Origin: Olsenella timonensis | Lineage (GTDB): Bacteria > Actinomycetota > Coriobacteriia > Coriobacteriales > Atopobiaceae | Assembly (NCBI RefSeq): GCF_900119915.1 | Contig: NZ_LT635455.1 | Span: 1,178,001-1,242,000 of the forward strand | DNA length: 64,000 nt | Direction: 5' to 3' | Shown: in pieces, positions 1-64,000 of the stretch | How positions within the stretch are numbered: the first letter of the stretch is position 1 | How the letters are laid out: each line of letters begins with the position of its first letter | Notes under the pieces: model-generated | Databases searched by the model: none | What the model saw: the letters and a program-made list of their open reading frames with translations, nothing else | What the model was told of the DNA's origin: nothing | Made by a program: the position numbers and the translations under genes

Positions 1-853
1 TGCTCGCCGCCGTGGCGGTGCCGCACGCGGAGGCAAAGATGAGCGCCGTCTCGTAATCGACGCCACGCGTGACCTGCGCGAGGAAGCCGCCGACCATCGA
101 GTCGCCGGCGCCCGTCGCGTTGACGAGCCTGATCTTGGCCGTGGGGACCACGTGCTCGGCGCCGTTCTCGTCGAGCAGCAGCGAGCCGTGCCCACCGCAG
201 GAGATGATGACGTTGCGGGCGCCCGCGTCCTGGAGCTTGTGCGCGTAGGGCATGCAGGCCTCGGGCTCCTCGATCTCAACGCCGAAGATGCGGCCGACCT
301 CGTGGTTGTTGGGCTTGATGAGGAAGGGGTGCGCCTCGAGGGACTCCATCAGGAGCTGGCCCGGGGCGTCGACCACGAACTGGATGCCGCGGCCGCCGAG
401 GCGCCGCATGATCTGCATGTACATGTCCTCGGGAAGCGAGTTGGGGATGGAGCCCGTGAGGACCAGCGTGTCCCCGGCGCCCACCACGTCCATGCGCTCG
501 AGCAGCTCGTCGACCTTCTTCTCGGGAATCTTGGGGCCCATGCCGTTGACCATCGTCATGACGATGCCGTTGAGCTTGATGTTGATGCGGGTGTAGCCAC
601 GGTCGAGAAGGACGAAGTTGAGCGCGACGCCCTTCTCCTGGAGGCGGCGGATGAGGTAGTCGCCGGTGAAGCCGGCCGCGATGCCCATGGCGATGCTGGG
701 AACGTCCAGCTCGTTCAGAAGGGTGGAGATGTTGATGCCGTTGCCGCCGCAGTGCAGCTCCTCCGAGGACGAGCGGTTGGTGAAGCCCATGTCGAGGGTC
801 AGGGGATGCATGACGTAGTCAAGAGCAGGGTTCAACGTCATCGTGTAAATCAA
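1..853 (-). CDS. fruK: 1-phosphofructokinase / PfkB-family sugar kinase, partial
   Basis: Carbohydrate kinase of the ribokinase (PfkB) family, probably phosphorylating fructose-1-phosphate to fructose-1,6-bisphosphate. The 3' end lies beyond the left edge. The read starts at a TTG (851-853) preceded by AAGGAG at a 6 nt spacing and gives LIYTMTLNPALDYV, the N-terminus typical of FruK/LacC proteins; the next ATG (839-841) is four codons in and would cut this conserved strand. Further on are a GGNGIN glycine-rich segment and the C-terminal anion-hole/catalytic motif NATGAGDS followed by GGF. Tagatose-6-phosphate kinase is the main alternative, because the substrate cannot be read from the sequence and no fru PTS gene is visible here. 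Confidence 0.82.
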   Translation of the reverse strand, partial: MIYTMTLNPALDYVMHPLTLDMGFTNRSSSEELHCGGNGINISTLLNELDVPSIAMGIAAGFTGDYLIRRLQEKGVALNFVLLDRGYTRINIKLNGIVMTMVNGMGPKIPEKKVDELLERMDVVGAGDTLVLTGSIPNSLPEDMYMQIMRRLGGRGIQFVVDAPGQLLMESLEAHPFLIKPNNHEVGRIFGVEIEEPEACMPYAHKLQDAGARNVIISCGGHGSLLLDENGAEHVVPTAKIRLVNATGAGDSMVGGFLAQVTRGVDYETALIFASACGTATAAS

Positions 854-983
854 CGCGAGCTCCTTCCATCGGGCAAATCACACGTTACAAGTATGCCGTA
901 AGTCCGCTCGGCGCGCCGCAGAATTTTGCGAGCGTATTTCGACTCGCGGTCAGAGGCGATGGGGGGCGCCCCTCGCGCCGCGC

Positions 984-1012
984 GAAAAGGGCCGGGGCAT
1001 GAGCCCCGGCCC
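984..1012 (-). terminator. Intrinsic terminator after tRNA-Arg
   Basis: Perfect 10-bp stem (989-998 with 1003-1012) with a 4-nt loop, followed on the minus strand by TTTT. It lies just after the 3' end of the minus-strand tRNA-Arg. Confidence 0.8.
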
Positions 1013-1021
1013 GAAGTCCCC

Positions 1022-1098
1022 TGGCGCGCCCTGAGGGATTCGAACCCCCGACCTTGGGATTAGAAGTCCCCCGCTCTATCCAGCTGAGCTAAGGGCGC
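1022..1098 (-). tRNA. tRNA-Arg (anticodon UCU)
   Basis: Cloverleaf on the minus strand with acceptor stem GCGCCCT/AGGGCGC, D-stem GCTC/GAGC, anticodon loop CTTCTAA (anticodon TCT) and a GGTTCGAAT T-loop. The 3' CCA is encoded at 1022-1024. It begins 18 nt after the stop of the NUDIX gene and may be co-transcribed with it; no separate promoter was evident. Confidence 0.95.
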
Positions 1099-1116
1099 CT
1101 GAGTCGAGGCACCATT

Positions 1117-1695
1117 CTAGAGCATCCCGAAGGCGCGCGCGGCGAGAAGCCCCATCACGGTCTTGGCGTCGTCGATGAGCCCGAGGCGGATGGCCTCGAT
1201 CACGTCGTCCACCGGAAGCCACAGCACGTTCAGGAACTCGCCCTCGTCGGGGGCCGACTCCCCCTGCGTGAGGCCGTGCGCGAAGTAGACGGAGGTGTGC
1301 TCGTTCGTGAAGCCCGGCGCGCCGTACGACTCCACGAGCAGCTCGGCGCGCTCGGCGACGAGGCCCGTCTCCTCGGTGAGCTCGCGCGCGGCGCAGACGT
1401 CGCGGGGCTCGTCGGGATCGACCTTGCCCGCGGGAATCTCGAGCGTCATGCGCCCGAGCGCCACTCGGTACTGCCGGACCAGGCAGACGCGACCGTCGCG
1501 CACGGCGACCACGCCGGCCCCGCCGTGGTGCAGGACGAGGTCGCGCCCACTGCGGGAGCCGTCGGAGAGCTCGACCTCGACCTGCTCGACGGTGAAGATC
1601 CTGCCCGACCAGGAGAAGTCAGTCCCCACGACCCGCTCGTAGAGCGCCGGGTCGCCCTCGAGCGCGCGGCGAATGGCGTCAAGACCCTCGGACAT
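1117..1695 (-). CDS. NUDIX hydrolase, ADP-ribose pyrophosphatase-like
   Basis: 192-residue hydrolase expected to cleave a nucleoside diphosphate linked to another moiety; size and context resemble ADP-ribose pyrophosphatases (NudF). A complete NUDIX box spans residues 90-112: G-x5-E-x7, then REL-x-EE-x-GL. A PG residue pair (APGF) follows about 17 residues later, as in ADP-ribose pyrophosphatases. The ATG at 1693-1695 lies 1 nt past the TGA of the upstream nuclease gene, and the ribosome site GGGAGGT is inside that gene, so translation is probably coupled. An upstream open extension in the same frame overlaps the nuclease and is rejected. Confidence 0.9.
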   Translation of the reverse strand: MSEGLDAIRRALEGDPALYERVVGTDFSWSGRIFTVEQVEVELSDGSRSGRDLVLHHGGAGVVAVRDGRVCLVRQYRVALGRMTLEIPAGKVDPDEPRDVCAARELTEETGLVAERAELLVESYGAPGFTNEHTSVYFAHGLTQGESAPDEGEFLNVLWLPVDDVIEAIRLGLIDDAKTVMGLLAARAFGML

Positions 1696-1696
1696 G

Positions 1697-2485
1697 TCAT
1701 ACCTCCCAGAACTCGCCGGTGGCGTAGTCGATCTCGAACCCCGCGGCGGCGTTGAAGACCTCGACCTCGAGGTCAAGCTCGCCGTCCGAGGAGAGGACGT
1801 CGACGAAGACGCTGCGGGGCACGAGCTCGTCCCCCTCGTAGACCGGCGTCGCGGCGTAGTAGACGGTGCCGTCACGATTGTCCCACAGCCAGTCGCGCGC
1901 GAGGCCCTCGGCGTATGCCATGCCGCCGTCCTGGCCCCGATTGTCACCCACGTTCTGAGTCCGCGTGCCCGTGACCAGGTTCTCCGGCACCTCCTCGCCG
2001 CCGAGCGACTTGGCGAGCAGGTGGCTGCGGTTGAAGATCGCGCCGTGATAGGTGCTGCCGTCGGGCATCGCGATGTCGACCTCCGCGTTGTGCCCCCAGC
2101 CAGAGGGGTGGATCCAGGACATGTCCTCGCGCTCGCGCTCGCTGCCGGCGCGCATCATGTCAAAGGTGACGAGCGCGGCGACGCGCCCGGTGCGGCCGAG
2201 CCCGTCGAGTCCCTCGTAGCGCGCCTCGCCCGGCGCCAGCTCGACGTCGACGACGGCGGGCCCGACGACGCGGCAGTAGTCGGGGTAGGCGTCCGCGTTC
2301 CAGGCGGTATAGGAGAGGGAGCGAGCGGGAACGTGCCGGCCTGCGGCTGGGACGTCGCCGACACCCGGCAGCGAGAGCGCGCCAGGTCCCAGCGCGGCCG
2401 CCGCGGCAACGAGAAGGGCGACGAGAAGGGCGAGCGGGCCGCGCGCGGGCGTCCTTCTCGGCCCTTTCCTGATCTTTCGGGGCAT
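1697..2485 (-). CDS. DNA/RNA non-specific endonuclease, EndA-like
   Basis: 262-residue nuclease of the NUC1/EndA family, which cuts DNA and RNA with a metal-bound beta-beta-alpha fold. The N-terminus has basic residues followed by a hydrophobic stretch (about 18-33), so it is likely membrane-anchored or secreted. The catalytic region reads FNRSHLLAKSLGG with the candidate general-base His at 155, then NLVTGTRTQNVGDN, which carries the Asn residues used for metal binding. The streptococcal EndA motif is DRGH-like; here it is NRSH, as in DNA-entry nucleases of many Gram-positives. It may serve nutrition or DNA uptake, but no competence genes adjoin it. Confidence 0.85.
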   Translation of the reverse strand: MPRKIRKGPRRTPARGPLALLVALLVAAAAALGPGALSLPGVGDVPAAGRHVPARSLSYTAWNADAYPDYCRVVGPAVVDVELAPGEARYEGLDGLGRTGRVAALVTFDMMRAGSEREREDMSWIHPSGWGHNAEVDIAMPDGSTYHGAIFNRSHLLAKSLGGEEVPENLVTGTRTQNVGDNRGQDGGMAYAEGLARDWLWDNRDGTVYYAATPVYEGDELVPRSVFVDVLSSDGELDLEVEVFNAAAGFEIDYATGEFWEV

Positions 2486-2499
2486 GGCACTCCCTCATG

Positions 2500-2524
2500 A
2501 AAAAGGGCCGTCTCTCGACGGCCC
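2500..2524 (-). terminator. Terminator of the His-Lys-Lys tRNA operon
   Basis: 7-bp stem (2505-2511 with 2518-2524) and 6-nt loop, followed on the minus strand by TTTTT. It lies between the second tRNA-Lys and the nuclease start. Confidence 0.8.
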
Positions 2525-2534
2525 CCGCATATCG

Positions 2535-2610
2535 TGGTGGATCGTCAGGGGTTCGAACCCTGGACCTTGGGATTAAGAGTCCCCTGCTCTACCAGCTGAG
2601 CTAACGATCC
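2535..2610 (-). tRNA. tRNA-Lys (anticodon CUU), copy 2
   Basis: 76-nt cloverleaf with acceptor GGATCGT/ACGATCC, anticodon loop CTCTTAA and encoded CCA (2535-2537). It is identical to the neighbouring copy and separated from it by 4 nt. Confidence 0.95.
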
Positions 2611-2614
2611 AAAA

Positions 2615-2690
2615 TGGTGGATCGTCAGGGGTTCGAACCCTGGACCTTGGGATTAAGAGTCCCCTGCTCTACCAGCTGAGCTAACGATCC
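2615..2690 (-). tRNA. tRNA-Lys (anticodon CUU), copy 1
   Basis: 76-nt tRNA identical to the 2535-2610 copy, including the encoded CCA; a tandem duplication. It is transcribed after tRNA-His. Confidence 0.95.
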
Positions 2691-2703
2691 GTATTCGATT
2701 GAA

Positions 2704-2780
2704 TGGGGTGGGCGAAGGGTCTCGAACCCTCGACCTACGGAGCCACAGTCCGTCGCTCTGCCAACTGAGCTACGCCCACC
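2704..2780 (-). tRNA. tRNA-His (anticodon GUG)
   Basis: Acceptor GTGGGCG/CGCCCAC, anticodon loop CTGTGGC, discriminator C followed by encoded CCA (2704-2706). The extra 5' G at 2780 would be G-1 pairing with C73, the hallmark of tRNA-His. Confidence 0.95.
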
Positions 2781-2809
2781 ATCTCGCCACCTCTTGAAGC
2801 AGCTCGACT

Positions 2810-2838
2810 ATTATGCAAAACCGAGCCTCTCGATGCAA
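2810..2838 (-). promoter_or_regulatory. Promoter of the tRNA-His-Lys-Lys operon
   Basis: On the minus strand TTGCAT (2833-2838) and CATAAT (2810-2815) are separated by exactly 17 nt, about 30 nt upstream of tRNA-His. This is a good sigma-70 type match. Confidence 0.7.
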
Positions 2839-2863
2839 GGACTTTTTTCGTGCGAGCGCATCT

Positions 2864-3043
2864 TCACATCAGGAGGACGAAAAGAAGGACGGCCACGCCG
2901 ACAAGCACGGAGAGGCAGCCGACGCATCCGCACCCGGAGCCTCCGCCGCCCGCCCGCACGAGCGGGTCCGCGCCGTAATGAGTGAGCGCGCGCTCGGGTG
3001 TCGACCAGCGCCCGTCGCGATCGAAGTCGAAGGGGTTGCCCAT
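2864..3043 (-). CDS. EF-hand-loop, single-TM microprotein (59 aa)
   Basis: Very short protein of unknown function. Residues 6-17 (DFDRDGRWSTPE) match every ligand position of a canonical EF-hand calcium loop (D1, D3, D5, G6, E12). A Gly/Cys-rich linker (GGGGSGCGCVGC) and a hydrophobic C-terminal helix (about 44-59) follow, giving a single membrane anchor. The ATG begins 2 nt after the Fic stop codon and has no convincing Shine-Dalgarno of its own, so it is probably translationally coupled to fic. A second protein of the same architecture ends the cassette at 32246-32506. No function is assigned; a partner or modulator of Fic is only inference. Confidence 0.6.
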   Translation of the reverse strand: MGNPFDFDRDGRWSTPERALTHYGADPLVRAGGGGSGCGCVGCLSVLVGVAVLLFVLLM

Positions 3044-3045
3044 GA

Positions 3046-3795
3046 CTAGTCGAGCAGGCCCTCCCAGGTGAGCATCGTCTCGGAGCGCAGGAAGCGCCTG
3101 AGCGGGCCCAGGTCGCCCTCCAGGTGGAAGACGTCGAGCGCCGCATGGTAGGCGGCATGGTTCTGCGCGTGTATCACGATCGGCGGCATCCCCATCGCGA
3201 GCAGGACAACGTTCATGAGCAGGCGCGCCGTTCGACCGTTGCCGTCGGCGAAGGGGTGGATGTCGAAGAGCTTCGCGTGGAGGTAGGCGGCTATGGTGAG
3301 CCTGCGGGCCCCTTCCTCCAGATAGGTGTTCACGTCGTCTGCGAGCAGCCCCACCGCACGCGGGACCTCGGACGCGGGAATGCCCACGCTCGCGGGGCCG
3401 CCCACGTAGTTCTCTATCTTGAAGGTGCCCGGGCGCTCGCCGGCGAGCAGGCGCCCCTCGTCGTAGGTGCCCATCGTCACGAGGCCCTGCGCCTGGCAGA
3501 TGAGCTCCTCCGAGAGGCACGGGGCCTCGGCGAGCTTGGTGCGCGCCAGCTCCCAGGAGAGCCTGAGGTTGTAGGTCTCGATGAGCAGCTGGACGTCGCC
3601 GGTGTAGCCCGTGACGCCGCCGGTCTCCACGATCTGCCTCACGGTCTCGTACGTGAGCTCGGAGTTCTCGATCTTCTCGGAGTTGTAGACGTAGTCGGGC
3701 ACAAACTCCGCGAGCAGCTGCTCGCGGCGCTCGGGCGTGAGCGCGGACCACCTGGCGACGAGCTCGTCGTACTGGGGCTTCAGCGAATCTGCCAT
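3046..3795 (-). CDS. Fic-domain protein, class II (self-inhibited)
   Basis: 249-residue Fic protein; the family transfers AMP or another phosphate-containing group from a nucleotide to target hydroxyls. The catalytic signature HPFADGNGR is intact at residues 180-188. An N-terminal SEKIEN (39-44) fits the inhibitory motif [ST]xxxE[GN], placing it in class II, where this helix blocks the ATP site of its own protein. The ATG at 3793-3795 has GGGAGG about 6 nt upstream; a longer open frame upstream lacks support. A 59-aa EF-hand/TM microprotein follows after 2 nt. Whether this is a toxin, a housekeeping regulator or a two-component module with the microprotein is open. Confidence 0.9.
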   Translation of the reverse strand: MADSLKPQYDELVARWSALTPERREQLLAEFVPDYVYNSEKIENSELTYETVRQIVETGGVTGYTGDVQLLIETYNLRLSWELARTKLAEAPCLSEELICQAQGLVTMGTYDEGRLLAGERPGTFKIENYVGGPASVGIPASEVPRAVGLLADDVNTYLEEGARRLTIAAYLHAKLFDIHPFADGNGRTARLLMNVVLLAMGMPPIVIHAQNHAAYHAALDVFHLEGDLGPLRRFLRSETMLTWEGLLD

Positions 3796-3922
3796 GGCGT
3801 GCCTCCCGTCCTGGGCTTGTTTGGGGCATTGTAGCGCCGGCCCCGACGGCGGGCCCGGCACTTTCCGTCAGAGGCGCGAGCACCTCGGCAGAGGGGACGC
3901 GCCCGCGGGCGCGCGGGGACCG

Positions 3923-5368
3923 CTACAGCAGCCCCCTGAGGTCGCCGCGGTCACGGGCAAGTCCCAGCAGGTGGCGGAACACGCGCTCCCCGTGCAGGCC
4001 GTCGTGCTCGAACTCGTTGGTGACCCAGGCGTGGCTCGCGCCCACGCGGGAGAGCGTGTCGAGCTGAAGGCCGGAGTCCACGTAGAGGTCGTCGAAGTAG
4101 ACGGCCGCCTGGAGCGGGGTCTCGTTTGCCGCAAGCCGCGCCTCGTCGTAGAGCCGCCCGAAGCTCGTGACGCGCATGAGCTCCCCCATCGCACCCGCAA
4201 ACGGTGTCAGCTCCGGCATCTCCTCGAACATCCACGGGAAGCACGCCTCGCCGGTCAGCACGAGCGGGCGGGCGTCCGGCGAGAACTCCGGTCGACCTGC
4301 CCACGCGCGCTCCGCAGCCCACGCGATCGGCCGCTCGAGCTCGCCGTCGGCATAGATGAGCTCCTGCAGCACCCAGTAGAGCGGGTTCGAGACCACGTTG
4401 GTGGCCTCCCACGCGCCCGCGAGAAACGCCGGCGAGACCTCGACCTTCTCGGCGTCGCCGCCCGCCGCGGCGAGGGCTGCCTCCGCGGAGCCGTCACCAG
4501 CCGTGAAGGCCAGGTCGAGGAGGTTGTGCAGGCGCTCGTGGCCCGGCTTCATGCCAAGGCCCTGCCCAAGCGACTGCAGGCGGCGCGGCGAGAGCGGCGA
4601 GCCGTCCGGAAGGCGCACGACGCCAGCGGCGACGCGGTCGGCGAGAAGCGCAAGGCGGCGCTCGTCACCCGGGTAGCGCTCGTAGAGCAGGTGGGTCTTC
4701 GCCACCATGCGCGGGAACGTGTGCGCGTAGACCTCGTCCGCGCTCGCCGGGACGTGTGGGATGCCGCCGCAGGTGAAGCTCGCCGCAGCCGCCTCCGGGA
4801 ACGTGGAGAGGTAAGCGAGCGTGAGAAAGCCCCCATAGCTCTGACCGAGCGTGACCCAGCGCGCGCCGCCAAGCTCGGCCAGACGCAGGTACTCGAAGTC
4901 GCGGACGATCGAGTCGGCGAGAAAGCGCTTGAGGAAGCGGGCCTGGGCCGCCGCGTCGCCCTCGCGTGCGATCGTGGCGCCGTCCACGCGCGAGGAGCGT
5001 CCGGTTCCGCGCTGGTCGGGCAGGATCACGCGGAAGTGGCGAACGGCCTCGGCGACCCAGCCGTCGCTTGTCGGCGAGGTGAGGCGCGGGCCGGCGCCGC
5101 CCGGACCGCCCTGAAGGAAGACCAGGTACGGCAGGTCGCGGCCAACGTTCTCCGGCGAGCACGCCACGCGGTAGAAGAGCCGCAGGGAGCGGCCCTCGAA
5201 GGCGGGGTCGCACTTCTCGGCCGCCGACGCCTCCGCGAGCGGCGAGCTCGAAGCATCCGCGACGCCCGCCAGCCGCGCAGGAGACGTCCCCCTCCAGTCG
5301 AGCGGGACGTCGATCGCGTGGTCCTCCACCGCGAGGCCAGGCAGACAGTAGCTGGCGAGAAGTGCCAT
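3923..5368 (-). CDS. Alpha/beta hydrolase, proline iminopeptidase-like (peptidase S33)
   Basis: 481-residue serine hydrolase of the S33 family, expected to release N-terminal proline or similar residues from peptides in the cytoplasm. Visible motifs in order: oxyanion-hole region FLQGGPGG (85-91), DQRGTG (118-123) and nucleophile elbow GQSYGG with Ser177. The C-terminal part supplies the acid and a late His (EHDGLHG). The length matches the larger tripeptidyl/prolyl aminopeptidases rather than the 310-residue Pip type. No signal peptide is seen. It lies 45 nt downstream of asd on the same strand and may be read through from it. Confidence 0.85.
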   Translation of the reverse strand: MALLASYCLPGLAVEDHAIDVPLDWRGTSPARLAGVADASSSPLAEASAAEKCDPAFEGRSLRLFYRVACSPENVGRDLPYLVFLQGGPGGAGPRLTSPTSDGWVAEAVRHFRVILPDQRGTGRSSRVDGATIAREGDAAAQARFLKRFLADSIVRDFEYLRLAELGGARWVTLGQSYGGFLTLAYLSTFPEAAAASFTCGGIPHVPASADEVYAHTFPRMVAKTHLLYERYPGDERRLALLADRVAAGVVRLPDGSPLSPRRLQSLGQGLGMKPGHERLHNLLDLAFTAGDGSAEAALAAAGGDAEKVEVSPAFLAGAWEATNVVSNPLYWVLQELIYADGELERPIAWAAERAWAGRPEFSPDARPLVLTGEACFPWMFEEMPELTPFAGAMGELMRVTSFGRLYDEARLAANETPLQAAVYFDDLYVDSGLQLDTLSRVGASHAWVTNEFEHDGLHGERVFRHLLGLARDRGDLRGLL

Positions 5369-5413
5369 GGAGCCCCCTTCGTGACGAGGCGGTCGACGCG
5401 GTCTCTCCCGTCC

Positions 5414-6430
5414 CTAGAGCAGGTGCTCCGCGATCTGCACGGCGTTGGTGGCGGCGCCCTTGCGGATCTGGTCGCCGCAGCACCAGAACGTGAGCGCGCT
5501 CACGCCCTCGGGCGCGGAGAGGTCGCGGCGGATGCGGCCGACCCAGATGAGGTCCTGGTCGGAGGTCTCGAGCGGCATGGGGTAGCGGCTCGCCGCCGGA
5601 TCGTCCACCACCCTCACGCCCGGCGCGGCCTCGAGCGCGGCGCGCGCCTCCTCCACCGAGATCGGCCGCTCGAACTCCGCCGTGATGGACTCGGAGTGCG
5701 AGCGCACCACCGGCACGCGCACGCAGGTGCAGCTCACGCGCAGCTCGGGCAGGTGCATGATCTTGCGCCCCTCGTTGAGCATCTTGAGCTCCTCGGAGGT
5801 GTAGCCCTCGTCCTTGAAGCCGCCGATCTGCGGGATGAGGTTCTCGGCCAGCTGGTACTGGAAGGGCGCCGTCTCCCCCACCGGCTCGCCGGCCGCCACG
5901 CAGCCGGTCTCGCGCACGAGCTCGTCGAGGCCGGGCTTGCCGGCGCCGGAGGCGGCCTGGTACGTGGAGACGACGAGACGAGTCACGCCCGCGAGCTGGT
6001 GGAGCGGCCACACCGGCACGAGTCCGATAATCGTGGCACAGTTGGGGTTGGCGATGATGCCGTGGTGGCCCGCGATGTCCGCGGCGTTGATCTCCGGCAC
6101 GACGAGCGGCACGTCGGCGTCCATGCGGAAGGCGTGGGAGTTGTCCACGCACACCGCGCCGCGGCGCACGGCCTCCGGCAGGAGCGCGCGGGCCGTGGCG
6201 TCGTCGGCCGCGCCGAGGACGATGTCGACGCCCTCGAAGGCGTCCGGCTCGGCGAGCGCAACGGGCACCTCCTCGCCGGCAAAGCGCACGGTGCGCCCCG
6301 CGTCCACGGACCGCTGGCTCGCGAGCGGCACGAGTCTGCCCACCGGGAAGCCGCGCTCCTCGAGGCACTGGAGCATCTGCTGGCCCACCACGCCGGTGGC
6401 GCCGAGGATGGCAACGGTCTTGTCGCTCAT
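5414..6430 (-). CDS. asd: Aspartate-semialdehyde dehydrogenase
   Basis: 338-residue NADPH-dependent enzyme converting aspartyl phosphate to aspartate semialdehyde, the branch-point intermediate for lysine/diaminopimelate, methionine and threonine. The N-terminal Rossmann motif is GATGVVG (10-16), and the active-site Cys131 lies in NPNCAT. The start ATG (6428-6430) has AAAGGA upstream. It follows lysC with a 49-nt gap that is largely filled by a perfect palindrome (6452-6480). Confidence 0.95.
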   Translation of the reverse strand: MSDKTVAILGATGVVGQQMLQCLEERGFPVGRLVPLASQRSVDAGRTVRFAGEEVPVALAEPDAFEGVDIVLGAADDATARALLPEAVRRGAVCVDNSHAFRMDADVPLVVPEINAADIAGHHGIIANPNCATIIGLVPVWPLHQLAGVTRLVVSTYQAASGAGKPGLDELVRETGCVAAGEPVGETAPFQYQLAENLIPQIGGFKDEGYTSEELKMLNEGRKIMHLPELRVSCTCVRVPVVRSHSESITAEFERPISVEEARAALEAAPGVRVVDDPAASRYPMPLETSDQDLIWVGRIRRDLSAPEGVSALTFWCCGDQIRKGAATNAVQIAEHLL

Positions 6431-6446
6431 GGCGGTTCCTTTCTGG

Positions 6447-6480
6447 AAATGGGTCAAAAGGGGACTGTCCCCTTTTGACC
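6447..6480. repeat. Palindromic REP-like element, copy A
   Basis: 29-nt near-perfect palindrome, arms GGTCAAAAGGGGAC and GTCCCCTTTTGACC around one central base (6452-6480). On the minus strand it begins right after the TAG of lysC, its first G following the stop directly. The identical sequence, including TAG before and CAT after, recurs after ilvN at 36915-36948. It could form a strong RNA hairpin between lysC and asd. Confidence 0.85.
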
Positions 6481-7811
6481 TAGCTGGCGGTGACCATCTC
6501 GTCGCGGACGAAGCGGTCATAGATCACGTGGATGGCGCGCTCGAAGTCCTCGTTGTTGACGCCGAGGATGATCGAGATCTCCTGCGAGCTCTGCGTGATC
6601 ATGCGGATGTTGACGCCGGCCTCGCCGAGCGCGCCGAAGATCTTGCCCGAGGTGCCGGAACGCTTGGACATGTTGCGGCCGACGACGGAGATCAGGGCGA
6701 GCTTGTCCACCATCGTGATGTCGTCGGGCTCCAGCTCGCGGCGGATGTCGGCCACGATCGAGTAGATCGAGTCGCGCACGTCGGCGCCGTTCACCACGAC
6801 GGAGAACGAGTCGACGCCCGTGGGGATGTGCTCGACGGAGACCCCGTAGCGCTCCAGGATGGAGAGCGCGCGCCGCACGAAGCCCACCTCGTTGGACATG
6901 TGAGCCTTCTTGACGTGCACGGAGATGAAGTCGCGCTTGCCGGCGATGCCGGTGATCAGGTGCTCGTCCTCTCCCGCCCGGGCGCGCTCGCGGATGATCG
7001 TGCCCTCGTCGTCGGGCCGGTTGGTGTTCTTGATCTGGATGGGGATGTTCACCTCGCGCACCGGGAAGATGGCCTCCTCCTGCAGCACCGAGGCACCCAT
7101 GTAGGAGAGCTCGCGCATCTCGTCGAAGGTGATCCGGCGGATCGAGCGGGGGTGCTCGACGATGCGCGGGTCAGCCGAGAGGAACCCCGAGACGTCCGTC
7201 CAGTTCTCGTAGAGGCCGGCGTCGACGCAGCGCGCGAGGATCGCGCCCGTGATGTCTCCGCCGCCGCGCTGGAAGAGCTTGATCTGGCCGTCGACCGTGG
7301 CGCCGTAGAAGCCCGGCAGCACGAAGGACCCCTCGCGAACCATGACGTCCTTCAGGCGCGCAGCGGTGCGCTCCATGTCGACCTCGCCGTTGTGGTGGAA
7401 GACCACCACGTCGGCGGCGTCCACGAACGGCATCTGAAGGTACTCGGCCATGAGGTGGGCGGTGAACCACTCGCCGCGGGAGACGACGTACTCGGGCGAG
7501 TGCTTCTTGATGTTCTTGGCAAACAGCTCGAACTTCTCGTGCACCGGCCACTTGAGGCCCAGCTCCGAGGCGATGTCGAGGAAGCGGCGCTCGATGTCGG
7601 CGAGAAGCGCGGTGCAGTCGACGTGGTACTGGATGTGCGCGTTCACCAGCAGCAGGAGGTCGGTGATCTTGTTGTCGGAGGAGTCGCGCTTGCCCGCGGC
7701 GGACACCACGACGAAGCGGCGGTCGGGGTCGGCCTCGACGATGGACTTGACCTTGCGGAACTGCTCGGCGGACGCGACGGACGACCCGCCGAACTTGGCG
7801 ATCTTGATCAT
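6480..7811 (-). CDS. lysC: Aspartate kinase
   Basis: 443-residue aspartokinase catalysing the first step of the aspartate pathway (aspartate + ATP to aspartyl phosphate). The N-terminal KFGGSS (6-11) is the kinase signature, and FVVVSA, RGGGDITGA and SADPR are further family motifs. The C-terminal third (from about 300) has two ACT regions with GVDSFSVVV and ISVVGRNM, so allosteric feedback by lysine and/or threonine is expected. It is a monofunctional enzyme, not fused to homoserine dehydrogenase. The hom start is 1.1 kb upstream on the same strand with an 18-nt gap, giving a likely hom-lysC-asd transcript. Confidence 0.95.
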   Translation of the reverse strand: MIKIAKFGGSSVASAEQFRKVKSIVEADPDRRFVVVSAAGKRDSSDNKITDLLLLVNAHIQYHVDCTALLADIERRFLDIASELGLKWPVHEKFELFAKNIKKHSPEYVVSRGEWFTAHLMAEYLQMPFVDAADVVVFHHNGEVDMERTAARLKDVMVREGSFVLPGFYGATVDGQIKLFQRGGGDITGAILARCVDAGLYENWTDVSGFLSADPRIVEHPRSIRRITFDEMRELSYMGASVLQEEAIFPVREVNIPIQIKNTNRPDDEGTIIRERARAGEDEHLITGIAGKRDFISVHVKKAHMSNEVGFVRRALSILERYGVSVEHIPTGVDSFSVVVNGADVRDSIYSIVADIRRELEPDDITMVDKLALISVVGRNMSKRSGTSGKIFGALGEAGVNIRMITQSSQEISIILGVNNEDFERAIHVIYDRFVRDEMVTAS

Positions 7812-7829
7812 GCGTGGAACCTGGCCTTT

Positions 7830-8960
7830 CTACACCGCGGGGAGCGCGGCCATGAACGTGGTGGGGTCGGCGAGAAGCGCCTCGTCGAGCAGGGCGCGCG
7901 CGCCCTCGGCGGTGAGGTCGCGGACGAGGAGGGCGCCCGGCGCGAACTCCTCGGCGTCCCCGAGCTCCGCGGCGGTGCGCAGCACGTAGTCGGAGCGCAG
8001 CAGCGTGGGGTCGTAGGCGAGCGGGCGCGAGAAGTCGTAGACGGGTTGCCGCGCGCCGCCGGCGCAGTCGAGCACGTCCTGGACGATCGCGTTGCCGGTG
8101 GGCAGGCTCCCCGCCCCCTGGCCGTAGAACTTGAGCTCACCGACCGTGGCGCCCTCGAGCGTGAGGAGGTTGAAGTTGCCGGGGACGCTCGCCTCGAGCG
8201 AGTCGGCGGGCACGGCCACCGGCTCGACGGCGGCGGCGTAGCGACCGTCCGAGGCGACGCCGTGGCCGAGCAGCTTCACGGTGCGCCCGTGCGCGGCAAA
8301 GAGCTCGAGGTCGGCCTTGGTGAGGTTGCGGATACCCGACGCGGGGAGGCTCTTCTCGCACGCCACGTCAAAGGCAACGGAGGCCGAGATGATCGTCTTG
8401 TTGAGGACGTCGATGCCGTCGATGTCGGCGGAGGGGTCGCGCTCGGCGTAGCCCAGGCGCTGGGCCTCGGCGAGCACCTCGGCAAAGTCGGCGCCCTGCC
8501 GGCGCATGGCGTCGACGATGTAGTTGGTCGTGCCGTTCATGATGCCCGAGAAGGACGTGACCTCGTCGATCCTGCGAGCCTTCTCGACGCTCGCGATCCA
8601 GGGCACGCCGCCGCCGACCGCGGCCTCGACGTAGAGACCCGCGCCGGAGGCCGACGACGCCGCCGCAAACTCCCCGAAGTGGGCGGCGACCACGGCCTTG
8701 TTGGACGTGACGACGTGACGGCCGGACTCGAGCGCCGCCATGATGTAGGTCCGCGCGGGCTCCACGCCGCCCATGCACTCGACGACGAGCCCTATCTCGC
8801 CGTCCGCAAGGATGTCGTCGTAGCTCGCGGTCATGCGGGGGTCACTCAGGCGGTCCGGCAGCTCGAGGATGCGCGTCACCTCGACGCCGTCCACGCGCTC
8901 GGCGATGATCTGGTCCACGCCGCGGCCGACCGTCCCGTAGCCGAGGATGGCAATCTTCAT
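7830..8960 (-). CDS. hom: Homoserine dehydrogenase (short form without ACT domain)
   Basis: 376-residue NAD(P)-dependent reductase of aspartate semialdehyde to homoserine. The Rossmann motif GYGTVGRG (7-14) starts the protein, and NGTTNYI and the SADIDGIDVLNK segment are family markers. Most Gram-positive Hom proteins are about 430 residues because of a C-terminal ACT domain; this one ends about 50 residues earlier and no ACT-like motif is visible, so threonine feedback may rest on lysC or be absent. The ATG is at 8958-8960. It is divergent from thrC across a 102-nt region holding both promoters. Confidence 0.93.
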   Translation of the reverse strand: MKIAILGYGTVGRGVDQIIAERVDGVEVTRILELPDRLSDPRMTASYDDILADGEIGLVVECMGGVEPARTYIMAALESGRHVVTSNKAVVAAHFGEFAAASSASGAGLYVEAAVGGGVPWIASVEKARRIDEVTSFSGIMNGTTNYIVDAMRRQGADFAEVLAEAQRLGYAERDPSADIDGIDVLNKTIISASVAFDVACEKSLPASGIRNLTKADLELFAAHGRTVKLLGHGVASDGRYAAAVEPVAVPADSLEASVPGNFNLLTLEGATVGELKFYGQGAGSLPTGNAIVQDVLDCAGGARQPVYDFSRPLAYDPTLLRSDYVLRTAAELGDAEEFAPGALLVRDLTAEGARALLDEALLADPTTFMAALPAV

Positions 8961-9016
8961 GGGCGTCCAATCTTTCGAGTGTGTGTCCGTCGGGCATCTG
9001 CGCCCTGCGCTGCGGC

Positions 9017-9022
9017 TATGAT
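9017..9022 (+). promoter_or_regulatory. Possible -10 element for thrC
   Basis: TATGAT lies 40 nt upstream of the thrC ATG, in the short hom/thrC divergent region; no good -35 hexamer is visible 17 nt upstream (weak). Confidence 0.35.
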
Positions 9023-9062
9023 ACTAGCGACAGGCCAGCATCGCCTCGACGCAAGGAGCACC

Positions 9063-10544
9063 ATGTCGTTCTATCACAGCACGCGCTCGGGCGCGAATTC
9101 CGTAACAAGCAAGCAAGCTATCCTCGCCGGAATCGCACCGGACGGCGGCCTCTACGTCTCGGACGGGCTGGGCGAGAAGCACCTGTCGCTGGACGCCGTG
9201 TGCGGCCAGACCTACCACGAGACCGCGCGCCAGGTGCTGGGCGCGCTGCTGGACGACTACACGGACGACGAGCTCGCCCGCTGCGTGGAGGCGGCCTACG
9301 GTCCGCAGTGGGACGCACCCGGAATCTGCCCGGTGACCCCGCTCGGCACCGACTGGCTGCTCGAGCTCTACCATGGCCCCACCTGCGCCTTCAAGGACGT
9401 GGCGCTGCAGATGCTGCCCCAGCTCATGGGCGTGGCGCGCGGTGCCGACGGCGAGAAGATCATGATCGTCACCGCCACCTCCGGCGACACCGGCAAGGCC
9501 GCCCTCGACGGCTTCTCGGGCGTGGGGGGCATGGGCGTCACGGTGTTCTATCCCGCCGGCAAGGTCTCCGACATCCAGCGCCTGCAGATGGTCACGCAGC
9601 TCGGCGGCAACGTGGCCGTCTGCGCCGTGAACGGCACCTTCGACGACTGCCAAGGCCAGGTCAAGCGCGTCTTCGCCGACCGTGCCCTCGCCGGGCGCCT
9701 CGCCGGGGGCGGCGTCGTGCTCTCGAGCGCAAACTCGATCAACGTGGGGCGCCTCGCGCCGCAGGTGACCTACTACTTCGACGCCTACGCGCAGCTCGTG
9801 CGCCGCGAGGCCGTCCGCCCGGGCGACGAGGTCACCTTCTGCGTCCCCACCGGCAACTTCGGCGACGTCCTCGCCGGCTACTACGCCAAGCGCATGGGCC
9901 TGCCCGTGCGCCGCCTCATCGTTGCCTCCAACGCCAACGACGTGCTCACGGACTTCCTCACGACCGGCACCTACGACCGTCGGCGCGACTTCCACAAGAC
10001 CATCTCGCCCTCGATGGACATCCTCGTCTCCTCCAACCTGGAGCGCCTGCTCTACTTTGCCTCCGACAGCGACTGCGAGCTCGTGGCATCCCTGATGGCC
10101 GACCTGGCCGAGAAGGGCGTCTACACCGTGCCCGACCGCGTCATGGACGAGATCCGGTCCGTCTTCTCGTGCGGGCGCGCCGACGACGAGGCCACGCGCG
10201 CAACCATCCGCAGCGCCTGGCACGAGCTCGACGTGCTCATCGATCCGCACACGGCCGTCGCCAAGCACGTGCTGGACGCGACACCGACGGACGGGACCGA
10301 GCGCGTCTGCCTCTCCACGGCGAGCCCCTACAAGTTCTGCGCCGACGTCCTGTCCGCGCTCGGCGAGGTCACCGACGGCATGAACGGCTTCGCCTGCATG
10401 GACGCGCTCGAGCGGCTCACGGACACCGTGGCGCCGCCGCAGCTCTCGGGCCTTCGCGCCGGCGAGGTGCTGCATGACGACGTCTGCGACCCCGACCGCG
10501 TGGGCGCGTACGTCGAGTCCGCCTGCGCGCGGGTGTTCCTGTGA
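9063..10544 (+). CDS. thrC: Threonine synthase
   Basis: 493-residue PLP enzyme converting O-phosphohomoserine to threonine. The PLP-binding Lys is K111 in the CAFKDVALQML segment, and SGDTGKAA is the phosphate-binding loop. The length fits the long (E. coli/yeast-like, type with N-terminal extension) threonine synthases. The ATG at 9063 has AAGGAG with a CACC spacer. It overlaps thrB by 4 nt (GTGA), so the two are co-translated, divergent from hom-lysC-asd. Confidence 0.95.
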   Translation: MSFYHSTRSGANSVTSKQAILAGIAPDGGLYVSDGLGEKHLSLDAVCGQTYHETARQVLGALLDDYTDDELARCVEAAYGPQWDAPGICPVTPLGTDWLLELYHGPTCAFKDVALQMLPQLMGVARGADGEKIMIVTATSGDTGKAALDGFSGVGGMGVTVFYPAGKVSDIQRLQMVTQLGGNVAVCAVNGTFDDCQGQVKRVFADRALAGRLAGGGVVLSSANSINVGRLAPQVTYYFDAYAQLVRREAVRPGDEVTFCVPTGNFGDVLAGYYAKRMGLPVRRLIVASNANDVLTDFLTTGTYDRRRDFHKTISPSMDILVSSNLERLLYFASDSDCELVASLMADLAEKGVYTVPDRVMDEIRSVFSCGRADDEATRATIRSAWHELDVLIDPHTAVAKHVLDATPTDGTERVCLSTASPYKFCADVLSALGEVTDGMNGFACMDALERLTDTVAPPQLSGLRAGEVLHDDVCDPDRVGAYVESACARVFL

Positions 10545-11449
10545 TCGGGGCGGACGGACGGGAGCGCCCGGTCGCAATCGTGCGCGTGCCCGCGACGAGC
10601 GCGAACGTGGGCGTGGGCTTTGACTGCCTGGGCATCGCGCTCGACCTCACGGCGACGTTTCTCATGGCACCGGCCGAGAAGCTCGAGATCGTGGGCTGCG
10701 AGGAGCGCTTCTGCGGGGAGGACAACCTCGTCTGGCAGAGCTACCTCTCCGCCTGCGAGCGGCTGGGGACGGATTCGACGCCGCTTCACATCACGATCCT
10801 CTCCCCCATCCCGCTCTCCGGCGGCCTTGGCTCGAGCTCAGCGTGCGTGATCGCCGGCATCGCCGCCGCGATGGCGCTCTCCGGGGATGGCTTCGACCGC
10901 GAGCGCGCGCTGGAGCTCGCCTGCGCGGAGGAGGGCCATCCGGACAACGTGGCGCCCGCGCTGCTCGGCGGGCTCGTCAGCTCGTTCGTCGACGGCGGCG
11001 CGACCACCTCGACGCGCATGGACGTGGCGGGCAACCTGCGCTTCGTCGCCGTGGCGCCGCCCTATGAGGTACGCACGGCAGACGCCCGGCGCGTGCTCCC
11101 GGAGGAGGTCTCCCGCGAGACGGCCGTATGGCAGATGGGTCGCTGCGTCGCCACGGTGCGCGCCCTCGAGCTCGGCGACGCAGACCTGCTCGCCCGCGCG
11201 TGCCACGACCGTCTGCACGAGCCCTACCGCGCCAGGCTGATCCCCGACTACGACTCCTTGCGGGCCGCCGCGCTCGAGGCGGGCGCCTGCGCGTTCATGA
11301 TCTCGGGCTCGGGCTCGACGATGCTCGCGGTCGCCGACGGCGACGAGGCCGCCGCCCGCGTCGCCGACGCGCTGTCCGCGACGTGCCCCGGCTACTGGCT
11401 GCGCACCCTTCCCGCCAACACCCTCGGCACCACGGTCGAGGTCCACTAG
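10541..11449 (+). CDS. thrB: Homoserine kinase
   Basis: 302-residue GHMP-family kinase phosphorylating homoserine. The ATP-binding glycine loop is PIPLSGGLGSSSA (about residues 87-99), with the N-terminal VPATSANVGVGFD and the C-terminal SGSGST motif also present. The GTG start at 10541-10543 overlaps the thrC stop codon (GTGA). It completes the threonine branch whose earlier enzymes lie on the opposite strand. Confidence 0.95.
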   Translation: MIGADGRERPVAIVRVPATSANVGVGFDCLGIALDLTATFLMAPAEKLEIVGCEERFCGEDNLVWQSYLSACERLGTDSTPLHITILSPIPLSGGLGSSSACVIAGIAAAMALSGDGFDRERALELACAEEGHPDNVAPALLGGLVSSFVDGGATTSTRMDVAGNLRFVAVAPPYEVRTADARRVLPEEVSRETAVWQMGRCVATVRALELGDADLLARACHDRLHEPYRARLIPDYDSLRAAALEAGACAFMISGSGSTMLAVADGDEAAARVADALSATCPGYWLRTLPANTLGTTVEVH

Positions 11450-11482
11450 CTCGCCGGGGCGGGACGGCCCTCTCGACGCCCC

Positions 11483-11567
11483 GTCACACGTCTGTGACGC
11501 CGAGACGGAGCGATTGCGGAAAACACCGGTGCTTCTCGGGCGCTTTTTCTGCATTTGCTCCGTCTCG
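11483..11567. repeat. Inverted repeats downstream of thrB
   Basis: A small dyad GTCACA-N4-TGTGAC (11483-11498) is followed by a larger 11-bp inverted repeat (CGAGACGGAGC at 11501-11511, complement at 11557-11567). They lie 34-118 nt after the thrB stop. There is no proper T-run, so the pair may be a Rho-type terminator/3' stabiliser or a protein-binding site. The 244-nt gap 11450-11693 holds this and the liv terminator, and nothing else recognisable. Confidence 0.4.
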
Positions 11568-11622
11568 ACGAGCGTGTCACCCACAACGGGCACAGATGAC
11601 GGGCGGGCGGGGGCAGAACGGC

Positions 11623-11665
11623 AAAGAAACGGCGACGGACCCGGGAGGAGGAGGGGTCCGTCGCC
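11623..11665 (-). terminator. Terminator of the liv operon
   Basis: 12-bp perfect stem (11631-11642 with 11654-11665), followed on the minus strand by GTTTCTTT. It lies 28 nt after the livF stop. Confidence 0.8.
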
Positions 11666-11693
11666 GCCTGACGCCAAAGGTTGGCCCGTCGCG

Positions 11694-12401
11694 CTACCCG
11701 CCGAGGTACGCCTTTCGCACGTCGTCGTCGACGAGGAGCTCGGAGCCGGTTCCGGTCTTCTTGACCTGGCCGATCTCAAGCACGTAGGCACGGTCGGCGA
11801 TCGAGAGCGCCATGTTGGCGTTCTGCTCGACGAGCAGGATCGTGGTCCCCGCCTCGTTCAGCTGCTTGACGATGTCAAAGATCTCCTGCACCAGAATCGG
11901 CGCAAGGCCCATCGAGGGCTCGTCGAGCATGAGCAGCCTGGGCTTGCTCATGAGCGCACGGCCCATCGCCAGCATCTGCTGCTCGCCGCCGGAGAGCGTG
12001 CCCGCCACCTGGGAGCGACGCTCCCTCAGGCGCGGGAAGTGGTCGTAGACCTTCTCGAGCGTCTCCCCGTTCTCGGCGTCCGAGCGGGTGTAGCCGCCCA
12101 TCTCGAGGTTCTCGGCGACGGTCATCTGCGTGAAGACGCGCCTGCCCTCGGGGCAGAGTGCCATGCCGCGGTTCACGACCTTGTGCGCGGGCACGCCCAC
12201 CACGGACGACCCGTCGAACTCCACGGAGCCGGACTCGGGCTTGATGAGGCCGGCCACGGTGTTGAGCGTCGTGGACTTGCCGGCGCCGTTGGCGCCGATG
12301 AGCGTCACGATCTCGCCCTCGTTGATGTCGAACGAGATGCCGCGCACGGCCTTGATCGCGCCGTAGGAGACGTGCAGGTCCTTTACGGAGAGAAGTGCCA
12401 T
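11694..12401 (-). CDS. livF: Branched-chain amino acid ABC transporter, ATPase LivF
   Basis: 235-residue ATPase, one of the two nucleotide-binding subunits of the leucine/isoleucine/valine importer. Walker A GANGAGKST, signature LSGGEQQ and Walker B LLMLDEPS are all present, and LAPILVQEIF after the Walker B is typical of LivF. It is the last gene of the liv cluster; the ATG lies 1 nt after the livG stop codon. Confidence 0.95.
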   Translation of the reverse strand: MALLSVKDLHVSYGAIKAVRGISFDINEGEIVTLIGANGAGKSTTLNTVAGLIKPESGSVEFDGSSVVGVPAHKVVNRGMALCPEGRRVFTQMTVAENLEMGGYTRSDAENGETLEKVYDHFPRLRERRSQVAGTLSGGEQQMLAMGRALMSKPRLLMLDEPSMGLAPILVQEIFDIVKQLNEAGTTILLVEQNANMALSIADRAYVLEIGQVKKTGTGSELLVDDDVRKAYLGG

Positions 12402-12402
12402 G

Positions 12403-13257
12403 CTACTTCACCCCCTGCTTGCCGAGATACGCCTCGATGACGCGCGGGTCGTTCTGGATCTGCTCCGGCGTGCCCTTGGCGATGATCTTGCCGTAGTCCA
12501 GCACGCCGACGACCTCGCACACGCCCATGACGAGCGACATGTCGTGCTCGATGAGCAGGATGGCGATCTGGAACTCGTCGCGGATCTTCTGGATGTTCTC
12601 CATCAGCTCCTCGGTCTCCGCCGGGTTCATGCCGGCGGCAGGCTCGTCGAGCAGCAGCACCTTGGGGCCGGTCGCCAGCGCTCGCAGGATCTCCAGGCGG
12701 CGCTGCGCGCCGTACGGGAGGTTGCCCGCCTGCGTGTCGGCGTACTTACGCATGTCGAAGATGTCCAGCAGCTCGAGGGCGCGGTCGTGGAACTCGGCCT
12801 CCTGCCTCCAGTGGCCGGGAAGGCGCAGCATGTCGGTGACGAGGTGCGTCTTCATGGTGTTGCCAAAGCCCACGAGCACATTCTGCTCCACCGTCATCTT
12901 GGAGAAGAGACGGATGTTCTGGAACGTGCGCGCGACGCCCATGCGGTTGACCTCGGCGACGGACTTGCTGGCCGTGTCGTAGCCGTCCACGAGGACCGTG
13001 CCGCGCGTGGGCTTGTAGACGCTCGTGAGCAGGTTGAAGATCGTGGTCTTGCCGGCTCCGTTGGGGCCGATCAGGCCGGAGATCTCCGTGCGGCCCATCG
13101 CGATGTTGAAGTCGTCCACGGCGGTGAGGCCACCAAAGTCGATGCCCAGGTGCTCCGCCTGGAGGACCGGGATGGAGCCCAGGTCGCGCTCGGGGATGAG
13201 GTTGGGCGTCTCCATCTGGACGAGGACGGAACGGTGCTTCTTCTTCTCGTTAGACAT
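12403..13257 (-). CDS. livG: Branched-chain amino acid ABC transporter, ATPase LivG
   Basis: 284-residue ATPase partner of LivF. Walker A is GPNGAGKTT, Walker B LLLDEPAAGMNP, and the NLPYGAQRRLEI segment replaces the classical LSGGQ, as usual in LivG. There is a 30-residue N-terminal extension before the first core strand compared with E. coli LivG. The start ATG (13255-13257) lies inside the end of livM (8-nt overlap), with GGAGG upstream. Confidence 0.95.
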   Translation of the reverse strand: MSNEKKKHRSVLVQMETPNLIPERDLGSIPVLQAEHLGIDFGGLTAVDDFNIAMGRTEISGLIGPNGAGKTTIFNLLTSVYKPTRGTVLVDGYDTASKSVAEVNRMGVARTFQNIRLFSKMTVEQNVLVGFGNTMKTHLVTDMLRLPGHWRQEAEFHDRALELLDIFDMRKYADTQAGNLPYGAQRRLEILRALATGPKVLLLDEPAAGMNPAETEELMENIQKIRDEFQIAILLIEHDMSLVMGVCEVVGVLDYGKIIAKGTPEQIQNDPRVIEAYLGKQGVK

Positions 13258-14413
13258 CGGCGCTCACCTCCTTCCCCTCGGCGACATCCACGGGCGCGTC
13301 ATCCTTCTTCGACCACGGGAAGTCGCGGTTCATGACGCGCTCGATGATGCGGGAGAGCGAGAAGTCGTAGGAGCCGAGAAGACCCTGCGGACGGAAGATC
13401 ATGACGATGATCAGCACCACGGCGTAGGCGATCATGCGGTACTCGGAGAAGGCGCGCAGCGCCTCGGGCAGGATCGTGAGGACCGTGGCCGAGATGGCGG
13501 AACCGAGCATGGAGCCCATGCCGCCGAGGACCACCATGACCAGGATCTCGATCGACTTCATGAAGCCGAAGACCGCCGGCTGCAGGACGCCGACGCAGCC
13601 CGCGTACAGGCCGCCGGCCACGCCGGCGAAGAACGCGGACACGACGAAGGCGAGCGTCTTGTAGTAGGTGGTGTTGACGCCCGTGGCCTCGGCCGCGATC
13701 TCGTTGTCGCGGATGGCGAGGATCGCACGGCCGTGGCGGGACTTCATCATCGTGTGGATGAGGAAGCACACCACCGCGACGCAGCCGAAGACCAGAAGGA
13801 AGCTCGAGAAGCCCGGGATGCCGGTGAGGCCGGCCGCGCCGCCCGTGAGCTCGAAGCCGAGCACGTCGTCGATGTTGAGCATCACGACGCGGATGATCTC
13901 GGCGAAGGCCAGCGTGATGATGGCCAGGTAGTCGCCCTTGAGGCGCAGCGCGGGGATGCCGATGATGATGCCGGCCACCGCGGCGCACAGGCCTCCCACG
14001 ACCAGGCCGCCGATGACGATCAGGAACGCCATCGGGGTGCCGGTCACGAAGTCGCGGGCGCCGACGCCCAGAAACTCGCTCATGCGGATGATGAAGATCG
14101 AGCAGCCGTAGGCGCCCATCGACATGAATCCGGCGTGGCCGAGCGGCAGCTGGCCCAGGTAGCCCGTCGCGATGTTGAGCGACACGGCGAGGATGATGTA
14201 GATGCCCACCTGCTCGAGAACCGTGGACTGGTAGCGGTTGATGGCGCCGCCGCTGATCATGAGCTCGCCCAGGACGAGAAGGACGAGCACCACGACCGCG
14301 TTGATCGCATAGCGCGCGGGCATCGGGAGCGTGCGGCGCGCGCCGCCGGCGGCCGGGCCGCGCCCGCCCGTGGAGATGATCGGGCGCTTCTCTGACATGA
14401 CCTCTTCCTCCAT
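13250..14413 (-). CDS. livM: Branched-chain amino acid ABC transporter, permease LivM
   Basis: 387-residue permease with about ten hydrophobic segments and the conserved GYLGQLPLGHAGF and ALRLKGDYLAIITLAFAEI regions of the LivM family. Three starts are possible: GTG 14417-14419, ATG 14411-14413 (AGGGGGT 6 nt upstream, chosen) and ATG 14396-14398 (GGAGG 8 nt upstream). The N-terminus carries a 40-residue polar extension rich in Gly/Ala/Arg. It sits 11 nt after livH. Confidence 0.93.
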   Translation of the reverse strand: MEEEVMSEKRPIISTGGRGPAAGGARRTLPMPARYAINAVVVLVLLVLGELMISGGAINRYQSTVLEQVGIYIILAVSLNIATGYLGQLPLGHAGFMSMGAYGCSIFIIRMSEFLGVGARDFVTGTPMAFLIVIGGLVVGGLCAAVAGIIIGIPALRLKGDYLAIITLAFAEIIRVVMLNIDDVLGFELTGGAAGLTGIPGFSSFLLVFGCVAVVCFLIHTMMKSRHGRAILAIRDNEIAAEATGVNTTYYKTLAFVVSAFFAGVAGGLYAGCVGVLQPAVFGFMKSIEILVMVVLGGMGSMLGSAISATVLTILPEALRAFSEYRMIAYAVVLIIVMIFRPQGLLGSYDFSLSRIIERVMNRDFPWSKKDDAPVDVAEGKEVSADV

Positions 14414-14424
14414 GCTCACACCCC

Positions 14425-15297
14425 CTAGACCTTCTCGCTCATCGTGCGGCCGAAGATGCCGGTCGGGCGCACCACGAGGACGATGATGAGCAGCAGGAAC
14501 ACGACCGCGTCCTTCCAGACGGACAGGCCGATCGCGGTCACGAAGACCTCGGCGAAGCCGACGAGCAGGCCTCCCACGACGGCGCCCGGGATCGAGCCGA
14601 TGCCGCCGAGGACCGCGGCGACGAACGCCTTAGTGCCGAGCATCATGCCCATCGTCGGGTTGGCCTGGGTGTAGGCCATCGCGTAGAGCACGGCACCGAT
14701 GCCGGCGAGCGCGGAGCCCACGGCGAAGGTGAACGAGATCGTGGAGTTGACGTTGATGCCCATGAGGCGCGCGGCGCCCATGTCCTCGGAGACGGCGCGC
14801 ATGGCCTTGCCGAGCTTGGTCTTCTGCACGACGAGCGTGAGCGCCACCGTGGCCGCGATGGTCACGAGGACCGTCAGGACCGACGGGAACGACAGCGTGA
14901 TGCCGGCGACCTGGACGGTCGTGAGGTCGGTGTAGGCGGGGACGACCTTGGCGTCGGCGCCAAAGACGAGCTGCGCGCCGTTCTCGAGGAAGTACGACAC
15001 GCCGATGGCCGTGATGAGGATCGAGAGCCTCGGGGCGTTTCTGAGCGGCGCGTACGCCACCTTGTCGATGAGCACGCCCACAAGCGTGCACGCCGCGACC
15101 GACAGCACGATCGCGAGCACGGGGGGAAGCCCCAGCTGGGCCATTACCAGCCACGACACGTACGCGCCGACCATGATGATGTCACCGTGGGCGAAGTTGA
15201 GCAGCAGGATGATGCCGTACACCATCGTGTAGCCCAGGGCGACCAGCGCGTAGATGCTGCCGAGCTGCAGGCCGTTGAGCACCTGCGTGATGAACAA
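14425..15297 (-). CDS. livH: Branched-chain amino acid ABC transporter, permease LivH
   Basis: 290-residue permease. The N-terminal QVLNGLQLGSIYALVALGYTMVYGI and GDIIMVGAY regions are characteristic of LivH. The start is a TTG (15295-15297) with AGGAG 7 nt upstream, so expression may be modest. It is the first gene after the livK terminator/attenuator at 15341-15372. Confidence 0.94.
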   Translation of the reverse strand: MFITQVLNGLQLGSIYALVALGYTMVYGIILLLNFAHGDIIMVGAYVSWLVMAQLGLPPVLAIVLSVAACTLVGVLIDKVAYAPLRNAPRLSILITAIGVSYFLENGAQLVFGADAKVVPAYTDLTTVQVAGITLSFPSVLTVLVTIAATVALTLVVQKTKLGKAMRAVSEDMGAARLMGINVNSTISFTFAVGSALAGIGAVLYAMAYTQANPTMGMMLGTKAFVAAVLGGIGSIPGAVVGGLLVGFAEVFVTAIGLSVWKDAVVFLLLIIVLVVRPTGIFGRTMSEKV

Positions 15298-15340
15298 GGA
15301 AGAGCTCCTCTCGGGTCTGCGCGGGAGAGACCGCGTCTAG

Positions 15341-15372
15341 CAAAAACGGGGCAAGGCGCGAGGCCTTGCCCC
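15341..15372 (-). terminator. Attenuating terminator between livK and livH
   Basis: 10-bp stem (15348-15357 with 15363-15372), loop of 5, followed on the minus strand by TTTTT. Because livH-M-G-F continue on the same strand, it should act as a partial terminator giving more binding protein than permease. Confidence 0.75.
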
Positions 15373-15396
15373 GAGTGGGGCGAGAAGGACGGGGGC

Positions 15397-16605
15397 CTAC
15401 GCCTCGAGGACCTCGAAGGTCTCCTCGGCGCCGTCCTCGGCGAAGGTGATGATGAGCGAGGACTTGACGGGGTCGCCGGTGCCCTCGTAGGAGATGGAGC
15501 CGGTGACGCCCTCGACGGTGCCGGAGGCGATGCCGTCGATCACGGCCTGCTTGTAGTCCTCGGAGCCGGGCTCGAGGCCGGCCTCCTCGGCGGCGGCGAG
15601 GCCGTTGGCGAGCACCATGGCGGCGTCGTAGCCGAGCGCGCAGAAGTTGGTCGGCGTCTCGCCGTACTCGGCCTCGTAGTCCTCGACGAACTTGGTCGCG
15701 ATCTCGGACTCGTTGGAGGAGCTGAACGCGCAGCAGTAGTAGCAGTCGTGGAGGTCGGCCGCGTCGGCGTAGTTCTCGGAGCCGCCGTAGATGCCCGACC
15801 AGCCGTCGACGCCGAGGAAGACCTTGTCGTAGCCCTGGGCGCGCGCCTGGGTGACGATCATGCCGTCGTCCTGGTAGTAGTTGGGGACGAGGATGGCGTC
15901 GGGGTTGGTGCCGATGATGTTAGTGAGCTGGGAGTTGAAGTCGACGTCGCCCTCGGCGTAGGACTCCTGCGCGGTGATGGTGATGCCGGCGGCCTCGGCC
16001 TCCTCGCAGAAGGCGGCGTTGACGCCCTCGGAGTAGTCGGAGCCGTTGAGGTAGAGCGTCGCGACGCTCTTGTAGCCCTGCTCGACCGCGAAGTTGGCCA
16101 TGACGCGGCCCTGCTCCGGGTCGGTCACGCAGGCGCGGAAGTAGTTCTCGCCGTAGGTGACGACGTCGGCCGCGGTGGCGGACGGGGTCACGCAGGGCAT
16201 GTTGTCGGCCACGGAGGCCTTGGCCACGGCGATCGTGGGGCCGGTGGTGACGTCGCCGACGATGCCGGTCACGCCGTCCTCCTGGACGAGGCGGTTGTAG
16301 GCGTTGACGGCCTCGGTGGCGTCGCCCTTCTCGTCGTAGACGACCGGCTCGACCTGCTTGCCGTTGACGCCGCCGTCGGCGTTGAGCTGCTTGAAGTAGA
16401 GCTGGGCGCCGTTCAGGCACGCGAGGCCGTAGGACGAGTTGTCGCCGGTGTGCGGGCCCATGATGCCGACCTTGATGGCGCCGGAGGCGTCGCCGCCCTC
16501 GGCGGACTCGCCGCCGCCGTTGCCGCCGCAGCCCACGAGGCCGAGGCCCAGCATGGCAGCCGCGGAACCGGTCACGAACTGACGCCTGGAAATGTTCTCG
16601 AACAT
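15397..16605 (-). CDS. livK: Branched-chain amino acid ABC transporter, binding lipoprotein
   Basis: 402-residue periplasmic-type binding protein (Peripla_BP_6 family), which captures leucine/isoleucine/valine or related amino acids outside the membrane. The N-terminus SRRQFVTGSAAAMLGLGLVGC has a twin-arginine motif followed by a lipobox (LVGC, lipidated Cys about 29), so Tat export and lipid anchoring are likely. A Gly/Ser/Asp linker precedes KVGIMGPHTGDNSSYG. The ATG at 16603-16605 has GGAGG 7-8 nt upstream; a longer frame upstream lacks support. It is first in the liv operon. Confidence 0.93.
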   Translation of the reverse strand: MFENISRRQFVTGSAAAMLGLGLVGCGGNGGGESAEGGDASGAIKVGIMGPHTGDNSSYGLACLNGAQLYFKQLNADGGVNGKQVEPVVYDEKGDATEAVNAYNRLVQEDGVTGIVGDVTTGPTIAVAKASVADNMPCVTPSATAADVVTYGENYFRACVTDPEQGRVMANFAVEQGYKSVATLYLNGSDYSEGVNAAFCEEAEAAGITITAQESYAEGDVDFNSQLTNIIGTNPDAILVPNYYQDDGMIVTQARAQGYDKVFLGVDGWSGIYGGSENYADAADLHDCYYCCAFSSSNESEIATKFVEDYEAEYGETPTNFCALGYDAAMVLANGLAAAEEAGLEPGSEDYKQAVIDGIASGTVEGVTGSISYEGTGDPVKSSLIITFAEDGAEETFEVLEA

Positions 16606-16693
16606 AGCTTTCTCCTCCCGTCGCTCCCCATGTCGGGGAGATTTGAGCCCTAGGCTAGCCCCGGAGCGACGGCGCGTCACGCATGTGGAGAAA

Positions 16694-16723
16694 CTATTAA
16701 GAGAGCTGTAACGCTTTGGACAA
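16694..16723 (-). promoter_or_regulatory. Candidate livK promoter
   Basis: On the minus strand TTGTCC (16718-16723) and TAATAG (16694-16699) are spaced by 18 nt, about 90 nt upstream of the livK start. Confidence 0.4.
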
Positions 16724-16737
16724 ACGGGCGCAAGGCT

Positions 16738-17202
16738 TCAGCGGCTGCCGCGCCTCGCCCACAGCCGGGAGAGCAGGACGCCCGCACAGATGCCCGCCAG
16801 GTCGATGAGGACGTCGGCCGGCTGGCCGGAGCGTCCGGGCACGAACAGCTGAAGGCACTCGTCGGCAACGGGGACCAGCGCCACCAGGCACGCCGTCGGG
16901 AACGGCGGCATGCCCCGCTCCCTCAGGCGCGCGCGAAACAGCCCGAACGCGAGCACGCCGAGGACGGCGTACTCCGAGAAGTGCGCGCCCTTGCGCACGA
17001 CGAGCGTGACGAGGTCGACGTCTCGCACGCCGAGGGCCTCGAGGGCCGGCATCACCAGCGAGACGACGAACCCGCTCTCGAGCGCGGACTGAGGCCCCTG
17101 GACGAGCGAGTGGCCCCAGATGAAGGCGACCCAGCACAGCAACGCGGCGGCCCACCGCCCGAGCGTGGGCCGCCGCGCCGAGTCGTGGCCGCAAGGGCCC
17201 AC
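16738..17202 (-). CDS. VanZ-like membrane protein
   Basis: 154-residue protein with four hydrophobic segments. The RKGAHFSEYAVLG region, an acidic DE in the third segment (PVADECLQLF) and PGRSGQPADVLIDLAG match the VanZ family; VanZ of the vancomycin cluster gives low teicoplanin resistance by an unknown mechanism. No resistance genes are nearby. The start ATG lies 1 nt past the TAG of the upstream gene remnant (17203), suggesting coupling. Confidence 0.85.
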   Translation of the reverse strand: MGPCGHDSARRPTLGRWAAALLCWVAFIWGHSLVQGPQSALESGFVVSLVMPALEALGVRDVDLVTLVVRKGAHFSEYAVLGVLAFGLFRARLRERGMPPFPTACLVALVPVADECLQLFVPGRSGQPADVLIDLAGICAGVLLSRLWARRGSR

Positions 17203-18266
17203 CTACGCCTCCGCGGCCCGGGACAGCGAGAAGTGCTTGCCCACGTAGGGAGGGCGAGCGGGACCGGTGTCGGCGAGATGGCGCGACGTCGGCTGCGTTC
17301 CGCCCTCGAGGAGCCGCAGGAACCTGCGCGAGCTGCGCCGGGCGGCCGTGGACGAGTTCTTGGAGAACTCGTCTTCGATCAGGTAGTCGACGTAGGTGTC
17401 GGTGTCGACGACCTCGGGGTGGCCTCCCGGGGTCTTGAACGGGATGAACGCGGTGTTGGGCTCCATGTTGTCCGGCTCGTCGAGCGAGTCGGGCCCGCCG
17501 ACGCTGTCGATGAAGTCGATCGGGTCCTGCGGGGGCGCGACCGCGGCGATCTTCTCGTCCATGGAGCGCAGGGCCCGCTCCCACACGTCCCTGGCATCGA
17601 GTTCCTCGGCCGTGCGACGCTCGGGATACGCCCCCTCGTCGACGAAGGCGACGCGGCTGGCAATGCTCGCGCCGTGATGGCCGGCGGACGCAACGAGGCG
17701 GTCGCGGTCCGAGGCGGAGAAGTCCGAGGGGATTGCCGGCACGTCGTCTCCGGCGGCGAATCCGGAGTCGTGGATGATTGTCCCCTCGCCCACGGCGTCG
17801 CGCCACCACGAGGTGCCGACGTCGCCCACCGAGCCGTCGGCGCGCTCGATGACCGGCAGGCCGTCCATCATGCTCGCGCCCATGCGCTCGCGCAGCGTCG
17901 CGGCAACGCCCTCGGCACGGCGCGCCATGCGCGCCCTGAACGAGGCGCGCCCGACGTAGTTCTCGGCGATGTCCTCGTAGCTGGTCGCCTCGTGGCCAGG
18001 GTGGCGGCGGGACGCATGTGACGCGGGATCACGGGCACCTCGTCAGCGTCGTGCGCGCGGGCGCGCACGACGAGCGCGGCGGTGACGGCGACGATGCCCG
18101 TCAGCGCCGCGCCTCCCGCGGCTCCGGCCGTAAACGCGGCCGTGGGCGTGGCGAACGTGGCGTCAACGAGCTCGGTAAGCGAGAGCGCCTGAGCCGTCTC
18201 AGGCATGACGAACGTCGCCGAGCCGATCAGGCCGGCGGCAACGGCGGGGGTCATTTTCTGCCCCAT
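17203..18266 (-). pseudogene. Conserved hypothetical protein, apparent frameshift
   Basis: Two overlapping minus-strand frames look like one gene. Frame 1 starts MGQKMTPAVAAGLIGSATF (ATG 18264-18266) and has a signal-like segment and a second hydrophobic helix (GAAGGAALTGIVAVTAALVV). Near 18000-18016 (a GGGTGGCGGCGGG run on the plus strand) the sensible reading moves to frame 2, which continues HEATSYEDIAENYVGRASF and runs to the stop at 17203. Frame 2 has no start of its own before 17928 and is blocked by a TGA upstream. The joined product would be about 350 residues with an N-terminal membrane part and a long acidic cytoplasmic or extracellular tail (IDFIDSVGG, FIPFKTPGG). Function unknown. 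It may be a sequencing error, a true pseudogene or programmed shifting. Confidence 0.6.
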
Positions 18267-18410
18267 GCGCCTCGCTCCCCTCAGCATGTGAAGAGAAAAC
18301 GAGCTTCAAACCATGAGAGCCCCCGTGAGGGGGTGCGGACGTCAACGGCTTGGGCTGCGTTTCATCTTCGAGTACCGTGACATATAGGCCGATTGCTCGG
18401 ACTATGTCGA

Positions 18411-18439
18411 ATATACCGTTGCCCCGTGCCTTGGGCAAG
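18411..18439 (-). promoter_or_regulatory. Promoter of the 18266 gene with long 5' UTR
   Basis: TTGCCC (18434-18439) and TATATT (18411-18416) on the minus strand with a 17-nt spacer. The roughly 140-nt leader contains a CCCCC-TCAC-GGGGG hairpin (18320-18333). The 331-nt gap 18267-18597 holds this promoter, the leader and the rho terminator; no riboswitch class was recognised with confidence. Confidence 0.6.
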
Positions 18440-18544
18440 CGTCTTTCCCCCAAAGTTGACGGGGAGGGAGCTTTTCCGCCGGCGACGTCCCTCCCGCCGT
18501 CGGCGTCGCGCGGCCGACGGGGTGCGAGGGACTCCGCACAAGAC

Positions 18545-18570
18545 GGGCCGACACCCGAGGGTGCCGGCCC
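18545..18570 (-). terminator. Hairpin after rho
   Basis: 12-bp stem with one G-T pair (18545-18556 with 18559-18570), 27 nt after the rho stop. The following minus-strand sequence is only modestly T-rich (GTCTTGTG), so efficiency is uncertain. Confidence 0.5.
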
Positions 18571-18597
18571 GCGTCGAGCGCGTGTCGCCGAGCGGCG

Positions 18598-20433
18598 CTA
18601 CGCGACGTAGTCGGACTGCTGCGCCTTGCGGGCGCTCTTGATGAGGAACTCGCGGTTGTTGTCGGTGCCCTTGAGACCGCTCACCAGCGCTCGGGCGGCG
18701 CGCTCGACGTTGTTCATGTTCGCGAGCACGCGGCGGATGCCCCAGACGAGCGGCTGGTAGTCGGGCTCGATGAGCAGGTCCTCGTTGCGCGTGCCGGAGG
18801 CCACGGGATCGATCGCCGGGAAGATGCGCTTGTCGGCGAGCTCGCGGTCGAGCTTGAGCTCCATGTTGCCCGTGCCCTTGAACTCCTCGAAGATGACCTC
18901 GTCCATCTTGGAGCCGGTGTCCACGAGCGCCGAGGCGATGATCGTGAGCGACCCGCCGTTCTCGATGTTGCGGGCGGCGCCGAGGAACTTCTTGGGCGGA
19001 TAGAGCGCCGCGGAGTCCACGCCTCCCGAGAGGATGCGTCCGCTCGCGGGCTGGGCGAGGTTGTAGGCGCGCGCCAGACGCGTGATCGAGTCGAGCACGA
19101 CCACGACGTCCTCGCCGAGCTCGACGAGGCGCTTGGCGCGCTCGATGACGAGCTCGGAGACGCGAGTGTGGTTGTCGGCCGGCATGTCAAAGGTCGAGGC
19201 GACGACCTCGCCCTTGATGGAGCGCTCCATGTCGGTGACCTCCTCGGGGCGCTCGTCCACGAGCAGGCAGAAGAGGTGCACCTCCGGGTTGTTGGCGGCT
19301 ATCGACTGGCAGATCTTCTTGAGGACCGTGGTCTTGCCGGCCTTGGGCGGACTCACGATGAGGCCGCGCTGGCCCTTGCCGATCGGGGATACCAGGTCGA
19401 TGGCGCGACCCGTGGTCGACTCCTTGCCGCACTCCATGGTGAGCCGCTCGTTGGGGTAGACCGGAGTGAGGTCGCGGAAGCGCGGACGGGACTTGAGGCC
19501 GTCGGGCGACTGACCGTTGACGGTGATGACGCTCTGCAGCGGGGGGTACTTGCCGTTCGCACGGCCGGGGCCCACCGTTCCGGACACGAGGTCGCCCTGA
19601 CGCAGGCCGAGCGAGCGAATCATCTGCTGGTGGACGAAGGCGTCATCGTCGCCCTCCATGTAGTTGCCCGTCCTGATCCAGCCGTATCCCTCGTTTCCCA
19701 CCTCGAGCACGCCCTCGACGGGCCGGAAGCCCTCGGCGCGGGCGGCGGCCTCGAAGACCGCCTCGACGAGGTCCCCCTTGCGGACGCCGGCATAGTCGAC
19801 GCCAAGCTCGGCCGCCTTTGTGCGCAGCTCGGCGACCTTCATCGCGGAGAGCTCGTCACGCGTGAGCGAGGGCTCGGCAACGTAGTCCTGACGACGGTTG
19901 CGACGACGGCCCTGGCCGCCCTGCCTGCGCCCCTGACCCTGGTGGTCCTGCTGCGCGGCGGCGTGGTCGGAGGAGCGGCGGCGCTTGCGCGGGCGCGGGG
20001 CGTCGGTCGGGGCGGAACCCTCGGCGGAGAGCGTCTGGGCGGGCATGGGAGTGGGCTCGGAGTCCGCCTGCGTCGCCTCCTGCGTCATTTTGGTCATCTC
20101 GTCGCCGGCGGCCTGCTCGCCCTTGCGCGGGCGGCCGCGGCGGCGCTTGGGCGCCTCGGCGACCTCGGGGGCCGGAGCCGGCGTCTCCGGGGACGCGGCA
20201 GGTGCCTCCCCCTCGGAGGCCGCCGTCTGCTCGCCCTTGCGCGGGCGGCCGCGGCGGCGCTTGGGCGGCCAGGGCTCGCCGGCGGCCTCGGCGGCGGCGC
20301 GGGCCTCGGCCTCCGCGGCGCGAGCGGCCTCCATCTCGGCCTTGGTGCGACGCTTGCGCTTCGGCTTCTGGGCGGTCGCCTCGACAGGGGCGTCCGCCGC
20401 GACGGGGGAAGCGGGGGTCACGTCATCCGTCAT
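18598..20433 (-). CDS. rho: Transcription termination factor Rho
   Basis: 611-residue hexameric RNA helicase that ends transcription at Rho-dependent sites. The C-terminal ~420 residues are the standard Rho: an N-terminal helical part ([22 protein letters not shown]), the RNA-binding cold-shock-like domain ([11 protein letters not shown]), Walker A-like SPPKAGKTT (361-369) and the [12 protein letters not shown] region. The first ~185 residues are an added low-complexity basic/acidic region containing two copies of [12 protein letters not shown] (58-69 and 96-107), each with an AT-hook-like RGRPRKG core, and an RNRRQ-rich stretch. Long N-terminal insertions are known in actinobacterial Rho. 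The start is the ATG at 20431-20433; the longer open frame upstream is out of character. Confidence 0.95.
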
Positions 20434-20586
20434 ATGTTTTCTACCTCTCGTTTGGTGCGGACGCGCGACATGGTCCCATGCGGGACGGGCGAAGCGGCCG
20501 GAATTGCCGCGCGATATGCTCCGGGCGTGCGCCCGAATTGGGACGTGATTGTTCTCGGGATGCAAACGGGCACCCGAGCAGCGCCG

Positions 20587-20595
20587 AGTATACCA
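20587..20595 (-). promoter_or_regulatory. Extended -10 promoter for rho
   Basis: TGGTATACT on the minus strand (TG-N-TATACT), about 155 nt upstream of the rho start. The long leader fits the autoregulation usual for rho genes. Confidence 0.5.
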
Positions 20596-20607
20596 TTCGG
20601 ACGTCAA

Positions 20608-20641
20608 GAAATAAAGAAACGCCCCGTCCTGCGACGGGGCG
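20608..20641 (-). terminator. Terminator of the tandem MarR gene
   Basis: 9-bp stem (20620-20628 with 20633-20641) with CTGC loop, followed on the minus strand by TTTCTTTATTTC, directly after the regulator stop. Confidence 0.85.
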
Positions 20642-20654
20642 CCTGTCTCTCGGG

Positions 20655-21332
20655 CTAGCTCGCGGTGCGCGACTTGCGACGGACGACGAGCCCCTCGATT
20701 CTGTCGACCAGCTCGTCGGCGGCAGCCTCCCCGTCGCGCGTCAGGCTGACGCTCGTGGTGTGCGCGCCGGTGGCCGAGCGCTCGCGCTCGACGAGGCCTC
20801 GGTCGGCGAGCGCGGCGACCGACATGGAGACCGTCGGCTGGAGCAGACCCAGCGTCTCGACGAGACGCATGATCGTGGCGGGCTCTCCCTCCAGGGAACG
20901 CAGGCCGAGCAGGACGAGGTCGCCCGCCTTGCAGAAGAAGGACCCCATCGCGTCGACGTACTTGAGGATGCGCTCGGGCGTGGTGCGCGAGAGCGCGCGG
21001 CCGTTGGGAATGCGCGCGCAGGTGAGCGAGGCGAGCTCGAGCGCGCGCTGCCTGCCCCGCTCCGAGACGGAGCACACGACGTTGCGGCGGTCGCTCGACC
21101 CCTCGACGCGAACGATGAGCCCGAGGCTCTCAAGGTGGTTGGTCCGGTGCGTCATCGTGGGACGAAGCGCACCCTGGTACTCGGCGATCGCCGAGGTCTT
21201 GAGGGGCTCGTCGGCATCGCAGAGATGGCAGACGATCGCAAACTCCTCGAACGTCAGGCGCTCCTCGGAGCCGACCTCCTGCCGGACGGCATTGTATGCT
21301 CGACGCACGGACATGAACTCCTTGAGGTCCAC
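20655..21332 (-). CDS. Transcriptional regulator with two MarR-type winged helices
   Basis: 225-residue DNA-binding protein. The first half (FEEFAIVCHL... LRPTMTHRTNHLESLGLI... SSDRRNVVCSVSERG) is a recognisable MarR winged helix with the conserved DRR wing. The second half repeats the pattern (LLGLRSLEGEPATIMRLVETLGLLQPTVSMSVAALADRGLVERE... TTSVSLTRDG). Ordinary MarR proteins are about 150 residues and dimerise, so this looks like a covalent tandem. The start GTG (21330-21332) has AGGGGG 6 nt upstream; an ATG 6 codons later is possible. A TCTCGT/ACGAGA dyad (21348-21374) upstream may be its own operator. Targets unknown. Confidence 0.8.
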   Translation of the reverse strand: MDLKEFMSVRRAYNAVRQEVGSEERLTFEEFAIVCHLCDADEPLKTSAIAEYQGALRPTMTHRTNHLESLGLIVRVEGSSDRRNVVCSVSERGRQRALELASLTCARIPNGRALSRTTPERILKYVDAMGSFFCKAGDLVLLGLRSLEGEPATIMRLVETLGLLQPTVSMSVAALADRGLVERERSATGAHTTSVSLTRDGEAAADELVDRIEGLVVRRKSRTAS

Positions 21333-21347
21333 GACTCGCCCCCTGAT

Positions 21348-21374
21348 TCTCGTACACGTATCACTCAAACGAGA
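21348..21374. promoter_or_regulatory. Possible operator upstream of the tandem MarR gene
   Basis: Dyad TCTCGT (21348-21353) and ACGAGA (21369-21374), 16-42 nt upstream of the GTG start. Position suits autoregulation; no more than that is visible. Confidence 0.25.
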
Positions 21375-21496
21375 CGCAGGATACGACCACGATCGGAAGA
21401 CCGGCGCCACAGCAGCGCAGTATACCGGAGGAAATCGTTCCCATCGCAGCATGATCCGCGCTTTATAAAAGACGCACACAAACCCAGTCGACGGCG

Positions 21497-23341
21497 CTAC
21501 ATGCTCTGCGGCGAGCTGACCCCCACCAGCTCGAGCGTGAGCGCGAGCACGCGGCGCGTGGCGTCGCAGGCGGCGAGGCGCGCGTGGCTGAGGCCCTCGT
21601 CGAGCGGACGCCCCTTTCCCGGCAGGACCTGGCAGGCCGCGTAGAACGAGTGGAACTGCGCGGCGAGCTCCTCGGCGTAGTGCGTGAGGCGGAACGGAGC
21701 GCGGTCGCGCGCACAGCTCTCCACCAGCCCGGGAAGCTCGGCGATCTTGCGGGCGAGCGCGGCCTCTGCGGGGTCCGTGAGCAGTCCCAGGTCGTAGGAC
21801 TCCCCCACCGCCCGACGCGCGACCTCGTCCATCCCGAGCTCGGCGGCCTCCTCCGCGTCGACGCCGGCGCCGCGGCGCAGAATCGAGCAGATGCGAGCGT
21901 GCGCGTACTGGACGTAGTAGACCGGGTTGGTGTTGTCCTGACGCTTCACGCGCTCGATGTCGAAGTCGATCATCTGGTTGGAGGACTTGGAGACGAGCGT
22001 GTAACGCGTGGCGTCGGCGCCGACCTCGTCGAGAAGCTCGTCAAAGGTGACCATCGTGCCCTTGCGCTTGGACATGCGCACGGGCTGGCCGTCACGCAGC
22101 AGGTTCACGAGCTGGCCGAGAAGGACCTCGAACTGCGTGGGGTAACCGAGCGCCTCGCAGGCGGACTGGACGCGCTGGATGTAGCCGTGGTGGTCGGCGC
22201 CCCAGATGTCGATCACGTGGTCCACGCGCTGGAACTTGTTCCAGTGGTAGGCGACGTCCGAGGCGAAGTAGGTGTAGTCACCGTTGGTCTTGACGAGGAC
22301 GCGGTCCTTGTCGTCACCGAAGGTCGTGGAGCGGAACCAGAGGGCGCCCGCGTCGTCGCGGTAGAGGTGGCCGAGCTCGTCCAGGGCGGAGAGCGCGCGG
22401 TCAACGGCGGAGGTGCCGGTCTCGTCCTTGACGTAGAGGCTGCGCTCGGAGAACCAGACGTCGAAGTCGCAGCGCGCCTCGTGGCAGGTCTCGCGAATCG
22501 AGTCGAGCATCCAGAGGTAGCCGCGCTCGCGGAACTGCGCCGTCCGCTCGTCCTCGGGCGCGTCCGCCCAGCGGTCGCCGTCCTCGCGCACGAGCCGGCA
22601 GGCGATGTCGACGATGTAGTCGCCGCCGTAGGCGTTGCCGCCCAGGGCCTCGTTGAAGGCGTCCGTGAGCGGGTGGGTCTCGGGGCGCTCGTCCTCCTCG
22701 TCGGCCACGAACGCCTCGCGGTCGGCGAGAAGGGCCGCGCGCGCCGCGTCAAGGTCGCAGCGCCGCTCCGCCATCACCTCAAGGAGCTGCTGGTAGCGCA
22801 TGGAGACCGAACGGCCGAAGACGTCCATCTGAGAGCCGTGGTCGTTGATGTAGTACTCGCGCTCCACGTCGTAGCCGGCGAGCTCCATGACGCGGCAGAG
22901 CGAGTCGCCGAGGGCGGCCCAGCGGCCATGGCCGACGTGCAGCGGCCCCACGGGGTTGGCCGAGACGAACTCGACCTGCACGTGCGTGCCCGCCCCGAGG
23001 TCGGAGCGAGCGAAGTCGCGCCCCTGCTCGCGGACCGTGCGGAAGACCTCGTTCGCCGAGTCCGTCGCGAGGTAGAAGTTGATGAAGCCCGGACCCGCCA
23101 CCTCGACGCGCTCGATCGAGGGGTCGGCGGGAAGGTGCGCCAGGACGGCCGCCGCGATGTCGCGCGGCGCACGGCGCGCGAGCTTGGCGGAGCGCATCGC
23201 CACCGTGGAGCTCCAGTCGCCGTTCGCCGGGTCGGCAGGGCGCTCGAGTCCCAGGTCGGCGACGTCAAACTCCGGCAGCTCGCCGGCCCTCTGCGCGGCG
23301 GCGAGCGCGGCGCGTACGAGCTCCTCGATCTTCTCGGGCAT
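21497..23341 (-). CDS. argS: Arginyl-tRNA synthetase
   Basis: 614-residue class I aminoacyl-tRNA synthetase charging tRNA-Arg. The HIGH-type signature is HVGHG (135-139, in the SANPVGPLHVGHGR segment), and the C-terminal catalytic loop contains RMSKRKG, a KMSKS-like sequence that many ArgRS lack. The C-terminal half has the YVQYAHARI and DPAEAALARKIAELP anticodon-binding regions. The ATG at 23339-23341 has AGGAG upstream. It lies on the same strand between pncB and the MarR gene. Confidence 0.96.
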   Translation of the reverse strand: MPEKIEELVRAALAAAQRAGELPEFDVADLGLERPADPANGDWSSTVAMRSAKLARRAPRDIAAAVLAHLPADPSIERVEVAGPGFINFYLATDSANEVFRTVREQGRDFARSDLGAGTHVQVEFVSANPVGPLHVGHGRWAALGDSLCRVMELAGYDVEREYYINDHGSQMDVFGRSVSMRYQQLLEVMAERRCDLDAARAALLADREAFVADEEDERPETHPLTDAFNEALGGNAYGGDYIVDIACRLVREDGDRWADAPEDERTAQFRERGYLWMLDSIRETCHEARCDFDVWFSERSLYVKDETGTSAVDRALSALDELGHLYRDDAGALWFRSTTFGDDKDRVLVKTNGDYTYFASDVAYHWNKFQRVDHVIDIWGADHHGYIQRVQSACEALGYPTQFEVLLGQLVNLLRDGQPVRMSKRKGTMVTFDELLDEVGADATRYTLVSKSSNQMIDFDIERVKRQDNTNPVYYVQYAHARICSILRRGAGVDAEEAAELGMDEVARRAVGESYDLGLLTDPAEAALARKIAELPGLVESCARDRAPFRLTHYAEELAAQFHSFYAACQVLPGKGRPLDEGLSHARLAACDATRRVLALTLELVGVSSPQSM

Positions 23342-23497
23342 CTTCTCTCCTGTCCCCTGCAGTCGGTAACCGCCCCAGTGTATCAGAGGCGGGCGGGCGC
23401 CCCGGGCCTCGTCGCAGACGCGCGGGACCCGCGCCGATGACGCCCCTCCGCGCGGAACGTGCCGCGAACGCGGGGCCGAGGGTCGCGCCCGAGCGGC

Positions 23498-24985
23498 CTA
23501 CGCCGGCCGACGGGCGCTCCCCGCGCGCTCCTCGCGGGCAAGTCGGCTTCGAAGCTCCGCGAGGCCGAGCTCGAGGCCCACCGGATAGGTCTGCGGGTTG
23601 AGGAAGCGCGCGACGGCGGGATCGAGCCGCATGAGCGCCTCGCGACAACGCTCGCGGGCGGACTCGATGCCCTCCTGCTCGCCGAAGCGACTCCCGCGCT
23701 CGACCATCTTGACGAGCAGCTCGACGGGCTCGCCGGAGAGCCGGTGGGTGAGATATGGGTCCACGATGTCGATCATCTCGCGCGGTGCTCCGTCGCGGGC
23801 GACCTCGTCGACGACGAGCATGTCGGCCGTCGGGCGACCAGCCTGGTCGAAGTAGCGCAGCACGTGCTGGACGCCGGGGATGGTGCGCTTGTAGGACTGC
23901 TCGGAGAGCTTGATCACCGGGGTCCAGGGCTCGTTCGCGTCGTGTCGGACGGCGGAGAGCTTGTAGACGCCGCCGAGCGAGGGCTGCGGGTCGCAGGTGG
24001 CGAGCTTGGTGCCCACGCCGAAGGAGTCGATCGGGGCACCCTGGGCGAAGAGCGACTGGATCGTGTACTCGTCGAGGTCGTTGGAGACGGAGATCTTCAC
24101 GTAGGGAAGCCCCGCCTCGTCGAAGGCCGCGCGGGCCTCCTTGGACAGACGGGCGAGGTCGCCGGAGTCGAGCCGCACGGCAGAGAGGCGCTCGCCGGCC
24201 TCCTCCATCTCCTTGGCGACGGTGATGGCGTTCCTGATGCCCTGGTGGACGTCGTAGGTGTCGAGCAGCAGCACGCAGTTCTTGGGGCTGGACTTGGCAA
24301 AGGCGCGAAACGCCTCCAGCTCGCTCGGGAACGCCATGACCCAGGAGTGGGCGTGCGTGCCAAAGACCGGGATGCCGTAGATCTTGCCGGCGAGCACGTT
24401 GGAGGTCGAGGACGCGCCGGCGATGTAGGAGGCGCGCGCCACGGCGAGCCCGCCGTCGGGCCCCTGGGCGCGACGCAGACCGAAGTCGGAGACCGGGTGC
24501 CCCTCGGCGGAGCGGACGACGCGCGCCGTCTTGGTGGCGACGAGCGTCTGGAAGTTCACGAGGTTGAGCAGCGCCGTCTCGATGAGCTGGCAGTCGATGA
24601 CGGGGCCCTCGACGCGGACCATCGGCTCGCGGCCGAAGACGACCTGGCCCTCGGGAACGGCGTGAATCGTGAGGTCGAGATGGTGGTGGCGCAGGTACTC
24701 GAGGAACCCGGCCTTGAACATGGGGCCCCCGCCGGGCGCCTGGATGCTCGCGAGGTAGTCGATGTCGTCGTCCTCGAAGACGAAGTTCTCAACGAGGTCG
24801 GCAATCTGACCCGTGCCGCAGCACACGGCATAGCCGCCGTCGAAGGGGCAGTCACGGAAGAACGCATTGAAGCAGGCCTGGTCGTCCGCGAGCCCGGACT
24901 CCCAGAAGCCCTGGGCCATGGTGAGCTCGTAGAGGTCGGTGTTGAGGCAGACGTCGGTCGGCTTGGTGCGGTCGGTGAGAGACAT
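23498..24985 (-). CDS. pncB: Nicotinate phosphoribosyltransferase
   Basis: 495-residue enzyme that joins nicotinate to PRPP, entering NAD via the Preiss-Handler salvage route. N-terminal LNTDLYELTMAQGFWESGL and the FDRNPF-like segment FNAFFRDCPFDGGYAV are family hallmarks. The SNVLAGKIYGIPVFGTHAHSWV region holds the His that is autophosphorylated in PncB, and the RLDSGDLARLS segment binds phosphate. It starts at ATG 24983-24985 with AGGAGG upstream; that Shine-Dalgarno overlaps the stop of the small upstream gene. Confidence 0.95.
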   Translation of the reverse strand: MSLTDRTKPTDVCLNTDLYELTMAQGFWESGLADDQACFNAFFRDCPFDGGYAVCCGTGQIADLVENFVFEDDDIDYLASIQAPGGGPMFKAGFLEYLRHHHLDLTIHAVPEGQVVFGREPMVRVEGPVIDCQLIETALLNLVNFQTLVATKTARVVRSAEGHPVSDFGLRRAQGPDGGLAVARASYIAGASSTSNVLAGKIYGIPVFGTHAHSWVMAFPSELEAFRAFAKSSPKNCVLLLDTYDVHQGIRNAITVAKEMEEAGERLSAVRLDSGDLARLSKEARAAFDEAGLPYVKISVSNDLDEYTIQSLFAQGAPIDSFGVGTKLATCDPQPSLGGVYKLSAVRHDANEPWTPVIKLSEQSYKRTIPGVQHVLRYFDQAGRPTADMLVVDEVARDGAPREMIDIVDPYLTHRLSGEPVELLVKMVERGSRFGEQEGIESARERCREALMRLDPAVARFLNPQTYPVGLELGLAELRSRLAREERAGSARRPA

Positions 24986-24993
24986 GCGTCCTC

Positions 24994-25305
24994 CTATCCG
25001 AGAACGGTGACGGCGAGCCAGATGGCGGCGACCCCGACGATGGCGGCGATGACGATCTTCTGCCCGAGCGGCATCCTGAGGTCGTCATCGTCGGGCTGCA
25101 TCAGCCTCCGGCCGCGCTCGAGCGCCTCGGCGTCGCGCTCCTGCGCCGCGCGGGCCGCCTCGGCCTCGGCGCGCTGCGCGCGAAGGCGCTCGAGCTCGGC
25201 GCGCTCGGCGGCGTCCCTCTCGGCCTGCTGACGGGCGGCCTTCTCGGCTCGCAGCTGCTCGAGCTCGGCGCGCTCCTCGTCGGTGAGGCCAGCGTTGTCT
25301 GCCAT
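24994..25305 (-). CDS. Small coiled-coil, C-terminally anchored membrane protein
   Basis: 103-residue protein of unknown function. Residues about 7-70 are a charged Ala/Glu/Arg helix with heptad spacing (EELRAEKAARQQAERD style), then QPDDDDLRMPLGQ and one hydrophobic C-terminal helix (about 83-102). The ATG at 25303-25305 has GGAGGA upstream. It lies 8 nt upstream of pncB on the same strand. Coiled-coil plus C-terminal anchor resembles the larger protein at 57814-59040. Confidence 0.7.
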   Translation of the reverse strand: MADNAGLTDEERAELEQLRAEKAARQQAERDAAERAELERLRAQRAEAEAARAAQERDAEALERGRRLMQPDDDDLRMPLGQKIVIAAIVGVAAIWLAVTVLG

Positions 25306-25340
25306 GTCTCCTCCGTCTGTCGGTCCGGCAGTTTGCATAG

Positions 25341-26309
25341 TTATAGCGCTTGTGGGCGAGGAGGGCACGCAAGGTCCGGCCCCTCCACGCCGGTGGCGTC
25401 GAACGACGGGACGAAGCTCTCCGAGACCGTGCCGCCCTCCTGCCACCAGATTCGCTCGAAGCCCAGGTCGTCGGCATGGCAGAGCACGATTTCGTACTCC
25501 TCCTCCGTCACGGCGCGCGCGAGGTCGCCCCCGGCGGCACGGCACGTCTCGTTGGGCGTGTACTGGTTCATGACCGAGAGGTCGACCTCGTTGCCGGCGA
25601 TCTGCCACACCCGGTCGAGCACCGCGCAGGAGTCGTCCGCGTGGCCGGGGAGCACGAGGTGGCGCACGATGACGCCGCGCCTCATCGAGCCGTCCTCGGC
25701 AAGGGAGCGGCCGCCCGCGTCGCGCACGCACGAGACCATCGCCGCGAGGGCCTCGGCGGCGACCTCGGGGTAGTCCGGGGCGGCCGAGAGCTCGCCGGCG
25801 AGAGCGCCGTCGGCGTACTTGAAGTCGGTGAGCCATACGTCAACGACGCCGGCGAGCGCGCGAACCACCTCGACGAGCTCGTAGCCCGAGGTGTTGCACA
25901 CGATCGGGAGCGTGAGGCCGGCGGCGCGCGCCATCGAGACGGCCTCGCGGACGTGAGGGGCGAAGTGCAGCGCCGTCACCAGGTTGATGTTGAGGGCCCC
26001 CTGTGCCTGGAGCTCGAGCATCATCTCGGCAATGCGCCCCGTGCCGACACGCAGCCCGAAGCCACCGCTCGAGATCTCGTGGTTCTGGCAGAAGACGCAC
26101 CGAAGCGGGCAGCCGGAGAAGAACACGGCGCCCGACCCCGCCTCTCCCGAGATGGGCGGCTCCTCCCACAGGTGCAGCGCGCTTCTCGCCGCCCTGGGCT
26201 CGGCGCTCATGCCGCAGCGACCGCGCGCACCGTCGCTCCGCCGTGCTCCGCAGCGACGCGGGCAGAGCCGACACGCGTCGTAGGCGGCGTACGAGAGCAG
26301 GTCCTCCAT
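25341..26309 (-). CDS. Radical SAM protein, PflX-like (COG1313-type)
   Basis: 322-residue Fe-S enzyme. The radical SAM cluster motif CPLRCVFC provides Cys67, Cys71 and Cys74. An N-terminal Cys group (C13, C16, C20, C32 in the CRLCPRRCG segment) is typical of the PflX branch, homologues of pyruvate formate-lyase activase whose substrates are mostly unknown. The YTPNETCRAAGG and GFERIWWQ ending also fits that branch. No glycyl-radical enzyme is adjacent. The ATG at 26307-26309 lies 7 nt after the stop of the WecA-like gene. Confidence 0.85.
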   Translation of the reverse strand: MEDLLSYAAYDACRLCPRRCGARRSDGARGRCGMSAEPRAARSALHLWEEPPISGEAGSGAVFFSGCPLRCVFCQNHEISSGGFGLRVGTGRIAEMMLELQAQGALNINLVTALHFAPHVREAVSMARAAGLTLPIVCNTSGYELVEVVRALAGVVDVWLTDFKYADGALAGELSAAPDYPEVAAEALAAMVSCVRDAGGRSLAEDGSMRRGVIVRHLVLPGHADDSCAVLDRVWQIAGNEVDLSVMNQYTPNETCRAAGGDLARAVTEEEYEIVLCHADDLGFERIWWQEGGTVSESFVPSFDATGVEGPDLACPPRPQAL

Positions 26310-26316
26310 GCGGGGC

Positions 26317-27516
26317 TCACCGGCCACGACGCTCGCGGGGGGCGCCCTCGTGCTCGTGCAGGCGCTCCGCCTCCTGCTCGAACGCCTCGTCCGCGGGCGT
26401 GACGAGCTCGTCCTCGCCGGTCTCTGGGTCGTAGTGGTGGAGCAGCACCGGCTCGAAGAGCCGCAGATGGTGGGCAAAGACGAACGAGGCGGCCAGCACC
26501 ACCACGAAGATGATGATGCGGGCAAACGTGTCGACCTGCGTCATCACCAGCGACCCGACGCACAGGAGCGCCGTCCACGCGTACATGAGCAGGACCGCCT
26601 GGCGCTGGTCGAACCCCTCGGCCATGAGACGGTGGTGGATGTGGCCGCGGTCGGCGTGACCGATGCTGACGTGGCCCCGCAGGCGCCTGACGATCGCCGA
26701 GAAGGTGTCGATTATGGGAACGGCCGCGATGACCAGCGGGACGATGATCGTCGTGAGGCCGGCGAAGCGCGTCACGGAGAGCAGCGAGACGGTGCCGAGG
26801 GCAAACCCCAGGGTGAGGGCACCGGAGTCCCCCATGAAGATCGACGCGGGATGGAAGTTGAAGCGAAGGAACCCGAGCGAGGAGCCTGCCACGGCGATGG
26901 AGAGCGCCGCGGCATCGAGGCGCCCGGCCTGCGCGGAGAGCACGAACATGGTGAGGCTCGCGAGGGCGGAGATGCCCGCGGCGAGGCCGTCGAGGCCGTC
27001 GATCAGGTTGATGATGTTCGTATAGGCGACGAGATAGACGACCGTAGCGGGATAGGCGAACCAGCCGAGGCTGATGTGCGGACCGCCGAGCGGGTTGGCG
27101 ATCTCGCCGATCACGAGCCCGCCCGACACGGCGAGGGTCGCCGCAAGCACCTGCCCCCCAAGCTTCTGGAGCGGCGTCAGGGAGTAGCGGTCGTCGAGAA
27201 GGCCCGTGAGGAAGATCACGACGAAGGAGAGCACAAGCATCCAGTAGTTAACCGCGAGCAGGGACGACGGCACCAGGACGACGGGCCAGCGGAGGTAGGT
27301 CGTCCCGAGGTACTGGACCACGAAGGCGGCCACGATGCCGCAGAAGATGGCGATGCCGCCCATGCGCGGGATGGGCCGCTTGTTGATGCGTCGGGCGCTG
27401 GGATAGTCGACGGCGCCGAGCCGCACGGCGATGCGCCGTGCCAGCGGGGTCACGGCAATCGAGGTGGCGAGGGCCGCGCAGAAGAGACAGAGGTAGGGCA
27501 CCCAGCTCGGAACCAC
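26317..27516 (-). CDS. Undecaprenyl-phosphate N-acetylglucosaminyl-1-phosphate transferase (WecA/TagO-like)
   Basis: 399-residue polytopic membrane enzyme of the MraY/WecA family, loading a sugar-1-phosphate onto undecaprenyl phosphate to start teichoic acid or surface polysaccharide synthesis. About eleven hydrophobic segments are visible. Key catalytic motifs: FLTGLLDDR (acidic pair), NLIDGLDGLAAG, MGDSGAL and HADRGHIHHRL, the last matching WecA/TagO rather than MraY. A hydrophilic Glu/His-rich tail ends the protein. The start is a GTG (27514-27516) with GGAGG 7 nt upstream; the longer frame to 27654 overlaps the 6S RNA promoter and is rejected. Confidence 0.9.
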   Translation of the reverse strand: MVPSWVPYLCLFCAALATSIAVTPLARRIAVRLGAVDYPSARRINKRPIPRMGGIAIFCGIVAAFVVQYLGTTYLRWPVVLVPSSLLAVNYWMLVLSFVVIFLTGLLDDRYSLTPLQKLGGQVLAATLAVSGGLVIGEIANPLGGPHISLGWFAYPATVVYLVAYTNIINLIDGLDGLAAGISALASLTMFVLSAQAGRLDAAALSIAVAGSSLGFLRFNFHPASIFMGDSGALTLGFALGTVSLLSVTRFAGLTTIIVPLVIAAVPIIDTFSAIVRRLRGHVSIGHADRGHIHHRLMAEGFDQRQAVLLMYAWTALLCVGSLVMTQVDTFARIIIFVVVLAASFVFAHHLRLFEPVLLHHYDPETGEDELVTPADEAFEQEAERLHEHEGAPRERRGR

Positions 27517-27606
27517 CTTGCCCCCTCCCACTCCGGACGCACGCACACTCCCACTTTTGCGGAGTGGGGCACACAAGTCAAGACTGGTGTTTCTCCTCCA
27601 CAGGCC

Positions 27607-27612
27607 TATAGT
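27607..27612 (+). promoter_or_regulatory. -10 element of the 6S RNA gene
   Basis: TATAGT, 6 nt before the presumed G start of the closing stem (27619); a weak CTGGTG at 27584-27589 with 17-nt spacing could be the -35. Confidence 0.5.
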
Positions 27613-27617
27613 TGAGC

Positions 27618-27787
27618 TGTCGTTCCCCTGCGGGCTAACTGGGTGAACCGACAAGCGTTACTTGGGAGTCCGATATCTCGTGTTCAGTACGGAGATTCCC
27701 CGTTGCTGGGAAAGCCGGAACGCGCGATGGGGACACCCACCTTCTGAGAGGTGGGTTCATTGACGCACCGCAGGGGACGACTTTTTT
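27618..27787 (+). ncRNA. ssrS: 6S RNA
   Basis: About 170-nt transcript folding as a long irregular rod. Closing stem GTCGTTCCCCTGCGG (27619-27633) pairs with CCGCAGGGGACGAC (27768-27781), followed by TTTTTT. Inside are a TGAACC/GGTTCA helix and the 3' hairpin CACCCACCTTCTGAGAGGTGGG flanked by GGACA and TTCATT. The 3' segment resembles the ACA-CACCUU-AAGG-GUUCA block of E. coli 6S RNA, and GAGTCCGATATCTCGTGTTC resembles its GAGCCGAUAUUUCAUACC block. 6S RNA binds the housekeeping RNA polymerase and mimics an open promoter. Identification rests on structure and these blocks, not a covariance search. Confidence 0.75.
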
Positions 27788-27857
27788 GTGTGGGGAGGTC
27801 GGCGCCGGAGCCCGAGCGTCGCTCGCGCCGACGGCGGCGCACCCCCGCCGTTCTCGC

Positions 27858-27967
27858 CGAGTGTACGAAAACCGACCCAAACTCGGGCTTCCTCACAAAC
27901 CTTACCTCGGCAAACGCGCCCAAAGCTGCTCGCATCGGAGAAACTCGACCCGAATTTCGCACACTCG
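27858..27967. repeat. 110-bp inverted-repeat element
   Basis: Ends are CGAGTGTACGAAA (27858-27870) and TTTCGCACACTCG (27955-27967), 12 of 13 positions complementary, with inner partial complementarity (CCCAAACTCGGG against CTCGACCCGAAT). No open frame is supported. It resembles a MITE or an RNA-structure repeat. It lies in the 378-nt stretch between the 6S RNA and tRNA-Ala (27788-28166), which otherwise shows only the tRNA terminator. Confidence 0.6.
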
Positions 27968-28116
27968 ACGATGGCTGACGTGGCGTAGGGCCTCTCCGGG
28001 AAGGGCCTCTCTGGGATTGGGCGCGGCCGGTGCGAACGGGCTCTTCGGGACCTTGCGGCGCAAGTCGCAGTCACGCGCCCCCACGGCCCTGCCGCGTCGG
28101 CGGCTCGCCAGACAGA

Positions 28117-28155
28117 ACAAAAAGCCGGGCACCCCTGCTTCCAAGGGTGCCCGGC
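28117..28155 (-). terminator. Terminator of tRNA-Ala
   Basis: 11-bp perfect stem (28124-28134 with 28145-28155), followed on the minus strand by TTTTTGTT, 11 nt past the tRNA CCA. Confidence 0.9.
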
Positions 28156-28166
28156 AGACTCACCTC

Positions 28167-28242
28167 TGGTGGAGACGAGGGGATTCGAACCCCCGGCCTC
28201 TGCCTTGCGAAGGCAGCGCTCTCCCAGCTGAGCTACGTCCCC
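28167..28242 (-). tRNA. tRNA-Ala (anticodon CGC)
   Basis: 76-nt cloverleaf, acceptor GGGGACG/CGTCTCC with the G3-U70 pair that identifies alanine tRNAs, anticodon loop TTCGCAA, discriminator A, CCA encoded at 28167-28169. Confidence 0.95.
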
Positions 28243-28262
28243 AGGCGCATCGCGCGTCGGTT

Positions 28263-28291
28263 ATTGTGGCAGCACCGACGTCGGCTGTCAA
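28263..28291 (-). promoter_or_regulatory. tRNA-Ala promoter
   Basis: Consensus TTGACA (28286-28291) and CACAAT (28263-28268) on the minus strand with a 17-nt spacer, 20 nt upstream of the tRNA. Confidence 0.8.
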
Positions 28292-28329
28292 GCGGCAATC
28301 GAGAGCCCGCGGCACGAGGCCGGCGTTCC

Positions 28330-29136
28330 TCATGCGTAGGCGCCCCGCAGGGAGTACCAGCCGTCGGAGACCCCCACCACGAGCGGCACGTCAAAGAGCT
28401 CGCTCATGACCTCGCTCGTGAGCAGGACCTCCTTGGGGCCGTCCGCAAAGACCTCGGCGTCCTTGATGAGCAGGACGCGCCCTATCGCCGGGATGATGTC
28501 CTCCGGGTAGTGGGTGACGAGCACCACCGAGCGCCCCTCCGCGGCGAGCGTCCCCATGGTCTTGCGCACGTGGTACATGCCCTCCGGGTCGAGCCCAGTG
28601 CAGGGCTCGTCGAAGATGAGCACCTGTGGGTCGCGCACGAGCTCGCGCGCCACGAGGACGCGGCGCACCTGGCCGGTGGAGAGCGTCATCACGTCGCGCT
28701 CGGCGAGCTCGGCGATGCCCAGTCGCTCGAGCGCGTCCGACGCGAGGGCGCGGTCCCCCTCAGCCACCTCGCCGCGCAGTGGAACGCCGAGCGTGCCGAA
28801 GAGGCCGCCCACCACGATGTCCATCACAGGCAGGTGAACGCGCACCTGGTCGTGCATCGTGGAGCTCACGATGCCGAGGGTCCGCTTGATCTCGGCGAGC
28901 TGCGGGCGGGCGGCACCGCGGAAGCGCACCGGCGGCTCCTCGCGCCAGAGGGGGAATACCTCGCGGGTGAGCAGCTGAATGAAGGTGGACTTGCCCGCGC
29001 CGTTGGGGCCGAGAAGGGCCACGTGCTCGCCCTCGGCGAGCGAGAAGTCCGAGACGTGCAGGATGGTCTTGCCGCCGCGCACCACGCTCGCATCGTGAAT
29101 CTGGAAGAGCGGGATCGTCTGCTCCGCGTCTCTCAT
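28330..29136 (-). CDS. ABC transporter ATPase, YlmA/ModF-like
   Basis: 268-residue stand-alone ATPase. Walker A is GPNGAGKST, the signature is the divergent LSTGQVRRVLVARELV, Walker B is VLIFDEPCTGLDP, and VTHYPEDIIP is the switch His region. LSTG in place of LSGG and the HYPEDI segment fit the YlmA/ModF-like group of cytoplasmic ATPases with no known permease. No membrane subunit is adjacent. The ATG at 29134-29136 has GGAAGGGAG upstream. It is divergent from ilvA. Confidence 0.85.
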   Translation of the reverse strand: MRDAEQTIPLFQIHDASVVRGGKTILHVSDFSLAEGEHVALLGPNGAGKSTFIQLLTREVFPLWREEPPVRFRGAARPQLAEIKRTLGIVSSTMHDQVRVHLPVMDIVVGGLFGTLGVPLRGEVAEGDRALASDALERLGIAELAERDVMTLSTGQVRRVLVARELVRDPQVLIFDEPCTGLDPEGMYHVRKTMGTLAAEGRSVVLVTHYPEDIIPAIGRVLLIKDAEVFADGPKEVLLTSEVMSELFDVPLVVGVSDGWYSLRGAYA

Positions 29137-29233
29137 GGGGCTCCCTTCCTCGGACGGCGCTCGACGCGCGCCGCAAGGATTACTATAGGTAAATCGCGCC
29201 GCAGCGCGGCGAGCCGTCACAAAGGAGTTTCAC

Positions 29234-30454
29234 ATGGCAGAGATGCTCACGCTCGAGGCCTTCGAGGAGGCGTCCGAGAAGGTCCGCGAGGTAACGCTCG
29301 AGACCAAGCTCGTCGAGAGCCCGCACTTCTCGGCGCAGACGGGCAACCGCGTGTGGCTCAAGCCCGAGAACATGCAGCGCACGGGCGCCTACAAGGTCCG
29401 CGGCGCCTACTACAAGATCTCCACCCTCTCGCCGGAGGAGCTCGGACGCGGCATCATCACGGCCAGCGCCGGCAACCACGCGCAGGGCGTGGCCTTTGCC
29501 GCCACGCGCGCCGGGGCGCGCTCGGTGGTGGTGATGCCGGAGACCACGCCGCTCATCAAGGTGGAGCGCACCAAGCACTACGGCGCCGAGGTCGTGCTCC
29601 ATGGCGACGTCTACGACGAGGCGTGCGACGAGGCGCTGCGGCTGGCCGAGCAGGAGGGCTACACGTTCATCCACCCGTTCAACGACCCGTGCGTCTCCAC
29701 CGGTCAGGGCACGATTGCCATGGAGGTCGTCCAGGAGCTTCCGCTCGTGGACACGATCCTCGTGCCGGTGGGCGGCGGCGGCCTGGCCTGCGGCGTTGCG
29801 ACCTTCGCCAAGCTCTACAACCCCAAAATCCGCGTGATCGGCGTGGAGCCCGAGGGTGCGCCCTCGCTCACGGCGGCGCTCGAGGCGGGCCGCCCCGTGA
29901 AGCTGCCGAGCGCCAACACCATCGCCGACGGCACCGCCGTCCTCGAGGTGGGCGACAAGGTCTTCCCGTACCTGCAGGAGAACCTCGACGACGTCATGAG
30001 CGTGCCCGACGACGAGCTCGTGGTCGCGTTTCTCGACATGGTCGAGAACCACAAGATGATCGTGGAGAACTCGGGCCTGCTCACGGTGGCCGCGCTCAAG
30101 CACCTGCCGGCCGAGAACAAGCGCGTGGTCTCGATCCTCTCCGGCGGCAACATGGACGTCATCACGATGAGCTCGGTGGTGCAGCACGGCCTCATCATGC
30201 GCGACCGCATCTTCACCGTGAGCGTGCTGCTCCCCGACCGTCCCGGCATGCTCGTGCGCGTGGCCTCCACCATCGCGGAGCAGAACGGCAACGTCATCAA
30301 GCTTGAGCACAACCAGTTCGTCTCGACCAACCGCAACGCCGCCGTGGAGCTGCGCGTCACGATCGAGGCCTTTGGCACCGAGCACAAGCACCAGATCGTG
30401 GAGGCCCTCAAGGCAGCCGGCCTCACCCCCACCCTCGTCCAGACCTCGCTGTGA
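29234..30454 (+). CDS. ilvA: Threonine dehydratase with ACT domain
   Basis: 406-residue PLP enzyme deaminating threonine to 2-oxobutyrate, the committed step to isoleucine. The PLP Lys is K54 in RTGAYKVRGAYYK; SAGNHAQG and PVGGGGLACG bind substrate and cofactor phosphate. A single C-terminal ACT domain (from about 330, IFTVSVLLPDRPGML) is like the short catabolic/biosynthetic forms rather than E. coli IlvA with its tandem domain. The ATG at 29234 has AAAGGAG with a 6-nt spacer. With ilvDBNC 2.4 kb downstream it can supply the isoleucine branch. The stop TGA is the first codon of a stem-loop element. Confidence 0.93.
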   Translation: MAEMLTLEAFEEASEKVREVTLETKLVESPHFSAQTGNRVWLKPENMQRTGAYKVRGAYYKISTLSPEELGRGIITASAGNHAQGVAFAATRAGARSVVVMPETTPLIKVERTKHYGAEVVLHGDVYDEACDEALRLAEQEGYTFIHPFNDPCVSTGQGTIAMEVVQELPLVDTILVPVGGGGLACGVATFAKLYNPKIRVIGVEPEGAPSLTAALEAGRPVKLPSANTIADGTAVLEVGDKVFPYLQENLDDVMSVPDDELVVAFLDMVENHKMIVENSGLLTVAALKHLPAENKRVVSILSGGNMDVITMSSVVQHGLIMRDRIFTVSVLLPDRPGMLVRVASTIAEQNGNVIKLEHNQFVSTNRNAAVELRVTIEAFGTEHKHQIVEALKAAGLTPTLVQTSL

Positions 30455-30482
30455 GACAATGGGGACAGGCTCATTTGTCTCA
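30452..30482 (+). repeat. Stem-loop element at the ilvA stop codon
   Basis: TGAGACAA (30452-30459) pairs with TTGTCTCA (30475-30482); the loop contains GGGGACAGG. The stop codon of ilvA is part of the left arm. The GGGGACAG core is also the centre of the palindromes at 6452 and 36917. Confidence 0.7.
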
Positions 30483-30514
30483 TTCAAAGTTTGTTGATGA
30501 ACGGAGGCGTTCGC

Positions 30515-30922
30515 ATGGATACCGCACATCTTGACGCGCCGCCCGAGGTGCGCGCGAACTTTCCCTTTGACCTAGCGGACGGCGAGAAGGTCATCTTTGC
30601 CGCGCCCCTCTCCTGCTTTGGTACGGAGGAGGACACCTTCCTCGGCGGAAGCCAGTCGAAGCTCTGCCTCACGAACCGTCGCCTCGTCGCAAACAACACC
30701 GTCGGCCTGTGGACCGTGGACCTCGCGGATGACGTCGTTGGCGCCGAGCTCGTCAAGCGCGGCGGGTTCCTCTCAAACGCGGTCGTTCGCGTTGACCTCG
30801 CACAGGAGCTCGTCTACGGCGACGCCCAAGACGGACAGGGCACGCTGCGCGGCTTCCGCTTCTACCTCAAGCCAAAGGACGGCGCGCGCCTCATGGAGCT
30901 CATGGACGCCGCGCTCGCCTAG
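30515..30922 (+). CDS. Small PH/GRAM-like domain protein
   Basis: 135-residue protein without signal peptide or membrane segment. The pattern FLGGSQSKLCLTNRRLVANNT followed by LWTVDLADDV is the beta-strand signature of GRAM/bacterial PH-like domains, in which an 'LTNRRL' strand is typical. Function unknown. The ATG at 30515 is chosen for GGAGG 7 nt upstream; a longer frame begins at 30491. It follows ilvA by 60 nt. Confidence 0.7.
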   Translation: MDTAHLDAPPEVRANFPFDLADGEKVIFAAPLSCFGTEEDTFLGGSQSKLCLTNRRLVANNTVGLWTVDLADDVVGAELVKRGGFLSNAVVRVDLAQELVYGDAQDGQGTLRGFRFYLKPKDGARLMELMDAALA

Positions 30923-31055
30923 CGCGGCAGCGACCCCCAGAGACCCGCGGTCCTTCTCGCCCACACCCTCACCCGGACGTCATCGTAGGCCGACGGCGAA
31001 ATCTAGCGCAAGCTCGTGACCATACCTAGGCCAAACACATGACAAGGAGGCAATA

Positions 31056-32231
31056 GTGCGAGATCCGATTGAGTATGAGGATGAATTCATCCAGTTTCTT
31101 AGGCACACCAGGCATCTCAGCGAAGCAGCTGTATCCAATGCCGTCTCACGCTGCCGTCGCATCAACGACGAAGAGGAGAATATCGATAAGAACTTCGAAA
31201 GAGATGAGCTCGTCTCACTTTTGGAGAAATTCGAATACTCGGCAGACGATGCTCGCGTCAATCAATCACCACGTCACTCGATAAAAATCAAGGGAGACAC
31301 TCGGAGCGGAACTGCCTCGCTCAGAAACGCTCTAGTTCTATACCGCGACTTTCGCCTGTCAAAACGCGGAGTAGGCTCTGAGGGTGTGCAGATATTCTCC
31401 CCATTAAACTCCCCCAGGACTGCTACGCGGAAACGCCCCGTATCACATTGGCCCAAGTGGGACCGGCCAACAGAAGACGACCTTCTTGCACTCGCTCGCA
31501 CAACCACAAAGTACGTACGCTTTTTGAGCCCAGATATAGTTGAGGCTATCGTCCTAGACAATGAACGGAATCGCCCCGCATTCCAGGAGATGCTGGCGAT
31601 TCGCGGCATCAGTCCAGATTTGTATCTTTGGTCCGGCTCCGCATGTGCATTTCCTGGGGTAAGACGCCATAGCGGCACAGACGAGATAAATCAGTTTAGG
31701 AACCGAAATCGTGAGAATTGGTTCAAGAAGCCAAATGGTGCTCTGGCCCTCGATGACAACTCCTATCCAAAACAGATCTGGGCCTTCGCGTTCACAGGGA
31801 GGCGCTTCTCTAACAAAGGGCCGGAAGGCTACTCCCTTGCGCACCTGTTTGACCACAAGGGCGAAGATAGATTCTTCGAAGAGGCCCCTTATACGGGTTT
31901 CGGGACAGATCGTCAGGCACTTCCCGGTCTGTTCACTTCAGCAAGCAACACGATTTATATATGTGACAGCCTCATGAAGCCAACCGATAAGTGCGAGCCT
32001 CTTCGCAAGCTTCTTCAAAGGAAGGCCGCAGCGCTCTACAACGGGATTTGTTCGATACTTCCCCCCACCCGAGACTTGGCAAACAATGAAGACCGACGGT
32101 GGGAAATTGAAGAGTTCGAGTGGGCCGAACCCGTAGGATCTATCGAGCATATCGATGCATTTTTATCTTGGCGAGCAAAAGAGCTCGAGCGGCTTGCTCA
32201 GCTATATCCAGTCAATGAAATACAGGCGTGA
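31056..32231 (+). CDS. Protein of unknown function, A/T-richer insert
   Basis: 391-residue soluble protein, not recognised with certainty. The N-terminal ~95 residues (FIQFLRHTRHLSEAAVSNAVSRCRRI and TASLRNALVLYRDF) look like the helical SAM-like arm of tyrosine recombinases, but no recombinase catalytic residues follow. The C-terminal ~200 residues have AHLFDHKGEDRFF, GLFTSASNTIYICDSL and LRKLLQRKAAALYNGIC, which suggest a compact enzymatic or nucleic-acid-binding domain. The GTG start has AAGGAGG 5 nt upstream. Codon use is visibly more A/T-rich than its neighbours. The downstream EF-hand/TM microprotein overlaps or nearly abuts it, so the two form a cassette. Confidence 0.7.
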   Translation: MRDPIEYEDEFIQFLRHTRHLSEAAVSNAVSRCRRINDEEENIDKNFERDELVSLLEKFEYSADDARVNQSPRHSIKIKGDTRSGTASLRNALVLYRDFRLSKRGVGSEGVQIFSPLNSPRTATRKRPVSHWPKWDRPTEDDLLALARTTTKYVRFLSPDIVEAIVLDNERNRPAFQEMLAIRGISPDLYLWSGSACAFPGVRRHSGTDEINQFRNRNRENWFKKPNGALALDDNSYPKQIWAFAFTGRRFSNKGPEGYSLAHLFDHKGEDRFFEEAPYTGFGTDRQALPGLFTSASNTIYICDSLMKPTDKCEPLRKLLQRKAAALYNGICSILPPTRDLANNEDRRWEIEEFEWAEPVGSIEHIDAFLSWRAKELERLAQLYPVNEIQA

Positions 32232-32245
32232 GATCGGATAAGGTA

Positions 32246-32506
32246 ATGATTTTTCTGGACTGGAACGACAACGGAAGGCTCGACCCCCAAGATTTGGTAA
32301 CCAGCGAAGCCGTGAGGCTACGTGACCAGAGGAAAGAGCCCACCAAGCCATCTGTCGACACCAAGCCATCTGTCGACACTAAGCCATCTGTCGACACCAA
32401 GCCATCTATAGAAGCACCAGCAACAAAGGGCGGTTGCCTCACTTTGGTTGCACTCTTTGCTATAGCGCTCATTTCCGCAAGCCGCCTGTTCTTTCTCATG
32501 CTTTGA
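32246..32506 (+). CDS. EF-hand-loop, single-TM microprotein with KPSVDT repeats
   Basis: 86-residue small protein. Residues 5-16 (DWNDNGRLDPQD) follow an EF-hand-type loop (D1, N3, N5, G6, D12). A linker carries KPSVDT three times plus KPSIEA, then a Gly-Gly-Cys and one hydrophobic C-terminal helix. A GTG at 32228, overlapping the upstream stop, would add six residues; the ATG at 32246 places the loop at the N-terminus as in the 59-aa protein at 2864-3043. Shared layout: metal-loop, low-complexity linker, Cys, membrane helix. Function unknown. Confidence 0.6.
   Translation: MIFLDWNDNGRLDPQDLVTSEAVRLRDQRKEPTKPSVDTKPSVDTKPSVDTKPSIEAPATKGGCLTLVALFAIALISASRLFFLML
32345..32416 (+). repeat. 18-bp tandem repeat (about four units)
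   Basis: Unit AAGCCATCTGTCGACACC repeated at 32345, 32363 and 32381 (one C-to-T change) with a degenerate fourth copy; it codes the KPSVDT repeats, so copy number can vary in frame. Confidence 0.85.
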
Positions 32507-32896
32507 GTTTTTCACGGTGCAACACCCTGATCTTGGAGACGCATAGATTCCTAGCCCACGGCCTTCCTCACCGCCCGCGGGCGAAACAATGCCGTTCGCG
32601 GGTGCTTACGTCCCGGAAACACGCGCCGCGTAGAGTGTCCCCACTGAGCAAATGCGATGACAGGGCCAGTACGGGCCGCATCCGTCCCACAGCGAGCGGG
32701 CAGCGTGAGAACCCGCGCCGGACGGCCCCGAACACTCCCTCGAGCAGCTCGCGAGAACCTCCGCGCCGCACGGCGGGCCACCCCCGCCAACGCGCCGAGA
32801 AGTACCGCGCGCCGGCGGCCACCGTGACGGCTTCGAGGTTCCATGCCTCGCATTTCTCGCCAAACGCAGACGCGCGCAAGAGAAAGCGAGGGAAAC
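32507..32896. other. 390-nt intergenic region before ilvD
   Basis: No gene is supported here. On the plus strand there are several short G/C-rich complementary stretches but no intrinsic terminator with T-run and no AGGGTGGNACCGCG T-box core, so I cannot assign a leader mechanism. An in-frame upward extension of ilvD (ATG at 32843) exists but is poorly conserved in character. It probably contains the ilvDBNC promoter. Confidence 0.4.
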
Positions 32897-34561
32897 GTGG
32901 AACTCAGAAGCGACGCCATCAAGCGGGGCCTGGCGCGCGCGCCGCACCGCAGCCTGCTGGCAGCCGACGGCCTCACCGAAGAGGAGCTCGACCGTCCGCT
33001 CGTGGCCGTGGTCTCCGCCCAGAACGAGGTCATCCCGGGGCATCTTCATCTCCAGCAGATCGCCGACGCCGTGAAGGCCGGCATTCGCATGGCGGGCGGC
33101 ACCCCGCTGCAGGTCAACACCATCGGCGTGTGCGACGGCATCGCGATGAACCACGAGGGCATGCACTACAGCCTCACCTCCCGCGAGGTCATCGCCGACA
33201 GCGTGGAGTGCGCCGTCCAGGGCCACCAGTTCGACGCGATGGTCCTCATCCCCTCCTGCGACAAGATCGTCCCCGGCATGCTCATCGCCGCGGCACGTCT
33301 GGACATCCCCGCCATCCTCGTCTCCGGCGGCCCCATGCTCGCCGGCCGCGGGCGCGACGGCAGCCAGACCGACCTCAACTCCCTCTTCGACGCCGTGGGC
33401 CAGGTCACCGCCGGCACCATGACCGAGGAGGAGTGCTCCTGGCTCGAGAAGACCGCCTGCCCCACCTGCGGCAGCTGCTCGGGCATGTTCACCGCCAACT
33501 CCATCTGCTGCCTCGCCGAGGCGCTCGGCATCGCGCTTCCCGGCAACGGCACCGTGCCCGCCGTCTACTCGGAGCGCATCCGCCTGGCCAAGAGGGCCGG
33601 CATGAAGGTCATGGAGCTGGTCGAGAAGAACCTCACCGCCCGCCAGATCATCAACGAGCACGCCATCCACAACGGCATGGTGCTCGACATGGCCTTCGGC
33701 GGCTCCACCAACACGATGCTCCACCTCACGGCCATCGCGCAGGCGGCCGGCTGCCCCGTCACGATGGACGACTGGGACCGCGCCAGCGCCGAGACGCCCA
33801 ACATCGTGCGCATCGCGCCGGCCGGCCCGCTCCACATCCAGGACCTGAACGACGTGGGCGGCGTCTCCGCCATCATCGGCGAGCTCGGACGCACCGGGCA
33901 CCTCGACATGGACGCCCTCACCTGCCACGGGACCATGGCCGAGTGGGTCGCGGCCTGCCCGCCCGTGGACGGCGAGGTCGTCCGCGGCGTGGATGACGCC
34001 TACTCCCCCGACGGCGGCCTCAAGGTCATGCGCGGCAGCCTCGCGCCGGACTGTGGCGTCGTCAAGAAGAGCGCCGTCGACCCGGGCATGTGGCGGCACA
34101 GCGGCCCCGCACGCGTCTTCGACTCCGAGGAGGAGGCCTGCAAGGCCATCTTCGGCGGGGCGATAAACCCGGGCGACGTGGTGGTCATCCGCTACGAGGG
34201 CCCCTCGGGCGGCCCCGGTATGCGCGAGATGCTCACCCCCACCTCCGCCATCTGCGGCATGGGCCTCGCGAGCTCGGTGGCCCTCATCACCGACGGGCGC
34301 TTCTCGGGCGCCTCCAAGGGCCCGTGCATCGGCCACGTCTCGCCCGAGGCGGCCGCCGGCGGCCCGATTGCACTCGTCGAGGAGGGCGACGTCATCGACA
34401 TCGACATCCAGGCCGGCACGCTCGAGCTGCGCGTCTCCGAGGAGGTTCTCGCCGAGCGCCGCGCCGCATGGCAGCCGCCGGCGCCCAAGTACACCACGGG
34501 AGTCCTCTCCCGCTACGCAAAGCTGGTCACGAGCGCAGACAAGGGGGCCTACCTCTCATGA
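32897..34561 (+). CDS. ilvD: Dihydroxy-acid dehydratase
   Basis: 554-residue Fe-S dehydratase forming 2-oxo acids in the valine/isoleucine pathways. The cluster cysteines are in [10 protein letters not shown] and [24 protein letters not shown] and [21 protein letters not shown] are further signatures. The GTG at 32897 is chosen because [11 protein letters not shown] is the usual N-terminus and GAGGG lies 5 nt upstream. Its stop overlaps the ilvB start (ATGA). Confidence 0.95.
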
Positions 34562-36438
34562 TCACCGTCGAGGAGAAAATCGCCCGGCGCCGGCGCGCCA
34601 TCGAGGGGCGCCCGTTCGGCCCGGGCAGCCAGACCGAGCACGAGGGCAAGACCATGACCGGGGCGCAGGCCATCATCGCCAGCCTCGAGGCGGAGGGCGT
34701 GGATACGATCTTCGGCTACCCCGGAGGTCAGGCCATCAAGATCTACGACGCCCTGTACGACTCCAAGAAGATTCATCACGTGCTCGCCCGACACGAGCAG
34801 GGCGCCACGCACATGGCCGACGGCTACGCGCGCGCCACGGGCAAGGTGGGCGTCGTGCTCGTCACCTCCGGCCCTGGGGCCACCAACACCGTGACGGGCA
34901 TCGCCACCGCCTACATGGACTCGGTGCCGCTGGTGGTCATCACGGGCCAGGTCACCCGCGGCGTCATCGGCACCGACGCCTTCCAGGAGTCCGACATCGT
35001 GGGCATCACGATGCCCATCGTCAAGCACAGCTTCCTCCTGCAGTCCACCGACGACCTCACGCGGACCTTCCGCGAGGCGTTCTACATCGCCTCGACCGGA
35101 CGCCCGGGCCCGGTCCTGATCGACATCCCGAGCGACCTCTCGGGCTCCGAGATGATCTTCCACTACCCTGACTCCGTGAGCATCCCGAGCTACCGCCCCA
35201 CCTATCGCGGCAATGCCAAGCAGGTCAAGCAGGCTGCCCAGCTCATCTGCGAGGCAACGCGGCCGCTCATCATGGCCGGGGGCGGCATCGTCGCTTCCCA
35301 CGCCTGCCCCGAGCTCGTGGCGCTCGCGGAGCGCATGCAGATCCCGGTGGTGACCACCCTCATGGGCAAGGCGGCCATTCCCTGCTCCAACCCGCTCAAC
35401 CTCGGACCTGTCGGCATGCACGGCTCCAAGTACGCCAACATGGCCGTCACCGAGTCAGACCTCATCATCGCCGTGGGCGCGCGGTTCTCCGACCGCGTGA
35501 CCGGCAAAGTCTCGGAGTTCGCCCCGCACGCCAAGATCATCCACATTGACATCGACCCCGCCGAGATCGGCAAGATCATCAACCCGGACGTTCCGATCGT
35601 CGGCGACGCCAAGGTCATTCTCGCCGCCCTCAACGAGCGCCTGGAGAAGATGGACGCGCACGCGAACTGCGAGGCCTGGCGCGACGAGGTCTTCGAGTGG
35701 CGCGAGCGCTGGCCGTTCTACACCTCCGACTTCGCCGACTACGAGGGCAAGATCGCGCCCGAGGTTCTTCTCGAGACGCTCTCGGACAAGCTCGACCCGC
35801 ACGCCTCGATCGTCACCACCGAGGTCGGCCAGCACCAGATGTGGGCCCTCCAGAACATCCACCGCGAGCACGCCCGCACCTTCATCTCCTCGGGCGGCCT
35901 CGGCACGATGGGCTTTGGCTTCCCCGCCGCCATCGGCGCCAAGATCGGCTGCCCTGACGAGCAGGTCGTCTGCATCGCCGGCGACGGCTCCTTCCAGATG
36001 AACAGCCAGGAGATGGCCACCGCCAAGATCAACGACGTGCCGGTCAAGGTCCTCATCGTCGACAACCGCGCCCTCGGCATGGTCCACCAGTGGCAGCACC
36101 TCTTCTACAACGACCGCTACTCGTTCACCGAGCTGGCCGACAACCCCGACTTCGTGAAGCTCGCCGACGCCTACGGCTGGCGCGCGCGGCGCATCGAGCG
36201 GCCCGAGGAGATCGACGCAGCGCTCGACGAGATGCTCGCCTCCGACGAGCCGTACCTGCTCGACGTGCGCATCCCCGCCGAGCAGACCGTGTACCCGATG
36301 GTCGCCCCCGGTGCCCCGATCGACGACATCATCGGCGCCCTCGACGTCACGCTCGGCGGCGTGCGCGTCACCGAGAAGGGCTTCGGGGAGTCCGGCCGAC
36401 CGCGCGTCAAGCCGTCCCACGAAGGAGTTGATGACTGA
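34558..36438 (+). CDS. ilvB: Acetolactate synthase, large subunit
   Basis: 626-residue ThDP-dependent enzyme condensing pyruvate with pyruvate or 2-oxobutyrate. The catalytic Glu is in [15 protein letters not shown], and the ThDP/Mg motif [15 protein letters not shown] is in the C-terminal third. An N-terminal tail of ~30 polar residues precedes [16 protein letters not shown], where many homologues begin. The ATG overlaps ilvD by 4 nt. The C-terminus runs ~30 residues past the usual end ([13 protein letters not shown]). Confidence 0.95.
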
Positions 36439-36917
36439 TGAACTACCTGCTCTCGGTTCTCGTCGAGAACAAGCCGGGCGTGCTCAGCCGCGTCACCGGC
36501 CTCATCAGCCGACGCGGGTTCAACATCGAGTCGCTCACCGTCGCCCCCACCGAGGACGAGACGCTCTCGCGCATGACGATCATCGTCGAGGCCGACGAGG
36601 TGGGCTTCGAGCAGATCACCAAGCAGCTCCACAAGCTCGTCTCGGTCTACAAGATCTCCGACCTCACCTACGAGGACGCCGTCGAGCGCGAGCTCGTGCT
36701 CTTCAAGGTGCAGGCGGCTCCCGAGCGCCGTCACGAGGTCATCGAGATCGCCAACGTCTTCCGCGCCAAGGTCGTCGACGTGGGCAAGAACACCCTCACC
36801 ATCGAGGCGACCGGCACGGCAAGCAAGCTCGACGCGATGGAGGACCTCTTCCGCAGCTACGGCATCAAGCAGCTCACGCGCACCGGCAAGATCGCGATGT
36901 CGCGTGGCGCGCAATAG
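36438..36917 (+). CDS. ilvN: Acetolactate synthase, small regulatory subunit
   Basis: 159-residue regulatory subunit conferring valine feedback inhibition on IlvB. The N-terminal ACT domain reads [29 protein letters not shown]; the C-terminal half is the second conserved domain ([19 protein letters not shown]). The ATG shares 1 nt with the ilvB stop and has GGAG 13 nt upstream within ilvB, so coupling is likely. The TAG stop is directly followed by palindrome copy B. Confidence 0.95.
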
Positions 36918-36948
36918 GTCAAAAGGGGACAGTCCCCTTTTGACCCAT
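36915..36948. repeat. Palindromic REP-like element, copy B
   Basis: Identical over 34 nt to copy A near lysC (there read on the minus strand): TAG stop codon, arms GGTCAAAAGGGGAC/GTCCCCTTTTGACC, then CAT. It fills the ilvN-ilvC gap and could act as an intercistronic hairpin. Confidence 0.85.
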
Positions 36949-36978
36949 ACAGGCACACAACAAGCAAAGGAGAAGAAC

Positions 36979-37977
36979 ATGGCCGTTGACATCTATTACG
37001 AGAAGGACGTGGACCCGAGCGTCATCCAGGGCAAGAAGGTCGCCATCATCGGCTACGGCTCCCAGGGCCACGCCCACGCGCTCAACCTGCTCGACTCCGG
37101 CGTCGACGTCCGCGTCGGACTGCGCGAGGGCTCCTCGTCGGCAGAGAGGGCCCGCGAGGCCGGCCTCAAGGTCATGAGCATGGACGACGCCGCGGAGGAG
37201 GCCGACGTCATCATGATGCTCGTCCCCGACGAGACCCAGCCCAAGGTCTACGAGGAGCATGTCGCGCCGCACCTCAAGGCCGGCGACACCCTCGCCTTCG
37301 CCCACGGCTTCAACATCCACTACGGCTACATCAAGGCGCCCGAGGACGTCAACGTCATCATGTGCGCGCCCAAGGGGCCCGGCCACATCGTGCGCCGCCA
37401 GTACACCGAGGGCTCCGGCGTGCCCGACCTCGCCTGCGTCTACCAGGACGCCACCGGCGACGCCTGGGACATCGTGCTCTCCTACTGCTGGGGAGTCGGC
37501 GGCGCCCGCTCCGGCATCATCAAGGCCACCTTCAAGGAGGAGACCGAGGAGGACCTCTTCGGTGAGCAGGCGGTGCTGTGCGGCGGCCTGGTCGAACTGG
37601 TGAAGGCCGGCTTCGAGACGCTCACCGAGGCTGGCTACCCCGAGGAGCTCGCCTACTTCGAGGTCTACCACGAGATGAAGATGATCGTCGACCTCATGTA
37701 CGAGTCCGGCATCCACTTCATGAACTACTCGATCTCCAACACCGCCGAGTACGGCGAGTACTACGCCGGCCCGCAGGTCATCAATGCCGAGTCCCGTGAG
37801 GCCATGAAGCGCATCCTGGCCCGCATCCAGGACGGCTCCTTCGCGCAGGAGTTCGTCGACGACTGCAACAACGACCACAAGTGGCTGCTCGAGAAGCGCG
37901 AGGAGATCAACTCCCACCCGATCGAGAAGACCGGCGAGAAGATCCGCTCCATGTTCTCCTGGATCAAGAAGGACTAG
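36979..37977 (+). CDS. ilvC: Ketol-acid reductoisomerase (class I)
   Basis: 332-residue Mg-dependent enzyme that isomerises and reduces acetolactate/acetohydroxybutyrate. The Rossmann motif [13 protein letters not shown] is followed by [13 protein letters not shown], whose Arg/Ser residues favour NADPH. Acidic metal ligands sit in the [12 protein letters not shown] and [15 protein letters not shown] segments. The short length marks class I. The ATG at 36979 has AAAGGAG 6 nt upstream. Confidence 0.96.
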
Positions 37978-38042
37978 CGAGAAGAACGTCCTTCTCGGCA
38001 CGAAGAACGGGGTCCGGCGCCGTGGCGTCGGACCCCTATTTT
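37978..38042 (+). terminator. Terminator of the ilvDBNC operon
   Basis: A small CGAGAAG/CTTCTCG hairpin (37978-37997) is followed by a 13-bp stem with one wobble pair (38009-38021 with 38024-38036) and TATTTT. Confidence 0.85.
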
Positions 38043-38070
38043 CGGTTGATTCCCTGCCCGCACTCATATG

Positions 38071-38195
38071 TGTCGGCGTCCGCGGGAGGCGATCCCCGCA
38101 CTCCTTGACGAAACGCGAGAGCCAGCCGACACTCACGCCCGCAATCTGTCAACCGAGCCGACACTCCCGGCCGACACTCTTGGAGGGGTTGTCGG
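38071..38195. repeat. Repeated CCGACACTC motif
   Basis: CCGACACTC occurs at 38126-38134, 38158-38166 and 38171-38179, with the complementary TGTCGGC at 38071-38077 and another TGTCGG at 38190-38195. The cluster lies in the convergent gap between ilvC and the sugar ATPase gene. It may be a protein-binding array or a 3'-end structure. Confidence 0.4.
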
Positions 38196-38200
38196 CGAAC

Positions 38201-39379
<1,179 letters not shown>

Positions 39380-39392
39380 GTGCGCTCCCTCC

Positions 39393-40892
39393 CTATCGAT
39401 TTCCGGCTGCCGGGGCCCTGTCGCAGAGCTCCATCTGTCGGCGCAGCCTCTGCGCGAGCTCGGGCGTCGCGTAGTGCGCCGGTGCCCGCCACTTCCAGTT
39501 CTGACCCACCGTGGAGGGCACGTTCATCCGAGCCTCTCCCCCCAGGCGGAGGACGTCCTGCATCTGAACGATCGCGGTGTCGGCGACCGAGGACCAGATG
39601 CCCCGCATCATGCCCCAGCCCTCGCCCTCGCGCTCGTTGAGCCCGAGGTAGTCACATGCCCGGGCCACGTCGTCGGGACTGGCCGCGGAGAGCCACCCGA
39701 GCGCCGTGTCGTTGTCGTGCGTCCCCACGTACGCCACGCAGTCGCGCGGGTAGGAGTGCGGCAGGTAGACGCTTCCCGACCCGTCGACGCTGTCGAAGGC
39801 GAACTCGAGGACCCGCATTCCCGGCAGGCCCGTCTCCTCGCGCAGGCGCGCGACGGAGTCCGTGAGGTAGCCCAGGTCCTCGGCGACCAGACGCTCGGTT
39901 CCGCAGGTCTCGCGCAGCCGCTCGAAGAGCGCGGTCCCCGGGCCCTCCCGCCAGCGTCCCTCGCGCGCGTCCGGGGCGCCGAAGGGAATCGAGTAGTACG
40001 AGTCGAACCCCCTGAAGTGGTCGATGCGCAGGATGTCGTACAGCCGCAGCTGGTACGTGATGCGCTCGACCCACCACGAGAAGCCGTCCTCGGCCATGCG
40101 CTCCCAGTCGTAGAGCGGGTTTCCCCAGAGCTGGCCGCCGGCGGCGAAGCCGTCGGGCGGGCATCCCGCGACCTCGGTGGGAAGGAGACGCTCGTCGAGC
40201 TGGAACTGCTCGGGGCTTGCCCACACGTCCGCACTGTCGGGGGCGACGTAGATGGGGATGTCCCCCATGAGCAGGATGCCGGCGCCCGTCGCGTACTCCC
40301 TGAGACGGTCCCACTGTCGGAAGAACAGGCACTGGACCGCCTTCCAGAAGTCGACCCTCTCGGAGAGACGGCGACGCGCCTCGTCCAGGGCCGCGGGCTC
40401 ACGCCGACGCAGCCCGTCGTCCCAGGAGGTCCAGGGGGCGCCATCGCGGGAGTCCTTGATCGCCATGAAGAGGGCGTAGTCCTCGAGCCACGCCGACTCA
40501 CGCGCGCAGAACGACGCGAGCTCGGCGGCGCGAGACTCCCGCAGACGGGAGCAGGCGCGCTCCAGGACCGGGAGCCGCCCGCGGAAGAGCGCCCCGTAGT
40601 CCACGGAGAGCGGGTCGTCGCCCCAGCCGACCCCCTCGTACTCCGAGCGTTCGAGCAGCCCCTCGGCGGCGAGCTCGTCGAGGTCGATCAGGTACGGGTT
40701 GCCCGCGTACGTCGAGAAGACCTGATAGGGCGAGTCACCGAACCCCGTGGGGCCGATCGGGAGGATCTGCCAGACCGTCTGGCCCGACTCGACGAGGAAG
40801 TCGACGAGCTCGCGGGCGGCGGCACCCATCGTGCCGACGCCCCACGGGGACGGCAGCGACGTGACGGGCATGAGCACTCCGGCGCGCCTCAT
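39393..40892 (-). CDS. malQ: 4-alpha-glucanotransferase (amylomaltase)
   Basis: 499-residue GH77 enzyme that disproportionates maltodextrins in the cytoplasm. Markers: the N-terminal [11 protein letters not shown], the [16 protein letters not shown] segment, catalytic nucleophile region [12 protein letters not shown], acid/base [10 protein letters not shown] and THDNDT. The start overlaps the LacI stop by 4 nt, so regulator and enzyme are co-translated. Confidence 0.95.
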
Positions 40893-41944
40893 GACCTCTC
40901 CCCCCTCGCACAGACGCCTGCCGTGGCCGGGGCGGGCGCGAGGGAGAGCACGCTCTCCCTGCGCAGCAGCCTGAACGGAACGGACTCGTGCACGGCGCCG
41001 GCCTTATCGCCGCGGGCGGCGGCGATAAGGGCCTCCACCCCCCTGCGGGCGAGAAGCCCCGCGTCCTGGCGCACCGTCGTGAGGCGCGGCACGCTGTACT
41101 GCGAGACGTCAACCCCGTCGAAGCCGACGAGCGAGATGTCGAGGGGGACGCGGAGGCCGCGGTCGGTCGCCGCGCGCAGCGCGCCGAGGGCGATCACGTC
41201 GCCGAAGGCGAAGATCGCGGTGAGGTCGTCCGCCCGCTCGAGCAGGCGCATGGCCGCCTCGTAGCCCGCGCCCATGGAGAAGCGACAGGGCTCGTACCAG
41301 CGATCGACGTCGAAGTGCGCGCCATGCGACTCGAACGCCCGGACGACGCCGGCCAGTCGATGCTCCGACACCTCGCTCACCGTGCGGTTGCCGCCCAGCA
41401 CGCCGATGCGCCGGTGGCCGCACTCCCAGAGGTGGTCGATGACGCTTCCCGCGGCCCCCACGTCGTCGGTCGAGAAGCTCGAGAGGCCCTTGAGCCCCCA
41501 GTCCTCGGCGGTGTTGGTGAGCAGCACGCACGGGGCCTCGATCTGGCCGAACCCCTCCCTGAAGTTGCTCGGGTCCCCGCCCAGGAAGAGGAACCCCTTG
41601 GGGTGCCTGATCCTGTCGAGGTGGACGGCACGCGCCACCTCGTCGGCGTCCTCGTCGACGAAGTGGACGCGCACCTCCTCCTCAGCCTCGGCGAAGAGCC
41701 CCTCGGCCTTCTCGATGATGTCGTTGAAGAGCAGGTTCTGCATTCCCTTGACCATGATGGCGAACGAGGCCCTGCTCCTCGTCTTGAGATGACGGGCGTT
41801 GGTGTTGGGCTCGTAGCCCACCTCCCTGACGACCGAGAGGACGCGCTCGCGCGCGCGGTCGCTGACGCCGGGGTGGTCGTTGAGCACACGGGAGACGGTG
41901 CCCACGCTGTAGCCGGAGAGCCGCGCGATGTCCCTGATGTCCAC
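40889..41944 (-). CDS. LacI-family regulator of the maltodextrin operon
   Basis: 351-residue repressor. The N-terminal helix-turn-helix and hinge helix read IARLSGYSVGTVSRVLN and a sugar-binding periplasmic-like domain follows (FLFLGGD, SLVGFDGVDVSQYSVPRLTTVRQD). The start is a GTG (41942-41944) after AGAGGGGG. It lies inside the operon it should control, and two GAAACGTTTC-type operators occur at the operon promoter (45104-45147), consistent with autoregulation by a maltodextrin signal. Confidence 0.92.
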   Translation of the reverse strand: MDIRDIARLSGYSVGTVSRVLNDHPGVSDRARERVLSVVREVGYEPNTNARHLKTRSRASFAIMVKGMQNLLFNDIIEKAEGLFAEAEEEVRVHFVDEDADEVARAVHLDRIRHPKGFLFLGGDPSNFREGFGQIEAPCVLLTNTAEDWGLKGLSSFSTDDVGAAGSVIDHLWECGHRRIGVLGGNRTVSEVSEHRLAGVVRAFESHGAHFDVDRWYEPCRFSMGAGYEAAMRLLERADDLTAIFAFGDVIALGALRAATDRGLRVPLDISLVGFDGVDVSQYSVPRLTTVRQDAGLLARRGVEALIAAARGDKAGAVHESVPFRLLRRESVLSLAPAPATAGVCARGERS

Positions 41945-41959
41945 GACGCCCCCTCTCGC

Positions 41960-42805
41960 CTAGCCCTTGACCGCACCCGCGGCGACGCCCTTGATGATGT
42001 ACTTCTGGCACGACAGGTAAAACACCACGACCGGGATGACGGCCATGATGAGGGCGGCCATGATGGCACCCATGTCCACGCGGCCGTACGAGCCCTTCAT
42101 GAACTGGATGACGATGGAGATCGTCTTGTACTTCGTCGTGTCGAGCACGAGGTACGGAAGCAGGAAGTCGTTCCAGATCCACATGGTCTGAAGGATGCCG
42201 ACGGAGATGAACGTGGGCTTCATGATGGGGATGACCACCGTGAAGAACGTCCTTATCGGCCCCGCTCCGTCGATCAGCGCCGCCTCCTCGATCTCTATGG
42301 GGATGGTCTTCACGAAGCCGCAGAACATGAACACCGCGAGTCCCGCGCCAAACCCGAGATAGATCACGATGATTCCCCAGGGCGTGGAGAGGCCGAGGCG
42401 GTCGGCGATGAGCGAGAGGGTGAACATGACCATCTGGAACGGGACGACCATCGAGAACACGCACAGGTAGTAGACCGCCTTGGTGAAGCGGTTCTGGACG
42501 CGGGTGATGTACCACGCGCACATGGACGTGCAGATGAGGATCACCGCGACCGATCCCACCGTGATGAAGACGGTCCAGCCCACGGAGTCGAGGAAGCCGT
42601 ACTTGTCGATCGCCGTCTCGTAGTTCTCGAGGCCGATGAACGTCTGCTCGGTGGGCAGGGAGAACGGCTCGAGGTTGATGAACAGCTTGTTCTTGAACGA
42701 GTTGAACAGCACCACCACGACGGGCAGCAGCCACACGACGCACAGGAACGCCATGAGGCCGGACCCCGCCCAGCCGAGGGCGCGTCGCTCCTTCTTGGTC
42801 GCCAT
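41960..42805 (-). CDS. Carbohydrate ABC transporter permease, MalG-type
   Basis: 281-residue permease with six hydrophobic segments. The EAA loop reads EAALIDGAGPIRTFF; the N-terminal segment and C-terminal KGVAAGAVKG ending match the MalG/LacG family. The ATG (42803-42805) overlaps the stop of the MalF-type permease by 1 nt, with GGAGG about 10 nt upstream. Confidence 0.92.
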   Translation of the reverse strand: MATKKERRALGWAGSGLMAFLCVVWLLPVVVVLFNSFKNKLFINLEPFSLPTEQTFIGLENYETAIDKYGFLDSVGWTVFITVGSVAVILICTSMCAWYITRVQNRFTKAVYYLCVFSMVVPFQMVMFTLSLIADRLGLSTPWGIIVIYLGFGAGLAVFMFCGFVKTIPIEIEEAALIDGAGPIRTFFTVVIPIMKPTFISVGILQTMWIWNDFLLPYLVLDTTKYKTISIVIQFMKGSYGRVDMGAIMAALIMAVIPVVVFYLSCQKYIIKGVAAGAVKG

Positions 42806-43647
42806 CACTGCTGCACCTCCCTGGAGCGCGTCGCGCGCAGCTGGATGAGGCCGATACCGACCACGATCAGGCAGAAGATGACCGCCTTGGCCTGGCCGAC
42901 GCCCTCCCAGCCGACGCGTCCGTAGAACGTGTTGTAGATGTTCAGGGCGAGCATCTCGGACATCTTGGACGGCTCGCCCGCCGTGAGCGACAGGTTCTGG
43001 TCGAAGAGCTTGAAGCCGTTGGTGAGCGAGAGGAACATGCAGATCGTGATCGACGACATCATCATCGGAATCGTGACGTCGACGAGCTGGCGCCAGGCGC
43101 TCGCCCCGTCGATGGCCGCCGCCTCCAGCACGTCGCCCGGGATCGACTGCAGGCCGGCGATGTAGATGATCATCATGTAGCCGATCTGCTGCCACGCCAC
43201 GAGGATGACGAGGCCGGCGAACCCGTACCACTCGTTGAGGTTCAGCGCCTGGGAGTACTGGGCGAGGATGCCGTTGAAGATGAGCTGCCAGATGTAGCCC
43301 AAAACGATGCCGCCGATGAGGTTGGGCATGAAGAACACCGTGCGGAACAGGTTGGTTCCGCGCAGCTTCCTCGTGAGCGCGAGGGCTATCGCGAACGCGA
43401 TGACGTTGATGACGATCACGGAGACGACGGTGAAGAGCGCCGTGTACCAGAACGAGTGCTGGAAGACGGTGTCCTGGACCGCCAGGACGAAGTTCGAGAA
43501 GCCCACGAACGTGGCGTCGGTGACCGTGGTGAAGTCGCACAGCGACAGCCACAGGCCCAGCAGAAACGGCGCCACGAAGCCGATGAGAAACGCCAGGAAC
43601 GTCGGCAGGACGAAGATGGGGAGATACTTCTTGATTGCCTTCTCCAT
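42805..43647 (-). CDS. Carbohydrate ABC transporter permease, MalF-type
   Basis: 280-residue permease with six hydrophobic segments and EAA loop EAAAIDGASAWRQLV. It lacks the long periplasmic P2 loop of E. coli MalF, as usual in Gram-positive sugar permeases. The ATG at 43645-43647 has GGAGG upstream. Confidence 0.92.
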   Translation of the reverse strand: MEKAIKKYLPIFVLPTFLAFLIGFVAPFLLGLWLSLCDFTTVTDATFVGFSNFVLAVQDTVFQHSFWYTALFTVVSVIVINVIAFAIALALTRKLRGTNLFRTVFFMPNLIGGIVLGYIWQLIFNGILAQYSQALNLNEWYGFAGLVILVAWQQIGYMMIIYIAGLQSIPGDVLEAAAIDGASAWRQLVDVTIPMMMSSITICMFLSLTNGFKLFDQNLSLTAGEPSKMSEMLALNIYNTFYGRVGWEGVGQAKAVIFCLIVVGIGLIQLRATRSREVQQ

Positions 43648-43669
43648 GTGACCTCCTTCCCTATGGAAG

Positions 43670-43701
43670 GGGCGGTGGGTGAGGGAAGGCACCCACCGCC
43701 C
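43670..43701 (-). terminator. Stem-loop between binding protein and permease genes
   Basis: 12-bp perfect stem with 8-nt loop and no T-run (CTTCC follows on the minus strand). It probably stabilises the binding-protein mRNA or attenuates readthrough, raising the ratio of binding protein to permease. Confidence 0.6.
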
Positions 43702-43733
43702 GAAAGGGGACGTGAACGCTGGCTTGTTGCGCC

Positions 43734-45077
43734 TTATGCCTTGGAGGCGGCAGCCTCGGTGGCCCAGCCGTCGACGAAGGCGGTCACGACGCCGTCCCAG
43801 TTGCCGTCGGTCTGGTCGGCCGCGTAGGTGGTGAGGGCGGAGCCCACGCCGTTCTTCCACTCCTCGGAGGGCATGGTCGAGAAGTTCCAGGAGACCGGGG
43901 TCTTCTCGGCGTTGATCTCGTCCGCGAGGTTGTTGAGGACGTTGGTGGACTCGAGGTTGGCCTCGAACGGGATCACGAAGCCCATGCCGGCCTCGCCGGA
44001 GGGCATGGCGCCCTCGGAGCCGCACATGGCGTTGACGCCGGTCTCGGAGGTGACGCACCAGTTGATGAAGTCGAGCGTGGCCTGGATGTCCTCCTCCGGC
44101 GCGTTCTTGTTCACGCACCAGTAGTTCTCGGAGCCGGTGCAGATGCCCTGGTCCTCCTCGCCGTCAACGCCGATGTAGATCGGAATCAGGGCGAGGTTCT
44201 CGTCGCCCACCTCGGCGACGTTGGCGTACTCCCACGTGCCGTTCTGATAGAACACGCACTGGCCGGTCACGAACTCGGCCGTGGCGTCATCGGCGGTCTT
44301 GGTGGAGAGCTGGGTGGGATCGCAGGTGGCGTTGTTGATGTAGAGGTCCCAGATCTGGCGGTAGTTGGGCAGGTAGGTGCCCTTGATGGCGTCGGTGTTG
44401 TCGATGCCCTCGTCCTTGTACTCGTAGTAGATCGGGAGGTTGGCGAGGTGCGTCTTGAAGCGCCAGTCGGAGGAGCCGTCCATGCCGGCCGAGCCGAAGG
44501 CGGAGAAGCCGAGCTCGTCCTTGCGGGCGGTGATGTCCTCCGCGACGGACTTGAGGCTGTCGAAGTTGGTGATGTCGTCGGTGCTGTAGCCGGCCTTCTC
44601 CAGCAGGGCCTTGTTGCAGATGATGCCGTAGGACTCGATGACGTAGGCGATGCCCTTGGTCTTGTCGTCGTCGCCCTTGAGGGCATAGGCGTCGTTGGTC
44701 AGCTGGCCCATGATCTCGGTGTCGTCGAGGTCATAGCAGTAGTCCTTCCAGGAGGCGAGACCCACGGGGCCGTTGACCTGGAAGAGCGTGGGCGCGTCGG
44801 TCTTGGCCATCTCGGACTTGAGCGTGGTCTCGTACTGGCCGGAGGCGGCCGTCATGACCGTCACGGGAACACCGGTCTCCTCGGTGTAGAGCTCGGCGAG
44901 CTCCTGCCACTGCGCGTCCTGCTCGGGCTTGAAGTTGAGGTAGTAGACCTTACCGGCGGCCTGCTTGTCGCCACCGCCGCTGGTCTGCTCGCCACCGCAG
45001 CCGGCGAGCGCGACCGCGCCCGCACCCGCCATGAGGCCGAGACCCGCCTGCACGAACTGACGCCTCTTCATCAACAT
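43734..45077 (-). CDS. Carbohydrate ABC transporter substrate-binding lipoprotein
   Basis: 447-residue extracellular sugar-binding protein (SBP_bac_1 type), first gene of the maltodextrin operon. N-terminus MLMKRRQFVQAGLGLMAGAG then lipobox ALAGC; the KRRQF suggests Tat export, as for LivK. After a Gly/Ser linker the mature part has the usual VYYLNFKPEQDAQWQELAELYTEETG start. ATG 45075-45077 has GGAGG 9 nt upstream; ATG 45069-45071 two codons on is an alternative. The maltodextrin substrate is inferred from malQ in the operon. Confidence 0.92.
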   Translation of the reverse strand: MLMKRRQFVQAGLGLMAGAGAVALAGCGGEQTSGGGDKQAAGKVYYLNFKPEQDAQWQELAELYTEETGVPVTVMTAASGQYETTLKSEMAKTDAPTLFQVNGPVGLASWKDYCYDLDDTEIMGQLTNDAYALKGDDDKTKGIAYVIESYGIICNKALLEKAGYSTDDITNFDSLKSVAEDITARKDELGFSAFGSAGMDGSSDWRFKTHLANLPIYYEYKDEGIDNTDAIKGTYLPNYRQIWDLYINNATCDPTQLSTKTADDATAEFVTGQCVFYQNGTWEYANVAEVGDENLALIPIYIGVDGEEDQGICTGSENYWCVNKNAPEEDIQATLDFINWCVTSETGVNAMCGSEGAMPSGEAGMGFVIPFEANLESTNVLNNLADEINAEKTPVSWNFSTMPSEEWKNGVGSALTTYAADQTDGNWDGVVTAFVDGWATEAAASKA

Positions 45078-45103
45078 AACGTGCTCCCTCCTACCGTTTC
45101 TTC

Positions 45104-45147
45104 GAAACGTTCCTTCCCTTTCCGAGGGCTGAATTTGGAAACGTTTC
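45104..45147 (-). promoter_or_regulatory. Two LacI/CcpA-type operators of the maltodextrin operon
   Basis: A perfect palindrome GAAACGTTTC (45138-45147) sits about 10 nt downstream of the expected start of transcription, and GAAACGTTCC (45104-45113) lies 34 nt further in. Both are in the 5' UTR of the binding-protein gene. Confidence 0.75.
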
Positions 45148-45162
45148 ATTTCCGTTGATTGC

Positions 45163-45191
45163 ATTAGAGCACGCTGAAGAATGACATTCAA
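45163..45191 (-). promoter_or_regulatory. Promoter of the maltodextrin operon
   Basis: TTGAAT (45186-45191) and TCTAAT (45163-45168) on the minus strand with a 17-nt spacer; predicted start near 45156, directly before the operators. Confidence 0.75.
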
Positions 45192-45308
45192 CTGGCAGTT
45201 CTTTCAAAAACCGGCTGACGCCGTTTTGCTACCGCTCACGAAACAACGACCAAAACTGGAAAGGGTTCCAACACGCCGGCAGACCGCGCCTCTCGCTCGG
45301 CACGAACG

Positions 45309-45376
45309 TCGAGGCGGAGGATTTACACAAAACGGGCCCTCCCAAGGGGTGGTTTTGTGTCAATCCTCCGCCTCGA
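45309..45376. repeat. 68-bp inverted-repeat element
   Basis: Arms of 25 nt (45309-45333 and 45352-45376) pair with one mismatch, beginning TCGAGGCGGAGGATT and running to ACACAAAAC. The 18-nt loop also contains a GGGCCC/AAGGGG stretch. No T-run and no gene end fits, so it looks like a mobile or former mobile sequence. The 657-nt gene-free stretch 45078-45734 holds the mal promoter and operators, this element, a terminator-like hairpin and the transposase-like remnant. Confidence 0.7.
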
Positions 45377-45410
45377 TGGGAGGGGGCGCCCCGCGGCGGT
45401 CTGCACGCAC

Positions 45411-45443
45411 AAGAAAAGGGGCGGCGCCCCATTGCGCCGCCCC
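45411..45443 (-). terminator. Orphan terminator hairpin
   Basis: 10-bp perfect stem (45418-45427 with 45434-45443) followed on the minus strand by TTTTCTT. The nearest minus-strand stop is the LuxR gene at 45735, 290 nt upstream, so it may end that transcript or belong to the remnant in between. Confidence 0.65.
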
Positions 45444-45446
45444 GCC

Positions 45447-45536
45447 TCATCTGTACTTTGGAATCACCCGTGTCTCTGAGAATAGATGGTGGACAACTGG
45501 GTATTCAACTTGGGCCCGCTTCGAGTGTTCCTGTCA
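45447..45536 (-). pseudogene. Possible IS5-type transposase C-terminal remnant
   Basis: A 29-codon open stretch without start reads QEHSKRAQVEYPVVHHLF, then SETRVIPKYR and stop. VEYP...LF..T.V..KYR resembles the KVEHPF..VK..FG.TK.RYRG ending of IS5/IS1182-type transposases. It is bounded upstream by TGATGA, with no other transposase motif. The similarity is short and from memory of the family, so this is tentative. Confidence 0.3.
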
Positions 45537-45734
45537 TCAGTCCGTTCCGAAATACGTTTCGGAGAACGTTGGCGAGTGCGCTCGCCCCAGATGTTATAGG
45601 ACCTCGGTCGCACGGTCGGCGGGCCCAAACTGCACGTTCTCTTCGCTGTTCACTGGACTCGCCTCCTTATGACGGTCGCTGGTTTGTAGCGACGGTGCCC
45701 TTGCTTACTCACCTTGTTCCCGCGCAAGCGGGGT

Positions 45735-47051
45735 TTACACGTTCGTATCAGAGTCGTCCGCAAGCGGGCTGTTTTTGCCGGCAGACGGTATAAGCCCCAC
45801 GTCACGGGCGAGAAGATCGGCAAGCTGACGACTCGTGTGCACCCCGAGCAGCTCATAGCCCTGCGCCCGGTAGGCGTTCACAGTCCCGGGAGCGACGTGC
45901 AGCGCCTCGCAGACCTCAGGGGTGCTGAGCCCGAGCGCGATCTTGAACAGCACGTGCGCCTGAAGTTCGCCGGCGCCGCGGCCGCGCAGGTAGAGCACGC
46001 AGCGCTCCTCGTCGAGTCGCATTGACTCCCGCGTCTTGGGCCACAGGAGGTGCGGCGCAAGCGCCGCGAGGGCACCCGTGTAGGCAATCGGTGCGAACGC
46101 GTTGACGCTCAGCGTGTCGGAGCCCAGGCGCACCTCGAGCCCGTACCGCCCGCCGCCCACGAGCATGCCGGCGGCGAGAAGGGCGAGCAGCACGATGGAG
46201 AGCCCCGCGGTGGGCCGACGGGGACGCACCCGCATGTTGCGCAGACGCGCATACCCCACGAGGACGAGCCATGGCACGACGAGCGCCGCCAGGACGGCCA
46301 GGGTGCCCAGGGCCTGGGAGAGCGCGTCCGCACCCGTCACGACGACGCGCGTCAGCATGCGCAGCGTGAGTCCCGCGCAGAGGGCCATCACCATGAGCGG
46401 GAGCGCCCCGGAGGACGTGACGCCCATCGCGGGAGGAACAGCGGCCGCGCCGACCTCGCGCGGCAAGACCTCGTCGAGGGAAGCCACCCCGAGCTTCTCA
46501 CACGCCCGCGCACGATAGGTGGCAACCGTCGAGGGGCTTATCGCCAGCGCCTCAGCCACCTGCGCCTGCGTGCTGCCCGTGACGAGGGCCTCGACGACCT
46601 CCCGCTCGCGCCCCGTGAGCGTCTCCACCCCTGGGCGGCACCCCACCGGCGACGAGACTCGCTCGTCGCCCGAGGGAAGCGCCCAGACGACGAGCGAGGC
46701 TCCCCAGAGCACCCAGGCGACGTAGCGCAGCGCCCACTCCGGCCAGCGCAGGACAAAGCCGAGCCTCATGCTCCCCGAGCAGCTCGCCCAGAGCACCGCC
46801 AGATAGACGAGAAGTGCCGCGAGCGCCGCACCGCCCAGCGCGCGACGCCAGCGCGCCAGGCTGTCGCGCAGCGCCCAGGCGAATGCCGCCGCCACGAACG
46901 CGAGCGGGATCGCCGACGTCCAGAGGTAGTAGTCGAGCGGGAGATGTCCTCCCTCCCCCATCGTCCGAGCGACTCCGGGCGCCAGCAGCAGGGCGACTCC
47001 CCCCGCCACCCACACGGCCACGCGCACGATCGTCTTCACCCTTGCGTCCAT
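45735..47051 (-). CDS. Membrane protein with two LuxR-type DNA-binding domains
   Basis: 438-residue regulator with an apparent internal duplication. First half: about four hydrophobic helices (roughly 8-125) then a LuxR/GerE helix-turn-helix, LTGREREVVEALVTGSTQAQVAEALAISPSTVATYRARACEKLGV. Second half: again about four hydrophobic helices (roughly 205-330), then a second LuxR-like domain at the C-terminus (LGLSTPEVCEALHVAPGTVNAYRAQGYELLGV). Coriobacteria encode many membrane proteins with one C-terminal LuxR domain; a middle plus terminal pair is unusual. No sensor kinase is adjacent. ATG at 47049-47051 with GGGAGG 5 nt upstream. Ligand and targets unknown. Confidence 0.85.
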   Translation of the reverse strand: MDARVKTIVRVAVWVAGGVALLLAPGVARTMGEGGHLPLDYYLWTSAIPLAFVAAAFAWALRDSLARWRRALGGAALAALLVYLAVLWASCSGSMRLGFVLRWPEWALRYVAWVLWGASLVVWALPSGDERVSSPVGCRPGVETLTGREREVVEALVTGSTQAQVAEALAISPSTVATYRARACEKLGVASLDEVLPREVGAAAVPPAMGVTSSGALPLMVMALCAGLTLRMLTRVVVTGADALSQALGTLAVLAALVVPWLVLVGYARLRNMRVRPRRPTAGLSIVLLALLAAGMLVGGGRYGLEVRLGSDTLSVNAFAPIAYTGALAALAPHLLWPKTRESMRLDEERCVLYLRGRGAGELQAHVLFKIALGLSTPEVCEALHVAPGTVNAYRAQGYELLGVHTSRQLADLLARDVGLIPSAGKNSPLADDSDTNV

Positions 47052-47154
47052 GCAACCTCCCGTTCGTGACGTTTTGGGGGCATCGTAGCCGCCGCGGGCA
47101 GATTCGTCACGTCGCGAACGCTATGCGAGTGCCCGTGACACGGTTCCTCTTGAC

Positions 47155-47187
47155 AAAAAGGCGCCCCGGGCGAGTGGCCCGGGGCGC
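47155..47187 (-). terminator. Terminator of the infC-rpmI-rplT operon
   Basis: 10-bp GC-only stem (47161-47170 with 47178-47187), followed on the minus strand by TTTTT, 25 nt after rplT. Confidence 0.9.
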
Positions 47188-47211
47188 TCGTCTCACGCTA
47201 TGTGCGCAGCG

Positions 47212-47577
47212 CTACTCGGCGTCGGCGAGGGCCTTCTTGGCGACCTCGGCGATGTCGGCGAAGGTGGCCTCGTCAGAGTAGGCAATCTCGGCGAGGACCT
47301 TGCGGTCGAGCTCGACGCCAGCGAGCTTGAGGCCGTGCATGAGCTTGCTGTAGGACAGGCCGTTCATGCGGGCGGCGGCGTTGATGCGCTGAATCCACAG
47401 GGCGCGGAAGTCGCGCTTCTTGTTGCGGCGATCGCGGTAGGCGTACTGGCCGGAGTGCTGCGCCTGCTCCTTCATTCCACGGAAGGTGCGGGAGCGGACT
47501 CCGTAGTAGCCCTTGGTGCGCTCTGCGAGCGTGTTGCGCTTCTTACGGCCGGCGACGGCGCGCTTGACTCGTGCCAT
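47212..47577 (-). CDS. rplT: Ribosomal protein L20
   Basis: 121-residue 50S protein, needed early in assembly. The N-terminal basic [15 protein letters not shown] and the globular [20 protein letters not shown] are diagnostic. In several bacteria L20 also binds the leader of this operon; the leader here has a terminator (48432-48468) that could be its target. Confidence 0.98.
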
Positions 47578-47622
47578 ATCTAATCAACTCCTTGATGGGA
47601 ACTTCACTCGAGAGGAGGGCGC

Positions 47623-47820
47623 CTAGTTGGAGCCCATGCGCTGGGAGACGGTCTTGACGTCGGCGTCGGAGATGACGGTCTCCTGGCGGAAGCCGCGGAT
47701 GCGCTTGGGCGACTTCTTGGTGAGGATGTGGCTCTTGAACGCCTTGGCGCGCATGATCTTGCCAGAGCCGGTGCGGCGGAAGCGCTTCGCCGTACCCTTG
47801 TGGGTCTTCATCTTGGGCAT
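47623..47820 (-). CDS. rpmI: Ribosomal protein L35
   Basis: 65-residue 50S protein with the typical [21 protein letters not shown] start. It begins 1 nt after the infC stop codon. Confidence 0.98.
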
Positions 47821-47821
47821 G

Positions 47822-48394
47822 CTAGTTCTCCTTCTCCGTTGCTGCCTCGTCGTCCTTCTCGTCCTTCTTGTCGAAGGCACCCTTGATCGGGACGATGGTC
47901 ATGTGCATGTTGCGGCCTTCCATGAGCGGCTTCTGCTCGACGGTGGCAACGTCCTTGAGGTCCTCCGCCAGACGGTCGAGCACGAGGCGACCCTGCTCGG
48001 GGTGGGCCATCTCACGACCGCGGAACATGATCGTGATCTTGACGCGCGCACCCTTCTTGAGGAAGCGAATCACGTGACCCTTCTTGGTCTCGTAGTCGCC
48101 CACGTCGATCTTGGGACGGAACTTCATCTCCTTGATCTCGACCTTGGACTGGTTCTTGCGCGCCGCCTTGGCCTTGCGGTCCTGATCGTACTTGTACTTC
48201 TTGTAGTCGAGCATCTTGCAGACGGGGGGATCGGCGTTTGGCGCAATCTCCACGAGGTCGAGACCCTGGTCACCCGCGATGCGCAGGGCGTCGCGCACGC
48301 CGAAGAGCCCCATCTGGGAACCGTCGACGCCGATCAGGCGACACGTGCGGGATGTGATCTCCTCGTTGATGCGAGGACCGTCGTTTCTGGCTAT
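47822..48394 (-). CDS. infC: Translation initiation factor IF-3, apparent AUA start
   Basis: 190-residue factor that proofreads initiator tRNA and start codons on the 30S subunit. The first ATG (48311-48313) falls inside a conserved strand ([14 protein letters not shown]). Reading up in frame gives [14 protein letters not shown] and [11 protein letters not shown], the conserved IF-3 N-terminus. The frame is blocked by TGA two codons before ATA (48392-48394), so the start must be ATA or the preceding ACG. AGGAAGG lies 8 nt before ATA. Non-AUG infC starts (AUU in E. coli and B. subtilis) let IF-3 repress its own synthesis; AUA would do the same. A C-terminal Lys/Glu/Asp tail of about 20 residues is extra. 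Confidence 0.92.
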
Positions 48395-48431
48395 CGTTCA
48401 CACCTTCCTCTCGCCGCGGCTTCCGCCGCAT

Positions 48432-48468
48432 AAAAAAAGCTCCTGGCGCCACGAGAGCCGTCCAGGAG
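48432..48468 (-). terminator. Attenuator in the infC-rpmI-rplT leader
   Basis: CTCCTGG/CCAGGAG stem (48440-48446 with 48462-48468, further pairing inside) followed on the minus strand by TTTTTTT, 38 nt upstream of the infC start codon. It lies downstream of the operon promoter, so it must be a regulated premature terminator. Confidence 0.75.
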
Positions 48469-48580
48469 ACATCGACCGCCCCTCACGGGGGCGCAGGATA
48501 CGTTGTCTGACCAGACAGCTGCCAGAAGGCGCCGTGTAGGTGGGGGCTTTCGCCCCGCTTCGCAAAACGCACACTGGGAG

Positions 48581-48609
48581 AGAATAGCACGCGCGACGGG
48601 CCCCGGCAA
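48581..48609 (-). promoter_or_regulatory. Promoter of the infC-rpmI-rplT operon
   Basis: TTGCCG (48604-48609) and TATTCT (48581-48586) on the minus strand with a 17-nt spacer; gives a leader of about 180 nt with GGGGC-GAAA-GCCCC and CGCCCC-GGGGCG hairpins before the attenuator. Confidence 0.6.
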
Positions 48610-48638
48610 GAGGATTCTTGCGCCGGCACCCGTCGCGC
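48589..48638 (-). terminator. Large hairpin after ferritin, overlapping the infC promoter
   Basis: Arms GCGCGACGGG (48589-48598) and CCCGTCGCGC (48629-48638) with inner CCGGCAAGAG/CTTGCGCCGG pairing. It probably ends the ferritin transcript; no strong T-run follows. Its left half contains the -35 box of the infC promoter. Confidence 0.55.
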
Positions 48639-48683
48639 GAGGCCTTCAGAGCTTCTCCACAGGAGCCCGAGGAGGCGGGTCCT

Positions 48684-49202
48684 CTAGAGGTTGAGGGAGG
48701 CGGACTGGACGTAGGTGCGGGCCTGATACTCGCGGTCAAGGTCGTAGAGGCCCTTGGGGTCGCAGCCGAAGAGCTTCATGTTGGTGATCATGTCGCGCGC
48801 GTTGGTCTCCTCCTCGCCCTGCTCGGAGACGAACCAGTCGAGGAACTTCATCGTGCGAACGTCGTGCTTGGCGTGGGCGACCTCATAGCAGTGGTGAATG
48901 AGGCTCGTGACGTACTCCTCGTGCTCAAGGCCGGCCTCGAGCGGCGCGAGGTCGCTCTCGAAGGTCTTGTCCGGCTTGGCGATGGCCTCCATCGTGGGCT
49001 TGAAGTCGTTGTCCAGCAGGTAGCGACGGATGGCGAGCGCGTGGTCCATCTCCTCCTTGGCCTGGATCTCGTACCAGTTGGCAAAGCCCTTGAGGCCGCG
49101 GTCGTCATAGTAGTCGGCAAAGGTGAGATAGAGGTACGCCGAGTACATCTCCTTGTTGATCTGCTCGTTCAGGACCGTGGTGACTTCGCTCGAGAGTGCC
49201 AT
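48684..49202 (-). CDS. ftnA: Bacterial non-haem ferritin
   Basis: 172-residue iron-storage protein forming a 24-mer shell. Ferroxidase ligands are visible in NEQINKEMYSAYLYL (E18), EIQAKEEMDHA (Glu/His pair) and the FVSEQGEEET segment. The SD is GGAAGG 7 nt upstream of ATG 49200-49202. It sits alone between tRNA-Leu and the infC operon. Confidence 0.93.
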   Translation of the reverse strand: MALSSEVTTVLNEQINKEMYSAYLYLTFADYYDDRGLKGFANWYEIQAKEEMDHALAIRRYLLDNDFKPTMEAIAKPDKTFESDLAPLEAGLEHEEYVTSLIHHCYEVAHAKHDVRTMKFLDWFVSEQGEEETNARDMITNMKLFGCDPKGLYDLDREYQARTYVQSASLNL

Positions 49203-49269
49203 GGCGCTTCCTTCCGTCGGGTGTCCGTGTCGGATGTTTGCGTACGCCAACACTATACCCAAAAGGGGA

Positions 49270-49353
49270 TGGTGCCCGAGGTGGGACTCGAACCCACATG
49301 AGTTGCCTCAGCGGTTTTTGAGACCGCCGCGTCTGCCATTCCGCCACTCGGGC
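49270..49353 (-). tRNA. tRNA-Leu (anticodon CAA)
   Basis: 84-nt class II tRNA: acceptor GCCCGAG/CTCGGGC, anticodon stem-loop GCGGT-CTCAAAA-ACCGC, variable arm TGAGGCAACTCA, CCA encoded at 49270-49272. Confidence 0.95.
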
Positions 49354-49378
49354 CTACACGGCCTGCGCCATCACCATG

Positions 49379-49387
49379 ACTATACCA
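49379..49387 (-). promoter_or_regulatory. Extended -10 promoter of tRNA-Leu
   Basis: TGGTATAGT on the minus strand, about 25 nt before the tRNA; no clear -35. Confidence 0.5.
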
Positions 49388-49423
49388 GAGCCGCCGCCGC
49401 GGAACGTCTTTGCCCCGCCCGGC

Positions 49424-49539
49424 AGGGTTTGGGTCCCGGAATGCGCCGGATGCTGCGGCAGACATCACGTCTCGAACATCTTACCTGCGGTTTTGTCGTG
49501 CGACGGCTGTCCCGGGTCGCGCCCGCGAACCCAAACCCT
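49424..49539. repeat. 116-bp inverted-repeat element after the MBL gene
   Basis: Perfect 11-bp ends AGGGTTTGGGT (49424-49434) and ACCCAAACCCT (49529-49539). The right end includes two bases of the TAG stop of the downstream-facing MBL gene. It shares the 12-mer ACCTGCGGTTTT (49483-49494) with the MITE-like element at 61992-62119 (as complement). Confidence 0.5.
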
Positions 49540-50185
49540 AGCTGAGGTGGGGCAGGAAGGGGTTGCTGGCGAGCTCGCGCGCCATCGAGGTGGCGGGGCC
49601 GTGCCCGCACAGCAGCGTCGTCTCGGGAGCAATCTCTGCGGCCATGCGGGCGAGCGAGGCCATGATGGTCGCCTCGTCGCCACCCGTGAGGTCTGTGCGG
49701 CCATGGCTGCCCGGGAAGAGGGTGTCGCCGACAAAGGCCAGGCCCTCGGCGCTCCCCCCGCCCACGAGCACGACTCCGCCCGGGGTGTGGCCCGGCGTCT
49801 CCATCACGGTGAAGGTCGCGCTGCCGACGGAGATGACGTCACCCTCGGCGAGCGTGCGGTCGGGGGCGGGCGCGTCCTCGTCATAGCTGCGGCCGACCTC
49901 GCTCATCTCGCCGGCGCGGCTCGCAAGCTCGGCGTCGGCGCCATGAATCGCGAAGGGGGCTCCGGTCGCGCGCACGAGTGCGGACACGCCTCCGACGTGG
50001 TCGCCATGGCCGTGCGTGGCGGCGACGCAGCGCACACGCACGTCGTCGAGGACAGCGGCGATCTGGGCGCCCGAGCCTCCGGGGTCCACGACCAGGCACT
50101 CTCCGTCGCTCACGTACGCGTAGCAGTTGGTCTGCAGCGGCGTCACCACATAGCGCCGCAGCTCGTCTCTCTTCTCGGCCATCAT
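49538..50185 (-). CDS. Metallo-beta-lactamase-fold hydrolase (glyoxalase II-like)
   Basis: 215-residue zinc hydrolase. The metal motif THGHGDHVGG, a second His in ETPGHTPGG, the bridging Asp in FVGDTLFPGSHGR and CGHGPAT are all present, the pattern of glyoxalase II/persulfide-dioxygenase-like small MBL proteins. Substrate unknown. It starts ATGATG; either ATG (50183-50185 or 50180-50182) overlaps the rel stop, so it is coupled to rel. Confidence 0.9.
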   Translation of the reverse strand: MMAEKRDELRRYVVTPLQTNCYAYVSDGECLVVDPGGSGAQIAAVLDDVRVRCVAATHGHGDHVGGVSALVRATGAPFAIHGADAELASRAGEMSEVGRSYDEDAPAPDRTLAEGDVISVGSATFTVMETPGHTPGGVVLVGGGSAEGLAFVGDTLFPGSHGRTDLTGGDEATIMASLARMAAEIAPETTLLCGHGPATSMARELASNPFLPHLS

Positions 50186-52605
50186 CTCACCCGCTGCTTC
50201 ATCTGGTTGGCACCCTCCCCGGGCATGATGCGGCGCGCGTCAAAGACCGAGGGAACGCGGCTCACAGCCGCAAGGAGGACGTCGAGCAGGCTCGCGTCGG
50301 AGATGGCGACGAGGAAGCGGAGGCGGGCCACCCCCTGCGCCGTGGTCTGCGTGGCGGCGGAGAGGATGTTCGCGCCGGCGTCCCCGATGGCCACGGTGAT
50401 GTCCTTGAGCAGGCCCATGCGGTCGGTCGCCTCTACCACGATCTCCACGCGAAACTCCGTGGCGCCCGAGGTGTCCCACGCCACCTCGATCATGCGGTCG
50501 GGGTTCCTCATGAGGTCGGCCACGTTGGGGCAGCTGGCGCGGTGAACCGAGACGCCGCGGCCGCGCGTGACGAAGCCCACGATCTCGTCCCCGGCCACGG
50601 GGTTGCAGCAGTGCGCCAGGTGGACGAGGAGGTCGGGGTCGCCCTTGACCACGACGCCGCAGTTGCTGCGCTTGCGACGCCCCTTCGTCGCCTGCGTGAT
50701 GGCGTAGGACTGCATGACCGGGGCACCGGAGGACATGGCGCGCTCGTGCTCGGCCTGCCTCTGCGCCTGGGCGGACTGCGCGGCGAGCTGCTCGGGCGAG
50801 CCCTCCTCGAGGATCTCCTCGATGCGGTTGGCAGCCTGCTTGACGGAGACCTTGCCGGTGTGGACGCTCGCGAAGAGGTCCTCGGCGCTGCGCAGCTCGA
50901 AGGACTCGCAGACCCGCTCGATCGCCTTGACGGTGCGGCGCGTCGAGATGCCGTAGCCGCGCTTGCGCAGCTCGTGGGCGAGCTCGGTCCGACCCTGCTC
51001 GGCGTCGTCGTTCTTTGTCTGTGTCGAGAAGTACTTGCGTATCTTGGCGCGGCTCGACGGCATGGCCACGAGGGCCATCCAGTCGCGGCTCGGCTTGGCG
51101 TTCTTGTTGGTGAGGATCTCGACGCGGTCGCCCATCTGGAGCTTGTAGGAGAGCGGCACCACGGCGCCGTTGACCTTGGCGCCCACGCAGTGGTTGCCCA
51201 CCTCGGTGTGGACGGCGTAGGCAAAGTCGAGCGGGGTGGCGTCACGACGCAGGCTCATGACCTCGCCCTTGGGCGTGAAGACGAAGATCTCGTGCTCGAA
51301 GAGGTCGACGCGCAGGTTGTCGAGGAACTCGTGAGGGTCGTCGATGTCGTCCTCGGCAGCCCAGTCGAGGGTCTTGCGGATCCAGTTGATCGTGGAGTCG
51401 ATCGCACGGTCCTCGGCGCTCATCCGACCGCGGGAGTTGCCCTCCTTCTTGTAGAGCCAGTGGGCGGCGATGCCGTACTCGGACGCCTCGTGCATCTCCG
51501 CCGTGCGGATCTGGATCTCAATGGGCTTGCCATCCGGGCCGACCACGGTGGTGTGCAGGCTCTGGTAGAGGTTGGCCTTGGGCGTGGCGATGTAGTCCTT
51601 GAAGCGGCCGGGCAGCGGATTCCACAGCGAGTGGACGGCGCCGAGCGCCGAGTAGCAGTCCCCCACCGTCTGCGTGATCACGCGCAGGGCTATGAGATCG
51701 TAGATGTCGGAGAACTCGCGGCCCTTGCGCGTCATCTTCTGGTAGATGCTCCAGAGGTGCTTGGGTCGGCCGGTGATCTGGTAGCCGGTGAGCCCGGCGG
51801 ACTTGAGCTCGTCGTCGAGGGTCTTTATGGCCGCCTCGGTGTCCTCCTCGCGCTGGGCGCGCGAGTCCTGGACCATGCGGGCGACGCGCTGGTACTCCTC
51901 GGGCTCGAGCCAGAAGAAGGCCAGGTCCTCGAGCTCCCACTTGACGGACGAGATGCCGAGGCGGTCGGCGAGCGGCGCGTAGACGTCCATCGTCTCGCGC
52001 GCCTTGAAGAGCCGGCGGTCGGGGGGGAGCGCGGCGAGGGTGCGCATGTTGTGCAGGCGGTCGGCGAGCTTGATGATGACGACGCGGATGTCGCGGCTCA
52101 TGGCGAGGAACATCTTGCGGAGGTTCCACGCCTGCTTGGCGTCCATCGAGCTCACCTGGATGGAGGTGAGCTTGGTCACGCCGTCCACGAGGTCGGCGAC
52201 CGTGGGGCCGAAGAGCTCGGCGATCTGGTCCTTGGTCGCGGGCGTGTCCTCCACCGTGTCGTGCAAAAGCGCCGCACAGATGGTGTCCTCGTCCATGCGC
52301 AGGTCATGGGCGAGGATGAGCGCCACCTCGACAGGGTGGTTGATGTAGGGCTCTCCGGAGCGTCGACGCTGGTCGCAGTGGTACTCCGCGGCAAACCGGT
52401 AGGCGCGGTCGACCTTCTCGCACCCCTCTGCGTCGAGATAGGCGGCGCAGGCGGACTGCAGCAGGCGGAAGTTGGCGGCGTCGGGCGTGGCCTTCTTCTT
52501 TGCCGGCCTCGCGTCCCCGACGGGCTGCGGCGCGACGGTCGGCGGCGTGCCCCCCTGCGCAGAGGCCGGCTGGGGCGCGCGGACCTCGTTGTCGCTCATG
52601 CTCAT
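50182..52605 (-). CDS. rel: Bifunctional (p)ppGpp synthetase/hydrolase
   Basis: 807-residue stringent-response enzyme. Order: Ala/Pro-rich tail, HD hydrolase domain (HPVEVALILAHDL, LLHDTVEDTP, RLHNMRTL), synthetase domain (GRPKHLWSIYQKM, GREFSDIYDLIALRVI, YIATPKANLYQSLHTTV), TGS domain (VFTPKGEVMSLRRDATPLDFAYAVHTEVG), zinc-finger-like HCCNP segment and C-terminal ACT (EFRVEIVVEATDRMGLLKDITVAIGD). The intact HD motifs mark a bifunctional enzyme. Its ATG overlaps the stop of recJ-helicase (ATGA), and the MBL gene overlaps its end. Confidence 0.96.
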   Translation of the reverse strand: MSMSDNEVRAPQPASAQGGTPPTVAPQPVGDARPAKKKATPDAANFRLLQSACAAYLDAEGCEKVDRAYRFAAEYHCDQRRRSGEPYINHPVEVALILAHDLRMDEDTICAALLHDTVEDTPATKDQIAELFGPTVADLVDGVTKLTSIQVSSMDAKQAWNLRKMFLAMSRDIRVVIIKLADRLHNMRTLAALPPDRRLFKARETMDVYAPLADRLGISSVKWELEDLAFFWLEPEEYQRVARMVQDSRAQREEDTEAAIKTLDDELKSAGLTGYQITGRPKHLWSIYQKMTRKGREFSDIYDLIALRVITQTVGDCYSALGAVHSLWNPLPGRFKDYIATPKANLYQSLHTTVVGPDGKPIEIQIRTAEMHEASEYGIAAHWLYKKEGNSRGRMSAEDRAIDSTINWIRKTLDWAAEDDIDDPHEFLDNLRVDLFEHEIFVFTPKGEVMSLRRDATPLDFAYAVHTEVGNHCVGAKVNGAVVPLSYKLQMGDRVEILTNKNAKPSRDWMALVAMPSSRAKIRKYFSTQTKNDDAEQGRTELAHELRKRGYGISTRRTVKAIERVCESFELRSAEDLFASVHTGKVSVKQAANRIEEILEEGSPEQLAAQSAQAQRQAEHERAMSSGAPVMQSYAITQATKGRRKRSNCGVVVKGDPDLLVHLAHCCNPVAGDEIVGFVTRGRGVSVHRASCPNVADLMRNPDRMIEVAWDTSGATEFRVEIVVEATDRMGLLKDITVAIGDAGANILSAATQTTAQGVARLRFLVAISDASLLDVLLAAVSRVPSVFDARRIMPGEGANQMKQRVR

Positions 52606-55600
52606 ATCGCCCTCCCCTCCATTCCAATGATGATACCGAACTCGGGGGAGATGGGGTGCCTGACGCAGGCGAGAAGCTCGTCGGCCGGCGCCTCGAGCGC
52701 CCAGGCGCAGAACTCGTCGAAGGCCGAGCGCGCGCCGGCGCCCTCCAGGTAGCAGGCCGACTGCGTGAGCTCCATGTGGTCTGGGGACGGGGCCATGAGG
52801 ACGCGGCGCGCGGGCCCCCACCCCGTGACGGAGCAGAAGCCCAGCTCGGAGAAGATGCTGAGGGCGGTGGCAACCGCGCGCCCGTCGACCGCCGCCGCCG
52901 AGGCGTCCTCGGTTGCGGCGGCTATCTGCGCGTCGTCGAGGGCGATGGGGCCGCCGTCGCGGAAGAGGCGAGCCAGGGCGCGATAGACGCGGACGAGGTC
53001 GTCACGCGAGGGCGCCGACGAGGAGAGGATGCGCCGGCCGAGCGCGGCGTCGTGCGGGCCGAAGAGGAGGTGCACGGTCGCGCCGGCCCCGTCGCGGCCC
53101 GCGCGACCGCTCATCTGGTTGAACTCCACTCGGCCGAGCGGCATGCCGTAGAGCACCACATGGCGAATGCCGGGGAGGTTCACACCCTCCCCGAAGGCGC
53201 TCGTCGAGACGATGCACGCGAGGTCGTCGCCACGGAACGCCCGCTCGACGCGGGAACGCGTCGAGCGCGGAAGCCCCGCGTGATAGAAGGCCGTTCGCGC
53301 GGCGAGCTCGGGAACGCGGTGACGCAGCGTCCTCACCAGCGAGACCGCGAGGTCGCGCGAGGGGACGTACACGACGCACTTCTCGCCCCGGGCAACGATG
53401 CTCACGAGCGCGGCCTCGCGGTCTCGCAGCGCGCGCCCGTCGTCGACGACGAGGTTCTCCCTGCCAGAGAGGTCGCAGACGACGTCTGCGCGATCGATCC
53501 CGGCGAGAGAGCAGATCCGCTCCGCCACCTCGGGCGCGGCGGTTGCCGTGACGGCGAGCGTCACCGGCTCCCCCAGCTCGGAGCGGACCGCCGGCAGCTC
53601 GAGGTAGGCCTCGCGCGTGCCCGGGGCGGCGAGTCCGGCGTGATGGGCCTCGTCGATGACGAGGAACGAGACGCGCCCGCCGACGGCGAAGTCCGCACGA
53701 TGGATGGCGAGGAACTCCGGCGTGGTCAGCACGACGTCCGCCGTGCCGCCCGCGAGCGCGCCAAAGATGCGGGAGCGCTCGCCCTGCGGCGTCTCTCCCG
53801 TCAGGACCTCGACCGCGACGCCGGCACGGGAGAGCTGCTCGCGCAGGTGGAAGGCCTGGTCGGCGACAAGGGCCCGCAGCGGGTAGACGAACACGCTCGC
53901 GCGCCCGCGCGCGATGGCCTCGCGGGCGGCGTGGAGATGGAACACGAGCGACTTGCCCCGGCCCGTGGCCATGACGGCAAGACACGACCTCCCGGCTGCG
54001 AGCAGGTCGAGCGCTCGGGCCTGGGCGGGCAGCAGGGAGCGCTCGCCGATGAGCGCCCGACGGAGCTCGTCGGTGAGCTCGTCGTAGGGAAGGCGCGCGA
54101 GCTCGGAGCGGCGGTCCCGGGAGACGGGCAGGGGTGCGTCGGGCGCGTCGCCGCGCGCGGCGGGCTCCGGCGCCCCCTCGTCGCAGGGCTCACCGGTGTC
54201 GCGCAGCAGCAGGTCCTTGACCATGAGCTTGGGCTTGGTACGCCCCTGCCAGGTCTCGTTGACCGCCTCGAACACGACGTCGACCACGCCGTCCCAGGCA
54301 CACGCGCGCTCGGCGTCCGGGGCGCGGAAGTAGATCGCGGGCACGCAGCTCACGCCGTCGGTGGCAACAAAGCGCAGGTGGGCGAGGTCGGCCCCCACGC
54401 AGGCCCGGTTGCGGGTGGTAACGCCGCGCACGGCGAGCAGCGGACGCTTGTTTCCCTGGCCAAACGGCTGGAGGCGCTCGAGGCCGTCGATCGTCTCGAC
54501 GGTGAGCTCTGAGAGGGAGACCTCGGCAGTGACCTCCCCCACGTCCTCGAACTGCTCGGCGGGGAGCTCCGCGAGCACCGAGGCGAGGCGCTCCCTGAAC
54601 TCCCCCAGGCGCGACGCCTCGCACGTGACGCCCACCGCCCCCGCATGGCCGCCGAATCGCACGAGCATGTCGGAGCACTGCTCCACGGCATGGAAGAGGT
54701 CGACCGACCCGACCGAGCGACCCGAGCCGCGAGCGACCCCGTCGCGGACGGAGAAGACGATCGAGGGAACGTGATAGCGGCTCACCAGCCGCGAGGCGAC
54801 GATGCCCTTCACGCCCTCGTGCCAGCCCTCGCCGCCCACGACCACGGCGCGCCCGCCGTCGTAGGTGCGCCGCGCCTCGGCGAGCGCGGCGTCGGCGAGC
54901 GCGGCCTCGACCTCGCGACGCTCCGTGTTCACCGACTCGAGCCGCGCGGCGAGCACGGCGGCCTCGGCGGGGTCGTCGGTCAGCAGGAGCTCGAGCGCGA
55001 CGTCGGTCGAGCCCATGCGCCCGGCGGCGTTGAGGCGCGGGATGATGGAGAAGGGCAGGTCGTCGGGACGCACGCTGGCGAGGTCGCACCCCGCCGTGGC
55101 GGCGAGCGCCACGAGACCGGGGCGCGTCGTGCGGCGCATGCGCTCCACCCCCTCGGCGACGAGCGCGCGGTTCTCGCCCGAGAGCAGCATCATGTCGGAG
55201 AGGGTGCCGAGCGCCGCGACGTCTACGTAGCGGCGCCAGAGGTCCTCGGCGCCCCGGCGGCGTCCCAGCTCGCAGACGAGCTTGAGGGCCACCCCGGCGC
55301 CGGCGAGCTCGCGGGACGGGCAGTCCGCGGAGAGCTTCGGGTCGGTCACCGGCACGTCCTCGGGGACGAGGTCGGCGGGCTCGTGGTGGTCGGTCACGAC
55401 CACGTCGACGCCGAGCTCGCGCAGCCACGCCACCTCCCGCGCTGCGGCGATGCCGTTGTCCACGGTCACGACCAGGTCGGGCTCGCAAGCCTCGCGGACG
55501 CGGGCGAGCGCCTCCCGAGAGAGCCCGTAGCCCTCGCCGAAGCGATGCGGGATGAAGGGGTGGACCGTCGCCCCCATCTCGCGAAGCGCGAGCGTGAGCA

Positions 55601-55904
55601 GACAGGTGGAGGTCATGCCGTCGACGTCGAAGTCGCCAAAGACGGCGATGGTCTCCCCCGCCTCGATTGCGTGCTCGAGGCGGTCTGCCACCGCCCCCAT
55701 GCCCGGGATCCGGAGCGGGTCGACCCAGGACGCGTCGAGCGAGGGGGCGAGAAACGCCCTCGCGTCGTCGGGGTCAGCGTGGCCGCGGGCCACCAGAACG
55801 CGCGCCACCAGGGGCGGGACCCCCAGCTCGCGGGCGAGGGCGCGCTCGGCGGCGGGGTCCGAGGGCAGCACCGTCCAGCGCCGGCTCTCGGCGAGGCCTC
55901 CCAT
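52602..55904 (-). CDS. recJ: RecJ exonuclease fused to an SF2 (RecQ-like) helicase
   Basis: 1100-residue fusion. Residues 1 to about 590 are single-strand 5'-3' exonuclease RecJ: DHH motifs FGDFDVDGMTS, VTVDNG, VVTDHHEP, then RLNAAGRMG and the DHHA1 segment (VRFGGHAGAVGV), plus an OB-like part. Residues about 625-1100 are a superfamily 2 helicase: Walker A MATGRGKS, DEAH box VIDEAHH, TATAAPE (motif III), and QMSGRAGRDG (motif VI). In most bacteria RecJ and RecQ are separate proteins that act together in recombination and fork repair; here one polypeptide would couple unwinding to degradation. No frameshift or internal start separates the halves. It is coupled to rel by a 4-nt overlap. Confidence 0.93.
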   Translation of the reverse strand: MGGLAESRRWTVLPSDPAAERALARELGVPPLVARVLVARGHADPDDARAFLAPSLDASWVDPLRIPGMGAVADRLEHAIEAGETIAVFGDFDVDGMTSTCLLTLALREMGATVHPFIPHRFGEGYGLSREALARVREACEPDLVVTVDNGIAAAREVAWLRELGVDVVVTDHHEPADLVPEDVPVTDPKLSADCPSRELAGAGVALKLVCELGRRRGAEDLWRRYVDVAALGTLSDMMLLSGENRALVAEGVERMRRTTRPGLVALAATAGCDLASVRPDDLPFSIIPRLNAAGRMGSTDVALELLLTDDPAEAAVLAARLESVNTERREVEAALADAALAEARRTYDGGRAVVVGGEGWHEGVKGIVASRLVSRYHVPSIVFSVRDGVARGSGRSVGSVDLFHAVEQCSDMLVRFGGHAGAVGVTCEASRLGEFRERLASVLAELPAEQFEDVGEVTAEVSLSELTVETIDGLERLQPFGQGNKRPLLAVRGVTTRNRACVGADLAHLRFVATDGVSCVPAIYFRAPDAERACAWDGVVDVVFEAVNETWQGRTKPKLMVKDLLLRDTGEPCDEGAPEPAARGDAPDAPLPVSRDRRSELARLPYDELTDELRRALIGERSLLPAQARALDLLAAGRSCLAVMATGRGKSLVFHLHAAREAIARGRASVFVYPLRALVADQAFHLREQLSRAGVAVEVLTGETPQGERSRIFGALAGGTADVVLTTPEFLAIHRADFAVGGRVSFLVIDEAHHAGLAAPGTREAYLELPAVRSELGEPVTLAVTATAAPEVAERICSLAGIDRADVVCDLSGRENLVVDDGRALRDREAALVSIVARGEKCVVYVPSRDLAVSLVRTLRHRVPELAARTAFYHAGLPRSTRSRVERAFRGDDLACIVSTSAFGEGVNLPGIRHVVLYGMPLGRVEFNQMSGRAGRDGAGATVHLLFGPHDAALGRRILSSSAPSRDDLVRVYRALARLFRDGGPIALDDAQIAAATEDASAAAVDGRAVATALSIFSELGFCSVTGWGPARRVLMAPSPDHMELTQSACYLEGAGARSAFDEFCAWALEAPADELLACVRHPISPEFGIIIGMEGRAI

Positions 55905-56072
55905 GCTAGCGGCCCTCCCGGATCGTAATACGGATGGTCCGACTCCCGGCGCGCGGCACCGGGGCCAGGAATGGCTCTGTACTCATGTCGGTTCTCTCAT
56001 GCCCGGGCGCCTCGCGCCCCGTCTGTTGATCACGCACGATTGTAGCAGAGGGACCGGACGCCTCGCCGGGAG

Positions 56073-57212
56073 CTACCAGTCGCAGGCGGCGGGCGAGGCC
56101 ATCCAGTCGCTCACGAACGCCGCGTAGGTGCCGGCGAGCACTGCCTCGCGTGCGCGACGCATGAGGTCGAGCAGGTAGTGGATGTTATGCTGCGAGATGA
56201 GGATCCCGGCGAGCATCTCGTGCTGTCGGACAAGGTGGTGCAGATAGGCGCGCGAGAAGCCCTGCGAGCAGGCGGGGCAGGTGCACGCCTCGTCGATCGG
56301 GCGCGGGTCGTGCGCGAAGCGCGCGTGGCGGAAGTTGAGGCGCCCCTCGCTCGAGAAGGCCGATCCGGTGCGGGCCGTGCGCGTGGGCAGCACGCAGTCG
56401 AACATGTCCACGCCGCAGGCGACCGCGCGCACGAGCGTCGTGGGGTTGCCCACGCCCATGAGGTAGCGCGGCTTGGTGGCCGGCATGTGCTCGGAGACGA
56501 GCGGGGCGAGGGTCTCGAACATGGTCTCGTGGTCCTCCCCCACCGAGTATCCCCCGATGCCGTAGCCCGGGAAGTCGCCGCACCCCTCGAGGTGCGCCAG
56601 GCTGCGCAGCCGCAGGTCCAGATGCATGCCTCCCTGCACGATGCCAAAGAGGGCCTGGTCAGGACGGGTGTGTGCGGCATAGCAACGCTCCGCCCAGCGA
56701 CTCGAGAGCTCCACGGAGCGAGCCACCTTGGCGCGCGGGGCAGGATACCCCACGCACTGGTCGAGCTGCATCACGATGTCGGCACCGAGCTTCTGGGCGA
56801 TCTCCATGTTGTCCTCGGGCGTCCAGGAGATCCAGCGGCCGTCGTAGTCCACCGCCCGAAAGCGGACGCCGTCGTCGGAGAGCCTGCAGAACTCCTCGTG
56901 GGAGAAGACCTGGAATCCGCCCGAGTCGGTGAGGATCGGCCCGTCCCAGCGCATGAAGTCGTGCAGGCCCCCCATCTCTGCCACCAGGTCCGCCCCCGGG
57001 CGCATGGAGAGGTGATAGGTGTTGGCAAGCAGGATCTTGGTCCCCAGCTCGCGCAGGGTGGAGGGCATGAGGCCCTTGACGGTGGCCTTGGTGCCCACCG
57101 GCATGAAGATCGGCGTGGGGACGTCGCCGTGGGGGGTGTGCAGGACGCCGGCACGGGCGTGCGTCTCGGGGTCCTCGGCGAGGATGTCGTACTTGAACAG
57201 GCTGGTATCCAC
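56073..57212 (-). CDS. tgt: tRNA-guanine transglycosylase
   Basis: 379-residue enzyme that swaps guanine 34 for preQ1 in GUN anticodon tRNAs. Catalytic residues lie in LTDSGGFQVFS and CGVDMFDCVLPTRTAR, and zinc ligands in CTCPACSQGFSRAYLHHLV. The start is a GTG (57210-57212) with GGAGG 5 nt upstream. queA (59057) and queH (61364) lie on the same strand within 5 kb. Confidence 0.95.
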   Translation of the reverse strand: MDTSLFKYDILAEDPETHARAGVLHTPHGDVPTPIFMPVGTKATVKGLMPSTLRELGTKILLANTYHLSMRPGADLVAEMGGLHDFMRWDGPILTDSGGFQVFSHEEFCRLSDDGVRFRAVDYDGRWISWTPEDNMEIAQKLGADIVMQLDQCVGYPAPRAKVARSVELSSRWAERCYAAHTRPDQALFGIVQGGMHLDLRLRSLAHLEGCGDFPGYGIGGYSVGEDHETMFETLAPLVSEHMPATKPRYLMGVGNPTTLVRAVACGVDMFDCVLPTRTARTGSAFSSEGRLNFRHARFAHDPRPIDEACTCPACSQGFSRAYLHHLVRQHEMLAGILISQHNIHYLLDLMRRAREAVLAGTYAAFVSDWMASPAACDW

Positions 57213-57265
57213 GGCTTCCTCCACTCGGCGACCGGCCGGTCGCAACGTGACGTGCCCATCCTACA

Positions 57266-57297
57266 CAAAAGGACCCGGCGCCGCGCGACGCCGGGTC
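57266..57297 (-). terminator. Terminator of ptsH
   Basis: 9-bp stem (57272-57280 with 57289-57297), followed on the minus strand by CTTTTGTG. Confidence 0.8.
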
Positions 57298-57332
57298 GAG
57301 CCATCGAGAAGTGATGTGATGACGCCGCTCGA

Positions 57333-57605
57333 CTACTCGCCGAAGCCGGAGTCGATGAGGGCGACCAGGGCGTCGAGGGCGGCCTGCTCGTCCTCGCCGT
57401 CGCAGGCGATCTCGATCTGGGTGCCGGTGCCGAGGCCGGCGGCCAGGATCATCATGATGGACTTGGCGTTGACGGGAGCGGAGTCCTTGTCGACGTTCTT
57501 GATGGTGACGTTGCACTGGTACTTCTTGGCCTCGGTCACAAAGACGGACGCGGGGCGCGCGTGAAGGCCGGTGGCGTTGATGATCTTCGTCTGCTTAGAA
57601 ACCAT
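57333..57605 (-). CDS. ptsH: Phosphocarrier protein HPr
   Basis: 90-residue phosphocarrier of the sugar PTS, passing phosphate from enzyme I to EIIA. Active His15 is in NATGLHARPA. The serine-phosphorylation region NAKSIMMILAAG has the serine at 49 (equivalent of Ser46), so HPr kinase control may exist. No enzyme I gene is adjacent. A GGGAGG/CCTCCC hairpin (57639-57658) lies in its 5' region. Confidence 0.95.
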   Translation of the reverse strand: MVSKQTKIINATGLHARPASVFVTEAKKYQCNVTIKNVDKDSAPVNAKSIMMILAAGLGTGTQIEIACDGEDEQAALDALVALIDSGFGE

Positions 57606-57813
57606 GCGTAGACTTCCTTTCCAGAATTCCCAACAACCGGGAGGACGTCATGCCTCCCCGTAAACGCCGTATATCGTAGCAAACATGTGAGATTTCGTCG
57701 GTGACGATGCCGCCAAGTATGCAAAGAGCGGGCTGAGCGGATTTATCGATGGGATGAGCGCGCGCTTGCTGCACAATAGGAAAGGTCGAGAAGAGCAGCC
57801 GAGAGGAGCCGCG

Positions 57814-59040
57814 ATGCCGGACGAGAGGGACCAGAGGACCACCGAGGAGCCCGAGGCCGCCGAGAGCCGTCCCTCCGACGCCCTCGACGTTGCGCGAGGT
57901 GCGGCGTCGGGTGCGGCCGAGACCCTCAGGAGCGGCATCTCCGCCGTGCGCGACGTCCACGCGGCCGCCCGGCGCCACTCCTCGGCAAGGGGTCGGCTCA
58001 GGGAGCTCTCCGAGGCCCTCGAAGCCGACGAGGCGACGCTCGCACGGCGCGAGGAGGTCGAGCGCGACTACGACGCCATCGTCTCCGAGCAGGGCGCCAT
58101 CGTCGCCGAGACCGAGGGGGAGATCGCGAGGCAGCAGGCCGCGGTGGAGCGGCTCGAGTCGGAGGCGGCATCGCTCGAGGAGCAGCTCGCCCGGCTGCGC
58201 GACGACCACGAGCGCGAGCTACGGCCCTACAAGAAGATCATGGAGGCCGCGCGCGGCCGCTCCGAGGAGGCCAACCGGACCGTCGGCGAGGCAAAGCGCG
58301 CCGTGAGGGGGGCGGAGAGCCAGGTCAAGGATGCCACCGAGCGCCGGGAGCAGTCCATCGCCTCCGCCAACCGCTCGGTGGACGCCTCCCAGTCCCGGCT
58401 GCGCAAGGTGCAGGACGAGCTGCGGCGGGCACAGGAGTCCCACGCCGACGCCTCGGCGATCCGCCAGCTGCAGGACGAGGTCACGACCGAGCTCGCCCAC
58501 GTCGAGGCGGCGCGGGGCGAAGTGGGCGTGACCACGCGCGACGCCCAGGCGACGGTCGACGCCGCGCAGACCCACCTGTGGACGCAGAAGCAGTCCCTCG
58601 AGGAGGCCCAGCGCGAGGCAGACGACGCCAAGCGCGAGTACGACGAGCGCAAGGGGGACTACGACGAGCTCCTGGCAAAGGCGCAGGCCGAGGAGAAGAA
58701 GCTCGAGGACCGAGTCGAGGCGCTCCGCGAGAGCGCGAACGACGCCAAGGCGGCGCACGACGAGGCGGCCGAGCGCCATGACGCGGCACAGGCCCTGCTC
58801 GACGAGGCCGAGGACGTGCACGCGACGCCCGAGGAGACCATGCGCCTGCGCCAGAGCGTTGCCCAGCAGCAGATTGCCGTCTCCGAGCAGCAGGCCGTGG
58901 TGGACTCGCTCGCCGAGGGCGAGCGCAGTCTGCGCTCGCGGACCCGCGGCGTGCGCCTGGCGCTTCTCGCGGCCGTGGCGGGCGCGGTCGCCCTCGTCGT
59001 CATCGTCATCGTCATCGTGCTGGTGGCCACCGCCGGCTAG
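57814..59040 (+). CDS. Tail-anchored coiled-coil protein
   Basis: 408-residue protein of unknown function. After an acidic, disordered N-terminus, residues about 60-375 are almost continuous Glu/Ala/Arg/Gln-rich helix with heptad character; a single hydrophobic helix (LLAAVAGAVALVVIVIVIVL) ends the protein, leaving a cytoplasmic N-terminus if tail-anchored. ATG 57814 has AGGAG 5 nt upstream. It stands alone on the plus strand between ptsH and queA. Possible roles such as a membrane scaffold are inference. Confidence 0.8.
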   Translation: MPDERDQRTTEEPEAAESRPSDALDVARGAASGAAETLRSGISAVRDVHAAARRHSSARGRLRELSEALEADEATLARREEVERDYDAIVSEQGAIVAETEGEIARQQAAVERLESEAASLEEQLARLRDDHERELRPYKKIMEAARGRSEEANRTVGEAKRAVRGAESQVKDATERREQSIASANRSVDASQSRLRKVQDELRRAQESHADASAIRQLQDEVTTELAHVEAARGEVGVTTRDAQATVDAAQTHLWTQKQSLEEAQREADDAKREYDERKGDYDELLAKAQAEEKKLEDRVEALRESANDAKAAHDEAAERHDAAQALLDEAEDVHATPEETMRLRQSVAQQQIAVSEQQAVVDSLAEGERSLRSRTRGVRLALLAAVAGAVALVVIVIVIVLVATAG

Positions 59041-59056
59041 GTGCCCCTCGCGAGCC

Positions 59057-60223
59057 CTACTCGATCAGCATCGCGTCGCCGAAGGAGAGGAAGCGATAGC
59101 GCTCCTCCATGGCCTCGTGGTAGGCGGCCATGATCTGCTCGCGCGTGGCGAAGGCCGAGACGAGCATCATGAGCGTGGACCGCGGCACGTGGAAGTTCGT
59201 GATCATCGCGTCGACCACGTGGAAGTCGGAGCCGGGCATGAGGTAGAGGTTCGTCGTGGCGTTCTCGCGCGCCACGATGTCCCCGGAGCCGGCGGCGCCC
59301 TCGAAGCGGCGTGCCGCCACGGGCGGCACACTCGGCGCGGCCCCCTCCTCCCAAGCGCTCTCGAGCGAGCGCACCGAGGTCGTCCCCACCGCGATCACGC
59401 GGCGGCCCGCCGCCTTGGTGGCGTGCACGGCGTCGACGACCTCCTGTGGGACGTGATAGCGCTCGGTGTGCATGACGTGCTGCGTAGGATCGTCCTCGGT
59501 GACCAGGCGGAAGGTGTCGATTCCCACCTCGAGCTCGACCGTGGCCCATTCCACGCCCTTCTCGCGAATCCGCTCGATGAGCTCGGGGGTGAAGTGGAGG
59601 CCCGCCGTGGGGGCGGCGGCCGAGTGCTCCTCGCTCATGGCGTAGACGGTCTGGTACTTCTCGGGGTCGCCCTCGTAGCTGGTGATGTAGGGCGGCAGCG
59701 GCACGTGGCCGGCCAGATGTATCGCCTCGTCGAGCGTGCGCGGCGAGCCGTCGCCCCTCTCGCCCACCGGCGAGAAGCGCACGAGCCGCCCTCCCTTGCT
59801 GCCGTCCACGAAGTCGACGATCTCCCCGACGAGCACGACCGGCGCCGACTCCGGCGCGTGCAGGCCACCGGCGCGGTACTCGATCGCGGTCCCCGGCTGG
59901 CGCAGCCGCTTGCCGGGATTGACGAGGCACTCCCAGACGCCTCCGAGGGGGTCGACGTCCTCGCGGCGCCTGAGCAGGAGCGTCTCGCAGACGCCGCCCG
60001 TGCCGCGCTTGCGGCCGACGAGGCGCGCCGGCATGACGCGCGTGCGGTTGGCGACGAGCAGGTCTCCGGGCTCGAGGTAGTCGATGACGTCCGTGAAGCG
60101 ACGGTGCTCCACCGAGCCGTCCTCGCGACGCAGGACGAGCAGCCGGCATGAGTCGCGCGGCTCGGCCGGGGCCTGGGCTATCAGCTCGTCGGGCAGCGGG
60201 TAGTCAAAGTCATCGGTGCGCAT
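59057..60223 (-). CDS. queA: S-adenosylmethionine:tRNA ribosyltransferase-isomerase
   Basis: 388-residue enzyme adding the ribose-derived cyclopentene ring of SAM to preQ1-tRNA, giving epoxyqueuosine-tRNA. Family landmarks: FDYPLPDELIAQAP at the start, LLVANRTRVMPARL, EEHSAAAPTAGLHFT, VGTTSVRSLESAW and NFHVPRSTLMMLVSAF near the end. Confidence 0.96.
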   Translation of the reverse strand: MRTDDFDYPLPDELIAQAPAEPRDSCRLLVLRREDGSVEHRRFTDVIDYLEPGDLLVANRTRVMPARLVGRKRGTGGVCETLLLRRREDVDPLGGVWECLVNPGKRLRQPGTAIEYRAGGLHAPESAPVVLVGEIVDFVDGSKGGRLVRFSPVGERGDGSPRTLDEAIHLAGHVPLPPYITSYEGDPEKYQTVYAMSEEHSAAAPTAGLHFTPELIERIREKGVEWATVELEVGIDTFRLVTEDDPTQHVMHTERYHVPQEVVDAVHATKAAGRRVIAVGTTSVRSLESAWEEGAAPSVPPVAARRFEGAAGSGDIVARENATTNLYLMPGSDFHVVDAMITNFHVPRSTLMMLVSAFATREQIMAAYHEAMEERYRFLSFGDAMLIE

Positions 60224-60292
60224 GGGTCCTCCTCAGGTTCTCCAGCGCCCTACGATAGCACGTGCCGCGTGCCCGGCGCCCCTCTCGCCCGC

Positions 60293-61267
60293 CTAGTGCC
60301 ACATGCCCTTGCGCTTGAAGACCCATGCGGCGACCAGACAGCACGCCGCCGCGAGAAGCAGGGGGAACGCCCAGTTGTCGAGCAGCGGCACGCCCTCGAA
60401 GGGGAGTCCGACGTTCATGCCGTAGAAGCCGAAGACGATGTTGGGGATCGCCATGACGATCGTGATGACCGAGAGCACCTTCATCACGATGTTGAGGTTG
60501 TTGGAGATGATGCTCGCGAACGCGTCCATCGTGCCCGAGAGGGTGCCGGAGTAGATGTTGGCCATCTCGATGGCCTGCCGCACCTCGACGAGCACGTCCT
60601 CGAGCAGGTCCTGGTCGTCCTCGTAGAGCGGGATGATGCGGCCCTGCGCGATCTTGTTGAGCGTCACCTCGTCGGACTTGAGCGAGGTGGAGAAGTACAC
60701 GAGCGACTTCTCCAGGTTGAGCATCTGGATGAGCTCCTCGTTGCGCACGGAGGCATGGAGGCGCGCCTCGGTGTTTGAGGAGAGACGGTCAATGCGCCGC
60801 AGGTAGACGAGGTAGAGTTGGGAGATGTGCAGCAGCATCTGCAGCAGGAAGCGCGTGCGCAGGCGCGTGTCCACGTTTCGGACGCGGCCGGACGCCATGT
60901 CGTTCACGACCTCGTTGTCGAGCAGGCTGATCGTGACGAAGAGGCCGCGCTCGGGAAGGAAGACCATCGAGAGCGGCATGGTGTCGTACTGGAGCGGGCT
61001 CTGCGGCCTCACGCCCGCACCGTCCTCGCCGACGACCGGGTAGTCCACGATGACGAAGATCTGGTGCGCATCCTCGTCGTAGTCGATGCGGGAGGTCTCC
61101 TCGTCGTCGAGGGCGGAGCTGACGAACTCCGGCAGCACGCCGAGTCCCTCCTCGAGCCAGGCGCGCTCCTCCTCCGTGGGCGCCACGACGTTGACCCAGC
61201 AGCCCGGACAGGGCTCCCCGATCTTCTCGATGGCTCCGTTCTCGCCAGTCAGCAGGCACTGGATCAT
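60293..61267 (-). CDS. corA: CorA-type magnesium/metal transporter
   Basis: 324-residue inner-membrane channel forming pentamers for Mg2+ (or Co/Ni). A large cytoplasmic N-terminal domain is followed by two C-terminal helices; the first ends with the selectivity motif YGMN (GFYGMNVGLP). A basic FKRKGMWH tail ends it. ATG 61265-61267 is chosen; a 14-residue upstream extension is possible but less typical. Confidence 0.93.
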   Translation of the reverse strand: MIQCLLTGENGAIEKIGEPCPGCWVNVVAPTEEERAWLEEGLGVLPEFVSSALDDEETSRIDYDEDAHQIFVIVDYPVVGEDGAGVRPQSPLQYDTMPLSMVFLPERGLFVTISLLDNEVVNDMASGRVRNVDTRLRTRFLLQMLLHISQLYLVYLRRIDRLSSNTEARLHASVRNEELIQMLNLEKSLVYFSTSLKSDEVTLNKIAQGRIIPLYEDDQDLLEDVLVEVRQAIEMANIYSGTLSGTMDAFASIISNNLNIVMKVLSVITIVMAIPNIVFGFYGMNVGLPFEGVPLLDNWAFPLLLAAACCLVAAWVFKRKGMWH

Positions 61268-61363
61268 GTCATCACCGTCCTTTTGTCTCGGGACCAAACC
61301 GCTCACCACGATAGAGCAGACGCGGCGCGCGGCACAGGGAGGAGCGGGGACCTGTCAAAACCC

Positions 61364-61969
61364 TTACACCTGAGAGAAGCCTGAACGCGAGGCCGCCTTG
61401 GCCGCCTTGCGCGCGTCGCGGGCCTCGTGGCGCTCGATGGCCGCCTCGGCGGCAGAGAAGCGGCAGCCGCAGTAGCTCTGACGGTACATGCCCATTTCGC
61501 GGGACTCGCGCGTGGCCTCGGGGTAGTACGGGCGAAAGTCACGCCAGACGGGGATGAGGCCGTGGGCTGCGGCCATGGCGCGGAGGATCTCCCCGCAGGC
61601 GTCGAAGAGCTGGTAGGGCGAGACGACGAGCGTCGTGGAGACGTGCTCGAAGCCATGCTCGCGCGCCGTGCGGCACGCCTCGGAAAGCCGCAGGGCGTAG
61701 CAGGCGCGACACCGACGCTCGCGGTCAAAGCCCGCAGGCGCGGCCGTGCGCTCCCACACCGCGCGACCGTCGCCCGCCACGATCACGTCGACGTGCGCGA
61801 CCTCCTCGGCCCACGCCCGCAGCGTGTCCAGCCGTCGCCGCCACTCCGAGACGGGTTGGATGTTGGGGTTCGTCCAGCAGATCGTGGGCTCGAAGCCCTC
61901 GGCGCGCAGCAGCCGCACCGGCTCGAGCGAGCACGGGCCGCAGCAGGCGTGCAGGAGCAGCGGCGTCAC
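61364..61969 (-). CDS. queH: Epoxyqueuosine reductase QueH
   Basis: 201-residue non-orthologous replacement of QueG, reducing epoxyqueuosine to queuosine. The N-terminal LLHACCGPCSLEP and the later RCRACYALRL and SYCGCRFS supply the cysteines of the Fe-S cluster and dithiol site. It fits with tgt and queA nearby as the late queuosine pathway. Confidence 0.93.
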   Translation of the reverse strand: MTPLLLHACCGPCSLEPVRLLRAEGFEPTICWTNPNIQPVSEWRRRLDTLRAWAEEVAHVDVIVAGDGRAVWERTAAPAGFDRERRCRACYALRLSEACRTAREHGFEHVSTTLVVSPYQLFDACGEILRAMAAAHGLIPVWRDFRPYYPEATRESREMGMYRQSYCGCRFSAAEAAIERHEARDARKAAKAASRSGFSQV

Positions 61970-61991
61970 GAGGCCTCCTTCGGTGGTGAGT

Positions 61992-62119
61992 CATTATCTG
62001 GGTACTTTTTCAGAGCACCCCAAAGTATAGACTGCCGACGCGCCAGTAAAACCGCAGGTCAAGAAATGCCACCCACCAAGCGCTACTTTACCGACCTCCA
62101 AAAAAGTACCCAGATAATG
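61992..62119. mobile_element. 128-bp MITE-like element
   Basis: Perfect 19-bp terminal inverted repeats, CATTATCTGGGTACTTTTT (61992-62010) and its complement (62101-62119). The 90-nt interior has no coding potential. No target-site duplication is obvious. It sits between the minus-strand nitroreductase and queH. Confidence 0.7.
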
Positions 62120-62133
62120 TCGGGAACCCGGGC

Positions 62134-62874
62134 CTAGGAGACGTCCGTCGCAAAGTCGGAGAGAATCGCGGCCACCGAGCGCGTCATCTCGCGAGAGAAA
62201 TCCGAGTTCCACTTGCGCGCGCAGAACGCGCGCGCCCATACGGCAAGATCGCGGCCGGTAGGCGCCTTGGGACGCAGGTCCTCGAGCAGCCGCGCGGCGT
62301 CGCGCTCCTCGTAGCGGTCCTCGAACACAATGTCTGAGAGCGGCAGCCGTGCGGGCTTCACACGGGCGCGCTGCGCCTCGGTGGGGTGCCCGATCACGAG
62401 CAGCGAGACCGGCACGACGTGGCGCGGGCACCCGAGGATGCGAGCCTGGTCCTCGCGGCGCTCGAGGATGTCGCCGATGTAGCAGGAGCCGAGCCCCAGG
62501 CTCTCAGCGGCGGTGACCGCGTTCTGCGCGGCGATCATCGTGTCCTCGACGGCGAGCATGAGGTCCCCGACCCCCGGCTCGCGCGCATCGGCGCCGGCGG
62601 CGAGAAAGGCGCGGTGCCAGCGGCGCACGTCTGCGCAGAACGCGAGCACGAGCGGCGCGCTCGCAATGAAGGGCTGATTGTCGCAGGTGATGGCGAGCTC
62701 ATCCTTCTCGGACTGGTCGCGAACGACGATGATCGAGTAGAGCTGCTGGTTGCCGGCCGTGGGTGCCTGGCACGCCGCCTCCAGGATGGCGCGCTCGTCG
62801 GCGGCGCTCACAGGCTCGTCTGTGTAGGCGCGCACGGAGCGGCGGGCGCGGAGCTGGGCGATGGTCTCGTTCAT
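62134..62874 (-). CDS. Nitroreductase family protein
   Basis: 246-residue FMN-dependent oxidoreductase. RRSVRAYTDEPV is the FMN-phosphate-binding start, APTAGNQQLYSIIVV, AVTAAESLGLGSCYIGD and PVSLLVIGHP follow as in the NfsA/FRP-like group. The physiological substrate cannot be inferred. Its ATG overlaps the stop of the upstream membrane protein (4 nt). Confidence 0.9.
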   Translation of the reverse strand: MNETIAQLRARRSVRAYTDEPVSAADERAILEAACQAPTAGNQQLYSIIVVRDQSEKDELAITCDNQPFIASAPLVLAFCADVRRWHRAFLAAGADAREPGVGDLMLAVEDTMIAAQNAVTAAESLGLGSCYIGDILERREDQARILGCPRHVVPVSLLVIGHPTEAQRARVKPARLPLSDIVFEDRYEERDAARLLEDLRPKAPTGRDLAVWARAFCARKWNSDFSREMTRSVAAILSDFATDVS

Positions 62875-63413
62875 TCGGCCTCCTCGCGGTCAGAGAGCAG
62901 GGTGATGCCGGAGTCAGTGTCGCGGACGTGCGTGCAGCGCGGCTCGCGAAGGACCGCCGCGGCCATGAGCAGGTCGCCCGCGCAGCCAGACAGGTGTATG
63001 CCGACGAGCAGGAGGGCGAGCACGGGGCGCGCCGCGGCGAGGGCGGCCGCGGCGAGGGCGGCGCTCACCAGCACCGCCGGGGCGGCCAGCACGACGACCA
63101 TGCGCCCGCGCCCGGCGACGGCCCCGTCCGTCCGGGTGTAGAGGAACGCGTCCTGGAAGCCGAAGCCCACCCGACACCCCGGGCAGAGCAGCTTGAACGC
63201 GGCAGCGTGGACGAGCTCGTGCGCCGGCAGCGCGAGAAGCGAACCCGCCGCCAGCGCGACCCACCACCACACGTCGATGCCCTCGCCGCCCAGCCCGACG
63301 CAGAGGAGGACGGCGAGCAGGACCGTCGCCGCAGCCACGACCAGCGAGAGCCGTGCGATCCGCTGCTGCAGCGCCGCGTCCCCCAGGACGTCTATGTCAG
63401 CGATCTCGCGCAT
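62871..63413 (-). CDS. DUF3267-type membrane protein, putative zinc metalloprotease
   Basis: 180-residue protein with about four hydrophobic segments. HELVH (65-69) inside a membrane-flanking helix is an HExxH zinc-protease motif, and a second conserved region (HLSGCAGDLLM) near the third helix could give the third ligand, the arrangement of small site-2-protease-like DUF3267 proteins. Substrate unknown. Confidence 0.78.
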   Translation of the reverse strand: MREIADIDVLGDAALQQRIARLSLVVAAATVLLAVLLCVGLGGEGIDVWWWVALAAGSLLALPAHELVHAAAFKLLCPGCRVGFGFQDAFLYTRTDGAVAGRGRMVVVLAAPAVLVSAALAAAALAAARPVLALLLVGIHLSGCAGDLLMAAAVLREPRCTHVRDTDSGITLLSDREEAE

Positions 63414-63496
63414 GCGCCCATCTTAGCGCGCCGGGCCCGCGTGGCGCCGAGAAGTGCGAGAATGGGAGGGCTGTACCCAGACACGAAGGAGCACCC

Positions 63497-64000
63497 ATGC
63501 CCGAGACCTCCTCTCGCCCGAGCTTCCCCCGCCGTGCGGTCATCACCGGCGGCATGCCCTACGGCAACAAGAACCTGCACTTCGGCCACATCGGCGGCGT
63601 CTTCGTTCCCGCCGACTTCTTCGCGCGGTTCCTCCGCGACCGCATCGGGGCCGACAACGTCATCTTCGTCTCCGGCACGGACTGCTACGGCTCCCCCATC
63701 GCCGAGGGCTACCGCAAGAAGGTCGAGAACGAGGGGTACGCGGGCACGATAGAGGACTACGTCCGCGCCAACCACGAGAGCCAGAAGGCGGCGCTCGACG
63801 CCTACGGCATCTCGCTCGACCTCTTCGCGGGCTCCGGCCTCGCGCCCGCGAAGGACGTTCACGCCCGCGTGACCGACGAGCTGATCCGCCGCCTCCACGA
63901 GCGCGGCTACCTCAAGAAGCGCTCCACCCGCCAGTTCTATGACGTGGAGGCCGGGACGTTCCTCAACGGTCGGCAGGTCCAGGGCCGCTGCCCGGTACGC
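63497..64000 (+). CDS. metG: Methionyl-tRNA synthetase, partial
   Basis: First 168 codons of a class I synthetase; the rest is past the right edge. Markers are ITGGMPYGNKNLHFGHIGG (HIGH-type motif HFGH), FVSGTDCYGSPI and the ANHESQKAALDAYGISLDLF segment. The ATG at 63497 has AAGGAG 5 nt upstream. It is divergent from the DUF3267 gene. The CP1/zinc and KMSKS parts cannot be seen. Confidence 0.92.
   Translation, partial: MPETSSRPSFPRRAVITGGMPYGNKNLHFGHIGGVFVPADFFARFLRDRIGADNVIFVSGTDCYGSPIAEGYRKKVENEGYAGTIEDYVRANHESQKAALDAYGISLDLFAGSGLAPAKDVHARVTDELIRRLHERGYLKKRSTRQFYDVEAGTFLNGRQVQGRCPVR

Follow-up and report, generated by a model that had tools for sequence, protein, structure and literature searches.

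The closest described systems are the membrane LuxR regulators of Coriobacteriia. Dong et al. (2022; PMC9734109) reported 83 membrane LuxRs in Eggerthella lenta DSM 2243, 74 of which carry 10-12 N-terminal transmembrane (TM) helices and a C-terminal helix-turn-helix (HTH). According to excerpts of the same paper, such regulators control catechol (e.g., dopamine) metabolism in E. lenta; DadR, HcdR and CadR are needed for substrate induction of metabolic genes, and the TM domain of DadR is required for dopamine-induced activation (PMC9734109). In those excerpts the passage of the signal from the membrane bundle to the DNA-binding domain is called unclear, the DNA-binding domain is C-terminal only, and neither 'two HTH' nor 'Olsenella' occurs (PMC9734109). 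LuxR, GerE and 'two DNA-binding' are absent from the excerpted main text of a survey of transmembrane transcription regulators (PMC10269533).

We analysed a 438-aa regulator encoded in a 64,000-nucleotide stretch of Olsenella timonensis DNA (the window). Like DadR, HcdR and CadR as excerpted (PMC9734109), it is a one-component protein of related bacteria with a polytopic membrane domain and a C-terminal GerE/LuxR HTH. It departs from the 10-12-TM LuxRs of that study in three ways: its eight predicted TM helices are grouped four and four, a further HTH stands between the two groups, and its own promoter carries a palindrome. It shares the C-terminal GerE HTH (residues 363-418) and lacks the 10-12 N-terminal TM helices, which places it outside that family by definition; by analogy, it would work like the family. 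Among the matches listed in the open-access literature, no membrane LuxR with two HTHs and no LuxR HTH-PASTA protein was evident; the double-HTH membrane form is a real, conserved architecture, which none of those matches evidently describes.

Two LuxR-type heads in one membrane protein

The regulator gene lies at positions 45735-47051, coordinates that the original prediction had right, on the minus strand, with an ATG start and a GGGAGG ribosome-binding site. In the host genome (2.18 Mb, single contig) no paralogue was found at E up to 0.01, the sole match being the protein itself. The closest named relatives found are from Atopobium sp. UBA1382 (88%), an uncultured Olsenella (a fragment, 85%) and Candidatus Olsenella stercoravium (84%), followed by Olsenella sp. 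An270 (83%) and Olsenella uli An820 (77%). Our protein alignment (A1) combines the window protein with 20 orthologues that are 39-88% identical, and was made without L016 (in-frame TGA), L023 (deletion) and L024 (remnant); the frame and both HTHs are kept in all 21 sequences.

LuxR-type HTHs had been predicted in the middle and at the C-terminus, each behind about four hydrophobic helices, and both parts of that description were borne out. Pfam GerE has two matching stretches in the protein (whole-protein score 74.2 bits against a cut-off of 23.5; best stretch 144-194), and in a whole-genome GerE scan the HTH1 and HTH2 copies scored 53.3 and 28.4 bits. With both HTHs above the Pfam cut-off and a NarL/GerE-kind fold in the predicted model, the regulator belongs to PF00196. 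HTH1 spans residues 143-196 (46464-46625, minus strand), with 19 of 54 columns invariant, and HTH2 residues 363-418 (45798-45965, minus strand), with 25 of 56. Adjoining HTH2 on the same strand are a conserved lead-in (residues 346-362, 45966-46016; 12/17 columns invariant) and a conserved C-terminal tail with an invariant PSAGK (residues 419-431, 45759-45797; 8/13 columns invariant). By eye, some paralogues have loosely similar tails (AGLT...HP).

The AlphaFold2 model (21 sequences; mean pLDDT 73.9, pTM 0.58) has long helices at the hydrophobic segments and two HTHs, in which the fourth helix is very short in HTH1 and full in HTH2. In structure alignments of this model, residues 140-199 superposed on NarL-DNA 1je8 (Z 9.7, rmsd 2.2, 60 aligned) and residues 350-420 on FixJ 5xso (Z 9.1, rmsd 2.2, 67 aligned), so that both HTHs are predicted to fold as NarL/FixJ-type domains. 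The regulator thus resembles NarL/FixJ/GerE proteins in its heads, at Z about 9, and differs from them in that these heads are tethered to membrane helices; among the 10 Pfam families reported at E up to 1 there was no receiver, ligand-binding or autoinducer-binding domain. An MFS-like (12-TM) membrane fold was also considered. Transporter alignments (VIA-align) to ferroportin, SPNS and MelB chains (Z 8.3-9.7, rmsd 8-10, ~220-245 residues), and of block 1 alone to FLVCR1/2 (Z 8.4-8.6, rmsd 3.2-3.5, 114-122 residues), were within the range expected for unrelated helical bundles, and Foldseek of the model returned no PDB match at E up to 0.001.

Single-sequence hydropathy places the four segments of membrane block 1 (residues 8-125; 46677-47030, minus strand) at 8-26, 43-61, 71-89 and 107-125, and those of block 2 (residues 215-336; 46044-46409, minus strand) at 215-233, 247-265, 282-300 and 314-332; the model has helices in both blocks. 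Averaged over the 21 aligned sequences, hydropathy again gives eight segments in roughly these positions, with the lowest value (1.18) in the fourth. Counted per sequence at a cut of 1.3, there are eight segments in 13 sequences, seven in 6, nine in 1 and six in 1. Mean K+R is 1.2 in the short N-terminus, 4.4 and 4.9 in the two interhelical loops predicted to lie inside, and 0.4-1.9 across the four predicted to lie outside. Because four helices precede each HTH and basic residues sit in the inside loops, both HTHs are predicted to be cytoplasmic, and the topology, which had been called unusual, is not paradoxical.

The protein had also been read as a duplicated 4TM + LuxR unit. This is right for the HTHs, which are homologous (38% identical over 56 positions, BLASTP E 1e-7), but between the membrane blocks no homology could be detected (hhalign probability 0.3%). 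On that result, and on an HTH tree in which the first and second HTHs fall mostly in separate groups, an internal duplication of the entire unit is not supported. The tree took in 55 HTHs of each position (first and second) and, from single-HTH proteins with at least 9 hydrophobic segments, 18 C-terminal HTHs; most near-identical orthologues, HTH rows under 50 residues and identical rows were left out. The HTH2 alignment A3 was made without row L006. On its 72 columns, with many weak forks, an unsettled bootstrap, rows picked by search hits and some rows that are one gene seen in two loci, 50 of the 55 second HTHs formed one group (90/80), all 55 first HTHs together with 3 second HTHs formed another (96/93), and 2 second HTHs were placed among the single-HTH rows. 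There were 3 and 6 label changes, compared with ~41 in shuffles, and HTH1 and HTH2 of the 438-aa regulator fell in the HTH1 and HTH2 groups, respectively. At its simplest, the tree suggests an old HTH1-HTH2 pair whose surrounding membrane parts have varied.

Across the 21 sequences, mean column identity is 0.88 in both recognition helices and 0.56 in each membrane block; it reaches 0.95 in the 17 residues before HTH2 and 0.82 in the PSAGK tail. Judged from these columns, both heads look to be under selection, and neither looks like a relic.

A palindrome at the regulator's own promoter

Among 31 same-genus genomes (that of the window included), 22 carry a full-length copy of the gene, one of them with an in-frame TGA (L016); two carry fragments (G014 and G020) and seven none. 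The gene is widespread but dispensable. Upstream of it lies rplT (ribosomal protein L20; 47212-47577, minus strand), a conserved neighbour that we do not think part of the system. Between the two, a terminator-like hairpin with a T run (47155-47187, minus strand; by eye) separates the regulator gene from the ribosomal operon; downstream of this terminator the gene apparently has a promoter of its own. We detected rplT upstream in 19 of 21 regulator loci (tblastn, E 1e-5); the two misses are L018, with 243 bp of upstream sequence available, and L020, where a transposase gene intervenes and rplT lies beyond the palindrome site. Directly downstream in the window are ABC transporter genes (41960-45191, minus strand), namely that of a solute-binding protein (43734-45191, same strand as the regulator) and two permease genes beyond it. 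No Rfam family reached its gathering score in 45100-48800.

Alignment of 20 upstream sequences, from which L016 and L020 were left out (L020 has an IS110-type transposase gene between promoter and gene), showed a TACGAT -10 box and one conserved stretch, TGTC...GCATA...CGACRTGAC. In the window the -10 box lies at 47082-47087 (minus strand); its TACG and final T are invariant, and its A nearly so, in the 20 sequences. The conserved stretch holds a 31-bp inverted repeat (47110-47140, minus strand), a proposed operator whose centre, GCATA, is 37 nt from the -10 box. It abuts a weak -35-like hexamer, GTGACG (47105-47110, minus strand), read by eye from the consensus. The outer arms, TGTC/GACR, are ~27 bp apart centre to centre, and the inner arms adjoin GCATA. 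This repeat, which is conserved, has its centre 37 nt upstream of the -10 box at near-fixed spacing and is nearly the sole such site per genome, is a new finding.

The palindrome could be extracted from 19 of the 20 upstream regions; the exception, L010, was trimmed short and has the site in a separate look. Eleven of the 19 sites are 31 bp long; the other eight lack one base at the left end and measure 30 bp. With arms and centre chosen after inspection of the sequences, the arms of the 31-bp sites match at a mean of 9.1 of 13 positions, against a mean of 3.5 (sd 1.2) in column shuffles, none of which in 20,000 was as high. The best copy matches at 12/13; the window's own copy matches at 8/13, a level also reached by the best of 1616 other 31-bp windows in the same upstream regions, which match at 8/13 at most. 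The 30-bp sites match at 5-8 positions.

Searching the 31 genomes with the site pattern gave 24 sites in 22 genomes, compared with 2 for the reversed control. By coordinate comparison, 22 of the 24 are at the regulator promoter, including that of G016, split from its gene by a transposase, and that of G014, which precedes a fragment. One genome with the gene (G003) has the site with one mismatch. The pattern had no match in the seven genomes that lack the gene, nor in G020, with its remnant; joint loss is expected, because the site is part of the gene's promoter. The informative point of this search is the near absence of other sites: the two extra matches in relatives (G013:C30 and G005:C7) equal the reversed control in number. 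A relaxed pattern (up to 3 mismatches) gave 24 matches in the window's own genome against 5 for its reversed control, with 0 mismatches only at the regulator's own promoter and no full GCATA centre in the three 2-mismatch matches; by pattern and relaxed-pattern search, this genome has no second good palindrome site. Scanned with a weight matrix that includes the promoter palindrome itself, the window gave 44.6 bits for that palindrome and 8.6 bits for the next-best site.

At L023 433-1080 and L035 (both G014, CASEQJ010000024.1), residues 5-102 are joined directly to 344-438, so that HTH1 and most membrane helices are gone while the promoter palindrome is kept, through either a deletion or an assembly error. 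At L167 93-1415 (G016:C11), an IS110-type transposase gene (Pfam) stands between the regulator promoter and the gene.

Related double-headed genes

We counted 48 further double-HTH genes, a gene seen in two loci being counted once. Their HTHs keep one order: of the two HTH models, H1 fits the first and H2 the second in every gene but L128, whose second HTH also fits H1 better. The genes occur in three families of the order (f1, f2 and f10), f2 being represented by one gene (L136). Among the matches listed, strong HTH2 matches were confined to the same order, in at least 6 of 198 sampled phylum genomes. Two GerE stretches were found by Pfam in 12 of the 13 double-HTH proteins submitted; L068 gave one.

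Two arrangements can be told apart. In the split-membrane forms the number of hydrophobic segments varies (e.g., 6+6, 7+10, 11+12), and a few have none or one before HTH1. In the side-by-side forms HTH1 and HTH2 adjoin, and most have one or more hydrophobic segments after the pair. The latter (for example L049, L061 and L062 of the same genus) share the ordered pair with the 438-aa regulator and differ from it in having no membrane bundle between the HTHs. Pfam found a PASTA domain after the pair in 7 of 10 side-by-side proteins (L054, L055, L061, L062, L063, L115 and L116) and none in L049, L050 and L051. The seven PASTA proteins, all from same-genus relatives, run from the double LuxR HTH through a hydrophobic segment to the PASTA domain or domains.

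Side-by-side genes are preceded by a related palindrome of about CGTGGCAA...TKCATA...TTGCCACG, 37-38 nt before the -10 box and centred like the orthologue site. Examples from both positive groups had been seen before we framed a rule for such sites (a CAT[AG] centre, 36-38 nt to TANNNT, palindromy at 6 or more of 11 positions), which means that the shuffle rates given here do not amount to a blind test. The rule was passed by 8 of 14 side-by-side genes (shuffles 0/420) and by 15 of 22 copies of the 438-aa regulator gene (shuffles 3/660). It was passed by none of the 33 other split-membrane double-HTH genes (shuffles 7/990), some of whose upstream stretches belong to ORFs truncated at a locus end or fall within neighbouring genes, and by none of 17 single C-terminal HTH genes (shuffles 2/510). 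The eight side-by-side passes are L049, L050, L051-L053 and three of the seven PASTA-bearing genes (L055, L061 and L062); L051-L053 are near copies, which leaves ~6 independent cases. L122 and L124, from another family, failed. This shared palindrome layout is, at the level of sequence, the strongest new evidence in our analysis.

A narrow, exact form of the side-by-side pattern gave 4 matches in the 31 genomes against 2 in the control, two of them at side-by-side genes (G008 and G003) and two unexplained (G013 and G024). A generic search for long palindromes ahead of the other double-HTH genes returned many kinds of repeat, several of them, as we read them, terminator-like or within coding sequence; a shared centre appeared in the side-by-side group only.

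One composite site or two

We favour, with a probability of about 0.53, a membrane one-component regulator that is autoregulated and whose two HTHs both read one composite palindrome. Weighing against this reading are the pass rate of 3 in 7 among PASTA-bearing side-by-side genes, which lowered our confidence slightly, the lack of the palindrome before the other split-membrane genes, and the arm match of 8/13 in the window's own species. Two four-helix membrane blocks would hold the two LuxR/GerE heads on the cytoplasmic side, where HTH1 and HTH2 would act together on one long site rather than on two distant ones. We infer that the regulator binds the palindrome at its own promoter. A reading of one composite site by both heads is suggested because the heads are conserved and predicted to be cytoplasmic, because the single long palindrome has outer and inner arm parts, and because a site of this kind also precedes some genes with side-by-side heads. 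The symmetry of the site and its length of about 31 bp lead us to propose two chains with four heads; most likely a homodimer would set its four HTHs along the inverted repeat. With its centre ~50 bp upstream of the predicted transcription start and a poor -35 adjoining it, the palindrome has a position suggestive of self-activation by the regulator. The membrane bundle may be the sensor, an analogy drawn from DadR, which needs its TM domain to activate in response to dopamine; on sensing a ligand or a membrane state, the bundle would then alter the spacing or pairing of the two HTHs. AraC/MarA-type regulators likewise place two HTHs of one chain on one composite site, with HTHs of a different family and no membrane block between them.

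A single chain might suffice, if HTH1 and HTH2 of one molecule formed an internal pseudo-dimer on the palindrome in place of the LuxR homodimer. The two HTHs share homology and occur as a pair in fixed order, adjacent on a short linker in some paralogues, and their unequal fourth helices in the model could permit an unequal pairing; yet two unlike HTHs fit a symmetric site less well than a symmetric dimer does, and a 31-bp repeat with outer arms ~27 bp apart is long for one LuxR-type pair, given the spacing of known lux-type sites. We consider this arrangement unlikely. That the two heads bind and bridge two separate DNA sites, as the original prediction raised, is possible but not favoured, and we rate it as quite improbable. 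Two intact, equally conserved HTHs parted by a membrane block would fit bridging, but the only conserved site found is the single palindrome at the regulator's own promoter: there is one per genome, and the two extra matches in 31 genomes are at control level, in a search that sites of another form would escape. Side-by-side paralogues, moreover, have the same kind of single site.

It is likewise rather improbable that the palindrome belongs to another regulator and that the 438-aa protein controls the adjacent ABC transporter genes. Those genes are directly downstream on the same strand, but only 3 of 21 copies had the solute-binding gene as a detected neighbour (tblastn, E 1e-5), even though all 21 loci include 1.2-1.5 kb on that side; rplT, by contrast, is upstream of 19 of 21. 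Related palindromes precede other double-HTH genes, and no window site other than the promoter palindrome exceeded 8.6 bits. The suggestion that the hydrophobic segments are soluble helices, or that the ORF is a chance frame, is largely refuted and is given very little weight. Seven of 21 aligned sequences fall below eight segments at the cut of 1.3 and model confidence is moderate, but the frame is kept throughout orthologues as little as 39% identical, and the segments look truly transmembrane by both the family-average hydropathy and the positive-inside pattern.

More broadly, and tentatively, the favoured single-site reading might extend to a double-headed class in Coriobacteriales, in which a membrane bundle between two unlike HTHs sets the distance between the heads on a four-part palindrome of ~31 bp, and in which the HTH pair has been recombined with PASTA domains. 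If so, two chains would lay four HTHs on the DNA, and a membrane signal would be converted directly into the geometry of the DNA site; the side-by-side HTH-PASTA proteins would possibly be direct cell-wall-to-promoter sensors. The double-HTH family offers a small, testable system: a defined candidate target of 31 bp, heads that can each be mutated, and variants in nature with the heads either together or split by membrane helices.

Short ORFs of 159-252 aa with a lone HTH1-like domain were also seen in related genera (L119, L120, L121, L123 and L125, in G141, G065, G124 and G105); these have one or two hydrophobic segments.
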